A DNA stretch of 48,722 nucleotides, taken from the NCBI GenBank assembly GCA_003331425.1, contig QOOS01000009.1:1-48722 (forward strand), given 5' to 3'. The stretch comes from Candidatus Nitrosopumilus sp. Lineage in GTDB: Archaea > Thermoproteota > Nitrososphaeria > Nitrososphaerales > Nitrosopumilaceae. Of this stretch, positions 1 through 48,722 are shown piece by piece. The notes beneath the pieces are model-generated. The model ran no database searches, was not told where the DNA came from, and saw nothing but the letters and a program-made list of their open reading frames with translations. The position numbers and the translations under genes are program-made. Numbering within the stretch: position 1 is the stretch's first letter; each line of letters opens with the position of its first letter.

Positions 1-31
1 ATCCATATATGGAACATTTAGACTAAATTTG
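1..31. repeat. Left arm of 31-bp perfect inverted repeat at window end
   Basis: These 31 bases are the exact reverse complement of 292-322; the match stops at position 32 (C) against 291 (A). The arm runs to the first base of the window, so its true length is unknown. It supplies the last codons of the truncated deaminase, replacing the expected HAE active-site glutamate. The geometry fits a fold-back (inverted) chimera at a contig end, as made during amplification or assembly. A real inverted duplication is the alternative. Confidence 0.9.
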
Positions 32-290
32 CATGATTACACAAACACTTTCCTAATGCTTCTCCTGCTTTTATTTTGCCTTCCATTCTATCACTGCATC
101 TCTTGCATCCTCCTTCAAAGCAATTTTTAATTCCTGGAGGTGTTCCGTTGTATCCAGTAGCTAATTGTCTATGATCTCTTACTATTACCGCTCCAACATG
201 TCTTGTTATACAATTTGATCTTAATGATGCAAGTTTTGCTTGAAGCATAAAATATTCGTCCCAATTTGGCCGCTCAAAAGAATCACTCAT
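18..290 (-). CDS. dCMP deaminase, 3'-truncated at the inverted repeat
   Basis: This is the N-terminal part of a cytidine/deoxycytidylate deaminase family protein, which converts dCMP to dUMP for dTTP synthesis. It shows the family start (residues around Trp10 to Leu23), HVGAVIV, the substrate-loop TGYNGTPPG and two extra zinc-type cysteine pairs (about residues 57-67 and 82-84). The reading frame reaches CNHA at residues 84-87, where HAE should follow, and then runs into the 31-bp repeat to a stop after three foreign residues. The catalytic Glu and the downstream PCxxC are therefore absent, leaving 90 aa against roughly 150-170 in the family. The palindromic TATA box at 311-320 lies about 25 bp before the ATG, so the promoter is intact. 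The family call is firm; whether the organism's own gene is broken is doubtful. Confidence 0.85.
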
Positions 291-291
291 A

Positions 292-322
292 CAAATTTAG
301 TCTAAATGTTCCATATATGGAT
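292..322. repeat. Right arm of 31-bp inverted repeat; holds the deaminase promoter
   Basis: Perfect inverted copy of 1-31. It sits two bases upstream of the deaminase ATG and contains CCATATATGG (311-320), itself a 10-bp palindrome at TATA-box distance. Because it has a natural job as a promoter, this arm is probably the original and the left arm the copy. Confidence 0.85.
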
Positions 323-413
323 CTCGTTGATAATTATTTTATTTGCGATCAGGATTTTTTAAAATCCTTTGATTCCTCACCTTTAAATTCAAATTAAAAT
401 ATTGAATATTGAA

Positions 414-965
414 ATGAAATTAAGTATTCTTTTAATTATTGCAGTGATTTCAATTTTTACAATTTATTCAGCAAGTCCATCAGCTTTTGCATATGGTGGT
501 CCTCCTGCAAACAATAGTGCAAATAACTACACTGTTGAAATTAGTGCTAATCAGGAATCTTATTCGCTTGGTGAATCTGTGATTTTTACAGGAAATGTTA
601 ACAAGTACGATGAGGATCGTTCTTTGAGAATAACTATTTTTGATTCTAGTAAAAATTTAATCAGTACCAAAAAAACCCCTGTAGACACATATGGTAAATT
701 CTCTTACACTGTTGAGCTAAATGAAAAATTTTCTGATGGGAAATTTATTGTAAAGTCTCAATATGGTAATTCTAAATCAACTGTAAATACTTCTTCATTT
801 CTAATTGTTTCTGGAACTCCTTCCACAATGGAATCTAGTAATGAAATTCCTGTTTGGATCAAAAATAATGCAGGCTGGTGGGCAGATGGCTCCATAGATG
901 ACTCTTCATTTGTTCAAGGAATTCAATTCTTAGTTCAAGAAGGATTTATGAAAATTAGTAATTAA
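414..965 (+). CDS. Secreted Ig-like protein with C-terminal WIKNNAGWWA module
   Basis: Exported protein of 183 aa. From the ATG at 414 it has a typical signal peptide: MKL, a hydrophobic stretch and an AFA cleavage site near residue 26. A TTG at 402 in the same frame is less likely, because the TATA-like CTTTAAATT (about 381-389) suits 414. After the signal comes a beta-sandwich-like domain of the type seen in archaeal surface proteins (YSLGESVIFTGNV, about residues 46-58). The C-terminal 40 residues are a Trp-rich module (IPVWIKNNAGWWADG, then IDDSSFVQGIQFLVQEGFM). The module recurs twice in each of two secreted proteins at 15632 and 16640. Function unknown; a cell-surface or S-layer-associated role is inferred. 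Confidence 0.8.
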   Translation: MKLSILLIIAVISIFTIYSASPSAFAYGGPPANNSANNYTVEISANQESYSLGESVIFTGNVNKYDEDRSLRITIFDSSKNLISTKKTPVDTYGKFSYTVELNEKFSDGKFIVKSQYGNSKSTVNTSSFLIVSGTPSTMESSNEIPVWIKNNAGWWADGSIDDSSFVQGIQFLVQEGFMKISN

Positions 966-966
966 T

Positions 967-1182
967 TCAAAATCTTCTGCTTTTCTTTGCTAGTTTTTTT
1001 CTAATTCTCATTGCAATTCCAAATGAAATAATCATTCCTGTTATTGAGAAAATTGCTAATGTACTTGTATTTGCCTCAGAAGGTGTTTCTGTAATCATTG
1101 GAATGAATAATGAAAATGTAAACATTGCTCCACTCAGATAACTAATATTTTTTAGAATTGGTAATTTGCATGGAATTGCCAT
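967..1182 (-). CDS. Small membrane protein, two predicted helices
   Basis: Hypothetical 71-aa protein. Two hydrophobic segments (about residues 15-31 and 42-58) are joined by a polar linker and followed by a strongly basic tail (RIRKKLAKKSRRF), which suggests both ends lie in the cytoplasm. It converges on the secreted protein to its left with one base between the stop codons. A TATA-like sequence (TTTATAG) lies 30-40 bp upstream. No family recognised. Confidence 0.55.
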   Translation of the reverse strand: MAIPCKLPILKNISYLSGAMFTFSLFIPMITETPSEANTSTLAIFSITGMIISFGIAMRIRKKLAKKSRRF

Positions 1183-1230
1183 TTGTATTTTTTATGTAAT
1201 GTCTTACTCTATAAATTCATAATTATAAAA

Positions 1231-1262
1231 ACATAGAATATGATATTATCATACTCCTATGT
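1231..1262. promoter_or_regulatory. Imperfect palindrome upstream of secreted-protein gene
   Basis: ACATAG and CTATGT form the outer arms and ATGAT and ATCAT the inner arms, around an ATT centre. It lies about 25 bp upstream of a TATA box (GTATAATAC, 1288-1296), which is itself 25 bp before the ATG at 1320. Its position and symmetry suit an operator for a dimeric regulator; the winged-helix protein at 2671 is a candidate. No homologous site is known to me. Confidence 0.35.
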
Positions 1263-1319
1263 TCTTATGATAAACAATACTCTCTTTGTATAATACATAA
1301 TCTAGCACAATTTTCATTA

Positions 1320-2669
1320 ATGACTTGGAAAACTTCGTTACTGATTTTATTTGCAACAGTGATGGTTGCTTTCGTACCTCTATCTGCATACGCTGCAGTT
1401 GATGATGGTAATTTAAGAAAAATTACCTCTGATGGCCAGTATGATATTGGAATGTCTTGGCAACCTGCAGGCCCACTTCAACCTGGAATCGATTATCAAT
1501 TTAATTTTGAGATCCGTGAAGGTATGAGCCAGAAAAATATTGATAATGCATCATTTAATTTTGATATCGTAAAAGATGGAACAATTACTGATAGTACATC
1601 ATCTACCACTGGAACTCTAACAAAAACAATTTCATTTGAAGAACCTGGATTAGTTAATCTTTTGCTAACTGATGTTAATTCATCTCCACAACAAATTGAT
1701 TTTACATTCCCGGTAGGTAATCAAAAATCTTCTGAGAATGGAATATCTTATGCCATGAAAAACTACAATGCAGAACCAAAAATTTTCTTTTGTGGTAGTG
1801 CTAAAGATTTGAAAACTTGTTTGGATAAAGAGGTTAAAGGTGATGTAGGCTGGTGGGGTAAAGTAACTGTCATGATATATGCACCAGGATGGAATATTGA
1901 TTCTGATGCACGTGATAGTATTGGTCATACAGCTGATTCTCCACTGGAGATTACTGCACGTGGTGCTGGTGGATCAAATCATGAATTGACCTATTGTGGT
2001 ACTGACAATACTAGCGGTAAATCTGAAGGACTGATTGAAACTGGTGAAGATACTGGTGTCTTTTATGGACGTCTAAAACTTGCTGCAATGGATCATGATA
2101 TGAACAATGATGGTGTTAAAGAAACCGGACTTGGTGGAACTGGTTGTAAAAATTCTCCTTTTGATGAATATGCAAAAATTGAAACAGGTAGAGATGGTGC
2201 AGTAACTGTTAACTGGGAATATAATCCTGATGATAACAAAACTGTTACAAAAACTATGACATATAGTTGGAGTGTAGCTACCATTGAATTTTTGGAAGAT
2301 GAATATCCAACTAATGGTATGGTGGAATTCAAACTCAAAGAGAAAGATTTAGGTGATATGCCTAAAGATAAAGTTGACTTGAACTTTAGAGTTTGGTCTG
2401 ATAGTGACTTTGCTGGAATTGAGGTTGATGCATCACAAGATGCCAACTATAAGCAGAAAAAACCATATCACTTCTTCATACAAGACCATGAAGAATCAAA
2501 TGGTGAAAACTTACGTGTACAAGAAGGTGACACTATCTATGTTGAGTATGTTGATACAACCCTACCTGCAATTGGTCCAAATGGTGAACGATGGTCAATA
2601 TCTGACACATTAGATATCATTGGTACTTCAAAAGTAACCACTGGATACCCATACATTACACTACGTTAA
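1320..2669 (+). CDS. Secreted S-layer-like beta protein
   Basis: Exported protein of 449 aa with a clear signal peptide (about residues 1-25, ending AYA). The mature part looks all-beta. It contains a domain resembling those of thaumarchaeal surface proteins, with the phrase ETGEDTGVFYGRL (about residues 240-252) and an acidic DHDMNNDGVKETG loop that could bind calcium. There is no C-terminal membrane anchor. Four cysteines (about residues 155, 164, 223 and 273) could form disulfides outside the cell. The ATG has a TATA box 25 bp upstream. The next gene, a transcription regulator, begins one base after the stop, so the two are probably co-transcribed. Exact function unknown. Confidence 0.75.
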   Translation: MTWKTSLLILFATVMVAFVPLSAYAAVDDGNLRKITSDGQYDIGMSWQPAGPLQPGIDYQFNFEIREGMSQKNIDNASFNFDIVKDGTITDSTSSTTGTLTKTISFEEPGLVNLLLTDVNSSPQQIDFTFPVGNQKSSENGISYAMKNYNAEPKIFFCGSAKDLKTCLDKEVKGDVGWWGKVTVMIYAPGWNIDSDARDSIGHTADSPLEITARGAGGSNHELTYCGTDNTSGKSEGLIETGEDTGVFYGRLKLAAMDHDMNNDGVKETGLGGTGCKNSPFDEYAKIETGRDGAVTVNWEYNPDDNKTVTKTMTYSWSVATIEFLEDEYPTNGMVEFKLKEKDLGDMPKDKVDLNFRVWSDSDFAGIEVDASQDANYKQKKPYHFFIQDHEESNGENLRVQEGDTIYVEYVDTTLPAIGPNGERWSISDTLDIIGTSKVTTGYPYITLR

Positions 2670-2670
2670 C

Positions 2671-3183
2671 ATGGCTATCTTAGAATCAGTAACGCAAAAC
2701 AAACAAATGAAAAACTCATATGATTTTTCTACTTTATCTAGTAGAGAATCTCTTTTTATTAATCTAATAAACCAAAACCCTGGAATTCGTTATCTTGAAT
2801 TAAAGAATCTAACAGGATTATCTAATGGTGTTGTTTCTTATTATTTACGCCAATTGGAATCTAATGGATATGTTAAATCCGTAAGAACCCCTCGTGTAAG
2901 TTCTTTTTACCCTTTATCTTTATCTGAATTATCCCAAAAAATTTTTAGACGTTCTAGGCAAATCACTCCAAAAAAAATTCTTTTAGCATTAATTCAAAAA
3001 AACCACTCTTTTACCACTCTAGTAAAAGAAGTACAAAAAGCTCCATCTACTGTATCTACATATGTTTCAAAATTAATTGAAGACAATCTGGTATTTGCTG
3101 AATATGAAAATTCAAAGAAAATTTTTAAAATAAATCCTAAAATTCAGAATCAATTAATTTATACCTTAAAAATTTCTATATAG
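2671..3183 (+). CDS. Transcription regulator with two winged-helix domains
   Basis: Predicted DNA-binding protein of 170 aa. The first winged-helix domain (about residues 25-85) has the MarR/ArsR-like pattern GIRYLELKNLTGLSNGVVSYYLRQLESNGYV. The second (about residues 100-160) is similar (TTLVKEVQKAPSTVSTYVSKLIEDNLV). No ligand domain or metal site is visible. It follows the secreted protein by one base, so it probably shares that transcript and may regulate it. This two-domain layout is common among archaeal regulators. Confidence 0.75.
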   Translation: MAILESVTQNKQMKNSYDFSTLSSRESLFINLINQNPGIRYLELKNLTGLSNGVVSYYLRQLESNGYVKSVRTPRVSSFYPLSLSELSQKIFRRSRQITPKKILLALIQKNHSFTTLVKEVQKAPSTVSTYVSKLIEDNLVFAEYENSKKIFKINPKIQNQLIYTLKISI

Positions 3184-3186
3184 TTT

Positions 3187-3339
3187 ATGAAAACTGAAAA
3201 GGAAGTTGAAGCATTTAGAAAAGATATTGAACAAAGATTGAATGATGTTTCTCAATTACCTAACCCTGATGCAGCTACAAAATATTATCAAGGTGCACTA
3301 AGAACACTTGAATGGGTAGTTACAGGACAAGATATTTGA
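3187..3339 (+). CDS. Small acidic/amphipathic protein, 50 aa
   Basis: A short gene starting three bases after the winged-helix gene's stop codon. The protein is charged and helical (MKTEKEVEAFRKDIEQRL), followed by a Pro-Asn turn and a second helix (AATKYYQGALRTLEWVV). Its composition is unlike random translation of this AT-rich DNA, and the tight spacing suggests it is the last gene of the 1320-3339 operon. No family recognised. Confidence 0.6.
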   Translation: MKTEKEVEAFRKDIEQRLNDVSQLPNPDAATKYYQGALRTLEWVVTGQDI

Positions 3340-3341
3340 GC

Positions 3342-3548
3342 CTATTTTTGAGTGATTCTGAGCACTGTTCCAATAATTAGGAAAATAATCATAAAGTATG
3401 ATGTCATTACTGTCCACTGGGTGATTGTTTCAGACTCTAAATCATTAATTAACAATACAGAAAAGACCACTGCAAGAATTCCTCCAATTACTAACATTAC
3501 ATTTCTAATTATGCTTTTTTTGTTTAGAAATACCACAATTTGTGTCAA
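3342..3548 (-). CDS. Small membrane protein, two helices
   Basis: Hypothetical 68-aa protein with two strong hydrophobic stretches (about residues 16-35 and 45-62) joined by an acidic loop (NDLESETITQW). The N-terminus is basic. An antisense frame of similar length also exists, but this strand has the more natural membrane-protein composition and ends two bases from the convergent small gene. Function unknown. Confidence 0.5.
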   Translation of the reverse strand: MTQIVVFLNKKSIIRNVMLVIGGILAVVFSVLLINDLESETITQWTVMTSYFMIIFLIIGTVLRITQK

Positions 3549-3577
3549 AAATTAAATTATTTATTCCAATGCATTTT

Positions 3578-3814
3578 CTAATTTACGCCACTGCGTCTTT
3601 TTTTCTCAGGCGTTTTTTCTGTGGTGACATCTTTTTGAAAATTTTCTAATTTTATCTTGTTTTCATCCATTTCCTCTTTTGTCCACTCCCTTACAAATTC
3701 ATCTTTAATATTTACAAAATTTTTACAATTTTCACATAGCCATAATGCATCTCTTTGATCAGGAAATGCAATGGGAAATCTTCTTCCATTACATTCTTTG
3801 CATAATAATGGCAT
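3578..3814 (-). CDS. Zinc-ribbon protein, 78 aa
   Basis: Small cytosolic protein with two cysteine pairs (CKEC at about residues 5-8, CENC at about 28-31) about 20 residues apart, a classic zinc ribbon, followed by a charged Lys/Glu-rich tail. The start at 3814 (MPLLCKECNGRRFP) puts the first knuckle at the N-terminus as in related short archaeal proteins; the frame could extend upstream to 3880. Role unknown. Confidence 0.6.
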   Translation of the reverse strand: MPLLCKECNGRRFPIAFPDQRDALWLCENCKNFVNIKDEFVREWTKEEMDENKIKLENFQKDVTTEKTPEKKRRSGVN

Positions 3815-3995
3815 GATTTTCTGTAATTTTACTTCTATTTGTATCCCAGTATCTGAACCTGAAAGTTTGATACAATTCAAAAACTTAATGAATTGAAGAA
3901 TTTATGATAAAATATGGAAAGTTGGATTACGTGCACTGGTTTAGTATTTTCTCAAATAACTGCTGTACACTGTAACACTTTTGGAGCAAATTAAC

Positions 3996-4100
3996 ATGTC
4001 CTGGTCTAAACATTCTGGTTCTGTTTTTTCTGGGAAAAGCATGATAATCATTGTCATTTGCGGATCAATAGCTGGTGGCATTTTGATGGTATTGAGATAA
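3996..4100 (+). CDS. Single-helix membrane peptide, 34 aa
   Basis: Very short gene in a 535-bp gap between larger genes. A short basic, Ser-rich N-terminus is followed by one hydrophobic helix (about residues 16-32, SMIIIVICGSIAGGILMV) and a terminal Arg. Another possible micro-ORF (26 codons, 3914-3994) ends one base upstream. Short one-helix proteins of this kind are often missed accessory subunits of membrane complexes. The coding call rests on composition alone. Confidence 0.45.
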   Translation: MSWSKHSGSVFSGKSMIIIVICGSIAGGILMVLR

Positions 4101-4112
4101 AAAATTCTTATT

Positions 4113-4187
4113 CTAAGTAGTAATTATGAGCATACATGCACCTATTATGATTGCAACAATTCCTATGATGAGTCCTTTGGAAATCAT
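4113..4187 (-). CDS. Possible single-helix membrane peptide, 24 aa
   Basis: Convergent with the micro-gene at 3996. It reads MISKGLIIGIVAIIIGACML and four more residues, almost wholly a transmembrane helix with a glycine-zipper look (G5, G9, G16). I see no other feature between here and the helicase at 4350 apart from AT-rich promoter DNA. Confidence 0.3.
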   Translation of the reverse strand: MISKGLIIGIVAIIIGACMLIITT

Positions 4188-4349
4188 GAATTTTTTTAAA
4201 ATCCGTAATAATCTAAACTTATCTTGAAGATTATGTAAGCCAAATTATGTTTTTTGTGCCTAACTGGGTATGAAATCTTTATTGATCAATTCATAATAAT
4301 TATGACACAGAAAACATAAAATTCCTAAATTCTAATTTTTGTTTATACT

Positions 4350-5855
4350 TTGACTGAATATATTGAAAAAGAATTCATACAAAAAGATTCTGTTGAAAAG
4401 CGAGATTATCAAATCAATCTTGCTAGTCAATCAATTAATGAAAATTGCATAGTTGTCTTACCTACTGGTCTTGGAAAAACAACTGTTGCATTACATGTAA
4501 TTTCTGAATATTTGAAAAAGAAATCTGGAACCATTTTATTTTTAGCTCCTACTAGGGTTTTAGTTAACCAGCATTTTGATTTTTTAAAAAAAAATCTAAC
4601 TATTGATGATACTGTCTTAATTACGGGTGAGGATTCTGTTGAAAAGCGTACTGACCTTTGGAACCATCGTATAATTTGTGCAACTCCTGAAGTTGCAAGA
4701 AATGATATGAATCATAATATTGTTAAATCAACTCAATTCAGTTTAGTAATTTTTGATGAAGTTCATAGAACAACTGGTGACTATGCTTACTCTAGTATTG
4801 CTGAGCATCTTGAAAATTCATCTACTCGAATATTGGGAATGACTGCAACATTGCCTAGTGAACAAGAAAAAGCCACTGAAATTTTAACTAGATTACAAAT
4901 ATCTGCTGTTGCAGAACGAAATGAAAATAGTCCTGACGTAAAACCCTACATTCAAGAAACTAATACTGAGTGGATAAATGTAGAACTTCCTGCAGAACTA
5001 AAATCGATTCAGAAATTATTAAAATCTGCATTAGATCAACGGTATGATTTACTCAAAAAAAATGGCTTGCCATTAAATGATTCACAATCTCTTTCTTCGC
5101 TGCTAAGATTACGACCATTTGTTTTGTCCAAAAGTCGAAAATCTGCTAAACCATTGTTTTCTGGAATTCGAATTCACTATGCACTAAATATTCTTGAGGC
5201 TCATGGAATTACTCCATTTTTACAATTTTGTAAGCGTGCTCAGGCAAAAAAGGGTGTTGGAGTAAAGGATTTGTTTGAACTTGATCCTAATTTTACAAAA
5301 GCACTATCTTTAGCTAAAGAAGCAAAATCTAATGGTATTGAACATTCTAAAATTCCTAAACTAAAAGAAATTTTAAATTCAGTTCCTGGAAAAGCATTGA
5401 TCTTTACTAGTTATCGTGATTCTGTAGATATGATTCACACTGAACTTAACAAAATTGGAATTCCTGCTGGTATACTGATTGGAAAAGCAGGTGATACTGG
5501 ATTAAAACAAAAAAAGCAAATTGAAGTTGTACAGAAATTTAGAGACGGTGAATTTCAGGTTTTAGTTGCAACTCGAGTTGGAGAGGAGGGATTAGATATT
5601 GCTGAAGTAAATCAAGTAATTTTTTACGACAATGTTCCAAGTTCAATTAGATTTATCCAAAGACGAGGAAGAACTGGAAGAAAAGATACTGGAAAATTAG
5701 TTGTATTGATAGCTAAAGATACCATTGATGAGACTTACTATTGGATTGGAAAAAGAAAAATTTCTGCTGCAAAGTCTATGGGGTCTAAAATGACTAAAGT
5801 TTTAGAAAAAAATAAAGATCCTTCTGTAAAGACAGGACTAGATGCGTTTATCTAA
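4350..5855 (+). CDS. Hef/FANCM-type superfamily 2 DNA helicase
   Basis: ATP-dependent helicase expected to remodel stalled replication forks and branched DNA. It shows Walker A PTGLGKTT (about residues 38-45), APTRVL (motif Ia), DEVH (motif II), TAT (motif III), a Hef-type insertion between the RecA folds (about residues 200-320), LIFTSYRD (motif IV), ATRVGEEGLD (motif V) and QRRGRTGR (motif VI). The protein stops at 501 aa, so it lacks the C-terminal ERCC4 nuclease of euryarchaeal Hef. It begins at a TTG (4350); no ATG near the N-terminus fits. It overlaps the convergent gene to its right by four bases. Confidence 0.88.
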   Translation: MTEYIEKEFIQKDSVEKRDYQINLASQSINENCIVVLPTGLGKTTVALHVISEYLKKKSGTILFLAPTRVLVNQHFDFLKKNLTIDDTVLITGEDSVEKRTDLWNHRIICATPEVARNDMNHNIVKSTQFSLVIFDEVHRTTGDYAYSSIAEHLENSSTRILGMTATLPSEQEKATEILTRLQISAVAERNENSPDVKPYIQETNTEWINVELPAELKSIQKLLKSALDQRYDLLKKNGLPLNDSQSLSSLLRLRPFVLSKSRKSAKPLFSGIRIHYALNILEAHGITPFLQFCKRAQAKKGVGVKDLFELDPNFTKALSLAKEAKSNGIEHSKIPKLKEILNSVPGKALIFTSYRDSVDMIHTELNKIGIPAGILIGKAGDTGLKQKKQIEVVQKFRDGEFQVLVATRVGEEGLDIAEVNQVIFYDNVPSSIRFIQRRGRTGRKDTGKLVVLIAKDTIDETYYWIGKRKISAAKSMGSKMTKVLEKNKDPSVKTGLDAFI

Positions 5856-6124
5856 TTGTTCAGTTGTTTAGAAATTTTTAATATGATTTCTTGTTTTTTT
5901 TGTATTACTAAATTTTTCATGCCTGATTCTAGGTGATGTATGCTACTATTTTTTGAAATTAGTAAATTTTCTAAGCGTATGTCAAATTGATTTTCTAGAA
6001 AACTTTTCATTTCTTCTCCACCATTAATTTCTAAATTATCTAATCCATCTAACGCCAAGCTACTGATTGATTTTTCTAAATATTGCAAAATATCATTTAA
6101 TGTTTGTTCGGTTAAAACTGTCAT
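5852..6124 (-). CDS. Hypothetical protein, 90 aa
   Basis: Helical, acidic-then-basic protein without cysteines or membrane segments. It lies 14 bp downstream of the parvulin gene on the same strand and overlaps the helicase stop by four bases, so co-transcription with the parvulin is likely. No family recognised. Confidence 0.6.
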   Translation of the reverse strand: MTVLTEQTLNDILQYLEKSISSLALDGLDNLEINGGEEMKSFLENQFDIRLENLLISKNSSIHHLESGMKNLVIQKKQEIILKISKQLNN

Positions 6125-6138
6125 TGTAATTGAATTTT

Positions 6139-6414
6139 CTAGCCTAGTCTTTTAATGATGTGGTATCCGAACTCTGTTTTTACTGGTTGAGAAATTTCTC
6201 CAATGTTTAATGTAAATGCGACATCTTCAAATTCTTTTACCATCATTCCTTTTGTAAAGTATCCTAGATCTCCCTCTTTTTTGCTACTGGGACATGTGGA
6301 AATTTCTTTAGCTGCGACACCAAATTTTTTACCATTTTTGATTTCTTCTAAAATTTCTAGGGCTTGACTTTGTTTTTCAACTAGTATGTGTGAACATTTG
6401 ACTTTATTTGACAT
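6139..6414 (-). CDS. Parvulin-type peptidyl-prolyl cis-trans isomerase (NmPin/CsPinA-like)
   Basis: Single-domain parvulin of 91 aa that speeds cis-trans isomerisation of peptide bonds before proline. The fold signature is complete: KCSHILV (residues 6-12), FGVAAKEIS, GDLGYFTKGMMVKEFEDVAF (about residues 48-67), GEISQPVKTEFGYHIIKRL at the end. The catalytic-site His, Asp/Cys-like and second His positions are represented by H9, the S/C region near residues 40-42 and H84. It closely matches the stand-alone thaumarchaeal parvulins whose structures are known (CsPinA, NmPin). There is no signal peptide, although NmPin has been reported to be membrane-associated. Confidence 0.92.
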   Translation of the reverse strand: MSNKVKCSHILVEKQSQALEILEEIKNGKKFGVAAKEISTCPSSKKEGDLGYFTKGMMVKEFEDVAFTLNIGEISQPVKTEFGYHIIKRLG

Positions 6415-6475
6415 ATTTTTAAAATATTTTTTCAGTTCTTATTTGTTTTGATGATATTTTTAATAAAAAATAGAG

Positions 6476-6799
6476 TTAAGGGGTTACCTTTTCTAATTTC
6501 TCTTGGATTTTGTCATAATACCCATTTTGTTCGTATGCTGGAACGTTAAATGTTGCAGATATTATGTCACCCACTTTGGCTTGGCAGTTTTCTACAACCA
6601 CTGAGTGTCCTAGTGATGATTCCCCTACACAGCCAATCTCTGTTGTTGCAATAACTTGGACATCCTCAGTTACTGATGTTGGTACAATGTTCCATGGTGT
6701 GATTGTAAACACCAAGATAACAGCCGTAGCGATTGAAATAATTGCTAAAAATTTCAATGCTGGTGATTTTTGTTGTTTTGTCTGTTGCATTGTGTTCAC
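6476..6799 (-). CDS. Membrane-anchored hypothetical protein
   Basis: A 107-aa protein with one N-terminal helix (about residues 16-37, ALKFLAIISIATAVILVFTI) and a small outward domain with two cysteines (Cys57 and Cys71, a possible disulfide). A GTG at 6799 is preferred to the ATG at 6790 because it lies 23 bp from the centre of the TATA box (6814-6827) and 47 bp from the TTAGCACTA site at 6847-6855, the spacing seen at other genes with this site. Function unknown. Confidence 0.6.
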   Translation of the reverse strand: MNTMQQTKQQKSPALKFLAIISIATAVILVFTITPWNIVPTSVTEDVQVIATTEIGCVGESSLGHSVVVENCQAKVGDIISATFNVPAYEQNGYYDKIQEKLEKVTP

Positions 6800-6846
6800 T
6801 TGTAATAGTAGAACTTTTTATTTAAAATAGTGGTAAGTATTGATTA

Positions 6847-6855
6847 TAGTGCTAA
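6847..6855 (-). promoter_or_regulatory. TTAGCACTA promoter element (site 1)
   Basis: Exact motif on the minus strand, 47 bp before the GTG of the membrane-anchored protein at 6799, just upstream of its TATA box. It overlaps the stop codon of the zinc-ribbon gene at 6852. Confidence 0.6.
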
Positions 6856-6989
6856 TAATCTGAACCATGCCAAAATTTTTTACAATTGTAGCATTGTTTC
6901 TTCCAAATTACTAATCCTTCGACATCTTTTTTCATTTCTATTATGCCAAAATTTTTTGAACCACATGTGGGACATCCATCATCATTCAT
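6852..6989 (-). CDS. Zinc-ribbon mini-protein, 45 aa
   Basis: A short gene starting two bases after the stop of the split-barrel gene at 6992, so almost certainly in its operon. It has CPTC (residues 6-9) and CYNC (33-36), a spacing typical of a zinc ribbon, with aromatic residues after the second knuckle (FWHG). Role unknown; it may act with the upstream flavin-fold protein. Confidence 0.65.
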   Translation of the reverse strand: MNDDGCPTCGSKNFGIIEMKKDVEGLVIWKKQCYNCKKFWHGSDY

Positions 6990-6991
6990 AA

Positions 6992-7414
6992 CTAAATTCC
7001 CTTCATGCGCTTTGAATAATCATAGTGAAATATTTTTTTTGGTGTTATTTCAATTGCAATTTCATTTTTTGAGTGACTTAGTAGAAATTTTGATAATGTT
7101 GATTCCTTATCTCCTAAATATTTTTTAATTAAAATTTTCAATATTTCTGGACCTTTGGCTGGTATAATTTTAACAATTCCTTCACCTCGTGAGCCCTTGT
7201 ATGGTGGTTGATCTGCTGCTATTTCAAATCCACATGTGGGTTTGTTTTCCAAGTAATGTAGAATCTTTGCAGTTTTTTGTGTTGCACAATATATTTTTCC
7301 ATTTATGTCAATATACCATAATGAAATAATTGATGGAGCTCCGTTTGGTTTGATAAATCCTATCCTAATTGGTATCTTTGTATCTGGAGCTAATTCTCTT
7401 TCTATGTATTGCAT
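6992..7414 (-). CDS. FMN-binding split-barrel (PPOX-like) protein
   Basis: A 140-aa protein with the pyridoxamine-phosphate-oxidase-like split barrel: an N-terminal IPIRIGFIKPNGAPSIISLWY strand pair, IYCATQKTAKILHYLENKP (the usual cofactor-binding stretch, about residues 41-59), then a GEGIVKIIPAKG strand. Archaeal members bind FMN, F420 or haem. Substrate cannot be told from sequence. It is followed directly by a zinc-ribbon mini-protein. Confidence 0.75.
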   Translation of the reverse strand: MQYIERELAPDTKIPIRIGFIKPNGAPSIISLWYIDINGKIYCATQKTAKILHYLENKPTCGFEIAADQPPYKGSRGEGIVKIIPAKGPEILKILIKKYLGDKESTLSKFLLSHSKNEIAIEITPKKIFHYDYSKRMKGI

Positions 7415-7483
7415 TTAATTACCTCATCAAGCAACAGACAGTTTTATTTTTTTTTGTATATGAACAATTTATGATATTTTCTA

Positions 7484-7492
7484 TAGTGCTAA
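7484..7492 (+). promoter_or_regulatory. TAGTGCTAA promoter element (site 2, reverse orientation)
   Basis: Exact reverse complement of the motif, 51 bp before the ATG at 7544 and about 20 bp upstream of its TATA box (CTTAAAATAC, about 7513-7522). Confidence 0.6.
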
Positions 7493-7543
7493 CAATTTAG
7501 ATTTCATGCTTTTCTTAAAATACTAATTTTTTGAGAATATTGT

Positions 7544-8224
7544 ATGAAAAAATTATTTTTACTAGTTTTCATTGTAATGTTAATTTCTATATCTCCTGCA
7601 TATGGCCATAAATTAATTAGCCATGATGACTCCCATAGGGATTTTGATTCTGCATTAGTGATACCTGATCATAAAATTTCATGGGCAATTTATGAGAATC
7701 TAGGCGTGGAAGAATCCAAATTTTATACATTTGACGCAAAAAAGGGTGATTCATTTTATGCAAGTATTGTGATTCCAAACCTTGAAGGATTGGAAAAATA
7801 TTCTCCCTCATTAATTTTAATGAATGATGATTTGTATACTGGAGATGGACCCTCAACAAATATCGAATCTAGTGTTCAAAAATTTCTCTATGAAGGGGAT
7901 TATCCTGGAAATGAATTTTACGAACCTTTTGGACAGGTAACTTATTGGGAAAGACAGGAGGTTAACACAATTATTCCTGAAGATGGCCAGTATTTCATTT
8001 TAGTACTAGATGAGAAAAATCAAAGTGGAAAATATAGTTTAGCAATTGGTACTATTGAAGATTTTTCTGGTGCTGATTTTTTTACTATACTTCCTAAAGC
8101 CTGGTTTGACACAAGAATTTTTGTAAATGACTATGCTGGACTTGCAATTGGAATTTCTATACTTGTTGGAATCCCTGTAATGTTAGCATTGATAATTTTG
8201 AGAAATAAAATATTTCGAAGATAA
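7544..8224 (+). CDS. Secreted protein with C-terminal membrane anchor
   Basis: A 226-aa protein with a signal peptide (about residues 1-21, ending AYG), a His/Asp-rich start of the mature part (HKLISHDDSHRDFD), a beta-rich domain (about residues 45-170) and one C-terminal helix (about residues 198-219) with a basic tail (RNKIFRR). The topology puts the domain outside the cell, tethered by its C-terminus. The His/Asp cluster could bind metal. No family recognised. Confidence 0.65.
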   Translation: MKKLFLLVFIVMLISISPAYGHKLISHDDSHRDFDSALVIPDHKISWAIYENLGVEESKFYTFDAKKGDSFYASIVIPNLEGLEKYSPSLILMNDDLYTGDGPSTNIESSVQKFLYEGDYPGNEFYEPFGQVTYWERQEVNTIIPEDGQYFILVLDEKNQSGKYSLAIGTIEDFSGADFFTILPKAWFDTRIFVNDYAGLAIGISILVGIPVMLALIILRNKIFRR

Positions 8225-8250
8225 GAAATAAGAAAATATTTTAAAATTTT

Positions 8251-8433
8251 CTATTTTTTCTTACTTCGTGGTTTTGTTCTTAATACTGCTTTGCAACACA
8301 TGCATCTGACATCTTCAGATTCCAGAAAGATTCCACAAAATGTGCAACGCTTTTGTCCTATTTCATACCTAATTTTATTAGGCACTGATTCTGCTTGGTG
8401 TCTTTTGCAGATATTTCTACAAGTTCTACCCAA
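8251..8433 (-). CDS. Zinc-binding mini-protein, paralogue of 42320 gene
   Basis: A 60-aa basic protein with an N-terminal Cys pair (CRNIC), then IRYEIGQKRCTFCGIFLES, a CMCC knuckle and VLRTKPRSKKK. The second half matches the protein at 42320 closely (YAAGQKRCQICEIF, WCPCCGYMLRTHPR), so the two define a small family. It begins inside the end of the TFB gene (8-bp overlap) and is probably translated from the same mRNA. Role unknown; the basic tail may bind nucleic acid. Confidence 0.7.
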   Translation of the reverse strand: MGRTCRNICKRHQAESVPNKIRYEIGQKRCTFCGIFLESEDVRCMCCKAVLRTKPRSKKK

Positions 8434-9337
8434 GTTTCACATCTCCTACTTTGTTGACAATTTCTTTTCTTCTTTCTCTTATGGTTACAGCACTAATTCC
8501 TGATACTTTGGATATTTTTAGCTGTGATACTTTTTCAGCATTTGTAGTTGCTGCTAGGTGTATTGCTGCTGCTGCCATGGCCATTGGATTTTTACTTGTG
8601 GATACGTACTTTTTTGCGCACAAATCAAGTATTTTGAAGCTCAATCTTTGTGTTTTTTCAGATAAAGCCAATTCTTTTGCAATTCTGGTGACAAATTCTG
8701 ATGGTGTGTATGATTCAGGGGATATGTCCATTTCTTTTGCAAGGAATCTGTATGTTCTTTGTAGTACTTTTTTCTTGATGTTTGCTGCATCTGAAATATC
8801 CTGCAGTGTTCTAGGTGTATCTGTAATTCTACATGTTGCATAAATTGTAGCAGATAACATAGCTGCAGTTGATCTTCCTGCAAGAATCTTTCTTGCAGCA
8901 ATTTTTCTAAACAAATATGCGCTTTCTTCAACAACTGATTCAGGTAGGCCCAACTTTGAACCTATTGCATCAAGCAAAGTGAATGCTTTTTGAAATGATT
9001 TGGATGTGACAGCAGAGCGGCTATTTCTATCCCACATTCTTAATCGGTAGAACATTCGTCTGTTTTCAACTGATAGTGATTTACCTGTAACATCTCTATC
9101 TTTGGCTTCAATTAATGTAGATAGTCCCATATCTATCATCTTTAAAGATCTTTTTGCACCAACTCTTGAATTATTTTGGTAATCTGCTGAGCTGCCACCT
9201 GACATCTCTGCGCCCAGATCTATAATTGGTTCGGATGATACTATTCCGCAGTTACTACATGCAATCTCCCCAGTTTGTATGTCAGTAACTAATTCATGTT
9301 TCTTACAATTTTTTTGATGTACTAATTCAGTTAACAT
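8426..9337 (-). CDS. Transcription initiation factor TFB, divergent paralogue
   Basis: A 303-aa archaeal TFIIB homologue that bridges TBP-bound promoters to RNA polymerase. It has an N-terminal zinc ribbon C11-x2-H14 and C27-x2-C30 and two cyclin-like repeats (about residues 110-200 and 205-300; the second ends in an HTH at ISAVTIRERRKEIV). Unlike the other TFB here (18494), one zinc ligand is His. The conserved B-reader phrase (PEWRSF there) is replaced by AEMSGG. The promoter has a TATA box near 9355-9365 and a TTAGCACTA element 48 bp before the ATG, so this TFB is itself regulated by that system. It may serve a subset of promoters. Confidence 0.9.
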   Translation of the reverse strand: MLTELVHQKNCKKHELVTDIQTGEIACSNCGIVSSEPIIDLGAEMSGGSSADYQNNSRVGAKRSLKMIDMGLSTLIEAKDRDVTGKSLSVENRRMFYRLRMWDRNSRSAVTSKSFQKAFTLLDAIGSKLGLPESVVEESAYLFRKIAARKILAGRSTAAMLSATIYATCRITDTPRTLQDISDAANIKKKVLQRTYRFLAKEMDISPESYTPSEFVTRIAKELALSEKTQRLSFKILDLCAKKYVSTSKNPMAMAAAAIHLAATTNAEKVSQLKISKVSGISAVTIRERRKEIVNKVGDVKLG

Positions 9338-9385
9338 ATCGACTTTATGCTTTTATTTTATTTAAGAGACCGAAGAAATTTCTAC

Positions 9386-9394
9386 TAGTGCTAA
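9386..9394 (-). promoter_or_regulatory. TTAGCACTA promoter element (site 3)
   Basis: Exact motif on the minus strand, 48 bp before the ATG of the TFB at 9337 and about 20 bp upstream of its TATA-like run. Confidence 0.65.
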
Positions 9395-9451
9395 ATTTAT
9401 TAATAAAAAAAGTCATTTTTGTCTTTTTACCACTAGGAAATTACGTATTTG

Positions 9452-9460
9452 TTAGCACTA
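9452..9460 (+). promoter_or_regulatory. TTAGCACTA promoter element (site 4)
   Basis: Exact motif 48 bp before the ATG at 9509; the TATA-like CTTTTAATACG (about 9479-9489) lies between. It forms a divergent pair with site 3, facing away from it, 57 bp apart. Confidence 0.65.
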
Positions 9461-9508
9461 TTCACATTTTATTTCTGTCTTTTAATACGATAAATCTGAC
9501 AGAAAGTT

Positions 9509-9871
9509 ATGCCTCATATTGTGTTGGATAGAAAATTGGATCTTTTTGATTTTGCAATTTTATTCAAACCAATTTTTCAAAAATCCCCTTTAATTAAAAT
9601 TCATGAAATGTACACTAATGTTGCTGGAACCAATTCATTGTTTTCAACAGTTGTTATTGATTCCTCTCATCGTGATTACTTTATCCAAGTAATGTCTAGT
9701 AAAGACAGAACCACAATTAGATTGTTCCCAGGTACTGATCCTGAAAAAACTGATGCAGTAAAACAATCTTTAGCAAATCTTTGTTTACAAATACTGGATT
9801 CATACCCTGACATGAAAGTTGTAAAATCAAATTTATGGGAGTATCTAAAAATCCCAATTGTAAATGAGTAA
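9509..9871 (+). CDS. Hypothetical protein, first gene of SRPBCC operon
   Basis: A 120-aa soluble alpha/beta protein with no recognised family (start MPHIVLDRKLDLFDFAILFKP). It has a motif-bearing promoter and overlaps the SRPBCC gene by eight bases, so the two are translated together and probably work together. Confidence 0.7.
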   Translation: MPHIVLDRKLDLFDFAILFKPIFQKSPLIKIHEMYTNVAGTNSLFSTVVIDSSHRDYFIQVMSSKDRTTIRLFPGTDPEKTDAVKQSLANLCLQILDSYPDMKVVKSNLWEYLKIPIVNE

Positions 9872-10304
9872 ATTTAATCTTATTCAAAAAAGTAACCTTG
9901 ATAGAGATTTAATTTTTAAAATTAGTACTGACGTTGAAAATTTTCACAAGGTGATGCCTGAATATTTTAAATCCTTAAAAATTATAAGTAATTCATCAAG
10001 TGAAAAAATTGTTTTAGAATCAATAGCATTTGTTGGTAGGCAAATTGAAATTAAAACTAAACATGTGATAATTCAACCAAATTTGCATAAAGTGTTTATT
10101 TTGACTGGTCCTGCAAAAGGTACGTCATTTATTGAAACATATGTCCCAAGTTCAGTTGGAACAGATATTTCAATTGAAGTTGATTTACAATTAACGGGAA
10201 TTTTGAAACTAATTCCCTTTCTCAAAATCTTTTTACTGAAAAAGATGAATACTGTGATGTCTGAATTCATTACTTGTGCTGAATCATATTCTAAATCTAT
10301 GTAA
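9864..10304 (+). CDS. SRPBCC (START-like) domain protein
   Basis: A 146-aa protein with the layout of the SRPBCC/polyketide-cyclase superfamily, which binds hydrophobic ligands in a helix-grip cavity: an N-terminal strand and helix (about residues 1-30, with DVENFHKVMPEYF), a run of antiparallel strands (residues 36-110) and a long C-terminal helix (about 113-140). It overlaps the upstream gene by eight bases and precedes the desaturase-like flavoprotein. SRPBCC proteins are frequent partners of carotenoid and light-stress genes in bacterial CarH/LitR regulons; a lipid or carotenoid ligand is inferred. Confidence 0.65.
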   Translation: MSKFNLIQKSNLDRDLIFKISTDVENFHKVMPEYFKSLKIISNSSSEKIVLESIAFVGRQIEIKTKHVIIQPNLHKVFILTGPAKGTSFIETYVPSSVGTDISIEVDLQLTGILKLIPFLKIFLLKKMNTVMSEFITCAESYSKSM

Positions 10305-10310
10305 AATTAG

Positions 10311-10319
10311 TTAGCACTA
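10311..10319 (+). promoter_or_regulatory. TTAGCACTA promoter element (site 5)
   Basis: Exact motif 48 bp before the ATG at 10368, with TATA box TGTTAAATACAA (about 10339-10349). It gives the desaturase-like gene its own promoter although the SRPBCC gene lies just upstream. Confidence 0.65.
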
Positions 10320-10367
10320 TAAAATTAAGTTAGCCTCTGTTAAATACAAAAATTATTGAATTTAGGC

Positions 10368-11717
10368 ATGTCTGCACCTACAATAATTATTGGCGCTGGG
10401 GTAGGTGGGTTAACCACTGGTGCAATGTTAGCAAATAAAGGTCATAATGTAATGATTTTAGAAAAATCTTCCAAATTAGGTGGAAGGACTGCTGCTATGG
10501 AATACAAAAACCATATTTTGGATAATGGTTTTCATATAATGCCATTTTACAAAAAATCTGCTATATTTACAATTTTAAAAAATTTGGGAATTGAATCACG
10601 ATTAAAACTTGCAAAAGTTGATGATATTGCATTCTATGCTGAAACAGGATTTCACATTTATCCAAAAGGAATGGTGGATTTACTAAAATTATCTCTAATT
10701 CCATTCAAAAGTAGAGTTAGACTTCTCAAATTGTTACTCCCATTGGCATTTTCTTCAATTGAAAAAACAGAATTATGGGATGAGGTACCATTAACAAAAA
10801 TAACTGATAATTTGGACGCAGATACAAATGCATTTTTTGAAGCAGTATGTATGTTAGCATTTGCTGACACTGCTGATCATATTTCTTTAGGTGAATTTGC
10901 TAGAACCATTATTAGAGCAAATCCGTTTAAGGGTGGAACAAGTGAGTTTGCGTATCCTGATGGTGGCGGTTATGATTCAATTTGTAAGGTTCTTGGCAAA
11001 TACATTTCTGAAAAGAATGGAGAGATTCAAACAAAACATTCTGTAAAAAAAGTGATTGTTGAAGATTCTAAAGTTACTGGAGTTATTGTAATTGATTCCT
11101 CTAATTCTGAAAAACTTATTGAAACAAACTCTGTTGTTATTTCTTATCCTGCATATACTGCGTTAAATCAATTGTTTGATGAAAACGTGATAGACAAAAA
11201 ATTTGTTCAAAAAATTGACAAGCTAAATAAGACAACTTCTGTGGTTGAAGTGCATTTTGCACTAAATTCTCAAATAGACACTCGTCAAGTTGTTTTTCCA
11301 GTAGGGGATAATTATGTAACAAAGGGCATCTTTTTTATTTCTAACATTACTCCCTCTGTGTCTCCAAAAGGTGAGCATTTGATCATTGCAGGCACACCTG
11401 TGCTTCCTTCAGAAACTGAAGATTCTGACAAAATAAAAAATATTGTTGCTAAAATGAAGCAAGAAATTGCATCAATTTATCCAAATTTTGATTCATCTTT
11501 GTTGTGGGAACGTCCTATGGCTTGGAAATTAGTGGAATCTGTTGTTAAGGAACCTGGAAAAGTATGGAAATCAAAAATGCCTCATCAAATTCCTGGAATA
11601 GATGGATTGTTTTTTGTAGGTGACTCTACTGTCAGTTATGGAATTGGAACAGACTCAGCAGCTCACAGCTCCATTTTATGTACTCCAAAAATTGAATCTT
11701 TTTTAACTTCTAATTAG
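10368..11717 (+). CDS. Phytoene desaturase-like FAD-dependent oxidoreductase
   Basis: Flavoprotein of 449 aa in the amine oxidase/phytoene desaturase (CrtI) superfamily, which dehydrogenates or isomerises polyenes and related lipids. The N-terminus has the dinucleotide fold IIIGAGVGGLTTGAML, followed by ILEKSSKLGGR, and the C-terminus has the second FAD contact GLFFVGDSTVSYGIGTDSAAHS. The substrate is not certain; carotenoid or isoprenoid chemistry is likely. The ATG at 10368 is chosen over a TTG at 10356 because it fits both TATA and motif spacing and the usual CrtI start. It converges with the B12-binding protein gene, overlapping it by eight bases. Confidence 0.82.
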   Translation: MSAPTIIIGAGVGGLTTGAMLANKGHNVMILEKSSKLGGRTAAMEYKNHILDNGFHIMPFYKKSAIFTILKNLGIESRLKLAKVDDIAFYAETGFHIYPKGMVDLLKLSLIPFKSRVRLLKLLLPLAFSSIEKTELWDEVPLTKITDNLDADTNAFFEAVCMLAFADTADHISLGEFARTIIRANPFKGGTSEFAYPDGGGYDSICKVLGKYISEKNGEIQTKHSVKKVIVEDSKVTGVIVIDSSNSEKLIETNSVVISYPAYTALNQLFDENVIDKKFVQKIDKLNKTTSVVEVHFALNSQIDTRQVVFPVGDNYVTKGIFFISNITPSVSPKGEHLIIAGTPVLPSETEDSDKIKNIVAKMKQEIASIYPNFDSSLLWERPMAWKLVESVVKEPGKVWKSKMPHQIPGIDGLFFVGDSTVSYGIGTDSAAHSSILCTPKIESFLTSN

Positions 11718-12564
11718 TTGCTGGAATTTTACGTAAAATTTTTGGAATATCTTCTAGGTTTGTATCTCCTATCACATTACCTTCAAACTTTGGGGGATTC
11801 TCAATTTGTAATGCATGACCTCCAATCAAAATTGGAGTTTTACTACTCTCTCTAATTTTTTTTGCTAATCTCTGACCTGCTAAAATATTATCTGGAATTG
11901 TAATTGAAATTAAAACAATATCTGGTTTTTTCATATTGATGAATTCCATTATTGAATCAGTTGGTATTGATGTTCCCATATTGAAAACTTTGAATCCTTT
12001 TATTGTGAGATATGTTTCTAGCACATCACACCCAATATGGTGTTCTTCTCCAACTGGCACACAAATCATAATTTTTTTCTTATTTCCTGAACCTGATACC
12101 TGATCCATGATAATTTTTACTAGTGTCTGAGCAACGTTACTTGCAACATGTTCTGTGGCAATTGATAATTTTCCACTATCCCAATCTTCTCCAATTTTAC
12201 TCATTACTGGTCTGAGAATTTTATCAAAGAAATCTGATATGTTAAATATTTCAACATAATTTTTGTAAATTTTAATACATTCTTCTAAATTTCCATCTGT
12301 TAATTTTTTAAATAATTGCTGTTTTGATTTTTTTGTTGCATCCTCTCTTTTTTGAATGTCTTCAGGGTTATAGGATGCTAGTACAGATAAAATTTTAGCA
12401 TCATTTCTAAATTCAGTAGGGATATCGTCTTTAACTACTTCTGATGCCTTGCCTAGATATTTTACAATCTCTTGTTTTGATGTACTTTTTTTAGAATCCC
12501 ACACACTTTTTACTAAATAGAGATATTGATCTGATTTGACTTTTTTAGCCCTAATGTAGACCAT
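11710..12564 (-). CDS. CarH-like B12-binding protein with transposase-like N-terminus
   Basis: A 284-aa protein. Residues about 85-155 form the helical cap of methylcobalamin-type B12-binding modules, with the W(x9)EH signature (W128, E138, H139) found in the photoreceptor CarH. Residues about 163-280 form the Rossmann B12 domain, with E173-x-H175-x-x-G178 (DxHxxG with Asp replaced by Glu), ISITIP and IGGH. H175 would be the cobalt ligand. The N-terminal 45 residues are not MerR: they resemble the short domain at the start of IS1634-type transposases (YIRAKKVKSDQYLYLVKS, KYLGKA). The residue after W128 is Asp, whereas CarH has the light-state His ligand there. The start at 12564 has a TATA box (about 12584-12592) and a variant TTGGCACTA 48 bp away; an upstream start at 12621 would place this element inside the gene. 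A light or B12 sensor is inferred; a corrinoid carrier is the alternative. Confidence 0.8.
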   Translation of the reverse strand: MVYIRAKKVKSDQYLYLVKSVWDSKKSTSKQEIVKYLGKASEVVKDDIPTEFRNDAKILSVLASYNPEDIQKREDATKKSKQQLFKKLTDGNLEECIKIYKNYVEIFNISDFFDKILRPVMSKIGEDWDSGKLSIATEHVASNVAQTLVKIIMDQVSGSGNKKKIMICVPVGEEHHIGCDVLETYLTIKGFKVFNMGTSIPTDSIMEFINMKKPDIVLISITIPDNILAGQRLAKKIRESSKTPILIGGHALQIENPPKFEGNVIGDTNLEDIPKILRKIPATN

Positions 12565-12612
12565 CAAATTTATTGAATTTTTAGATATATAACTAATGGT
12601 AACCATTCTTCC

Positions 12613-12621
12613 TAGTGCCAA
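12613..12621 (-). promoter_or_regulatory. TTGGCACTA variant promoter element (site 6)
   Basis: One mismatch from the consensus, on the minus strand, exactly 48 bp before the ATG at 12564 of the B12-binding protein. The TATA-like TTATATATC lies between, at about 12584-12592. It suggests that the sensor gene belongs to the same regulon. Confidence 0.5.
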
Positions 12622-12642
12622 ATATTTTTTAAATTTAATTTA

Positions 12643-12651
12643 TTAGCACTA
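12643..12651 (+). promoter_or_regulatory. TTAGCACTA promoter element (site 7)
   Basis: Exact motif 49 bp before the ATG at 12701, with TATA box GGTTAAATATCAT (about 12669-12681). It forms a divergent pair with site 6, 21 bp apart. Confidence 0.65.
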
Positions 12652-12700
12652 GCTCTAACACTTATCGTCGGTTAAATATCATAAATCAAAAAACATTATC

Positions 12701-12898
12701 ATGGCAGGAACAGAAGAACAAGAATGGGCTAACCTTCTTGCAGAAATCTTTGACAAACTTACACAAAAACACGCCGCAATCACTTATGAGTTTGACAATC
12801 TAGAAATGGCTGGTAAGATTATGAAAGATAAGCAAGTTGTCCCAACTGGTACAGTTTCCCTTAGTGGAAAACTAACCATTACAGCAAAAGAAAAATAG
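12701..12898 (+). CDS. Small conserved-looking protein, 65 aa
   Basis: Soluble protein: an acidic N-terminal helix (EEQEWANLLAEIFDKL), then two or three beta strands ending GTVSLSGKLTITAKEK. It heads a three-gene operon (12701-14707) with spacings of 1-13 bp, under a TTAGCACTA promoter. No family recognised; the strand pattern resembles part of the next protein. Confidence 0.65.
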   Translation: MAGTEEQEWANLLAEIFDKLTQKHAAITYEFDNLEMAGKIMKDKQVVPTGTVSLSGKLTITAKEK

Positions 12899-12911
12899 AG
12901 TGTGGTTGACA

Positions 12912-13277
12912 ATGAAAGACTTTGATCTACCCGCTAATTTTTTATCTTATCTAGATAAAGGAAAATTAAGTATCACATGTGATGATGAACCCACAATTAA
13001 TTTTCGTGTTGAAGGAAGTACAAAAATTATTGATATAATTGATATTCCAATTGAAATTAATAAGATGCCTGGATTTTTAAAACAACTTTCTGAGGCAAAA
13101 GAACTTGCAAAGGATTTAGCAAAGAAAAAAACAACTATAGAAGTACGTTTCAAAGGTGACATTGTATTGAAATTAGGTGAAAAAGCAAACCCAAAACTAG
13201 CAAAAATTGTTACCAGAAGTGGTGATATAGAAATCACTGATTTGAGAAAATTAAAAAAATTGAGTGATGTATTTTAA
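12912..13277 (+). CDS. Hypothetical protein, possible lipid-carrier-like fold
   Basis: A 121-aa protein (ATG at 12912; GTG at 12900 possible). It is a mix of strands and helices with a central charged helix (FLKQLSEAKELAKDLAKKKT, about residues 52-71), then strands carrying IEVRFKGDIVLKLGEKANPKLAKIV. This strand order recalls SCP2-like sterol carrier domains, but the match is weak. Second gene of the SDR operon. Confidence 0.6.
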   Translation: MKDFDLPANFLSYLDKGKLSITCDDEPTINFRVEGSTKIIDIIDIPIEINKMPGFLKQLSEAKELAKDLAKKKTTIEVRFKGDIVLKLGEKANPKLAKIVTRSGDIEITDLRKLKKLSDVF

Positions 13278-13279
13278 TA

Positions 13280-14707
13280 ATGTCCACTGATTTCTCACAA
13301 AAGAAACCCTTTGATATTTTGGTCACTGGCTCTACTGGATTTATTGGTAAAAAACTACTTACCAAATTATCTGATTCTGGACTGAAGATTAGAGCCATGT
13401 CTAGATCTAAATACCCTGATACTGAAAATGTACAACACGTTCAAGCTGATGCATTTGATGTTGAATCATTAACTGCTGCAACTGACGGCATTGAAACTGC
13501 ATTTTATTTACTTCATTCTATGGAAGGCTCAAAAAAGGAATGGGCAGAATTTGCAAATAGGGAAAAACAGCAGGCTCAAAATTTTTTGCAAGCTGCCACT
13601 AAATCTGGTGTTAAGAGAATTGTATATCTAGGCGGTCTGGTCAATGAAAGTCTTGAATTATCTAAACATATGAGAAGTAGACATGAAGTTGGGAAAATTT
13701 TAGCATCTGGAAGTATTCCCGTAACTGAATTAAGGGCATCAGTAATTGTTGGTGCTGAAGGTGGTTCTTATGCTATGCTTCGATATCTTGTTGAACGATT
13801 GCCTTTAATGGTATGTCCAAAATGGGTTAAATCTCAAACACAACCAATTGCAGTTGATGATGTTGTTGATTATCTAATAGGTGTAATGAAAAATTCTGAT
13901 ACATCAGGAAAAATTTTAGAAATTGGTGGACCTGATATAATGACTTATGAACAATTAATGAGATTGTATTCATCAATTTTGAATAGAAATCTTAACATTA
14001 TTCAAATCCCATTTTTAACACCGCGTTTATCTTCTTATTGGATTGATTTAGTTACTCCTGTAAAGGCTTCTTTAGCAAGACCTCTTGTTGATAGTTTGGT
14101 TCATGACTCAATTGTTAAAGACAAATCTGTTCAACAATTAGTTCCAGTTCATCTTAAACACATGACAGAAGCAATTGCTGTTGCTAGGGAAGAAGCAAAA
14201 TCATTTGAATCCATTAGAAAATCACCTGAAGAAAAAACATCTTACAAAATGAACCAAAAAATTCTTTTGATTAGTCTTTGTGCTATGGCTTTCATTGGCA
14301 CAACATACTATTGGATGGATGATAGAACTGATGTCTGGGAAATTCCTTGGTTAATTGGTTCAATCATTTGGTATGCTGCAATTCTTTTTGCAATATCTTT
14401 TGTTAAACAAAAGGCAAGATTGGGATATTTGATAGGTGGAATATTGGCTTGGGTAACTTTGGCATTTTGGTTATTTGATAATTTCTATGTTGTATTTGAA
14501 CTCTCATTAGTCGCATCAGAACCTAGTATTGACGTTACTATAAGAAATTTCATTGGTGCAGCAATTGCAGGATTGGCAATATTCTCTTCACACAATGTAT
14601 TTCATAAAGTAAGAGTTTACCAAGCCCGTGGTGAACCTGTTATTGAGTCTGCTTCTGCAGAAGTACCTGAGGGTGCCAGACCTGTATACAATACTGACTT
14701 TTCTTAA
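13280..14707 (+). CDS. NAD(P)-binding SDR protein with C-terminal membrane domain
   Basis: A 475-aa fusion. Residues about 10-300 are an atypical short-chain dehydrogenase/NmrA-like domain: Rossmann motif VTGSTGFIGKKL, AFYLLHSM, RIVYLGGLV and TELRASVIVG. Residues about 325-450 hold four hydrophobic helices with a WYAAILFAISF-type composition and an aromatic-rich lumen side. Proteins of this SDR class occur in bacterial light and photo-oxidative stress regulons. The reaction is unknown; a lipid or quinone substrate is plausible because of the membrane part. It is the last gene of the 12701-14707 operon, starting two bases after the previous stop. Confidence 0.75.
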   Translation: MSTDFSQKKPFDILVTGSTGFIGKKLLTKLSDSGLKIRAMSRSKYPDTENVQHVQADAFDVESLTAATDGIETAFYLLHSMEGSKKEWAEFANREKQQAQNFLQAATKSGVKRIVYLGGLVNESLELSKHMRSRHEVGKILASGSIPVTELRASVIVGAEGGSYAMLRYLVERLPLMVCPKWVKSQTQPIAVDDVVDYLIGVMKNSDTSGKILEIGGPDIMTYEQLMRLYSSILNRNLNIIQIPFLTPRLSSYWIDLVTPVKASLARPLVDSLVHDSIVKDKSVQQLVPVHLKHMTEAIAVAREEAKSFESIRKSPEEKTSYKMNQKILLISLCAMAFIGTTYYWMDDRTDVWEIPWLIGSIIWYAAILFAISFVKQKARLGYLIGGILAWVTLAFWLFDNFYVVFELSLVASEPSIDVTIRNFIGAAIAGLAIFSSHNVFHKVRVYQARGEPVIESASAEVPEGARPVYNTDFS

Positions 14708-14719
14708 TTTAAAATAATT

Positions 14720-14827
14720 TTACCCTTTAATTTTCTGACACTGTAGGCATAATTTTGTATTTTTCAGTAGATTACATGTACAAATATTATGACAATTTTG
14801 ACATTGTGATACTATCGTACTAAACAT
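14720..14827 (-). CDS. Cysteine-rich zinc mini-protein, 35 aa
   Basis: A very short gene facing the SDR operon. Seven of 35 residues are cysteine or histidine in zinc-type spacing (CQNCHNICTC, then CLQC). Chance ORFs in this AT-rich DNA rarely have this pattern. The remaining 104 bp up to the DUF1722 gene show nothing else. Function unknown. Confidence 0.5.
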   Translation of the reverse strand: MFSTIVSQCQNCHNICTCNLLKNTKLCLQCQKIKG

Positions 14828-14931
14828 TTGATTATGTTATTTTATTACTGAATTATAAGAATAAGTTTGATTCTATGCCCTTGTTACATGAACGTGGTTT
14901 TATTTTTAATCATTATTTTCTAGTAGAAAAT

Positions 14932-15459
14932 CTAATTTCCTTCATCATTACTTTGTAGCATTTTGAAGATATTGCCTTTTTCTGGGCTTGCATATAACAA
15001 AAAATATGTTTGAGATGAAAGATATGTCTTATTGAATCTAAATACTATTGGATGAATTTCTGCAAGTATGTCTCCAATTGTCATTTTTTCATCTTTATAG
15101 TTTTTTAATAATTCAAAGAATTTTTCTTTTTCTAAATCTGAAAATTCCTTAGAGAAAAAACCAAAAATATGCATTATTACGTTACTATGTGTTTTGTTAG
15201 TGGGCTTATACTGTAAACATAGGTTTAGATTTTTTTCATAATCGTTTAATATTTCTGAAAGTTTCACTTTTTTGTTACTGGCAACAATCCTTCCTAATAC
15301 CTTCAATTCTTCTTGATTATGGGCCATTATCAAAAATTTATTCATTGCCTGAAATTCAACTAATTCTTTTACTTTGTTACTTTTTTTTACACTTTGAAAT
15401 CTATTTAGAACAAATTCTTTGATTTCTTTTTGAGTTAACACTTTGTGATAGTCTTGCAT
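14932..15459 (-). CDS. Stand-alone DUF1722 (YbgA C-terminal) protein
   Basis: A 175-aa protein matching the DUF1722 domain: NKFLIMAHNQEELKVLGRIVA (about residues 40-60), then HSNVIMHIFGFFSKEFSDLEKEKFFELL (about 91-118) and YLSSQTYFLLYASP near the end. In bacteria DUF1722 is usually fused to DUF523 (YbgA) and sits next to DNA photolyase and B12 photoreceptor genes. Here it lacks DUF523; a fused paralogue is at 42621. A TATA box (TTTATATG, about 15514-15525) lies about 55-65 bp upstream of the ATG, and a motif copy (15549-15557) about 22 bp beyond that, so this mRNA probably has a leader of about 35 nt. Confidence 0.75.
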   Translation of the reverse strand: MQDYHKVLTQKEIKEFVLNRFQSVKKSNKVKELVEFQAMNKFLIMAHNQEELKVLGRIVASNKKVKLSEILNDYEKNLNLCLQYKPTNKTHSNVIMHIFGFFSKEFSDLEKEKFFELLKNYKDEKMTIGDILAEIHPIVFRFNKTYLSSQTYFLLYASPEKGNIFKMLQSNDEGN

Positions 15460-15548
15460 TATAGTTTCATCCTGTTTTTACTCCGTAACTTGTCATACAC
15501 GATGATCGATTATGATTTGCATATAAAGAACTCCTGATAGATTTATCG

Positions 15549-15557
15549 TTAGCACTA
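15549..15557 (-). promoter_or_regulatory. Motif copy (site 8), probably for the DUF1722 gene
   Basis: Exact TTAGCACTA on the plus strand. For the minus-strand DUF1722 gene it lies about 22 bp upstream of the TATA box, the same motif-to-TATA distance as elsewhere. It could also act as a second site for the plus-strand gene at 15632. Confidence 0.5.
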
Positions 15558-15573
15558 TATTTTTTGTAAATAA

Positions 15574-15582
15574 TTAGCACTA
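15574..15582 (+). promoter_or_regulatory. TTAGCACTA promoter element (site 9)
   Basis: Exact motif 49 bp before the ATG at 15632, with TATA box TTTTAAATATAAT at 15601-15613. It lies 16 bp from site 8. Confidence 0.65.
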
Positions 15583-15631
15583 GAATATGATTTGGCACCA
15601 TTTTAAATATAATTAGCGAAATTTCTCTATA

Positions 15632-16543
15632 ATGAAAACTCTCTTAACTGCAATTTCAACAATTGCTGTATTGCTGCTTGTTGGCTCAAGTGTATCTGCT
15701 GTTTATGCAGAAGTTCCATCTTGGGTAAAGAACAATGCAGGCTGGTGGGCAGAAGGAACAATTGATGACGATTCATTTGTTCAAGGAATTCAATTCTTGA
15801 TCAAAGAAGGAATCATGGAAATTCCTCCAACCACACAAGGAGTAAGTTCTAGTAATGAAATCCCATCCTGGATTAAAAACAATGCTGGCTGGTGGGCAGA
15901 AGGAACAATTGATGACGATTCATTTGTTCAAGGAATTCAATTCTTGATCAAAGAAGGAATCATGAGTATCACACAAGTACAAGAATCCGAACAATCTGTA
16001 TCTTCTGTTTCAACAAGCGATGACTCTGTTATTGCTTCACTGGAGGCAGAACTTGAAAAATGTTCAGAAATAGTCAAAGCATACAAGAGACTTGATTGTG
16101 AAAAACCAATTAAACAAGAAATTCTTGTTCATACATACAAAACTGGCGCTGAATTAATGCAAGTAGGACCAATCAATTATTATTGGTTTGGTGTAAATTC
16201 TGAGGGTAATTCCTTTGAAATTAGTCCTACAGGACAACCAATTTTGAATATCAGAATGTTGGCCGACAACACTTCTTCAGGTATTGTTAGTTTGAATTGT
16301 ACAAGTCCTTCAATTTGTAACTATGATGTTTGGGACGGTTCAAAATCCTTCAAGTACTCTGGAATGGATTTTACTAGTGGACAAATCAATCTAAACCCTG
16401 GAACTGCTAAGGAATTCAATATTTTGTTTGGTCCGAATATTGGATATGGTGGAACTGAATTTGAATATGATCCTTCAAAGACATACACTTTCAGAATCAA
16501 TGAACCATTTGGTAGTTTAGATGTTCACCTAGACTTGGAATAA
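15632..16543 (+). CDS. Secreted protein with two WIKNNAGWWA modules
   Basis: A 303-aa exported protein with a signal peptide (residues 1-26, ending VYA). Two nearly identical 40-residue modules follow (about residues 28-66 and 76-114), each with WxKNNAGWWAEGTIDDDSF and GIQFLIKEGIM. A short coiled-coil-like linker (SLEAELEKCSEI, about 135-146) and a beta-rich C-terminal domain (about 165-303) containing CTSPSICNYDVWDGSKSF come next. The same C-terminal domain ends the next protein. The two modules are also near-identical in DNA, suggesting recent duplication or gene conversion. Surface-attachment or sensing roles are possible; function unknown. Confidence 0.8.
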   Translation: MKTLLTAISTIAVLLLVGSSVSAVYAEVPSWVKNNAGWWAEGTIDDDSFVQGIQFLIKEGIMEIPPTTQGVSSSNEIPSWIKNNAGWWAEGTIDDDSFVQGIQFLIKEGIMSITQVQESEQSVSSVSTSDDSVIASLEAELEKCSEIVKAYKRLDCEKPIKQEILVHTYKTGAELMQVGPINYYWFGVNSEGNSFEISPTGQPILNIRMLADNTSSGIVSLNCTSPSICNYDVWDGSKSFKYSGMDFTSGQINLNPGTAKEFNILFGPNIGYGGTEFEYDPSKTYTFRINEPFGSLDVHLDLE

Positions 16544-16581
16544 CTCTTTTTTCTTATTTTTATTTTATTTTACATATGTAG

Positions 16582-16590
16582 TTAGCACTA
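16582..16590 (+). promoter_or_regulatory. TTAGCACTA promoter element (site 10)
   Basis: Exact motif 49 bp before the ATG at 16640, with TATA-like TTTTATATAATT around 16609-16620. Confidence 0.65.
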
Positions 16591-16639
16591 TTCATAACTA
16601 GTTCTAGTTTTTATATAATTAAAATAAAATATTTTTTTT

Positions 16640-17911
16640 ATGAAACTATTATTTGTGATTATTCCATTACTCGTTTTTTCAATTCCTGTTGCATTTGCTG
16701 AACCCTCTAATGTTGGAAATATGTATTGGAAACAAGAAATCATTTCACCAAATTCGTTTGTTGATATTTACGTTCATGATGATGACATGAATAAAAAAGA
16801 ATATCCTAACTTTGCTGATAAATTTACAATATCTGTGTGGTCTGATTCATCTCCTGATGGTCTTGAAATAGAAGTTGTTGAAACTGGAGTTTATAGTGGG
16901 ATTTTCAAAGGACGTGTTTTTATTGCTGATTCTGGCGACACGCTAAAAAATAGACTAGTTTCAATGCCTGGTGATACCGTTTATGGAAAATATGTTGATT
17001 TTACAATGCCTGATGGTTCTACATCAGAAATATTTTCTGCTGCAATTGTTAAGATCTCTGGTCAAAACATGAACTCACTTCTTGATAAAATAGATCCAAA
17101 ATTCCGTGCATCTGCTGAAAAGGTTCCATCCTGGATTAAAAACAATGCAGGTTGGTGGGCTAATGATGATATTGATGATGATTCTTTCATTCAAGGAATT
17201 CAGTTTTTAATTAAAGAAAAAATTCTTGAAATTAGCGAAACAACTACTGCAGATAAAAGTGATAAAATTCCTGCTTGGGTAAAGAATAATGCAGGTTGGT
17301 GGGCCGAGGGTCAAATTACTGAGTCTGATTTTCTTAGTGGAATTACACATCTTGTAAAAACTGGAATTATTTCAGTTGGTAATGATTCTGTTGACTCTGC
17401 TTCAGATATTGATCCTATACTAGCTGAATGTCAATCAATTAAATCCACATACAAACGACTCAATTGTGAAAAAGAAATAAAACAAAAACTTGAATTTATT
17501 GAATTCAAACAATCTTCAGTTGGATATGGTGTTGGTCCAATAACTTACTATTATCCTGGAATTGGTAATTTTGGTAATGAATTTGAAATTAGTTCTTCTG
17601 GTCAAGCAATGCTTCGATTAAGGATTTTAGCTGAAAATACTGGTAATGATGTTGTTTCATTAAAGTGTACAGGACCATCAATTTGCAGTTATGATGTTTG
17701 GGATGGTTCTAAGGCATTCAAATATGCTGGAATGGATTTTGTATCTGGCCAAATTCCAATAAATCCTGGAACCTCTGTTATTTTTAACATGATGTTTGGT
17801 CCGAATATTGGATACGGTGGAAATCAATTTGAGTACGATTCTTCAAAGAGTTATAATTTTAGAGTTAATGAAAACTTTGGAAGTATAGATATTCCATTAA
17901 AAATTGAGTGA
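16640..17911 (+). CDS. Secreted paralogue with N-terminal beta domain and two WIKNNAGWWA modules
   Basis: A 423-aa exported protein: signal peptide (residues 1-20, ending AFA), then an extra beta domain (about 25-145) with VVETGVYSGIFKGRVF, similar to S-layer-type repeats and to the 1320 protein. Two Trp-rich modules follow (about 157-198 and 210-250). The C-terminal domain (about 285-423) shares with the 15632 protein the phrases CTGPSICSYDVWDGSKAFKYAGMDF and FGPNIGYGG. The two genes are tandem paralogues with separate but similar promoters. Function unknown. Confidence 0.8.
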   Translation: MKLLFVIIPLLVFSIPVAFAEPSNVGNMYWKQEIISPNSFVDIYVHDDDMNKKEYPNFADKFTISVWSDSSPDGLEIEVVETGVYSGIFKGRVFIADSGDTLKNRLVSMPGDTVYGKYVDFTMPDGSTSEIFSAAIVKISGQNMNSLLDKIDPKFRASAEKVPSWIKNNAGWWANDDIDDDSFIQGIQFLIKEKILEISETTTADKSDKIPAWVKNNAGWWAEGQITESDFLSGITHLVKTGIISVGNDSVDSASDIDPILAECQSIKSTYKRLNCEKEIKQKLEFIEFKQSSVGYGVGPITYYYPGIGNFGNEFEISSSGQAMLRLRILAENTGNDVVSLKCTGPSICSYDVWDGSKAFKYAGMDFVSGQIPINPGTSVIFNMMFGPNIGYGGNQFEYDSSKSYNFRVNENFGSIDIPLKIE

Positions 17912-17923
17912 AAAATTTCTAGT

Positions 17924-18484
17924 TTAATCGTAAACCATCAAGTCTTTTTCTTCTAATAGACTATGAATTTGGTGAACTGAGCGATGAATTTCTTTCTCAA
18001 GTTTAGCTCCAACACAAACAAGTTTTCCTGATGCAAAAATCAAGATGACTGTTTTTGGATCAAGCATTCTGTGAATCAATCCAGGGAATTGTTCAGGTTC
18101 GTACATGCTTCTTGGCAATGTTCTTGCTGCTTGCTCCAAGTTGACTTTACCTCCAAGATTAATTGAAGATACGATATTTTGAATTGAAACTACGGCGTCT
18201 TTTTTAATTTTAATTTTACCTTTTCTTAAAATTTTTACAACATTTGAAACTGCAGTTTCAGCTAATTCTTGTGATTTTGCACCAGTACATACCATTTTAC
18301 CTGAACTAAATAGCAATGTTGCAGTCTTTGGGTTTTTTAATCTAAATACTGCTCCTGGGAATTGTTCTGGATGATATTCTACATCTGGGAATTTTTTTGT
18401 AATGTCTACTAGATCTAATTTCTGATCAATTGTTGCAGATGCAACAACGTTTACAATTGCAATTACTGGTTTTGTTTGTGGCAT
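17924..18484 (-). CDS. tbp: TATA-box-binding protein (TBP)
   Basis: A 186-aa general transcription factor that binds and bends the TATA box. It shows the two direct repeats of the saddle fold: VNVVASATIDQKLDL to EQFPGAVFRL and VCTGAKS (about residues 11-85), then QNIVSSINLGGKVNL to EQFPGLIHRM and VCVGAKLEKE (about 102-175). It lies nine bases downstream of a TFB gene on the same strand, so both partners of the preinitiation complex are probably made from one mRNA. It has a short acidic C-terminus. Confidence 0.95.
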   Translation of the reverse strand: MPQTKPVIAIVNVVASATIDQKLDLVDITKKFPDVEYHPEQFPGAVFRLKNPKTATLLFSSGKMVCTGAKSQELAETAVSNVVKILRKGKIKIKKDAVVSIQNIVSSINLGGKVNLEQAARTLPRSMYEPEQFPGLIHRMLDPKTVILIFASGKLVCVGAKLEKEIHRSVHQIHSLLEEKDLMVYD

Positions 18485-18493
18485 TATCTCATT

Positions 18494-19393
18494 CTACCTC
18501 TCAATACTCTGATCTAATCTCAGTCCTTTGTATCTATTTCTAATTGTTACTTCTGTTACGTTAGCAGCTTCTGCGATGTCTCTTTGAGTTCTATCTTCCC
18601 CATTTTTAACACATGACAAATACAATGCTGCTGCTGCAAGTCCCATTGGATCTTTGCCTGCAGATTCTTCGTGCTCTTGTGCTTCTCTTAAAACTTTGAT
18701 TCCGTAACGTTTTGTTTTTTCTGAAATTTGTAATTTACTAGCAATTTTTGCAACACATTGTGTTGGATCAACTACTGGCATTTTTAATTCTAATTCTCTA
18801 TGTAATAGTCTGTAACATCTTGCAATATCTTTTTTCTTAATGTTTCCTGCATCTGCAACATCTTTTAGAGTTCTTGGAGTTTCTGTATCTCTACATGCTG
18901 CATACAATGCTGATGCAATTAATGCAGAAATAGAGCGCCCTTTGACTAATCCTTTTTCTAAAGCCTTTCTGTAAATGTAAGCTGCTTTTTCTATAACTGA
19001 ATCTGAAAGTGAAAGTTTGTCTTTTAATGTGGCAAGTTCGCTTAATGCTTGTCTGAGATTTTTATCTGATGATGCATTTACTTTACTTCTGCTATCCCAA
19101 GTTCTAAGACGTTCAATTGTACTTTTCATTGAAGTTGATAATGGTTTTCCAGATGCATCTTTGTTTAATGGATTGATAATTGTTGCAAGTCCTCTGTCGT
19201 GCATTGTTAATGATGTTGGTGCACCAGTTCGTGTTGGGTCGGCTCCTCCATCTTTAGAAAATGATCTCCATTCTGGTCCTGCATCCTGTAAGGTTTCAGT
19301 AATTACATACCCACATTTGCCACAAAATCTTTCTCCGGTTACAGTATCTGTAGTAATTCCGTGTTTTCCACAACGACCACAAAGTGTATCCAT
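18494..19393 (-). CDS. tfb: Transcription initiation factor TFB (canonical)
   Basis: A 299-aa TFIIB homologue. From the ATG at 19393 it starts MDTLCGRCGKHG and has a four-cysteine zinc ribbon (C5, C8, C24, C27), the B-reader GPEWRSF (about residues 37-43), a linker and two cyclin repeats (about 105-195 and 200-290) ending in an HTH (TEVTIRNRYKGL). An upstream ATG at 19429 is in frame but lies too near the TATA box (TTATATAC, about 19438-19447). It is probably the housekeeping TFB, co-transcribed with TBP. Confidence 0.93.
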   Translation of the reverse strand: MDTLCGRCGKHGITTDTVTGERFCGKCGYVITETLQDAGPEWRSFSKDGGADPTRTGAPTSLTMHDRGLATIINPLNKDASGKPLSTSMKSTIERLRTWDSRSKVNASSDKNLRQALSELATLKDKLSLSDSVIEKAAYIYRKALEKGLVKGRSISALIASALYAACRDTETPRTLKDVADAGNIKKKDIARCYRLLHRELELKMPVVDPTQCVAKIASKLQISEKTKRYGIKVLREAQEHEESAGKDPMGLAAAALYLSCVKNGEDRTQRDIAEAANVTEVTIRNRYKGLRLDQSIER

Positions 19394-19591
19394 ATTTGCT
19401 TCTTGAACCAAAATAATACAGTATCTCACAACGCTATTAGTATATAAGCTATTTCAAATTTATTCAAAAAAAACGACTTTTTAGGACAAATTATCACTTA
19501 TTTGTGCTTTTTACTAAACATCCCTCAATGAATTTGGCATTTTTAATCTCAATTTCAAACTCTTATTAAAAAAGCAATTTCATCAAATTTT

Positions 19592-20647
19592 GTGTCTGTA
19601 ATTGAATTTTCTGAAATTGACCCTTCTGAATGGTTGTCCATTAATCAATTTGCATTTGAATTAAAGGAAGTCAAAAGTCAATGTGTGTCTGTTTACTATC
19701 CTTATGGTAAGGGAGAAAACACAATTCAATTATTACAAGAAACCAAAAGATCTGAATCTGTTGAAAAAATTAAAAATAAAATTGAACATAAAATTTTAGA
19801 ATTAAAAAAAAATCCTATCTCTGTTGGTAAATTTACTAAAACATTATGTCTTTTTGGTTGGATTGTTGATGGCAAAATTCATCTTAAAGTAATTGGTACA
19901 TCTAAAAAATTACCTTATCTTTACATCGTAAACAAAAAACCCTATGTAAAACCATTTTCTGATATTCTTAAAACTAACTACACTATTTTGATGGTAACAA
20001 TTGATCAAAAAACTGCAAGAATACAAAAATTCATTGGCAGTCAAATTATTCAAGAATCTAAATTAAAAATTGATTTACAGGGAAGGCATAAAAAAGGTGG
20101 GCAAAGTCAAGGAAGATTTTTGCGAGCAAGACAAACAAAAATTCACGTCTTTTTCAAAAAAGTTGCAAATAAAGTTCGACTGATGTCTGATAATTCGGAA
20201 TTAATTCTTTTGGGAGGTAGCGGTAATGGCAAAACAGAATTCTATGATGAATTGAATTCTGAATTAACTTCTAAATGCCGATTTGTTGATGGCTTGTCTT
20301 TTACAACTCCTGTTAAAGACATCCATAAGATAATCATTCATCATCTTTATGAATACCGAAAAAAACACATGGAAGAATTGATGCAAAAATATGAGAAATT
20401 AGTTAAAGAAGGACTAACTGCTAAAAGAAATAATGTAATTAATCGAGCACTAAAAATTGGTAGTGTAGAAACCTTGATTGTTTCTACTCTTTTTCATACT
20501 AAACCTCAATTCAAAAATATTCTTAAAATGTTAGAAGAGGCAAAAAATACTTCATGTAAAATTGAGTTTGCCATGTCTCCAAAAATTATTAAAAAACTTG
20601 AGATTGATGACTCTGTTTTAGCAATTTTGAGATATAAAATAAAATAA
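19592..20647 (+). CDS. eRF1-like GGQ protein (VLRF1/baeRF-type), probable ribosome rescue factor
   Basis: A 351-aa protein with the peptidyl-tRNA hydrolysis loop of class I release factors: GRHKKGGQSQGRFLRARQ with GGQ at residues 169-171. An alpha/beta domain follows (VRLMSDNSELILLGGSGNGKTEF, about 191-215), like domain 3 of eRF1. The N-terminal domain has no NIKS or TASNIKS stop-codon motif, and the protein is shorter than aRF1 (about 410 aa). It therefore probably frees stalled peptidyl-tRNA without reading a stop codon, as Vms1/ANKZF1-type proteins do. It starts at GTG 19592. No neighbour shares its strand closely. Confidence 0.75.
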   Translation: MSVIEFSEIDPSEWLSINQFAFELKEVKSQCVSVYYPYGKGENTIQLLQETKRSESVEKIKNKIEHKILELKKNPISVGKFTKTLCLFGWIVDGKIHLKVIGTSKKLPYLYIVNKKPYVKPFSDILKTNYTILMVTIDQKTARIQKFIGSQIIQESKLKIDLQGRHKKGGQSQGRFLRARQTKIHVFFKKVANKVRLMSDNSELILLGGSGNGKTEFYDELNSELTSKCRFVDGLSFTTPVKDIHKIIIHHLYEYRKKHMEELMQKYEKLVKEGLTAKRNNVINRALKIGSVETLIVSTLFHTKPQFKNILKMLEEAKNTSCKIEFAMSPKIIKKLEIDDSVLAILRYKIK

Positions 20648-20652
20648 TTTTT

Positions 20653-21051
20653 TTAATTTAATCCCCAACTTGTATGATTCTTTGGAATAATTTGTAAAAA
20701 TGGGGCTTCATTTTCCTTCCATGGGTCGTTTTTTACCCATTGAAATTTTTCATAAAACATTTCATAATATTCTGAAAACTCTTTTCCTGATTCAATAATT
20801 TTTACTTGCCCTTGAATACACACCGCTTTGTGATTTCCTGGAATATATTTGTCAATTACAATGCTTGTGTGAGGATTAACTTTGATGTTTTGAAATGATT
20901 TTGTTTGATAATCTGTGGCAATAATTATTGTATTTTTATAAAATATGAAAGAAACTGGTTTGACATGTGGTATGTCGTTATTGGATGTTGCAATTCTAGC
21001 TTCCTCTACTGATTTTAGAAAACTAATTTCTGTTTCCTTGAATTTTGTCAA
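20653..21051 (-). CDS. Pyridoxamine 5'-phosphate oxidase-like flavin protein
   Basis: A 132-aa split-barrel protein: an N-terminal helix, ARIATSNNDIPHVKPVSFIFYKNTIIIATDY (paired strands) and TKSFQNIKVNPHTSIVID (cofactor phosphate-binding stretch, about residues 54-71), then VCIQGQVKII. It is of the FMN- or F420-dependent reductase type. The gene overlaps the upstream gene by four bases (translational coupling). Substrate unknown. Confidence 0.75.
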   Translation of the reverse strand: MTKFKETEISFLKSVEEARIATSNNDIPHVKPVSFIFYKNTIIIATDYQTKSFQNIKVNPHTSIVIDKYIPGNHKAVCIQGQVKIIESGKEFSEYYEMFYEKFQWVKNDPWKENEAPFLQIIPKNHTSWGLN

Positions 21052-21326
21052 TTGAAAATTCTTTCACGGATTTCTGGAATGTGTTTGTATATTATGTCTC
21101 TGACTCTCATTTGATCTTCTGGAGTGGGTGGTTTTTCTTGTGCACTCAATATTGCTCCGCTCATTCCTAATGCCATACCCATCACTATTCCATAGACAAA
21201 TTCTTCAGGATTTTTTACTTTTAAGGTGTCATTACTTGCTTTGATTTCTTCAAGATAGCCAGGAATTGTAGCTATTGCACCATTAATTGTCTGTAAAATT
21301 ATTGCTTCTAGTGGATCTTCACTCAT
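21048..21326 (-). CDS. Hypothetical protein, 92 aa
   Basis: Small mostly helical acidic protein with a Gly/Met-rich central helix (YGIVMGMALGMSGAILSAQ, about residues 45-63) that might associate with a membrane, and a charged C-terminal helix. Four-base overlap with the flavin-fold gene points to a two-gene operon. No family recognised. Confidence 0.65.
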   Translation of the reverse strand: MSEDPLEAIILQTINGAIATIPGYLEEIKASNDTLKVKNPEEFVYGIVMGMALGMSGAILSAQEKPPTPEDQMRVRDIIYKHIPEIRERIFN

Positions 21327-21397
21327 ACTATGAAATAAAATCTATGATTAATAAATTTGCGCCTAAGATTTTTAATTAAGAGTTTTTGAAAAGACAC

Positions 21398-21799
21398 ATG
21401 TTTTCCTTTTTCACTGCAAAAGAAGCTAATGATGCATTACCTGATGTGATTAAAAAATTTGAATATTCATTAGCCAAAAAAAATGATATAACCAAAATTG
21501 AGAAAGAACTACAACTAACTGTATCTACTACAGATTCTTTTGAAAAATACATGGAATTAAAACAAAAACTCAATACTGCAATTACTAAATTTTACCAATC
21601 AATAGAAATTTTGGAAAGTACTGGAGTTATGATAAAAAGTATAGATCAAGGACTGCTTGATTTTCCTTCAAAAAGATTTGATGAGGAAGTTTGCTTATGT
21701 TGGAAACATGGTGAAACTGAAATTAAATTTTGGCATGATAAGGAATCTGGATTTATGGGTAGAAAACCTATTGAAGTTAATGATGAGTCTTTAGTTTAA
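21398..21799 (+). CDS. DUF2203 family protein
   Basis: A 133-aa protein of the DUF2203 type: N-terminal FTAKEANDALPDVIKKF, a long coiled-coil-like helix (about residues 30-75), then GLLDFPSKRFDEEVCLCWKHGETEIKFWHDKESGFMGRKPI, the family's conserved C-terminal block. The ATG at 21398 matches the family start; a TTG at 21386 is also in frame. Members occur across bacteria and archaea with no established function. Confidence 0.75.
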   Translation: MFSFFTAKEANDALPDVIKKFEYSLAKKNDITKIEKELQLTVSTTDSFEKYMELKQKLNTAITKFYQSIEILESTGVMIKSIDQGLLDFPSKRFDEEVCLCWKHGETEIKFWHDKESGFMGRKPIEVNDESLV

Positions 21800-21804
21800 A
21801 AAAT

Positions 21805-22035
21805 CTACTTATTTGATCTTTTTTTATCTCTACACGTTCCACAAAGATATGTTTTTTTGAATTCTTCTAATTTTGTAAAATATTCCTCTGTCTCAAAATA
21901 TTTTTCACCTGTTTTCATTCCTCCTGGAACTTTTTTTTCACAATTATTACATTTTAATTCTAAATTGAAGTTAATGATTTTCTCATTTTCTTGAATTTCT
22001 CCAAACCTCATGACTATCTTTTGAAATATTTTCAT
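21805..22035 (-). CDS. Zinc-binding protein with two CxxC pairs
   Basis: A 76-aa protein (start MKIFQKIVMRFG at 22035; starts at 22065 or 22011 possible). It has CNNC (about residues 29-32) and CGTC (about 65-68) separated by a charged helix, then a basic tail. The long spacing between pairs differs from a simple ribbon. It converges with the DUF2203 gene. Function unknown. Confidence 0.55.
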   Translation of the reverse strand: MKIFQKIVMRFGEIQENEKIINFNLELKCNNCEKKVPGGMKTGEKYFETEEYFTKLEEFKKTYLCGTCRDKKRSNK

Positions 22036-22095
22036 ATATAATTTGGTTAAAATAGAAACTAACAAATTTTATACTAAAAAATGACATAATCACTT

Positions 22096-22980
22096 ATGAT
22101 TTCAGTTTGGTTACGTGTGATTAGAGTTCGTTTTCTTTTAGCTTCTGTAATTGCAGTAATGACTGGATTGGCATTAAATTGGTCACAAAATGGTTCTATA
22201 GAATATTTTGATGCTCTTTTGACATTTGCAGGTGTAATGGCACTACATGCAAGTGTTGACTTGCTTAATGATTACTGGGATTTCAAACGAGGAATTGACA
22301 CTAAAACTACTAGAACTAAAATGAGTGGTGGAACAGGTGTATTGCCTGAGGGATTACTCAAACCTTCTTCTGTTTATCGTGCTGGTGTATTTTTCTTAGT
22401 ACTTGGTGCATTGATTGGTAGTTATTTTGTTATTACATATGGAATTTTGATTGCAATAATTTTGGGTTTTGCAATACTTTCAATTTATTTTTACTCCACA
22501 AAGATTGTCGATTCTGGTTTAGGTGAATTTTTTGTTGCTGTAAAGGGATCAATGATTGTCATTGGAACTTTCTACATTCAATCTGGTGAAGTCAATATTG
22601 AATCCATTTTAGCTGGAATTGTCATTGGAACTTTGTCCTCATTAGTTTTGTTTATTGCATCATTTCCTGATCATGATGCTGATAAATCAAAAGGTAGAAA
22701 AACATTGGTGATTACTGTTGGAAAAGAAAAAGCACGAAAATTATTTTGGATTTTCCCATTATTTGCTTATGGTGTAATTGTAATTGGAGTTATGTTAAAT
22801 TATTTACCTGTTTTAACTTTGATTAGTTTAGTGAGTCTTCCATTGATAATTAAATCTGGAATTGGTTTACAAAAAAATTATGATTCTGTTGATAATTTGG
22901 TCCCTTACATGACTTCAACTTTAAAATTCAGCCGTCTTACCGGAATTTTATTTGTAATTAGTTTCTTGATACCTCTCTAA
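22096..22980 (+). CDS. UbiA-family prenyltransferase (MenA-like)
   Basis: A 294-aa polytopic membrane enzyme that joins an isoprenoid chain to an aromatic or other acceptor. Both Asp-rich sites are present: NDYWDFKRGID (about residues 55-65) and FPDHDADKSKGRKTL (about 196-210), with about eight hydrophobic helices. GTGVLPEGLL after the first motif resembles MenA-type proteins that make menaquinone from dihydroxynaphthoate. Lipid-forming UbiA enzymes are the alternative, so the substrate is not fixed. It starts at ATG 22096. Confidence 0.85.
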   Translation: MISVWLRVIRVRFLLASVIAVMTGLALNWSQNGSIEYFDALLTFAGVMALHASVDLLNDYWDFKRGIDTKTTRTKMSGGTGVLPEGLLKPSSVYRAGVFFLVLGALIGSYFVITYGILIAIILGFAILSIYFYSTKIVDSGLGEFFVAVKGSMIVIGTFYIQSGEVNIESILAGIVIGTLSSLVLFIASFPDHDADKSKGRKTLVITVGKEKARKLFWIFPLFAYGVIVIGVMLNYLPVLTLISLVSLPLIIKSGIGLQKNYDSVDNLVPYMTSTLKFSRLTGILFVISFLIPL

Positions 22981-23073
22981 TCCAATGTAAACATACTGTG
23001 GGAATTCTCTTACTATATTATCCACTATTAATTGTTGAAATTATTTGGTTAGATTGTGTGATTGGATATTTCA

Positions 23074-23337
23074 TTAAGGAATTGGTTCCAAACACTCTGA
23101 CATTTTATATTCAGAACATGCCATCTTTGTACATGCAAAATCTTCTATACCATCGGGATTTGTCACAATTGTACATGTATTACATCCATCATACCATACC
23201 GAACAGTTGTCAGGTCCAATTTTAGGCAGGGTAGATTTTGGATTCTCTACTTGTATCACATTACTTAGTAACATTCCAACAGTAAAGAGAATTAAAAATA
23301 TGATTATTGGAAATATGATTATTTTTTTTGGATTCAT
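23074..23337 (-). CDS. Membrane-anchored cysteine-rich protein
   Basis: An 87-aa protein with one N-terminal helix (about residues 6-27) and an exported cysteine-rich domain: six cysteines in CSVWYDGCNTCT and FACTKMACSEYKMSEC. The spacing suggests disulfides outside the cell, and the YDGCNTC phrase recurs in small secreted domains of many microbes. Function unknown. Confidence 0.65.
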   Translation of the reverse strand: MNPKKIIIFPIIIFLILFTVGMLLSNVIQVENPKSTLPKIGPDNCSVWYDGCNTCTIVTNPDGIEDFACTKMACSEYKMSECLEPIP

Positions 23338-23409
23338 GCTTTATCAAGTACTTTGTTCTTGATATGATTTTCTCATTTACCTCTCTAGATTGTTTGTTAT
23401 TTACAACTA

Positions 23410-23622
23410 TTATTTTTCAACAAGTAAAGTCACAACTATCTCAGTTTGATCATTTTCAAGATCATCATCTAATGTAATTTTTTTGTCCACAAGGCTGTAT
23501 TCTTCAATCAAAGAACCATATTCGTTAAATCGTCTAACTAGTTTGCTTTTTGGAAGAACAACTACATCGCCTGCATTATGATATGTTTCAACTGATTCTC
23601 CATTTTTTATTATGATTTTCAT
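23410..23622 (-). CDS. Hypothetical beta-rich protein, 70 aa
   Basis: Small soluble protein dominated by strands (MKIIIKNGESVETY, VVVLPKSKLVRRF, EIVVTLLVEK), without cysteines. It is alone between convergent and divergent neighbours. No family recognised. Confidence 0.55.
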   Translation of the reverse strand: MKIIIKNGESVETYHNAGDVVVLPKSKLVRRFNEYGSLIEEYSLVDKKITLDDDLENDQTEIVVTLLVEK

Positions 23623-23721
23623 ACTTTTCCTTGTAACTTACTCTTGATATTGATTTCCAATGGTTGTTTAGTTGGGGGATTTCTGCTACAAACATAAATT
23701 TAGTTAATTTATAATCAATTC

Positions 23722-24822
23722 ATGATTTCTGGATATGCCACATCCGAGGGAACAAAGGACTTTTCAAAAAACTCTCAAGTCAACCTAGATAATTTCAAAA
23801 TTTTTGAAGACTTACATCTCTCAAATGTGGGAATTGGGACCTATCTTGGAAACCCTGATAATCAAACTGATGAATTGGTAAAAAATGCAGTAAAACAATC
23901 TGTTTTATCTGGTGTAAATGTTATTGATACTGCCATTAATTATCGTGCTCAAAAAGCTGAACGCTCTGTTGGTAAGGGCATATCTGAACTAATTCAAGAG
24001 GGAAAAATCACTCGAAATCAAGTTTTCATAAGTAGTAAAAATGGATATGTAACAAATGATGCAGACATTCAAGAAGATTTTATGGAATATGTTATGCGTG
24101 AATTAGGAAAAACTGGCATTGTGAAAGAGGGTGACATAACTTCTGGCTATCATTGTATGACTACTGCATACTTATCTGATCAATTAGATAGAAGTTTAAA
24201 AAATTTAGATCTTGAATGTATTGACTTAATGTATTTACACAATGGTATCGAGGGACAAATAAAAGATATTTCTAAAGATGAATTTTTGGAAAAATTAAAA
24301 TCTGTTTTTGAATTATATGAACAAAAACGTGATGAAGGAAAAATTAAATTTTATGGAATGGCTACATGGGAGTGCTTTAGAGTTAAAGATAATGATCCTC
24401 AACATCTTTCCTTAGAAGATATTGTTGAAATGGCCAAAAAAATCGGTGGAGATAACCATGGATTCAAATTCATTCAATTACCATACAACATGAATTATGA
24501 CCAAGCTCTTTTAGCTAAAAATCAAATAATTCAAAATAAACCTGTCTCAATTTTAGAGTCTGCAGTAACTCTGGGAATTGGAGTTTTTACAAGCGTTCCA
24601 TTTATGCAAGGACGATTACTATCTCCTGGTGTAATGCCTGAGTTTAGTGATTTGAAACCATCATTACGTGCATTACAATTTATTCGCTCTTCCCCTGGTG
24701 TATTGGCTCCATTGGTTGGTCAAAAATCTGCAGAACATGTTTCAGAAAATTTAGAAATAATGAAAATCCCTTCTTTATCAAATGAAGATTTTGTAGAGTT
24801 AGTCAAAAAATTAACTTCTTGA
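23722..24822 (+). CDS. Aldo/keto reductase
   Basis: A 366-aa NAD(P)H-dependent oxidoreductase with a TIM-barrel fold. Catalytic-tetrad positions are visible: Asp and Tyr in NVIDTAINYRAQKAE, Lys in VFISSKNGY and His in IDLMYLHNGIEG. The C-terminal cofactor-binding part includes GVLAPLVGQKSAEHVSENL. It is longer than the usual 280-330 aa because of an N-terminal extension (residues 1-25) and an insert after the Lys. Substrate unknown. Confidence 0.85.
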   Translation: MISGYATSEGTKDFSKNSQVNLDNFKIFEDLHLSNVGIGTYLGNPDNQTDELVKNAVKQSVLSGVNVIDTAINYRAQKAERSVGKGISELIQEGKITRNQVFISSKNGYVTNDADIQEDFMEYVMRELGKTGIVKEGDITSGYHCMTTAYLSDQLDRSLKNLDLECIDLMYLHNGIEGQIKDISKDEFLEKLKSVFELYEQKRDEGKIKFYGMATWECFRVKDNDPQHLSLEDIVEMAKKIGGDNHGFKFIQLPYNMNYDQALLAKNQIIQNKPVSILESAVTLGIGVFTSVPFMQGRLLSPGVMPEFSDLKPSLRALQFIRSSPGVLAPLVGQKSAEHVSENLEIMKIPSLSNEDFVELVKKLTS

Positions 24823-24934
24823 TGATTTTCACTATGTATTTTTGCTAAATTTCTTTTATGTATGAATATGCAATTCACATAATGTTGATTTCTATTACTG
24901 AATCTATAAATAGAAATTAAAAATTAAAAAATTT

Positions 24935-25081
24935 GTGCCAGTTGACCCTGTTTGTGGAATTGAATTAGATGAAGATATTGCTTTGATTCATGATCATAAG
25001 GGCAAAAATTTCTACTTTTGTTGTAATGGATGTAGAAAAATATTCATAAAAAAACCACGAAAATATAAAAATAATGTTTAG
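24935..25081 (+). CDS. YHS-domain mini-protein, 48 aa
   Basis: A complete YHS/TRASH-like metal-binding domain as a stand-alone protein: DPVCGIELDE at the start (C7), then FYFCCNGCRKIFIKKPRKY (C29, C30, C33). It starts at a GTG with an AT-rich promoter 25 bp upstream and overlaps the convergent asparagine-synthase-like gene by four bases. YHS domains bind copper, iron or other soft metals, so a role in metal trafficking is likely in a copper-dependent ammonia oxidiser. Confidence 0.75.
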   Translation: MPVDPVCGIELDEDIALIHDHKGKNFYFCCNGCRKIFIKKPRKYKNNV

Positions 25082-26022
25082 ATTGGAAATGCTCCACACA
25101 TTCGACAAAATTTTGAACTCATAACTTCATGCTTACAATAAGGACACTGCGTATTTGCTTTGTCATTTACTGGAATGCCGTATAATTTCTTATAAATTTC
25201 ATAATAATACATCGATTCTCTGCTTCTGATCACAACATTATCTTCTTTTTTTACTGTTAACTTTTTTTCTACAAAATTCTCTTCATTAATTATCGATTCA
25301 AATAAATTAGTTAATCCAACAGTTCCTGCTCCATCTTGCATAGGTGATTTTTTTCTCCATACTATTTGTGGGGGTAAGTATTTTTCAAATGTTTTTCGTA
25401 AAATCCATTTACCATACCTAATTTCTTTTTCTTGTTTAATTTTTAAATTTGATGGAATTTTATTTGCAATTTTTATTAATTCCTCATCTAGAAATGGTGA
25501 TTCGATTTTTATTCCTAATTCTTCCCCAATTTTTTGGCTTGGGAAATGCATTATTGAACAAACTCTTTTTATTTCAGCATCTAATTCGTTTTCAGGTTTG
25601 TTGACAAGAAAGTTATACCCTGCAAATAATTCATCTGCTCCATCTCCTGTTATGATTGATTTGTAATCGTTTTCTTTTGCCCACTTTATTGCTAAATACA
25701 TGACGACATTATTTCTAATTTCAATATCGTTGAAATTTTTTAAAATTTTAATTGTTTTTTCAACTGCGTCAAGAATTTCTGATGTTGTTGCATTGTAAAT
25801 TGTTAATGGAATGTTTGTTTCTTTTGAAATAATTTGACAATATGTTAGATCTGTTGAAACAAAATCTTTTGAAATTATTGCAATTCCGTGTGTCTTTCTT
25901 TTTTTAATAAAATTTGCCAAAATTGAACTATCTAAACCTCCTGATAATGCAATTAACTGTGATTTTGATGAATCGCAAGATTTTTCTAAAATTTGATATA
26001 TTTTACTAGAATAATCTTCCAC
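25078..26022 (-). CDS. Asparagine synthase-like ATP-pyrophosphatase without glutaminase domain
   Basis: A 314-aa protein with the AsnB synthetase domain only: PP-loop SGGLDSS (residues 27-33), TGDGADELFAGYNFL (about 125-139), IESPFLDEELIKIA and KWILRKTFEKYLPPQIVWRKKSPMQDG. There is no N-terminal Cys glutaminase domain, so it must use free ammonia or act on another substrate. The C-terminus has a zinc ribbon (CPYC, CRMC, about residues 293-309), which is unusual for the family. Free ammonium is the organism's energy substrate, so ammonia-dependent amidation is plausible. Confidence 0.8.
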   Translation of the reverse strand: MEDYSSKIYQILEKSCDSSKSQLIALSGGLDSSILANFIKKRKTHGIAIISKDFVSTDLTYCQIISKETNIPLTIYNATTSEILDAVEKTIKILKNFNDIEIRNNVVMYLAIKWAKENDYKSIITGDGADELFAGYNFLVNKPENELDAEIKRVCSIMHFPSQKIGEELGIKIESPFLDEELIKIANKIPSNLKIKQEKEIRYGKWILRKTFEKYLPPQIVWRKKSPMQDGAGTVGLTNLFESIINEENFVEKKLTVKKEDNVVIRSRESMYYYEIYKKLYGIPVNDKANTQCPYCKHEVMSSKFCRMCGAFPI

Positions 26023-26125
26023 TACTTTGATTGTGTTTTGAAATTAAAATAGATATGCCTAACCTATTCTAAGATCTTTATTCTCACTGGAAACTTTAAA
26101 TTCATATCTTCATTGTTGAAAAATA

Positions 26126-26542
26126 ATGTTACTTCCTGCTGAAATTGAATCTAAAACATTGATTCCCGCACTAAGGGCAATTTTGGCAAAAAAATTGGCT
26201 GAAGAACATGATATTAGAGAAGATGAAATATCTAAAATGCTTGGAGTGACTCAAGCTGCTATTAGTAATTACATCAGAGGAACTCGTGGTGATCCATCTC
26301 TTATTGCAAAGCTATTGTCTGAAAAACAAGTTGCACAATTAATTGATGAATTATGTGAAAACCTTGCTTCTGATTTAGCTTATACTCCATCTAGTCTTTC
26401 AAAATTTATTGGATTATGTAATTACATCAAATCAAGTTTATTGATTTGTGAAATCCATCATAATTTGGAATCTAACATTGATGAACAAGTTTGTAAAGAA
26501 TGCGAAAATATGCTTCTAAAAGGCCCTGGTAGTGTCTACTAA
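26126..26542 (+). CDS. HTH transcription regulator with C-terminal cysteine cluster
   Basis: A 138-aa protein with an HTH at about residues 30-60 (REDEISKMLGVTQAAISNYIRG), a helical middle and a C-terminal CEIHHNL...CKEC cluster. The layout matches predicted archaeal regulators that pair an XRE-like HTH with a Cys/His site for metal or Fe-S. It overlaps the convergent Alba gene by four bases. The target is unknown. Confidence 0.7.
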   Translation: MLLPAEIESKTLIPALRAILAKKLAEEHDIREDEISKMLGVTQAAISNYIRGTRGDPSLIAKLLSEKQVAQLIDELCENLASDLAYTPSSLSKFIGLCNYIKSSLLICEIHHNLESNIDEQVCKECENMLLKGPGSVY

Positions 26543-26835
26543 AATTTATTAATTATTATTTCAACTGTGGATGTCATTTTTCCAATTCCAGCTTTTTCTA
26601 ATGTATCTAAATTAATTTTTTCAATTTTGGTAACTCCTTTTAACATTTTTTCTGTAATTATGTTTGCTACTGCTACTGCATTTGGAATTGAATTTCCTCT
26701 TGCTTTCAAAATAATATTATTTTGATTCATGAGCTTTGAGACAACGTCTACAGCAGTGAGCATTACTGGATCGTTTCCAATGTTTATTTCGGTCTGCTCT
26801 TGACCTTTCGGTTCATTTACGTCTTCCATGAGCAT
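26539..26835 (-). CDS. albA: Alba chromatin protein
   Basis: A 98-aa DNA/RNA-binding protein that coats archaeal chromatin. The Alba signature is visible: NDPVMLTAVDVVSKLM, IILKARGNSIPNAVAVANIITEKML (the basic loop with K44 and R46 and the following helix) and TSTVEIIINKF at the end. It has an acidic N-terminal extension of about 20 residues (EDVNEPKGQEQTE) that is absent from crenarchaeal Alba. It starts at ATG 26835 or two codons later at 26829. Confidence 0.9.
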   Translation of the reverse strand: MLMEDVNEPKGQEQTEINIGNDPVMLTAVDVVSKLMNQNNIILKARGNSIPNAVAVANIITEKMLKGVTKIEKINLDTLEKAGIGKMTSTVEIIINKF

Positions 26836-26889
26836 TATACAACATTCAAAATTTTTTTGTTCTTTTAAGTTTTATCGATGATTGGTTCT

Positions 26890-27420
26890 TTAAATGAAAT
26901 AATCAATTGGAATGTTTTGATAGTCACCATTTGGTAAAACTCTTCTAATTGTAATTGGGATCACTTTCTTTTCTAATTCTTCCATTGAAATGTCTAGAGA
27001 AATTCTTGCATCTTTTGGAATTGTGATGAATGGTGGTGCTCCTAATGATAATTGTAATGCTCTTGCACCCATAATTCTGGCTTGCTCAAATCTTGTTAAT
27101 GTTGGAGGTCCAATAGTGATTTTACCTTTTTCACAAGGAATTTCAACTGGATCATGATCTTCGATTTTTTCTACAACTTCTCTTTCTTCAATTTCTTTAA
27201 TTCTATTTTCAAGATTTGATTGTTGTTTATCTGTTAATGGTTCTGTTGGATTGTCGGTATTTTTTTCAATTAATTTTCGATAAGTATCTAATGCTTTGTT
27301 TAATCCTAAATTGGGATCTGCTTCTGTTTCTATTGTTTCAGATTCTGGTGTAATTACTTTTGGTTCTTCAGCACTGGACAAGTACAAAAATTCTCTTAAA
27401 ACGTTATATAATCTAATCAT
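26890..27420 (-). CDS. rpoK: RNA polymerase subunit K (Rpo6/RpoK) with long N-terminal extension
   Basis: The C-terminal 70 residues are the omega/RPB6 core: LTRFEQARIMGARALQLSLG, PPFITIP, then IPITIRRVLPNGDYQNIPIDYF. This subunit latches the largest RNA polymerase subunit during assembly. About 95 residues of acidic, coiled-coil-like sequence precede it (LTDKQQSNLENRIKEIEEREVVEKIED), whereas typical RpoK is under 100 aa. The ATG at 27420 is the first plausible start. However, a TATA-like sequence lies inside the coding region (about 27405-27413), so a TTG near 27381 or 27387 could be the real start. Confidence 0.78.
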   Translation of the reverse strand: MIRLYNVLREFLYLSSAEEPKVITPESETIETEADPNLGLNKALDTYRKLIEKNTDNPTEPLTDKQQSNLENRIKEIEEREVVEKIEDHDPVEIPCEKGKITIGPPTLTRFEQARIMGARALQLSLGAPPFITIPKDARISLDISMEELEKKVIPITIRRVLPNGDYQNIPIDYFI

Positions 27421-27433
27421 TTTTAAATTAAAA

Positions 27434-27820
27434 TTGTCTAATGCTTCAGTCTCCAGAAAACAATTGATTTTGGAAATTGATGGAAAAGTCAAGTTATCAT
27501 GTGATCTAAAAAGACATCTTTCTCCAAGAACTGTTGGGACTATAATGAGATCACTACCTTTAGAAGGAAATTCTCATTTGTTAGGCCAGAGTATTGTTTA
27601 TTTTGAAACTGATGTTGATTCTGGAATTGAAAGAGCAAGAACAGAATTTGTAAAGGGTGATGTTGCATTTTTATCATCAACAGGTAGTTTTTGCTTTTTC
27701 GTTGGAAATGTTAAATCTGCTAAAAAAATGACTCCAATTGGTAAATTTACTGATGATGAAAATGTATTGAAGAATGTTAAACCTGGAGATGTAATTCGTC
27801 TCTATGAAGATACAACTTGA
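27434..27820 (+). CDS. Cyclophilin-like fold protein
   Basis: About 128 aa. It resembles the TM1367-type cyclophilin-like family: a beta-rich N-terminus (LILEIDGKVKLSCDLKRHLSPRTVGTIMRSLPLEG), then GDVAFLSSTGSFCFFVGN, MTPIGKFTDDENVLKNVKPGDVIRLYE. No ATG opens the frame. A TTG at 27434 lies 25 bp from a TATA box (TTATATAAT, about 27405-27413) that is near-symmetrical and may serve both this gene and rpoK. It overlaps the convergent S25e gene by 19 bases. Function unknown. Confidence 0.65.
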   Translation: MSNASVSRKQLILEIDGKVKLSCDLKRHLSPRTVGTIMRSLPLEGNSHLLGQSIVYFETDVDSGIERARTEFVKGDVAFLSSTGSFCFFVGNVKSAKKMTPIGKFTDDENVLKNVKPGDVIRLYEDTT

Positions 27821-28089
27821 TACAAATGGTGTCCTGCATATCCGCCTACTTTCTTTACTGTACCTTTTGCAGTTGATTGTTTTAAGAAAGCATTTGCAGC
27901 TGAAATCTTAACACCTGTTTGTCTTGCAAGATCTTGAACAGTTACAACTTTGGAATTTTGAATTACTTTCATGGCTTGCTGTTCATTTAACATAACAGTG
28001 ATTTCTGCTTTTTTTGGACCGCCTTCTCCTTTGTCCTTCTTACCTTTCTTTGAATCTTTAGAACCACTTGGTTTGTTTGTTCCAGCCAT
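27802..28089 (-). CDS. rps25e: Ribosomal protein S25e
   Basis: A 95-aa small-subunit protein found in archaea and eukaryotes but not bacteria. It has a basic Lys/Gly-rich N-terminal tail (residues 1-27) and a winged-helix core (VVTVQDLARQTGVKISAANAFLKQSTAKGTVKKVGGYAGHHLYQ). Length and layout are normal for archaea. It is a single gene with convergent overlap with the cyclophilin-like gene. Confidence 0.92.
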   Translation of the reverse strand: MAGTNKPSGSKDSKKGKKDKGEGGPKKAEITVMLNEQQAMKVIQNSKVVTVQDLARQTGVKISAANAFLKQSTAKGTVKKVGGYAGHHLYQVVSS

Positions 28090-28233
28090 ATTCTAAGAAA
28101 AAAATATTCCTATTATAAACGATTAATCGGTCGATTTTAGGTTGCCCAAAACTACTTTTTCTAAATATTTTTAAAATTAACAAAATCGTTTAAATTTTTT
28201 CAAGTATAAATAACATCTTGATTATAGTAAATT

Positions 28234-28446
28234 ATGGGCATTGTTGCAAAAGGTGCTAAGTGTAATGTTGAAGGATGTGATCAAGATGGAGCTCGTTCAT
28301 TAAATACCACTAAAGTTGAAAATGCAGGTTTGCGAGTGAATTCTAAGGGCAAAAAAACAATTCTTTGTAAAGAGCATTACAAAGAGTGGAAAAAAGAATC
28401 CAAAGACGATCGTGAACTTGAACGTGCTAGATTTAGCAAATTTTAA
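28234..28446 (+). CDS. Small conserved zinc-type protein, 70 aa
   Basis: A basic protein with C-x4-C (CNVEGC, residues 10-15) and C-x2-H (CKEH, about 45-48) that could bind one zinc, followed by a charged helix (KEWKKESKDDRELERARFSKF). A strong TATA region lies about 25 bp upstream (TATAAATAAC). It overlaps the convergent deoxyhypusine synthase stop by four bases. Likely a nucleic-acid or ribosome partner, by inference from charge. Confidence 0.7.
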   Translation: MGIVAKGAKCNVEGCDQDGARSLNTTKVENAGLRVNSKGKKTILCKEHYKEWKKESKDDRELERARFSKF

Positions 28447-29513
28447 TCTCTATTAGGATTGTCAAAGTAATCTCTACTTAATTTATCATACAGCTGATCA
28501 ATTTTTTTATAGAGTCTTTTTGGCTTTCTCTCTTTTTGATTACTAAGAACATACAGTGCTAAAATTGGAAATGCAATTGTTGCATCAGCATAAACTGTAA
28601 TTATGCCTTCATGAGAATCTTGAATTTTCCCCCAACTTTTACCTTCTTGTAATGTTGCACCTGATAATCCTCCTGTATCTGGACGTGCATCAGTAATTTG
28701 TATGATGTATTCTTGACCTCCGTCATTTCTTTTTAAAATTTGATCCAATAGTGGACCTGTTTGTTGAGCAGTATTTTTTGGAACGCCTCCACCCAATTCT
28801 AAAATCCCTGATTTTTTTGAATCATATACAATTGCTGCTTGTTCAATAATTTCTCTAACAAAATCTAAGTCAAATTTTTTATCTTCTAATCTATGTACTG
28901 CTAAATTCAATGCTAATGATGAATCTTTTATTGTTGAAATGTATACTGGAACATCATAATCATATGCTGTTGTAATGAAACTTTTTTCTGGATGTTTTGC
29001 AATCTTCTTACTTCTTTTACCTAACAAATTACAAAATTCTGCAGTTGTAAATGATTTATCCTGAAAATCATCTGCAAACATCTTCTGAATTGTTTGATCC
29101 TCTGCTTCTAACGTTTCTTCAAATTTTATGTAAACATCTCTGATACGTACAATTTCATTTTCATATAATTTCATGTCATCAACCTCAAAACTTCCTTGTT
29201 TTACTGGTAATCCCAATGCAAAATGATCTTCATGATACACATTTGCACCTGTTGTTACAATCCAATCTACGAATCCTCGCTCAATCAATGTTTTAATTAT
29301 TCCACCAAAACCAACTGGTGTCATTGCACCAGATATTGTAAGACAAATTGTTGCATCCTCTTCAATCATTTTGGCATATAGTTTTGCTGCTTCTCCTAAT
29401 TGTCTACCATTAAAACCTGAATTTGCAAACACATCCACTAAATCTTCAATATTCATTTTTGGATCTAATTTGATGTGAGGGATATCCTTTCCATGAAATT
29501 TATGTGGATCCAT
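28443..29513 (-). CDS. dys: Deoxyhypusine synthase-like protein
   Basis: A 356-aa NAD-dependent enzyme of the deoxyhypusine synthase family, which transfers the aminobutyl group of spermidine to a lysine of aIF5A. Family marks: LTISGAMTPVGFGGIIKTLIERGFVDWIVTTGANVYHED (about residues 57-95), GILELGGGVPKN, ITDARPDTGGLSGA and the active lysine segment SWGKI (about 303-307). The length fits. The agmatinase gene 3 kb away could supply putrescine for polyamines. Confidence 0.85.
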   Translation of the reverse strand: MDPHKFHGKDIPHIKLDPKMNIEDLVDVFANSGFNGRQLGEAAKLYAKMIEEDATICLTISGAMTPVGFGGIIKTLIERGFVDWIVTTGANVYHEDHFALGLPVKQGSFEVDDMKLYENEIVRIRDVYIKFEETLEAEDQTIQKMFADDFQDKSFTTAEFCNLLGKRSKKIAKHPEKSFITTAYDYDVPVYISTIKDSSLALNLAVHRLEDKKFDLDFVREIIEQAAIVYDSKKSGILELGGGVPKNTAQQTGPLLDQILKRNDGGQEYIIQITDARPDTGGLSGATLQEGKSWGKIQDSHEGIITVYADATIAFPILALYVLSNQKERKPKRLYKKIDQLYDKLSRDYFDNPNRD

Positions 29514-29627
29514 TTTTACTTGGTTTTCTTGACTGTAAATAATACTTGTGTTATGACTAAAATTTCAATTTGAGACCTACTTTTAAAATAAATTTACTTA
29601 TCTACCAATTATTTGATAATTGATTGT

Positions 29628-29966
29628 ATGGACATAATTGACTTACATAATCCTGATAGAATAAATAAAAATCCAGATGAGATTAGATTTTTACTTGAAA
29701 ATGGAAATTTTATTCAAGATGAATTTGAAATATCTGATATTGAATTACGCCTATACTTAGAAAAAATAGATCAAAAACTGGGTGCTTACTCGTTGATCAC
29801 TTCATTTGTTAGAACCAACAAAGGAACAATTGAAATGATTTATGATGAAGGATTTCTAGGCGAGGATGCACTATCAAGAGCATTTACTTTTCTTACAACA
29901 AATTTGGGTTTGTCTGGATTGGTTTTAAGATCAATAATTTCAATTCGTCAAAAAATTTCCGATTAA
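29628..29966 (+). CDS. Hypothetical protein, 112 aa
   Basis: An acidic alpha/beta protein (MDIIDLHNPDRINKNPDEIRFLLENG). ATG 29628 is preferred to a TTG at 29613. No cysteines or membrane helices. It lies 44 bp before the DNA glycosylase gene on the same strand and may share its transcript. No family recognised. Confidence 0.6.
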   Translation: MDIIDLHNPDRINKNPDEIRFLLENGNFIQDEFEISDIELRLYLEKIDQKLGAYSLITSFVRTNKGTIEMIYDEGFLGEDALSRAFTFLTTNLGLSGLVLRSIISIRQKISD

Positions 29967-30010
29967 TCATTTTGATAATCCTTGAAATATGATTTATTTT
30001 TAAATTAATT

Positions 30011-30613
30011 ATGTATGAAGATGCTTTAGTCACTTTAAACAAAGATAAAAAACTAAAAAAAATTATTTCATCTGTTGGTGAATGTAAAATTCGTACTATT
30101 TCTAATCCTTTTGAAGCGTTAATTGAAGCAATTATTACTCAACAAATATCTGACAGTGCAGGTAAAGCAATATCTTTAAGATTTAAAAATTTATTTGGTA
30201 CAAAATATCCCACTGCAAATGATATTGTAAAATTATCTAAAGATGAGATTAAATCTGTTGGATTATCTCGAATGAAGGCAGAATATATTTTTGATATTTC
30301 AAACATGATTGTAGATAAAAAATTAAATTTTAAAGTTTTTAAAAAAATGTCTAACGAAGAAGTAATTTCTGAATTGATAAAAATTCGTGGAATAGGTAAA
30401 TGGACAGCTGAAATGTATCTGATCTTTGGATTGGGCAGACTAGATGTATTCCCCTTAGGAGATTTGGGTCTCATAAATGGTATGAAAAAACTCTATGGTT
30501 TAGAAAATCCCACAACTGATGAAATTATAAAAATTACAAATAAGTGGATTCCTTATCGTACGATTGGTACGTGGTACATTTGGCGGGGTGTAAAGAATTT
30601 TCAATTTGTATGA
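30011..30613 (+). CDS. AlkA-like DNA-3-methyladenine glycosylase (HhH-GPD)
   Basis: A 200-aa base-excision repair glycosylase. The helix-hairpin-helix and catalytic Asp are seen in LIKIRGIGKWTAEMYLIFGLGRLDVFPLGDLGL (about residues 125-157), with Asp152 in the expected catalytic place. The N-terminal ALIEAIITQQISDSAGKAI matches the family. It lacks the N-terminal beta domain of E. coli AlkA and the Fe-S cluster of EndoIII. It removes alkylated purines, by family knowledge. Confidence 0.85.
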   Translation: MYEDALVTLNKDKKLKKIISSVGECKIRTISNPFEALIEAIITQQISDSAGKAISLRFKNLFGTKYPTANDIVKLSKDEIKSVGLSRMKAEYIFDISNMIVDKKLNFKVFKKMSNEEVISELIKIRGIGKWTAEMYLIFGLGRLDVFPLGDLGLINGMKKLYGLENPTTDEIIKITNKWIPYRTIGTWYIWRGVKNFQFV

Positions 30614-30683
30614 TTTAGGCACAAGATTTTGAATTCTTAGCACAATACTAACGATTTTAAACTGACTATAATTAATTTCAGTC

Positions 30684-32552
30684 ATGCGAATTTTACAATT
30701 ACATTGTGATAGTATTGAATACACTCCCACAAAAAAAGAGATTAAAAGTGCAGAAGATATTGAAAATCCGCAAACTCAAATACTTGAAGAATTAGTTGTT
30801 GTTTTTGTTGCCATTGAGGATGGTGATGATTCTACTGTTGCACAGAATGCTATATCTCAAATTAAAGGATCTATGCAAAAAATTGGTTGTAAAAAATTAC
30901 TGTTATATCCATATGCTCATTTAAGTTCTAATCTTGCCAAACCATCTGTAGCAATTTCATTATTAAAAGAAATGGAATCTTCTTCTTCTGAATTAGATGT
31001 TTCTCATTCACCCTTTGGTTGGACAAAATCATACAAATTACAAGTTAAAGGACATCCGTTAGCTGAAAGTTCTAAAGTTATAACTAAAGATTCACCATCT
31101 GCAAAACCTGATTCTGAATTAACTTCTGATGCATTAGAAGGTGAATCAAAAATTCGTTCAATTTGGAAAATCATGTCTCCTGATGGCACACTAACTAACA
31201 TTGGCGATTTTAATTTTTCAAAATATCCAAAATTAGAAATTTTAGCAAAATATGAAGTTGCAAAACAACGTCATGTTGACAAACCTCCACCACATGTTGC
31301 ACTAATGAAAAAAATGGGTATTGCTGATTATGAAACTGCATCTGATTCTGGAAATATGAGATTCTTTCCAAATGGTCGTTTGATTAAATCTCTTATCGAG
31401 AGATATGTAACTGATAGAGTTAAAGAATATGGTGGATATGAAGTTGAGACTCCAATTATGTATGATTCTGAACATCCAAGTATGGTGAGTTACTTTAATC
31501 GTTTTCCAGCCAGACAATACAATATTGATTCAGATGGCAAAAAATTATTTTTAAGATTTGCAGCTTGTTTTGGCCAATTCTTGATGGCTAATCATTTTCA
31601 AATGTCATTCAAAAATTTGCCTTACAAACTTTATGAGTTAACTAGATACAGCTTTAGACGTGAACAATCTGGTGAATTAGTAGGATTAAGAAGACTAAGA
31701 GCTTTCACTATGCCTGACTGTCATGCATTTTGTGGTAACATGAATCAAGCAATTGATGAAATTAAAGTAAGATTTGATTTATCACAAAGTGTTCTTGAAA
31801 ATCTTGGAATTGAAAAATCTGATTATGATATGGCAATTAGATTTACTGAAGATTTCTATAATGAAAATAAATCTTCAATTGAAGAATTGGTAAAAAAGAA
31901 CGGTAAACCTGTTTTAGTTGAAATGTGGACTGAAAAATTCTTTTATTTTGTTTTAAAGTGGGAATTCAACTTTATTGACAATCTTGGAAAAGCATCAGCA
32001 CTTTCAACAGATCAAATTGATGTTGAAAATGGTGATAGATATGGAATTGAATTTGTTGATGAAAATAATAATAAAAAACACCCAATAATTTTACACAATT
32101 CTCCAAGTGGTGCAATTGAGAGAATTATCTATGCATTATTGGAAAAAGCTGCAACTGATTCACATGAAGGACGCAAGCCCCAATTTCCATTATGGCTATC
32201 CCCAACACAAGTTAGAATTATTCCTCTAAAAGAAGAATTTTATGATTTTTGTGAAAAATTATCTGATAAAATTTCTGATAACTCTGTAAGAGTTGACATA
32301 GATGATAGAAATGAAAGTATTGGTAAAAGAATTCGTGAAGCTGAGAAAGAATGGATTAGATATATTCTTGTAATTGGAGAAAAAGAAGCAAATTCTGAAA
32401 ATCTTAGTATTCGTGATAGAAAAACTGGAGCCGTAAGAGAATTGGCTTTTGATGAATTTATTACTGAAATCAATGAACAAACAAAAGATAAACCATTTAC
32501 TGGTTTGAACTTTCCAAAACATATTTCCAAACGTCCAAATCTTATGGTGTAG
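30684..32552 (+). CDS. thrS: Threonyl-tRNA synthetase, archaeal type
   Basis: A 622-aa class II synthetase. The N-terminal ~150 residues are the archaeal editing domain (D-aminoacyl deacylase-like, MRILQLHCDSIEYTPTKKE), unlike bacterial ThrRS. Class II motifs are present: YRFRR-type motif 2 (YSFRREQSGELVGLRRLRAFTMPDCHAFC, about residues 327-355) and motif 3 SGAIERIIYALLE. The C-terminus is an anticodon-binding domain (PTQVRIIPLKEEFYDFCEKL). The agmatinase gene begins six bases after the stop, suggesting co-transcription. A TTAGCACAA half-match sits upstream at 30637 but at the wrong distance. Confidence 0.94.
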   Translation: MRILQLHCDSIEYTPTKKEIKSAEDIENPQTQILEELVVVFVAIEDGDDSTVAQNAISQIKGSMQKIGCKKLLLYPYAHLSSNLAKPSVAISLLKEMESSSSELDVSHSPFGWTKSYKLQVKGHPLAESSKVITKDSPSAKPDSELTSDALEGESKIRSIWKIMSPDGTLTNIGDFNFSKYPKLEILAKYEVAKQRHVDKPPPHVALMKKMGIADYETASDSGNMRFFPNGRLIKSLIERYVTDRVKEYGGYEVETPIMYDSEHPSMVSYFNRFPARQYNIDSDGKKLFLRFAACFGQFLMANHFQMSFKNLPYKLYELTRYSFRREQSGELVGLRRLRAFTMPDCHAFCGNMNQAIDEIKVRFDLSQSVLENLGIEKSDYDMAIRFTEDFYNENKSSIEELVKKNGKPVLVEMWTEKFFYFVLKWEFNFIDNLGKASALSTDQIDVENGDRYGIEFVDENNNKKHPIILHNSPSGAIERIIYALLEKAATDSHEGRKPQFPLWLSPTQVRIIPLKEEFYDFCEKLSDKISDNSVRVDIDDRNESIGKRIREAEKEWIRYILVIGEKEANSENLSIRDRKTGAVRELAFDEFITEINEQTKDKPFTGLNFPKHISKRPNLMV

Positions 32553-32558
32553 AAGAAA

Positions 32559-33431
32559 ATGAGTTTTCTTGATTTATACATGAATAGGAATCCGTTAATT
32601 ACTGGTTCTGATGAAGGTGGTGACCCTGTAGCCACAATTTTTGGAGTTCCTTTTGATGCTACACATTCTTACAAACCTGGTTGTAGATTTGGGGCTGATG
32701 CAATACGTGATTCCTTTAATAATATAGAAATTTTTCATCCCGAACTTGGTGTTGATTTAGAAACTGTAAATATTGAAGATTTAGGTAACACTCGTCATAC
32801 TGTTGTTGCATCTGAAATGATTGATATGCTGAAAAAAATTACTACTGAACTTGTTTCTAAACAAAAACAACTTTTCATTTTAGGTGGTGAACATTCCATT
32901 ACTTATGGAACCTATACTAGTTTTCCAAAAGAAACTGGGTATGTTGTATTTGATGCCCATTATGATTTACGTGATGAATTTGCAGATATTCGATTAAGTC
33001 ATGCATCATACTTGAGAAGAATTGTGGAAGAACGTGGCTCTGAAAATATTTTGCATGTTGGTGCAAGAGCATTTGTAAAAGAAGAACTTGAATTTCTTAC
33101 TGAAAATAAAATTAAAACAATTTCTGACAAAGAAATTAGAGATGGTAAAGGCCCCCAATTAGTTAAAGATCACATATCTACTTTTGACACTGTATATTCT
33201 AGTTTTGATCTTGATGTTTTAGATCCTGCATACGCTCCTGGAGTTGGAAATCCAGAAGCTGTTGGTATTACATCTAGAGAATTATTTGATATGATTCATT
33301 CCTTTGAAGATACAAAAGTTACTGGAGTCGATATTGTAGAATTAAATCCCTATCATGATAATGGTGCAACTGCTTCATTGGCTGCAAAGATTATTTCTAC
33401 GATGATTGCCATAAATGTGGCTCAACAATAA
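32559..33431 (+). CDS. speB: Agmatinase (ureohydrolase family)
   Basis: A 290-aa binuclear manganese enzyme that splits agmatine to putrescine and urea. All three metal-binding motifs are seen: GGEHSITYG (about residues 109-117), FDAHYDLRDE (about 131-140) and SFDLDVLDPAYAPGVGNPE (about 213-231), plus GVDIVELNPYHD near the end. Arginase and formimidoglutamase are relatives, but the archaeal context and the deoxyhypusine synthase nearby favour agmatinase. It follows thrS closely. Confidence 0.88.
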   Translation: MSFLDLYMNRNPLITGSDEGGDPVATIFGVPFDATHSYKPGCRFGADAIRDSFNNIEIFHPELGVDLETVNIEDLGNTRHTVVASEMIDMLKKITTELVSKQKQLFILGGEHSITYGTYTSFPKETGYVVFDAHYDLRDEFADIRLSHASYLRRIVEERGSENILHVGARAFVKEELEFLTENKIKTISDKEIRDGKGPQLVKDHISTFDTVYSSFDLDVLDPAYAPGVGNPEAVGITSRELFDMIHSFEDTKVTGVDIVELNPYHDNGATASLAAKIISTMIAINVAQQ

Positions 33432-33534
33432 TTCCTTTTTCAATAATTGTGATCATTCCATGCCTAGATGTTAAATATTTGATATTCTTTTGTAATTAGG
33501 TACATTAACTAAATCCAATTTATGAAATTCTGTT

Positions 33535-34230
33535 ATGAGTAAAGATGGATTCAACAAAGATGGATATTGCAAAGCAACTGGAACAAAATTCAATAAAAAA
33601 GGATATGATAAAGATGGATTCAGTAGAAATGGATATGATGAAAATGGATATGATAAAGATGGCATTCACATAGCAACTGGTACTTTGGTTAATACTGCTG
33701 GATTAAACAAAGATGGAAATTATGAAGCAACTGGAACAGCATTCAACAAAGAAGGAAATCACAAAGCAACTGGAACAGAATTCGACGAAGATGGATTCGA
33801 CAAAGATGGATTCAACAAAAATGGATATGATAAAGATGGATTCAACAAAAATGGATATGATAAGAGTGGATATAATCAGGATGGCATTCACATAGCAACT
33901 GGTACTTTGTTTAATACTGCTGGATTAAACAAAGATGGAAATTATGAAACTGGAACAGCATTCAACAAAGATGGTTTCAACAAAGATGGATATGATAAAA
34001 AAGGATATGATGAAAATGGATATGATAAAAATGGATATGATAAAAATAATTTTGATAAAGATGGTACTCACCTAGTAACTCATACTTTGTTTAACACTTC
34101 CGGATTCAACAAAGAAGGAAATCACAAAGCAACTGGAACAAAATTCAACGAAAAAGGATATGATAAAGATGGTTTTGATAAACTAGGAAAGAATAAACAA
34201 GAATTGACGAGTACTAAAGACGAATCATAA
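33535..34230 (+). CDS. Repeat protein of [GY/F]DKDG pentapeptides
   Basis: A 231-aa protein made almost wholly of five-residue units such as GYDKD, GFNKD and GYDEN, with Gly and an aromatic at fixed spacing. Two longer blocks interrupt this (IHIATGTLxNTAGLNKDGNYE, then TGTAFNK). There is no signal peptide or membrane helix. The units suggest a regular beta solenoid or fibre; the Asp/Asn/Gly-rich composition may bind calcium. The tail (KLGKNKQELTSTKDES) is unlike the repeats. Function unknown. Confidence 0.75.
   Translation: MSKDGFNKDGYCKATGTKFNKKGYDKDGFSRNGYDENGYDKDGIHIATGTLVNTAGLNKDGNYEATGTAFNKEGNHKATGTEFDEDGFDKDGFNKNGYDKDGFNKNGYDKSGYNQDGIHIATGTLFNTAGLNKDGNYETGTAFNKDGFNKDGYDKKGYDENGYDKNGYDKNNFDKDGTHLVTHTLFNTSGFNKEGNHKATGTKFNEKGYDKDGFDKLGKNKQELTSTKDES
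33541..34170 (+). repeat. Tandem 15-bp repeats and a ~90-bp duplicated block
   Basis: DNA units like GGATATGATAAAGAT recur many times. A block at 33661-33750 is repeated at 33883-33969 almost identically; the second copy lacks three bases (one codon), so the frame stays open. The high nucleotide identity suggests recent expansion by slippage or unequal recombination. Confidence 0.85.
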
Positions 34231-34322
34231 AAATAATTTCTAAAATTTTCTGCTTAATTTGGTCGTTAGATGGGTTCGTTTACTACAATCTACTTTATTA
34301 GATGGTATTTTGGGTGTAATTT

Positions 34323-34895
34323 GTGTTAAATAATTTACGTGAATCTCTTCGCCCTGGACTTGAAAAAATTGGAAAAGGATTTGCAGCAACTGGATTGTCT
34401 CCAAACTTTTGGACTGTTGTAGGCCTCATCATTGCATTAGCTTCTGCTGTAGTTTATGGAATGGGTATGGAATTTGGATTAATTATTGGAGGTATTTTGT
34501 TACTTGTTTCAGGATTCTTTGATATGGTTGATGGTCAGGTTGCAAGAGTAACTGGCAAGACTTCCAAAAAAGGTGAATACCTTGATTCAATGTTTGATAA
34601 AATTTCTGAAGTTGCAATATTTTTAGGAATTTTAGTTGGTGGTTATGCAGAACCATATCTTGTACTACTTGCAATCACTCTATCTTTACTAGTTAGTTAT
34701 GCCAGGGCAAAATCTGATTTAATTAACATTAAACTTCAAGGAATTGGAATTGGTGAAAGAGCTGAAAGACTATTGGTAATTGCAGTAATTGGTATTTTTG
34801 GTTTTATGGATTATGCTGTAGTTATTGTAGTAATAATTGCTGGAATTACTTTGATTCAAAGAATGATTTACACTGCAAAAAATATTGATGAATAA
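34323..34895 (+). CDS. CDP-alcohol phosphatidyltransferase (archaeal phospholipid head-group enzyme)
   Basis: A 190-aa membrane enzyme. The family motif is complete: D67-x2-D70-G71-x2-A74-R75-x8-G84-x3-D88-x3-D92, followed by about four more hydrophobic helices. In archaea such enzymes make archaetidylinositol phosphate or archaetidylglycerol phosphate from CDP-archaeol. The PfkB and NAD kinase genes downstream do not settle the head group. It starts at a GTG (34323). It faces the S26e gene, with the stop codons two bases apart. Confidence 0.82.
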   Translation: MLNNLRESLRPGLEKIGKGFAATGLSPNFWTVVGLIIALASAVVYGMGMEFGLIIGGILLLVSGFFDMVDGQVARVTGKTSKKGEYLDSMFDKISEVAIFLGILVGGYAEPYLVLLAITLSLLVSYARAKSDLINIKLQGIGIGERAERLLVIAVIGIFGFMDYAVVIVVIIAGITLIQRMIYTAKNIDE

Positions 34896-34897
34896 TA

Positions 34898-35185
34898 CTA
34901 TCGAAGTTTGCCGCGTTTTCTTCTGTTATCTTCAGATCTAATTTTAAGAATTTTAAAATGAATTGCACATGAAATACAATAATGTTTCAATACTGTTGGT
35001 GATGCGATGTATGCACCTTGTGCTCGTAATTCTTTAGCTAATGTGTGCTCAACAAGATTCAATTTGGAAGTAACTTTTTTGGCTTTATCTTTTGGAACTG
35101 TTTGTCCACAGTTTGTACATTGAACTGTTCCTGAAGAGCCCTTTCCTCCTTTTGTACGACCTCTACTTGCACGTTTAAGTGGCAT
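34898..35185 (-). CDS. rps26e: Ribosomal protein S26e
   Basis: A 95-aa small-subunit protein with a zinc ribbon CTNC (residues 23-26) and CISC (about 71-74), a basic N-terminus (PLKRASRGRTKGG) and a basic C-terminus (DNRRKRGKLR). S26e occurs in eukaryotes and in only some archaea, including Thaumarchaeota and Crenarchaeota, and not in bacteria, which supports the taxonomic call. Confidence 0.92.
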   Translation of the reverse strand: MPLKRASRGRTKGGKGSSGTVQCTNCGQTVPKDKAKKVTSKLNLVEHTLAKELRAQGAYIASPTVLKHYCISCAIHFKILKIRSEDNRRKRGKLR

Positions 35186-35302
35186 GAATTCCAGCCATTT
35201 AGCCTACTTATAATCTTGTAGAATTTACTAAAAATCATACATTTATGCCTAAATTTTGAGAAAATTTACTTTATCTTTTAATCCTAGTTTGCCTAATAAC
35301 TA

Positions 35303-35419
35303 ATGGTCAAATTGGAGGGATTATGTCATGTTTGTTTCAGCTCTGGTGTAAAATTGCATCTTTCTAAAGGAGTGATACTATGTGATGAATGTCAGAAGAA
35401 AGAAAATGCAAAAAACTAA
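35303..35419 (+). CDS. Zinc-ribbon mini-protein, 38 aa
   Basis: Two knuckles, CHVC (residues 8-11) and CDEC (about 27-30), separated by a short strand-turn segment (FSSGVKLHLSKGVIL). This is close to a minimal treble-clef or ribbon. It ends 26 bp before the PfkB-type kinase gene on the same strand and is probably co-transcribed. Function unknown. Confidence 0.6.
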   Translation: MVKLEGLCHVCFSSGVKLHLSKGVILCDECQKKENAKN

Positions 35420-35445
35420 ATCTGCTATGTCTAAAAACTAAAGAA

Positions 35446-36318
35446 ATGAAAAAAATAGCAATTTATTCACATTGTGCACTAGATACTATTTCAATTGCAG
35501 GAAATTCATATGAGCAAATTGGGGGTGCTGCATGTTACTGTGGACTAATGGCACGTGAGTTAAAATTTGATGTTGATCTTTTTACAAAATATGGTGCAGA
35601 CTTCCCAAAACAATACTTGAATGACAATAAAATTAATTTAACCAATCCTGATTCAAGCAAAAATACTACTAAATTTTCAATTTCAATTACTGGTAGTGAT
35701 AGAACTCTAAAAATTGCAAATGAATGTGAACCAATAGAATACTCTGATGTTAATGCAAATGCCCATATTGTTAGTCCCATATTTCATGAAATTTCTCAAG
35801 ATGTTTTTAAAAAAATTAAACAAAATTCTAATTTTCTATTTGTAGATCCTCAAGGGTTTTTGAGACAAAAGGATTCTGAAAATAATATTTTTCTTCAAAA
35901 AACTGATCTTGATTTAACAAATGTTGATGCAATTAAAATCAATCCTGAGGAAGGTCAAAATATTGTAGAAGGTACTAATGATGAAATGATGCTAGCATTA
36001 CAAAAAAAAGGAATTGAACATGTGATACTAACTAACAAAACTGATGTTTCAATTTTAGTAAAAAATAGAGTTTACTCTTTAAAATTACCAAATAAACGCG
36101 TTCATGATACTACTGGAATTGGAGATATTTTTTGTTCTACATTTGCATGCACTATGATAAAGGAAAAAGACTTTCTATGGGCATTTTGTTTTGCTGCAGG
36201 CTCTGCACAGGCTGCACTTGAATCAAATAATGTGGGATTGCAAAAAATTCCTAAAAAAGGTGATATCGAAAATAATGGTTCTTATTTTTATAATTTAATA
36301 GATTTTCGAGATTTATGA
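35446..36318 (+). CDS. PfkB/ribokinase-family sugar or nucleoside kinase
   Basis: A 290-aa kinase that moves the ATP gamma-phosphate to a sugar-like alcohol. The N-terminal substrate region (SYEQIGGAACYCGLMAREL, about residues 22-40) and the anion hole and catalytic Asp in DTTGIGDIFCSTF (about residues 223-235) are intact. The start at 35446 (MKKIAIYSH) fits the family; an ATG at 35389 in frame would add 19 residues that overlap the zinc mini-gene. Substrate unknown. It is followed by the NAD kinase gene on the same strand. Confidence 0.8.
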   Translation: MKKIAIYSHCALDTISIAGNSYEQIGGAACYCGLMARELKFDVDLFTKYGADFPKQYLNDNKINLTNPDSSKNTTKFSISITGSDRTLKIANECEPIEYSDVNANAHIVSPIFHEISQDVFKKIKQNSNFLFVDPQGFLRQKDSENNIFLQKTDLDLTNVDAIKINPEEGQNIVEGTNDEMMLALQKKGIEHVILTNKTDVSILVKNRVYSLKLPNKRVHDTTGIGDIFCSTFACTMIKEKDFLWAFCFAAGSAQAALESNNVGLQKIPKKGDIENNGSYFYNLIDFRDL

Positions 36319-36358
36319 TGCATTATTCTTTTATTATTCATTTGAGGTTTGTAGACTA

Positions 36359-37357
36359 ATGCAAATTGGTATTTATGGTTCTGGAACATCTGAATCTGCA
36401 TCAAAAATTATTAAAAAAATTTTAAATGATTCTAATATTGAATCTTTTAACATTACAAAATCCAAAAATAAACAGGCTGATTGTATTATTGTTTTAGGTG
36501 GGGATAAGGGAGTTAGAAATTATTTCCATAGAACTTTTGATGCAACTTCTCCTGTATTAGGAATTAATGAAGGTGAATCAAGTGGATTTTTAGCTCAAAT
36601 AGAATTAAAAGAATTTTCTTCTTATGTTGAAATTTTAAAAAAACAAAATTTCAGTATTGAAGAAGTTCCTAGACTTGGCGTTAAAATTGATGGAAAAAAT
36701 GTTTATCCTGTTTTAAATGACGTTGCAGTATTCTCATCTAAAAGTGCAATGTTGATGGAACATACTTTGCGTGTAAATGGTGATGAGGTATGGCATGATA
36801 ATGGCGATGGAATAATTGTTTCTACACCTATTGGATCTTCAGCATATTCAATGTCAGTTGGTGGACCTGTACTGTTTCAAGACTCTGCTGTTTTTGAAAT
36901 TATTTCCGTAAACTCCCTTGATGTAACAAGAAGACCGATAATTGTTTCAAATTCTAGCTTTATTGAAATTGATGATATTTCTGCTAGATTACATTGTGAA
37001 GTTGTCTTAGACGGACTGGATAGGTACAAAGTAAAAAAAACAGTTGAATGTTCCAAATTTATCCCTCCTGCAAAAATTATTCGTCTAAAAAAAGACACTA
37101 CTGGAATATCTGCATTAGCAAAAAAAGTTCATCTTGCTGAAGATCTATTGAGTATGCCTCCTAGCTCCAAATTATTGCTAAAAACGTTAGAGTATGAGGG
37201 TGAATTGACACAAAAGGACTTGGCAAACAAAACACTACTTCCTGATAGAACAGTAAGATTGGCATTAAGTCATCTGCTAAAAAAAGGCTATGTCAAAAAG
37301 AAAGTGTCCATTAGAGATGCTAGACAAAAGATCTATGAAATTTCTAAAATTGAATAA
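36359..37357 (+). CDS. NAD kinase-like protein fused to a C-terminal winged helix
   Basis: A 332-aa protein. Residues 1-250 are NAD(+) kinase: LGGDKG (about 46-51, where the family has GGDG), LNDVAV, DGIIVSTPIGSSAYSMSVGGP (about 148-168) and a C-terminal strand block with LDGLDRY. It would phosphorylate NAD to NADP. Residues about 255-332 are a MarR-like winged helix (LLLKTLEYEGELTQKDLANKTLLPDRTVRLALSHLLKKGYV), rare for this enzyme. The Gly-to-Lys change in the phosphate-binding loop and the DNA-binding-like tail together raise the chance of a regulatory NAD(P)-sensing role. Confidence 0.8.
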   Translation: MQIGIYGSGTSESASKIIKKILNDSNIESFNITKSKNKQADCIIVLGGDKGVRNYFHRTFDATSPVLGINEGESSGFLAQIELKEFSSYVEILKKQNFSIEEVPRLGVKIDGKNVYPVLNDVAVFSSKSAMLMEHTLRVNGDEVWHDNGDGIIVSTPIGSSAYSMSVGGPVLFQDSAVFEIISVNSLDVTRRPIIVSNSSFIEIDDISARLHCEVVLDGLDRYKVKKTVECSKFIPPAKIIRLKKDTTGISALAKKVHLAEDLLSMPPSSKLLLKTLEYEGELTQKDLANKTLLPDRTVRLALSHLLKKGYVKKKVSIRDARQKIYEISKIE

Positions 37358-37360
37358 TAA

Positions 37361-38959
37361 TTAATTTGCAGATGCCTTGATAAATGCTGAAAATGCTTCT
37401 TCAGGAAATCCTGGTCTACTGTTAAATTCTGGATGAAATTGTACACCTAGATAGAATTTATGCTCAGGAATTTCTAACATCTCCATTCTTTTTCCATTAT
37501 CACTATCAGCTGAAAATATCAATCCATTTTTCTCAAATTCTGGAATGTACTCTTTATTGATTTCATATCTATGTCTATGACGTTTACTGATTGACTCTGA
37601 ATTGTAAATTTTTTGTGCATTTGTATTTGATTTAATGATTACTTCATTTGCACCTAATCTTAATGACCCACCCATATCTGAAACATCTTTTTGTTCTGGT
37701 AGTAAATCTACAATTGGATTTTTTGTATCTGCGTTAATTTCTGTGGAATTTGCATCTTCTAAACTTAGGACATTTCTGCCAAATGCTATTGCTGCTAATT
37801 GAAATCCAAAACATATTCCAAGATATGGAATATTTTTTTCCCTTGCATAATTTGCAGTTTGAATAATTCCTTCTGATCCTCTTGTTCCAAATCCTCCTGG
37901 AACTAAAATTCCATCATAATCTGATAGTTGATTGTAATCTGTAATTGATTCTGAATCTATCCAATCAATCTTGATTGATTTTCCAATTGATGCACCTGCA
38001 TGTTTTAGTGCATGATTTACACTAACATAACTATCTGCTAGAGTGACATATTTTCCAACCATTGCAATTCTGACTTTTTGCTCCTCATGATTTACCATGT
38101 TTTCTGCAATTTTGTTCCATTTATCCCAATTTGCTGATGCATTAACCATTCCCACTATTCCAAATTTTGTAAATATTGAATCCATTATTCCTTGATCATA
38201 AAGCATCTGAGGAACTTCAAAAATTGATTTTGCATCGTGACATGATAATACATCATTAGTTGTTACATTAGTAAACATAGCAATTTTTTTCTTAGTTTTT
38301 TCTTCTAATTGTTTCGTACATCTTACTGCCAAAAAGTCTGCTTGAATTCCTATTCTTCTTAATTCCTGAACACTGTGTTGTGTTGGTTTTGTTTTTTGCT
38401 CCCCTACTACGTCTAATGAAGGTGCTAATGTAACATGAACAAAAATAACTCCCTGTGGACCTTCTTCTACTCTCATTTGTCTTAATGCCTCTAAAAATGG
38501 AAGTGATTCAATATCTCCTACAGTTCCACCACACTCTACAATTAAGAAGTCTAATTTTTCATCTTCAGCAACTTTTCTAATCCTATTTTTGATTTCGTCA
38601 GTCACATGTGGAATTATTTGTACACATGCTCCTAGATATTCCCCTTTACGTTCTGCCTCTATTACTGAAGAATATACTTGAGCAGTGGTAATGTTGTGAT
38701 CTTTTGATATGTCTTGATTAAGAAATCTTTCATAATTTCCAATATCCATATCACATTCTCCTCCATCGTCAGTGACGAAAACTTCTCCGTGTGCTATAGG
38801 ATTCATGGTCCCTGCATCATAATTTAGATACGGATCAATTTTGATACATGATACTTTTTGATCTGATAACTGTAATAATTTGGCAATCGATGAAGTTGTT
38901 ACTCCTTTTCCAAGGCCAGACATAACTCCTCCAGTGACAAAAATAAACTTCGTCTGCAC
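37361..38959 (-). CDS. pyrG: CTP synthase
   Basis: A 532-aa enzyme that makes CTP from UTP, ATP and glutamine. The synthetase domain starts TKFIFVTGGVMSGLGKGVTTSSIA. It also has YLNYDAGTMNP, VECGGTVGDIES and the glutaminase domain with Cys in LGICFGFQLA (about residues 383-392) and His/Glu in GVQFHPEF near the end. Length normal. It converges with the NAD kinase gene, three bases apart. trpA lies upstream on the same strand. Confidence 0.95.
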   Translation of the reverse strand: MQTKFIFVTGGVMSGLGKGVTTSSIAKLLQLSDQKVSCIKIDPYLNYDAGTMNPIAHGEVFVTDDGGECDMDIGNYERFLNQDISKDHNITTAQVYSSVIEAERKGEYLGACVQIIPHVTDEIKNRIRKVAEDEKLDFLIVECGGTVGDIESLPFLEALRQMRVEEGPQGVIFVHVTLAPSLDVVGEQKTKPTQHSVQELRRIGIQADFLAVRCTKQLEEKTKKKIAMFTNVTTNDVLSCHDAKSIFEVPQMLYDQGIMDSIFTKFGIVGMVNASANWDKWNKIAENMVNHEEQKVRIAMVGKYVTLADSYVSVNHALKHAGASIGKSIKIDWIDSESITDYNQLSDYDGILVPGGFGTRGSEGIIQTANYAREKNIPYLGICFGFQLAAIAFGRNVLSLEDANSTEINADTKNPIVDLLPEQKDVSDMGGSLRLGANEVIIKSNTNAQKIYNSESISKRHRHRYEINKEYIPEFEKNGLIFSADSDNGKRMEMLEIPEHKFYLGVQFHPEFNSRPGFPEEAFSAFIKASAN

Positions 38960-39016
38960 ATTATTGAAATAAACATCTAGTTTTTGTATGTTTTGTATGG
39001 TGTGGCTAGTAACTGA

Positions 39017-39820
39017 TCATTGAATAATAGTTTGTTTTTTTAGACTCTTTGTAAATGATATAATTTTTGATTCTAGTTCTGTTGACTTTGTTTTCTCAAT
39101 TAATTTCAGATATGCACTTCCTACAATTACTGCATCTGCTCCAGCTTTGATGTATTTTTTTACATCTTCAGGAGTCGAAACACCAAATCCAATTCCAACT
39201 GGAATTTTACCTTTAGTTTGTTTTTTTACATTTTTGATTGCTTTTAATGTATAATTTTTGATACTTGTTTTTACTCCTGTAGTTCCAAATACTGCTACAA
39301 GATAAAGAAATCCTGTTGAAATTTTAGAAATTTTATCGATTCTAGTTTTAGATGTATTTGGTGAAATTAAAAATATTGTATCTGCATTATTCTTTGCTGC
39401 ATCTATGTAGTCCTTTGATTCTTCAAATGACATATCAGGAAGAATAAATCCATCTATTCCTGCATTCTTTGCATCTTTGATGAATTTTTCATATCCCATA
39501 CGATGTAAAATATTGGTATATGTCATTAGTACGAGTGGAATTTCTGTTTCTTTACGAATTTTTTTCACGATGTTAAAAAATTTTGAAACATTTGTACCTT
39601 TTTGAAGTGAAATGGTACTTGCATTTTGAATTACTGGACCATCAGCTAAAGGATCTGAAAATGGGAATCCTATTTCTATTATGTCTACTCCGCCTTTGAC
39701 TAGTCCTCTTATGGTAGACATTGTAGCTTTTTCATTTGGAAATCCTAACATAATATATGAAATCAATGCTTTTTCATTTCGTTTTTCTAATTCTTCAAAT
39801 TTTTCTTTAATTCTTGACAT
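39017..39820 (-). CDS. trpA: Tryptophan synthase alpha subunit
   Basis: A 267-aa TIM-barrel enzyme that cleaves indole-3-glycerol phosphate to indole. Signature segments: YIMLGFPNEKATM, DIIEIGFPFSDPLADGPVIQ (catalytic Glu and Asp), LPDMSFEES, FGTTGVK, VGIGFGVSTPEDV and GADAVIVGSAYL. No trpB or other trp gene is adjacent, so the operon is split or continues elsewhere. It lies 57 bp upstream of pyrG on the same strand. Confidence 0.93.
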   Translation of the reverse strand: MSRIKEKFEELEKRNEKALISYIMLGFPNEKATMSTIRGLVKGGVDIIEIGFPFSDPLADGPVIQNASTISLQKGTNVSKFFNIVKKIRKETEIPLVLMTYTNILHRMGYEKFIKDAKNAGIDGFILPDMSFEESKDYIDAAKNNADTIFLISPNTSKTRIDKISKISTGFLYLVAVFGTTGVKTSIKNYTLKAIKNVKKQTKGKIPVGIGFGVSTPEDVKKYIKAGADAVIVGSAYLKLIEKTKSTELESKIISFTKSLKKQTIIQ

Positions 39821-39883
39821 TTTCTTTGATCCTTCAAATTTTTTTATTAATTAAAACTGTTTCAATCTTATTGTTTTTGATAA

Positions 39884-40204
39884 TTACCTTCCAGGCCTCT
39901 TATATGATCTTTCTTTAACTTGTCCTAATGATGAGGCTTTATTTTCAAATCTTTTACCTGTTGCTTCTTTAGGTTTTTCAGAATTTTGTTCATTAGTAAT
40001 TTTTACTATTTTTTTGGAAACTACTTTTTCATCTTCACTTTTTTTATAAATAATATTTGTTCCTGGTGGAATTTGACTATTTTTAACAATTTTTTTCTTT
40101 TTAGGTTTTTTATCATTACTAGATTTTTTTTGTGACCAATTGATATTATTTACATCTGAAGATGATGATTTTTCAATATTGTAATCTCCTAGTGTCTTTC
40201 TCAT
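39884..40204 (-). CDS. Disordered basic protein, 106 aa
   Basis: Very Lys/Ser-rich protein (KKSSNDKKPKKKKIVKNSQ) with no hydrophobic core and a basic end (SYKRPGR). It has the composition of nucleic-acid or ribosome-associated disordered proteins. It lies 63 bp before trpA on the same strand. No family recognised. Confidence 0.55.
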   Translation of the reverse strand: MRKTLGDYNIEKSSSSDVNNINWSQKKSSNDKKPKKKKIVKNSQIPPGTNIIYKKSEDEKVVSKKIVKITNEQNSEKPKEATGKRFENKASSLGQVKERSYKRPGR

Positions 40205-40268
40205 AATACTTTCATTAATTACTAGTAAACAAATGTACTGGAATTTTTTATTTGTATTTTAGAAATTC

Positions 40269-40346
40269 TCATACAAATAGTAATGAAATAGACAATACCA
40301 CAACTGTAACAAACCCTGATATCAAAGCAATTTTTGCATTATCCAA
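40269..40346 (-). CDS. Possible single-helix membrane peptide, 25 aa
   Basis: A TTG-started micro-ORF in the 397-bp gap between the basic protein and ferritin. The product is one helix (MDNAKIALISGFVTVVVLSI and five more residues). It resembles the neighbouring 30-aa peptide in size and type. Coding status uncertain. Confidence 0.28.
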   Translation of the reverse strand: MDNAKIALISGFVTVVVLSISLLFV

Positions 40347-40432
40347 TTTGTATCATTTTACAGGAATTTTTGTTATATTTTACTTATTTTTCTAAAACAA
40401 CATAGTGGTAATTTTATATTATTATTTTTTAG

Positions 40433-40525
40433 TCATTTTCTAAACATAATCCAAATTCTTGTACCGAACATAATTCCTACAGCTGAAATGATTAATGCGG
40501 GTACTACTATTTCCATTAGTTCCAT
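40433..40525 (-). CDS. Single-helix membrane peptide, 30 aa
   Basis: A micro-ORF with an ATG: short acidic N-terminus (MELMEI), one helix (VVPALIISAVGIMFGTRIWI) and a basic end (FRK), giving clear membrane orientation. Together with 40269-40346 it is all I see in the gap before ferritin besides AT-rich promoter DNA. Confidence 0.4.
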   Translation of the reverse strand: MELMEIVVPALIISAVGIMFGTRIWIMFRK

Positions 40526-40601
40526 ACTTTTACTAAATATTCGTTTTATTTTTTTATTTTGATTTCGAATTCCTTAAATTCAATAAAATTTAAGAGGATG
40601 T

Positions 40602-41099
40602 ATGAAAATTTCTAAAAAAATATTGAATTTACTTCATGATCAAATAGCAATGGAAGCAAATGCTTCAAATTATTACTTGTACATATCATCTTGGTGTAAA
40701 GTTAATGGATATGATGGTGCTTCATCCTTTTTCCAACATCACTCAACAGAAGAACGTGATCATATGCTTAAGATCATTGAATATCTAAATGATCTTAAAA
40801 TTCATACTGTAATTCCTTCAATTGAGAAACCTAAACAAAACATGAAATCATTGGAACAAGTGTTTAAGACTTCATTGGCAAATGAGCAAAAAGTAACAAA
40901 ATCTATTGATAAAATTATTGACACTGCTCAAAATGAAAATGATCATAGAACTAGCATTTTCCTTGAATGGTTTGTTCATGAGCAAATTGAAGAAGAGGAC
41001 TTGTTTGAATCTATTTTGCAGAAATTCGATGTTATTGGTAGAGATAAACTAGCTCTACATGAGATTGACAAGTTATTGCAAAAATTAACTGAGAAATAA
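40602..41099 (+). CDS. ftn: Ferritin (FtnA-type)
   Basis: A 165-aa four-helix iron-storage protein. Ferroxidase ligands are placed as in bacterial-type ferritins: Glu18 in HDQIAMEANASNYYLYIS, the HHSTEERDHMLKI helix (Glu and His ligands, about residues 45-58) and EWFVHEQIEEEDLF (about 128-141). There is no haem-binding Met pattern of bacterioferritin. It stores iron and limits oxidative damage. A TATA-like sequence (AATAAAATTTAAGAGG) precedes the ATG. Confidence 0.9.
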   Translation: MKISKKILNLLHDQIAMEANASNYYLYISSWCKVNGYDGASSFFQHHSTEERDHMLKIIEYLNDLKIHTVIPSIEKPKQNMKSLEQVFKTSLANEQKVTKSIDKIIDTAQNENDHRTSIFLEWFVHEQIEEEDLFESILQKFDVIGRDKLALHEIDKLLQKLTEK

Positions 41100-41109
41100 T
41101 TTTAATTCA

Positions 41110-41118
41110 TAGTGCTAA
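41110..41118 (+). promoter_or_regulatory. TAGTGCTAA promoter element (site 11, reverse orientation)
   Basis: Exact reverse complement of the motif, 50 bp before the GTG at 41169; TATA-like TTTAATTAA (about 41140-41148) lies between. Confidence 0.55.
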
Positions 41119-41168
41119 ACGATTATTTTTTTTAAATTGTTTAATTAACAATAAATTTAAAATTTTTT

Positions 41169-41759
41169 GTGAGCAAAACTGTTTTATTTGATCTTGGTGG
41201 AGTTTTAATAAATTGGAATGATAATTGGCTATATGATGAAATTTCGTCTCAACTAGATAAACCGTTTAATGAAATAAAATCAAAATTTAATGATAATCTT
41301 TGCAGTTTATTTGAATCTAAAATCAATGAAACTGAATTTTGGGATATAGTTCTTGGTTCAAATAATGATATTGACAAAAAAATAATTAGTAAAACTTTTT
41401 TAAAAAAATCAAGCATCAATAGTGAATTCTTAACATTTGCAAAATCTCTTAAGAAATATGGTCATTCAATTGGCATATTGTCAAATTTAACTCCTGAAAC
41501 CTCTACTAATGTCCAAAAAAATCTCTTAAAGGAGTTTGATTATGAATTTTATTCAAATTTGTTAAAAATGTCAAAACCCAACCCTGAGATTTATGAGCAT
41601 GTATGTGATCAAATACCTTCTCAAAATATCCTATTCATTGATGATAAACAAGAAAATTTGGATGTTGCAAAATTATTTGATATTGAGACTATTTTATTTA
41701 CTTCTGATGATTATCAATCTGGATTAATTGAAGAAAAAATATTGAATTTTTTGAATTAA
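41169..41759 (+). CDS. HAD-superfamily hydrolase
   Basis: A 196-aa phosphatase-like protein. HAD motif I is LFDLGGVLI (about residues 6-14; FDLGG replaces DxDG, a subgroup change in which the second Asp is Gly), motif II is ILSNLT, the Lys motif is KMSKPNPEIYE and motif IV is ILFIDDKQENLDVAK. It belongs to the haloacid dehalogenase/epoxide hydrolase-like subgroup. It starts at GTG 41169, with a motif-bearing promoter. Substrate unknown. Confidence 0.8.
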   Translation: MSKTVLFDLGGVLINWNDNWLYDEISSQLDKPFNEIKSKFNDNLCSLFESKINETEFWDIVLGSNNDIDKKIISKTFLKKSSINSEFLTFAKSLKKYGHSIGILSNLTPETSTNVQKNLLKEFDYEFYSNLLKMSKPNPEIYEHVCDQIPSQNILFIDDKQENLDVAKLFDIETILFTSDDYQSGLIEEKILNFLN

Positions 41760-41845
41760 TTTTTCTTCATCAATTTGTTTTATACAATTATTTTATAATG
41801 CAAGATTGTTATTTAGTTTTAAAAGTATATTTGAGAATTTTTTCT

Positions 41846-42151
41846 ATGAGTCAAATTGAAACAAAACCTTGGGTCATTATTACAGTGTTTAAAGATGAAG
41901 TAAATCCCTCGGATATTGAAAGAATTGCTCCTCAAATCCAAAGTTTAACTGATGATTGGCAAAGCGCAGGCAAAATTATGTGGTCTGGTCCATTTAATGA
42001 TGATGTCACAGGTATGGCTGTTTTTGAGGCTACAAAAAAGGAAGCAGATGATTTTTTCAAAAAATATGATCAAATTTGTTCTGGAATTTTAAATTATTCC
42101 ATGTATGAATGGGATGCAATGCCTATCTTATCTGTCTTATCTAATAATTAG
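41846..42151 (+). CDS. YCII-like dimeric alpha/beta-barrel protein
   Basis: A 101-aa protein (start MSQIETKPWVIITVF at 41846; ATG 41798 in frame would add 16 residues). It has a ferredoxin-like fold pattern: strand WVIITVF, helix DIERIAPQIQSLTDDW, strand KIMWSGPF, strand TGMAVFEA, helix KKEADDFFKKYDQI, final strand. The GPF segment recalls the YCII family. Catalytic role not clear. Confidence 0.6.
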   Translation: MSQIETKPWVIITVFKDEVNPSDIERIAPQIQSLTDDWQSAGKIMWSGPFNDDVTGMAVFEATKKEADDFFKKYDQICSGILNYSMYEWDAMPILSVLSNN

Positions 42152-42177
42152 GTAGGTGAGTTTTTCTTTTTTTTAAA

Positions 42178-42330
42178 ATGAATAATAAATTATGTAGATT
42201 ACCTGGATGTGAAATTAAAGAATTGGATTTATGTTTAAAATGTCATTTAATCACAACTAGCATTTGTAATTGTTGTAAGAACATTGTAGATATTCAAACT
42301 CATATTCATATTGATTTCAATGGTTTGTAA
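42178..42330 (+). CDS. Cysteine/histidine-rich zinc mini-protein, 50 aa
   Basis: A short gene with C6, C11, CLKCH (C19, C22, H23) and CNCC (C30, C32, C33), enough for two zinc sites. The C-terminus has THIHI. It overlaps the next zinc mini-gene by 11 bases in another frame, so the two appear translationally linked. Its cysteine pattern recalls the 35-aa protein at 14720. Function unknown. Confidence 0.6.
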   Translation: MNNKLCRLPGCEIKELDLCLKCHLITTSICNCCKNIVDIQTHIHIDFNGL

Positions 42331-42529
42331 AAAAATTTGTACACAGTTCAGTGCAAAAAAAACTATTAGTGGAAGTCGGTATGCTGCTGGGCAAAAAAGA
42401 TGTCAAATATGTGAAATTTTTATCCAATGGGAAGGAATATGGTGTCCTTGTTGTGGATATATGTTAAGAACCCATCCTAGAAATAGTCAATCTAGAAAAA
42501 AATCTGATGTTTCTAAAAATCGACATTAA
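42320..42529 (+). CDS. Zinc-binding mini-protein, paralogue of 8251 gene
   Basis: A 69-aa basic protein starting MVCKKICTQF (ATG 42320; ATG 42311 also in frame). Shared with the 8251 protein: an N-terminal CxxxC, RYxxGQKRCxxC and the C-terminal CxCCxxxLRTxPR with a Lys/Arg-rich tail. Two zinc sites and a basic tail suggest nucleic-acid contact. It lies 91 bp before the YbgA-like gene. Confidence 0.7.
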   Translation: MVCKKICTQFSAKKTISGSRYAAGQKRCQICEIFIQWEGIWCPCCGYMLRTHPRNSQSRKKSDVSKNRH

Positions 42530-42563
42530 TGTAATTTCAATTTCATTCATATAAAATCAGAAT

Positions 42564-42572
42564 TTAGCACTA
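42564..42572 (+). promoter_or_regulatory. TTAGCACTA promoter element (site 12)
   Basis: Exact motif 48 bp before the ATG at 42621, with TATA-like GTTATAAC (about 42592-42599) between. Confidence 0.65.
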
Positions 42573-42620
42573 TCAAAATTTCAAATTCCCAGTTATAACT
42601 AATGAATATCAAATTTTGAT

Positions 42621-43589
42621 ATGGTTGATTATGCGCGCCCAATTATTGGAATCAGTAAATGTTTAGAATTTGATATGTGTAGATATGATGGAAGTAGAAT
42701 TAATAATAATTTTGTTAGAAATATGAAAAATTATGTGGATTTTGTTCAAGTTTGCCCTGAGGTTGGAATTGGATTGGGTACTCCTAGAAAACCTATTAGA
42801 CTTGTTAAAATTGATGGAGTAAAAAATCTCTATCAACCTTCATCAGAAAAAAATCTAACTAAAGAAATGCACAATTTTACAAAAAAATTTGTTAGCTCTG
42901 TAGATAATCTTGATGGTTTTATCTTTAAACGAGATTCCCCAACATGTGGAATATCTAATGTTAGATTATATCATAAACTGGGTACTGATTCAGGATACCA
43001 AAAAACTTCTGGAATGTTTTCTGAAGGTGTATCTGCAGAATTTCCTAATATGGTTAAGGAAGATGAAAAAAGACTTGAAAATATTACCATTAGGGAGCAT
43101 TTTCTAACAAGGATTTTTGTTTTAGCAAATTTGCGAGAATCTTTAGAATTACAATCTGTTGAAAAACTATTTGAATTCTACTCAAAAAATATGCTTTTAT
43201 TTTTATGTCATGATGAAAAATTAACTGCAGAACTTGGGGTACTATTTACTAATGAGGATAATTTTAAAATTATTTCAAAAAAATTTGAAAATATTATTTA
43301 TGATATTCTATCATTCCCTATTCAAAAATCTCCTATGATTAATACATTTGATTACATGTTTAATTTTGTAAAATCAAAATTGTCTGAATCTGAAAAATCT
43401 CATTATCAATCATTAATTGACGAGTTTGAGAATAATTTAATTACGCATTCAGAAATATCTACACTGCTATATTCTTGGGCATTAAGATATAATGTACAAC
43501 TCATTTTAGATCAATCCCTATTTGATCCCTTTCCAAAAAACTTATTGTTAGATCTAGTTGAATCAAAAAAACAATATTCTGTTTTGTAA
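42621..43589 (+). CDS. YbgA-like DUF523-DUF1722 protein
   Basis: A 322-aa two-domain protein. DUF523 (about residues 8-150) keeps its cysteine marks: GISKCLEFDMCRYDGS, VCPEVGIGLGTPRKPIRLV and KRDSPTCGISNVRLY. DUF1722 (about 190-318) is more diverged (YSKNMLLFLCHDEKLTAELGVLF). In bacteria this pair is linked with DNA photolyase and with B12 photoreceptor regulons; its biochemistry is unsettled. The gene has the same TTAGCACTA promoter as the genes around the CarH-like protein 30 kb away, which supports shared control. Confidence 0.82.
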   Translation: MVDYARPIIGISKCLEFDMCRYDGSRINNNFVRNMKNYVDFVQVCPEVGIGLGTPRKPIRLVKIDGVKNLYQPSSEKNLTKEMHNFTKKFVSSVDNLDGFIFKRDSPTCGISNVRLYHKLGTDSGYQKTSGMFSEGVSAEFPNMVKEDEKRLENITIREHFLTRIFVLANLRESLELQSVEKLFEFYSKNMLLFLCHDEKLTAELGVLFTNEDNFKIISKKFENIIYDILSFPIQKSPMINTFDYMFNFVKSKLSESEKSHYQSLIDEFENNLITHSEISTLLYSWALRYNVQLILDQSLFDPFPKNLLLDLVESKKQYSVL

Positions 43590-43715
43590 TTATTTTTAGC
43601 ATGATTCAATTTATGAAATTCAGATTAAAAGTTGTAATTTTTTTATTTTGATCTGTAATTATTTTATCATAATCTGTAAAAATTACATAAAAAAATTATA
43701 CTTAATTACGATAAC

Positions 43716-43816
43716 TTCCTAATCATTGTATTAGGAATAAGTCCACCTTAACCCCCTGAGTGCAATGCTCTAAAGGAAACTAAACGGGATTTTGCTCTGG
43801 GCTTATTCACCTTTTA
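43716..43816 (+). ncRNA. Structured noncoding RNA candidate A
   Basis: A GC-richer island in very AT-rich DNA with no ORF. A 10-bp outer stem pairs 43735-43744 (GAATAAGTCC) with 43799-43808 (GGGCTTATTC) with one G-U wobble. The wobble would be a C-A mismatch on the other strand, so the plus strand is favoured. Inner pairings CCTT/AAGG and GAG/CTC are possible. A 6-bp hairpin (CCTAAT/ATTAGG, 43718-43735) lies at the 5' end and partly overlaps the outer stem by one base. A TATA-like AATTATACTT (about 43693-43703) is in place, and a short T-run follows. No known family recognised. Confidence 0.5.
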
Positions 43817-43875
43817 ATTTTATGAAATATTTTTAAATACAAAGCATTAATTTGTGAATTTTTTTGTTCCATATT

Positions 43876-44355
43876 ATGTCCTTTGAAATTAATTGGTGTA
43901 GAGATTCTTTTAATATTTCATGGGCACGTGAACAGGATAAACTTGTTTTATTGGTGGTTTTTGAAGATAAGAAAATTGCAACAAATATTGCTCAAGAAAT
44001 TGAGAGTTGGAGTGAAAAATTTACTCGATTAACAATTATTGAACAAGAAGATGACGAATATGCATTTTGTTGTTATGAAGATCCACAAATTTCAAAAAGT
44101 GACAAAAAAATTGGATTATTTATGACTGGAATGAGACAGAGCACTGGATATGAATATACAAAAATCATTATTGAAGACAAATCTACTCTTTTACAAATAA
44201 TATATGCTGAAGATTTTCTTGATATTAAGACACATGAAGTAATCTCAAAATTAGTACCTCTGAGAAAATGTAGTATTATATCTGAAATAGATTTGAAAAA
44301 ACAACAATATTATTTTGAAAGAACTGCCCATAACAAAAAAAATAATGAAATCTAA
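43876..44355 (+). CDS. Hypothetical protein, 159 aa
   Basis: A soluble protein starting MSFEINWCRDSFNISWAREQDK (ATG 43876; TTG 43864 also in frame). It has a TATA-like TTTTAAATAC 35-45 bp upstream, separate from the RNA candidate before it. It is an acidic alpha/beta protein with a C-terminal basic tail. No family recognised. Confidence 0.6.
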   Translation: MSFEINWCRDSFNISWAREQDKLVLLVVFEDKKIATNIAQEIESWSEKFTRLTIIEQEDDEYAFCCYEDPQISKSDKKIGLFMTGMRQSTGYEYTKIIIEDKSTLLQIIYAEDFLDIKTHEVISKLVPLRKCSIISEIDLKKQQYYFERTAHNKKNNEI

Positions 44356-44493
44356 AATGTCTCATTCATTACTTATGGACAATTGGCAATAATCGTTTGA
44401 AATCCATATAAAGAATCACTATCAAATCATTCATAACATTCCTACTGATCAATCATTCATCTCTTTTAAATGCAAATTTGATTTACTCTATTC

Positions 44494-44565
44494 ATGAATG
44501 ATAACAACACCTCAACTAACTGGGAAGATGCTATAGGCTCATCTTGGTTAATTTCAGATGAGTAA
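44494..44565 (+). CDS. Possible micro-ORF, 23 aa
   Basis: MNDNNTSTNWEDAIGSSWLI and three more residues, with a TATA-like TTTTAAATG (about 44464-44472) about 25 bp before the ATG. Polar and Trp-containing, without a zinc or membrane pattern. It lies in the otherwise empty 44356-44635 stretch. Weak call. Confidence 0.25.
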   Translation: MNDNNTSTNWEDAIGSSWLISDE

Positions 44566-44635
44566 TACTTTTGATTACTTATTCTGAAATGAATCCTTTT
44601 TTCATAACTTTATTTTATTGATTTTTTAATGTATA

Positions 44636-44779
44636 ATGATGCAAAATCGAATCGATATTGAGCATACAAAGGAATGCAAGTATAGAAATGATAATGATTT
44701 GCCTCATACAAATTGTTACTGCAAATGTCATAAAATTTTGATGATGGAATCTAGTAAATTACAATCAAGAACTTTCTGA
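44636..44779 (+). CDS. Cys/His-rich mini-protein, 47 aa
   Basis: A short gene with HTKEC (residues 10-14) and HTNCYCKCHKI (about 24-34), a compact metal-binding pattern. It starts with two consecutive ATGs and overlaps the convergent 78-aa gene by 15 bases. Composition supports coding; function unknown. Confidence 0.5.
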   Translation: MMQNRIDIEHTKECKYRNDNDLPHTNCYCKCHKILMMESSKLQSRTF

Positions 44780-45001
44780 TTCCTTTTTTGGTTCAAAATT
44801 TTCTACAATTTCTGATACTGTTTTTAGTATTGCTTCTTTGATCTGTTCTTGACTCATTCCTGATTTGTGCATTAATTTCATTTGGTCCATTAATGCAAAA
44901 TGCACACGACCTTGTAGATAATCTACAATTCCAAAATTGCCTTTTGGAAATTCTGTTACAAATAATTCATGATCTGTTGGTTCATTTGATGATTCTGACA
45001 T
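44765..45001 (-). CDS. Hypothetical acidic protein, 78 aa
   Basis: Small helical protein (FPKGNFGIVDYLQGRVHFALMDQMKLMHKSGMSQEQIKEAIL) with an acidic tail (ENFEPKKESESS). No cysteines. The promoter region is shared divergently with the 116-aa gene at 45072. No family recognised. Confidence 0.6.
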   Translation of the reverse strand: MSESSNEPTDHELFVTEFPKGNFGIVDYLQGRVHFALMDQMKLMHKSGMSQEQIKEAILKTVSEIVENFEPKKESESS

Positions 45002-45071
45002 ACACTTTATTTAAAAAAATACTATTATAAAATTTACAAATATTCATTAATCTCTAAAAATAGATGATTTT

Positions 45072-45422
45072 ATGACTGAATTTATTCACAAGCCATATGA
45101 TAAAATCTATGTTCGTGACATGATACAACTTAGTCTTGATGATCTTATTGGTATGATGTCTTCATTGGAATCTGCAAATGCCTACTGGGTAGATGGTGTG
45201 TTGTTTGCAAGTTTTGCAATGACTGAATCTGAGGAATTGGCTAAAAAAGAAATGAACAATGAAATGTTTTTAGATAAAGTGATTTTTGCAAAATGTGAAA
45301 ATTATTCTAAGACTGTAAAATCTTCAACTAATTTAGAAATTGGTGTATTAAACATGCAAAAAAGTAGTCTATACGTAGATTTGATTAATTGGCTAAAAAC
45401 CCAACCTATTTGGTCCAGTTGA
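45072..45422 (+). CDS. Hypothetical protein, 116 aa
   Basis: A soluble alpha/beta protein (MTEFIHKPYDKIYVRDMIQL). A strand-like VDGVLFASFAM, a Met/Glu-rich helix and a C-terminal helix ending in IWSS are visible. It has its own AT-rich promoter. No family recognised. Confidence 0.6.
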   Translation: MTEFIHKPYDKIYVRDMIQLSLDDLIGMMSSLESANAYWVDGVLFASFAMTESEELAKKEMNNEMFLDKVIFAKCENYSKTVKSSTNLEIGVLNMQKSSLYVDLINWLKTQPIWSS

Positions 45423-45489
45423 ATTCTTAATTCTTGATATTTAATCAATCAAGTATAATCTTTTTATGATGATGAATTTGATTTAAAAT

Positions 45490-46017
45490 ATGGTACTTAA
45501 ATCTGAAGAATCTTTTAAAGAATATCTAAAAAAATTATCTGATGAGACGATAATAAGGTACTATTCTGATGTTGAATATTCTCCATTTCCTATCTTACTT
45601 ATTCAAGAATACACTAGACGATTTGAACAAAAAACTAAAAATCAAATTCTAAAAGATCTAAAATATCAAACACGTTTAGCCAAAAAAAAGACTCAAGAGA
45701 TTGGCCAAATGGCTAAAAAACGTAAGCTAATTGATGATGTAACTAAACAAAAATCTCAAGAAATTGTAAGTCAGGCTAAAAAAAAGGGGTTCAAAATTAC
45801 TGAAAAAATTTCTGACAAGCGTCATGTTTTAGGTTCAAAATTAAAAACCACTGCTAAATCAAAAATTCAAAAAACTGTGAAAGTTGGAAAATCTTTAAAA
45901 GTTTCTAAAAAAGAAAATCTTGAACTCTTAGAAAGTTTAGCAAGACTAAAGGATGCTGGAGTAATTACTGCTAAAGAATTTCAAGAAAAGAAAAAGAAAC
46001 TTCTTTCAACCATCTAA
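45490..46017 (+). CDS. SHOCT-domain protein with coiled coil
   Basis: A 175-aa, very basic protein. The C-terminal 32 residues are a SHOCT domain (ELLESLARLKDAGVITAKEFQEKKKKLLSTI), a short element thought to drive oligomerisation. The middle (about residues 55-140) is a Lys-rich helix. The N-terminus (EESFKEYLKKLSDETIIRYYSD) is a separate short helical unit. It converges with the next gene with a four-base overlap. A nucleoid or membrane-surface role is possible; unproven. Confidence 0.7.
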   Translation: MVLKSEESFKEYLKKLSDETIIRYYSDVEYSPFPILLIQEYTRRFEQKTKNQILKDLKYQTRLAKKKTQEIGQMAKKRKLIDDVTKQKSQEIVSQAKKKGFKITEKISDKRHVLGSKLKTTAKSKIQKTVKVGKSLKVSKKENLELLESLARLKDAGVITAKEFQEKKKKLLSTI

Positions 46018-46430
46018 TTTTGGGATAATTTTTTAAATTTTTCAAATTCTGATTTTGTTTTTACAAATTGATCAGTTAAAATTTTGCAAGAAAAAATCTG
46101 ATTCATTTTATTATCAATAAGAAATATTGTCTCGTTAAAAATTATAGATTCAATAAAATCCGTAGATGGATACACTGTATATTCTAGTAATTCTTGATTG
46201 ATTTCAATTTTAAATTTACATCCCATCACTAATCCTATCTCTTCGTGTTTGTTTAGAAATCCTCTTAAACTTGCCTTAATTTGTGATTGATTTTCTAATG
46301 ATTCAAATTTTAATTTATTTTCAGAATTATTGTCTATAATACATGCAACTGGATTCTTTTGAATATGTAGAACTGAGGATTTGTGAGTTTCTGCGTATTC
46401 TTCAACTTCTTTAATTTTGTCTAATGGCAT
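46014..46430 (-). CDS. Hypothetical protein, 138 aa
   Basis: A soluble protein with an N-terminal helix (DKIKEVEEYAETH), a strand-rich middle (VACIIDNN, IGLVMGCKFKIEIN, TIFLIDNKMNQIFSCKIL) and a charged C-terminal helix. The pattern recalls an OsmC-like fold, but no catalytic cysteine pair is convincing. Function unknown. Confidence 0.55.
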   Translation of the reverse strand: MPLDKIKEVEEYAETHKSSVLHIQKNPVACIIDNNSENKLKFESLENQSQIKASLRGFLNKHEEIGLVMGCKFKIEINQELLEYTVYPSTDFIESIIFNETIFLIDNKMNQIFSCKILTDQFVKTKSEFEKFKKLSQN

Positions 46431-46495
46431 GTTATGCTAATTAAAAATTAATTAATTAATTTTCAGAATTATGGTTATTTTTTGATATTGCCATG

Positions 46496-46612
46496 AAAAA
46501 AAAGTCAGTCTCCGTATCTAGGAGACTCTGTAATGCATTAACTAGTTTATGTGAGCATTGGGCTCTTCCAGCTAACACCGCGAGATGTCTCTGACTCTAG
46601 ACACTATAGAAT
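46496..46612 (-). ncRNA. Structured noncoding RNA candidate B
   Basis: A GC-rich island with no ORF in the 286-bp gap. Perfect pairings: outer stem 46503-46508/46591-46596 (AGTCAG/CTGACT), hairpin 46507-46513/46521-46527 (AGTCTCC/GGAGACT, 7-nt loop; shares two bases with the outer stem) and hairpin 46553-46556/46562-46565 (GAGC/GCTC). Read on the minus strand, the structure ends in eight U (46496-46503), an archaeal-style terminator, and a TATA-like T/A block lies near 46634-46640 about 25 bp before the 5' end. It has no tRNA T-arm and matches no family I recognise. Confidence 0.55.
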
Positions 46613-46716
46613 TATCTTTTTGTTAAAAATTAAATTTAAAAAAAATTACGTGGAAGTTTAACTTTTTCACACAAAATTGATCGAATATTATAATTTTTAA
46701 AAAAAATAATCTTTTT

Positions 46717-47661
46717 TTATGCGGCGATTCTAAACTTTCCATAAATAATGTAGATATCTATTAAAAGAATAATGATCGCTGAACCAATAAACCAATCTCT
46801 AATTGTTGATAATTCTGTCTCATACTCCAAATTGGTATTTAGTTCCAATAAGATTTCGTTTAAACCTTGTTCGTCTAATGATTTGAAATAATTTCCACCT
46901 GTACTACTTGCTATGTCTTGAAGTGTTTGTTCATCTAATTCTGCATACTGTGGATCACCGTATATGTCATCTCGTAAATATACTGGTTCATTTGAACCAA
47001 TTCCAATGGTGTGAACTTGTACATTGTTTAAAATTGCATATTGAGTAGCTTGTTCAGGTGATACCAATCCTGAATTATGTATCCCATCACTGAGAAGTAT
47101 GATGACTCTTTTTTTATCTAAAATGGATGATACCATGTCAATTCCTAACGATAACCCATCTCCAATTGCAGTTGCACCTGTACCCTGTTGAATGGATGAA
47201 ATTGAATCAAGTGTTTTTTGTTTTACCGGAGTAAGGTATGATATTGTTCCCGCACCTGTTTCAAATAGTACGACTCCAACATTATTTGTTTCACTAGTCT
47301 TTGTTACAAGTGATGTAATTGCCCTTTTTGCAGCATCCAATCGTGTTGGCTCATAATCTGATGCAGCCATGCTTTCAGATCCATCTAAAACTATGCCTAA
47401 ATTGACTCCTTTTTCACTGCCTAGGGTTACAATTTGAGGATTTGCTAATGCGATAATAATCAATGAAAATACAATTATGACTAGTAGAAATGGAATATGT
47501 TTTCTAATTAAATTATTTTTTGCATTTGTTTTTTTAATAATTTTTAGTGTACTAAATTTTAAAATTGATTCTTTTTTATTTGAATTATATTTATAATAAA
47601 TAAAAACCAAAACTGGAATTAATAAAAAAAGAAATAATGCATTAATAAATCCAAACTCCAT
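46717..47661 (-). CDS. BatA-like von Willebrand factor A membrane protein
   Basis: A 314-aa protein with two N-terminal helices (about residues 5-21 and 58-77), a VWA domain (about 85-270) and a C-terminal helix. The MIDAS metal site is intact: DGSES (DxSxS), the Thr in GTGATAIGDGL and Asp in LLSDG. The ATG at 47661 overlaps the previous stop (TAATG), showing translational coupling; an ATG at 47679 is also in frame. With MoxR ATPase and DUF58 it forms the classic MoxR-DUF58-VWA set, which acts as a chaperone-like system at the membrane. Confidence 0.85.
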   Translation of the reverse strand: MEFGFINALFLFLLIPVLVFIYYKYNSNKKESILKFSTLKIIKKTNAKNNLIRKHIPFLLVIIVFSLIIIALANPQIVTLGSEKGVNLGIVLDGSESMAASDYEPTRLDAAKRAITSLVTKTSETNNVGVVLFETGAGTISYLTPVKQKTLDSISSIQQGTGATAIGDGLSLGIDMVSSILDKKRVIILLSDGIHNSGLVSPEQATQYAILNNVQVHTIGIGSNEPVYLRDDIYGDPQYAELDEQTLQDIASSTGGNYFKSLDEQGLNEILLELNTNLEYETELSTIRDWFIGSAIIILLIDIYIIYGKFRIAA

Positions 47662-48539
47662 TAGTTCTTCATTCTCCACTTATTTCTAAAGTATTTGTTA
47701 ATTGTAATGTCAAATGATTCCTCATTAGTTAAATTAATCATGTCTATTCCAATTTTCTTCATATTATTTTGGTTTTCAATGATTTTTTGTTCCATAATTT
47801 CTCTATATTGATTTTGAAAACTTTTGCTTGATGTATTTACTAGTATTTGTTCCCCTGTCTCTGCATCTTCAATGTATGCGTAACCTATTTCTGGAATTTC
47901 TTTTTCTTTAATATCTGAAATGTTAATTAAAATTACTTCATGATGTAATTTCAAAAATTTTAGTGGTTTTTGATAATCATCTGAAAGAAAATCTGAAATA
48001 ATGTATATGATACTTTTTCTTTTTAATTTATTTTTTAATGTTGATAATGATTTTAAAATATCTGTTTCTTTACTTTTTGGTTTATACTCTATTAACTCTT
48101 TAATTATTTTTAGTAATTGTCGTTTGCCCTTTTTTGATGGAATGAATTTTTCTAATTGATTGGTAAATATCCCTAATCCCAATCTGTCATTATTTTTTAA
48201 TGCAAGAAACATTAGTGATACTGCAACTTCAAAGCTTAAATCAAGTTTTGATTTCATAAATCCAAAATTTGTACTTGCTGATAAATCTAAGATGAGATAG
48301 ATGTTTAACTCATTTTCTTCAACGAATTCTTTTACGTATAGGGAGTTGTGCCTAGCTGACACATTCCAATCTATTCTTTTGACATCATCTCCTGGAATGT
48401 ACTCTCTGACTTCAGAAAATTCTATTCCTCCACCTCTATATTTTGAGTTGTAGGCACCAGATTCTACTCCTTCTACAAGATCCTTTGTCTGAATTTCTAA
48501 TTTTTTGATTTGACTTAGTAATTCTGAAATTTTGCTCAT
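47661..48539 (-). CDS. DUF58 family protein
   Basis: A 292-aa protein with the DUF58 hallmark RGGGIEFSEVREYIPGDDVKRIDWNVSARHNSLYVKEFVEENE (about residues 35-77), followed by a degenerate VWA-like fold (YLILDLSASTNFG, about 80-92, and IYIISDFLSD). It starts two bases after the MoxR stop and overlaps the VWA gene by one base, so all three are co-transcribed and translationally coupled. Confidence 0.87.
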   Translation of the reverse strand: MSKISELLSQIKKLEIQTKDLVEGVESGAYNSKYRGGGIEFSEVREYIPGDDVKRIDWNVSARHNSLYVKEFVEENELNIYLILDLSASTNFGFMKSKLDLSFEVAVSLMFLALKNNDRLGLGIFTNQLEKFIPSKKGKRQLLKIIKELIEYKPKSKETDILKSLSTLKNKLKRKSIIYIISDFLSDDYQKPLKFLKLHHEVILINISDIKEKEIPEIGYAYIEDAETGEQILVNTSSKSFQNQYREIMEQKIIENQNNMKKIGIDMINLTNEESFDITINKYFRNKWRMKN

Positions 48540-48541
48540 TT

Positions 48542-48722
48542 TTATGGTGATGGGATTTTATCTAGAATTATATCAATAACTTTATCAGAGTTAATTTCAT
48601 CTGCTTCTGCCTCAAACGTAAGAATTAATCTGTGACGTAAAACATCGTGTGCGACCTCTTTGATATCTTCGGGTATGACATATCCTCTACCATTAATCAT
48701 TGCATTAGCTTTTGCTGCTTTA
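48542..48722 (-). CDS. MoxR-family AAA+ ATPase, C-terminal fragment
   Basis: The last 59 residues of a MoxR ATPase, cut by the window edge. The lid-domain pattern is clear: KANAMINGRGYVIPEDIKEV, then AHDVLRHRLIL, before an acidic tail ending PSP. The ATPase core lies outside the window. It is the first gene of the MoxR-DUF58-VWA operon, whose ATPase is thought to insert metal or remodel protein partners through the VWA proteins. Confidence 0.85.
   Translation of the reverse strand, partial: KAAKANAMINGRGYVIPEDIKEVAHDVLRHRLILTFEAEADEINSDKVIDIILDKIPSP

Follow-up and report, generated by a model that had tools for sequence, protein, structure and literature searches.

Regulators of the CarH/LitR type (TtCarH, 5C8D/5C8E), AdoCbl photoreceptors that act as repressors, combine a MerR helix-turn-helix with a cobalamin-binding domain in which a Trp and a Glu-His pair form the pocket and a His takes the lower position; they are autoregulated and use tandem direct-repeat sites. 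In TtCarH, where these residues are W131, E141 and H177, the residue after the Trp is His132; the H132A protein in light is mostly tetrameric with a hydroxylated Co(III) species, and the final light state of CarH also requires oxygen (PMC10442372). The photocobilins (SasPcob, 8J2W/8J2X; AbPcob, 8J2Y), which have a C-terminal biliverdin/globin domain of their own, reach a light state with water or hydroxide on cobalt, as monomers and without bis-His ligation (PMC10979010). They have the W/EH/lower-His pocket in common with the protein analysed here, and lack an N-terminal module of its type. CtMerR from Chloracidobacterium (8JBS/8JBT), which carries a MerR DNA-binding domain, is light-responsive, and the signature of light response in cobalamin-binding domains was defined, in an experimentally checked workflow, as the motifs GxxW, EH, GxxH and GxxxP (PMC11796333). 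CtMerR bears these motifs as well. AerR has a B12 domain of similar fold and a regulatory role, and acts through CrtJ. We know of no N-terminal module in AerR comparable to the one described below.

Ammonia-oxidizing archaea are abundant, inhibited by light and major candidate producers of cobalamin in the ocean, and in Nitrosopumilus all steps of the cobalamin pathway are encoded (PMC4303638). In a stretch of 48,722 nucleotides from Candidatus Nitrosopumilus sp. (referred to as the window) we have analysed a gene whose product is not a CarH by membership: it has no MerR domain and no His after the Trp, and it scores below the family cut-off. Still, the protein probably works like a B12 photoreceptor-regulator, and it probably acts as a gene switch responsive to light, of a type so far undescribed in archaea. 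The open-access literature that we searched gave no account of such a protein in archaea, which does not prove that none exists.

The cobalamin-binding domain and the N-terminal module

The plus strand of the gene region has stops throughout; the open reading frame is on the minus strand (Table 1). Among NCBIfam families the best match was CarH (NF052513; E-value 2.5e-17), confined to residues 79-253 and reaching 63 bits, far short of the curated cut-off of 400 bits. Photocobilins, CtMerR and CarH took the top ranks in a phmmer search of PDB sequences. The B12 domain is the last one of the protein, whose final residue is 284; a C-terminal biliverdin-binding globin-like domain is absent.

The initial annotation, made from the sequence alone, had placed the residues W128, D129, E138, H139 and H175 correctly. 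The W-to-His spacing that it likened to CarH was reproduced too: 47 residues separate W from the lower His, as compared with 46 in CarH (W131/H177). Ten residues separate W from E, as in CarH W131/E141. We observed all four motifs of the light-response signature; GxxW, EH and GxxH were retained in every full-length member of the family except those of a separate paralog clade.

The AF2 model of the regulator (mean pLDDT 86.9) was closest to a photocobilin (Z 25.7, rmsd 1.7 over 204 residues), followed by CtMerR (Z 22.5) and CarH (Z about 20; with Foldseek, TMt up to 0.86 to the CarH cobalamin-binding domain), and it matched an AerR-type fold as well (7te2, Z 19.9). The fold alone is not proof of a photosensor, because MetH was matched too (Z 20.7).

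At residue 129, family members aligned with the Trp have A, E, D, S, Q, K, T, M, I, R, L or V and never His, so that Asp129 does stand, as had been claimed, in place of the cobalt-ligating His of CarH. From this it had been concluded that any photochemistry would differ. That conclusion stands in one respect: since the site never holds His, the bis-His switch of CarH is unlikely in the regulator, and by analogy the aqua/hydroxo switch of photocobilins appears likelier. It does not extend to an argument against light sensing, because photocobilins respond without bis-His ligation and CtMerR responds with Arg; in phmmer alignments the position after the Trp is Gln in photocobilins and Arg in CtMerR.

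Table 1. Coordinates of the regulator gene, its domains and motifs, and the box-bearing promoters and genes of the window
Feature	Coordinates	Strand	Remarks
Composite upstream of 107-aa gene 6476-6799	6820..6855	minus	3 mismatches at fixed 19-bp gap
Composite upstream of 140-aa gene 6992-7414	7457..7492	minus	1 mismatch; 78 bp to start codon
TFB-family transcription factor	8426..9337	minus	Pfam PF00382
Composite promoter of TFB gene	9359..9394	minus	0 mismatches
Boxes 9427 and 9452 with TATA, promoter of 120-aa gene and next gene	9427..9487	plus	
120-aa and 146-aa proteins	9509..10304	plus	SRPBCC-like by eye; nothing significant in Pfam
Composite promoter of CrtI/amine-oxidase-like gene	10311..10346	plus	0 mismatches
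CrtI/amine-oxidase-like FAD enzyme	10368..11717	plus	Pfam PF01593; convergent with regulator gene
B12-sensor regulator gene, 284 aa	11710..12564	minus (12564->11710)	CarH-like cobalamin-binding domain and transposase-like N-terminal module
N-terminal three-stranded beta-meander, residues 1-40	12445..12564	minus	proposed DNA-binding module; AF2, HMM
Helical cap B12-binding_2, residues 82-152	12109..12321	minus	Pfam PF02607, E 2.2e-11
GxxW, adenosyl-capping Trp, G125-W128	12181..12192	minus	signature of PMC11796333
EH motif, E138-H139	12148..12153	minus	
B12-binding, Rossmann-type, residues 165-253	11806..12072	minus	Pfam PF02310, E 2.5e-11
GxxH, expected lower cobalt ligand, G172-H175	12040..12051	minus	invariant in alignment A2
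GxxxP, G197-P201	11962..11976	minus	Gly not constant among relatives
Composite promoter of regulator gene	12586..12621	minus	box TTGGCACTAG 12612-12621, TATA TTATATA 12586-12592
Degenerate direct repeat TTACCATTAG in regulator promoter	12593-12602	minus	between box and TATA
Composite promoter of divergent 65-aa, 125-aa and SDR genes	12643..12678	plus	
65-aa protein	12701..12898	plus	heads divergent SDR gene group
125-aa protein	12900..13277	plus	no assigned function; SDR gene group
SDR/NmrA-type oxidoreductase	13280..14707	plus	SDR gene group
Boxes 15549 and 15574 with TATA, promoter of secreted repeat protein at 15632	15549..15609	plus	
Composite promoter of secreted repeat protein at 16640	16582..16617	plus	
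Composite promoter of DUF523-DUF1722 gene (42621-43589)	42564..42599	plus	2 mismatches

The initial annotation had also proposed that the MerR domain of CarH is replaced by a transposase-like N-terminus, and both halves of this proposal were borne out. No MerR or helix-turn-helix domain was matched in Pfam or NCBIfam, and AF2 predicted instead an antiparallel three-stranded beta-meander (strands at residues 2-9, 12-23 and 28-39). A profile HMM of the module (E-values computed with Z = 20,000) found transposase-like ORFs of a distant genome, over some 40 residues (L135, E-value 8e-8; L136, 1e-5), and the N-terminus of a Fic protein (L138, 2e-4). In two annotated ORFs of the IS1634 family (L118, L124) the pattern is visible by eye; the HMM did not pick up these bona fide members at E-value ≤1. 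Searches of the module against Pfam, NCBIfam and PDB sequences gave no usable match, and against PDB folds nothing significant (best Foldseek E-value 1.2); ribosomal-protein rows (VIA Z 3.8) and PC4 (2.9) were rejected as fold relatives for insignificance.

Conservation of the regulator is highest in its first 60 residues (mean column identity 70% versus 50% overall), and residues 1-42 hold 10 Lys/Arg versus 4 Asp/Glu. This beta module is used in several kinds of proteins; the regulator has it fused to a B12 sensor, with neither a transposase nor a Fic domain. From its transposase context we infer that the module binds DNA, a guess strongly, though indirectly, backed by the conserved, TATA-phased box described below, which is more abundant where the gene is present, and in line with the basic charge. 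Within the family, the module was also seen fused to an apparent Fic-domain protein in other archaea (L138, L139; genomes G187, G272).

The promoter box and its genes

A conserved element was found in the regions upstream of regulator orthologs. The motif TTAGCACTA, pointed out in the initial annotation, is genuine and over-represented: allowing one mismatch, TTAGCACTAG had 16 matches in the window versus 1.8 expected. The exact pattern TTRGCACTAK occurred 26 times in the genome, versus 7 occurrences of the reversed pattern; of the 26, 12 fall within the window and 3 lie close to the photolyase operon. We defined the composite promoter as TTRGCAYTAK-N19-TTAWATA, where Y, the seventh base, is C or T; with no more than one mismatch it was present, 56-58 bp ahead of the start codon, in 34 of the 35 ortholog promoters examined. 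Of 201 promoter-proximal boxes, 130 were separated from the TATA element by 19 bp and 30 by 20 bp. A box 19 bp upstream of TATA is beyond the usual BRE position in archaeal promoters. At some promoters, that of the regulator included, a degenerate direct repeat lies between box and TATA. The proximal motif TTWGCAYTAGTTAWATA taken alone (3 mismatches) did no better genome-wide than the control and was dropped; the distal box and the composite are informative. No Rfam elements were detected in positions 8000-18500.

The regulator was found in 34 of the 60 same-genus genomes, a few of these matches being partial or at contig ends. Orthologs are 61-92% identical with the same N-terminus and, in full-length copies, align from residue 1; the named loci that bear them (68-92% identity) come mostly from Nitrosopumilus and close kin, largely from MAGs and single cells. 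Elsewhere in the order, other families have diverged full-length relatives that share this N-terminus; one genome contains three copies. This conservation is far beyond chance. No relative was seen in the viral contigs searched, and plasmids gave only distant matches to CarH, MetH and other B12 proteins.

The majority of the diverged family members likewise have a single or doubled box ahead of their own gene (a variant such as AGGCATTAG in L141); one such member, L084, has none. The own-gene box in distant lineages is a stronger argument for a link between protein and box than the p-values that follow, which are optimistic as the tests treat genomes as independent although they are kin. Among the 60 same-genus genomes, those with the regulator had on average 13.1 composites versus 3.1 in those without (p = 6e-10); for the reversed-pattern control the figures were 4.6 and 3.4, so the regulator-less composite mean is not above the control. 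With genomes at least 90% complete, the means were 13.4 and 2.4. Another 28 genomes, analysed as a second set, gave the same picture: the motif count minus control differed (p = 1e-4), and so it did outside the genus (p = 6e-4), where the raw counts were not significantly different (p = 0.14). There, composites are scarce in some of the genomes that have the regulator, and one (G102) has none within two mismatches. In family f2 (G060, G087, G095) we counted 30-40 single TTRGCACTAK boxes versus 1-2 of the reversed pattern, with few composites; in G060 the regulator was not found despite the many single boxes. Another genome considered as an exception for its 21 single boxes (G044) was dropped, as it has only one composite.

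Across 59 relative loci the box-preceded genes recur. The composite was also seen ahead of SRPBCC and SDR operons, TFB, DUF523-DUF1722 and secreted-protein genes, and ahead of several photolyase operons, not all. The SDR/NmrA-type gene adjoins the regulator in a further genome (G097), and in three loci (L265, L266, L081) a single island comprises the regulator gene together with CrtI-like, SRPBCC-like, TFB, SDR and photolyase genes. A photolyase was present in 16 of the 34 same-genus genomes with the regulator and in 1 of the 26 without it; for the CrtI-like gene the corresponding counts were 26 and 1. No B12-synthesis gene was recognised among the box-preceded genes.

Proposed mechanism and alternatives

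We consider it probable that the regulator is an AdoCbl-dependent, most likely light-sensing transcription regulator that reads the box and controls photoprotection and stress genes. With slightly more reserve, we favor the fuller reading that an archaeal B12-dependent light-responsive transcription factor, using a beta-sheet module shared with transposases to read a box 19 bp upstream of TATA, controls photoprotection in marine ammonia-oxidizing archaea. Binding of the box by the regulator, AdoCbl as ligand, light as signal and the sign of regulation are what we infer. In such a mechanism the lower ligand of cobalt would be His175, Trp128 and Glu138-His139 would form the pocket for the adenosyl group, and the beta-meander, in place of the MerR helix-turn-helix, would read TTRGCACTAK. 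In the dark the AdoCbl-bound regulator could oligomerise on boxes through the beta-meander; tandem boxes are compatible, by analogy, with a CarH-like dark tetramer on its operator. Illumination would break the Co-C bond and, as the Trp lacks a His neighbour, yield aqua/hydroxo-Co(III); the changed oligomeric state may then alter occupancy and with it the output of photoprotective promoters. The predicted targets are the regulator itself, photolyase operons and the CrtI/amine-oxidase-like, SRPBCC, SDR, DUF523-DUF1722 and TFB genes. Autoregulation and tandem direct repeats would be traits in common with CarH; the box is not that of CarH, and it stands in TATA-type archaeal promoters. Derepression in light would be expected by analogy with CarH; the second box copy beside TATA in the regulator's own promoter suits autorepression, and the strict TATA phasing, with single boxes elsewhere, would also suit an activator.

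The box could be read by another factor, the TFB of the cluster or some other regulator, with the B12 protein acting as co-regulator through protein contacts, in the manner of AerR and CrtJ. The TFB gene itself carries a box, PDB fold searches revealed no DNA-binding fold in the N-terminal module, the AerR-type fold is similar, and AerR proteins are B12-binding co-regulators of CrtJ (PMC9144470). We nevertheless find this unlikely: boxes stand ahead of the regulator's own gene in different families and are more numerous where the regulator is present, no other part of the protein is as well conserved as the N-terminal module, and the box lies past the usual BRE position.

What the protein senses is a separate question. 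AdoCbl binding would be enough for ligand-dependent control, several genes of the regulon are general oxidoreductases, and oxygen is needed for the final light state of CarH (PMC10442372); a sensor of AdoCbl level or of redox/oxidative state is thus conceivable. The complete published light signature, a photolyase within or beside the regulon and the lack of recognised B12-synthesis genes among box genes make such a sensor decidedly unlikely. That the protein is a corrinoid carrier for a methyltransferase seems to us barely credible: the common fold and weak matches to MtbC, MtaC and MetH families point that way, while CarH scores above every methyltransferase family, the regulator is far below the curated cut-offs of MtaC, MtbC and MttC, and the W/EH pocket is conserved. 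A methyltransferase partner, which the initial annotation had set against its own reading, was looked for beside the copies examined and none was recognised.

If the light-sensing reading is true, a B12-based switch would tie the B12 production of these archaea to their light tolerance, and light sensing by ammonia-oxidizing archaea would become directly testable, the predicted operator being a ready reporter and EMSA target for an explicit regulon. B12 photoreceptors would also gain a DNA-reading module without helix-turn-helix, and a module shared with transposases would be seen at work in a regulator.

Paralogs and further box-preceded genes

A paralog in the same genome (G000:C14:32045-32872; L080:8001-8864) has lost the W and EH but still has the N-terminal module and the lower His. 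It is located about 2 kb from a photolyase and adjoins a MEDS-domain gene. A different element, GGTGCGTAAT close to TTAAATA, is common to the promoters of this paralog in four genomes. Among nine counted genomes with a W-less or diverged paralog match, eight have a photolyase; the exception, G021, has a different copy, which retains W and EH. A family of 183-188-aa proteins flanking photolyase carries the box (L080:10361-10912, L080:12343-12903, L182:1558-2124); their identification as DICT domains was rejected, with no Pfam support even at E-value ≤10.

In several Nitrosopumilus genomes the box was seen 57 bp upstream of a gene for a Cys-rich, zinc-ribbon-like protein of about 50-60 aa (L044:9107, L046:11676, L048:10225, L058:6411, L060:11150, L064:11585, L266:3659). 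The window has two DUF1722 genes, at 14932-15459 and 42621-43589, one of which has a box ahead of it and encodes a fusion with DUF523, a 2-thiouracil desulfurase domain. The proteins encoded at positions 15632-17911 and 402-965 look secreted and contain repeated VPSWVKNNAGWWAEG-type motifs; composite promoters precede two of their genes. Positions 33535-34230 encode a 231-aa protein of GxNKDGY-type repeats.
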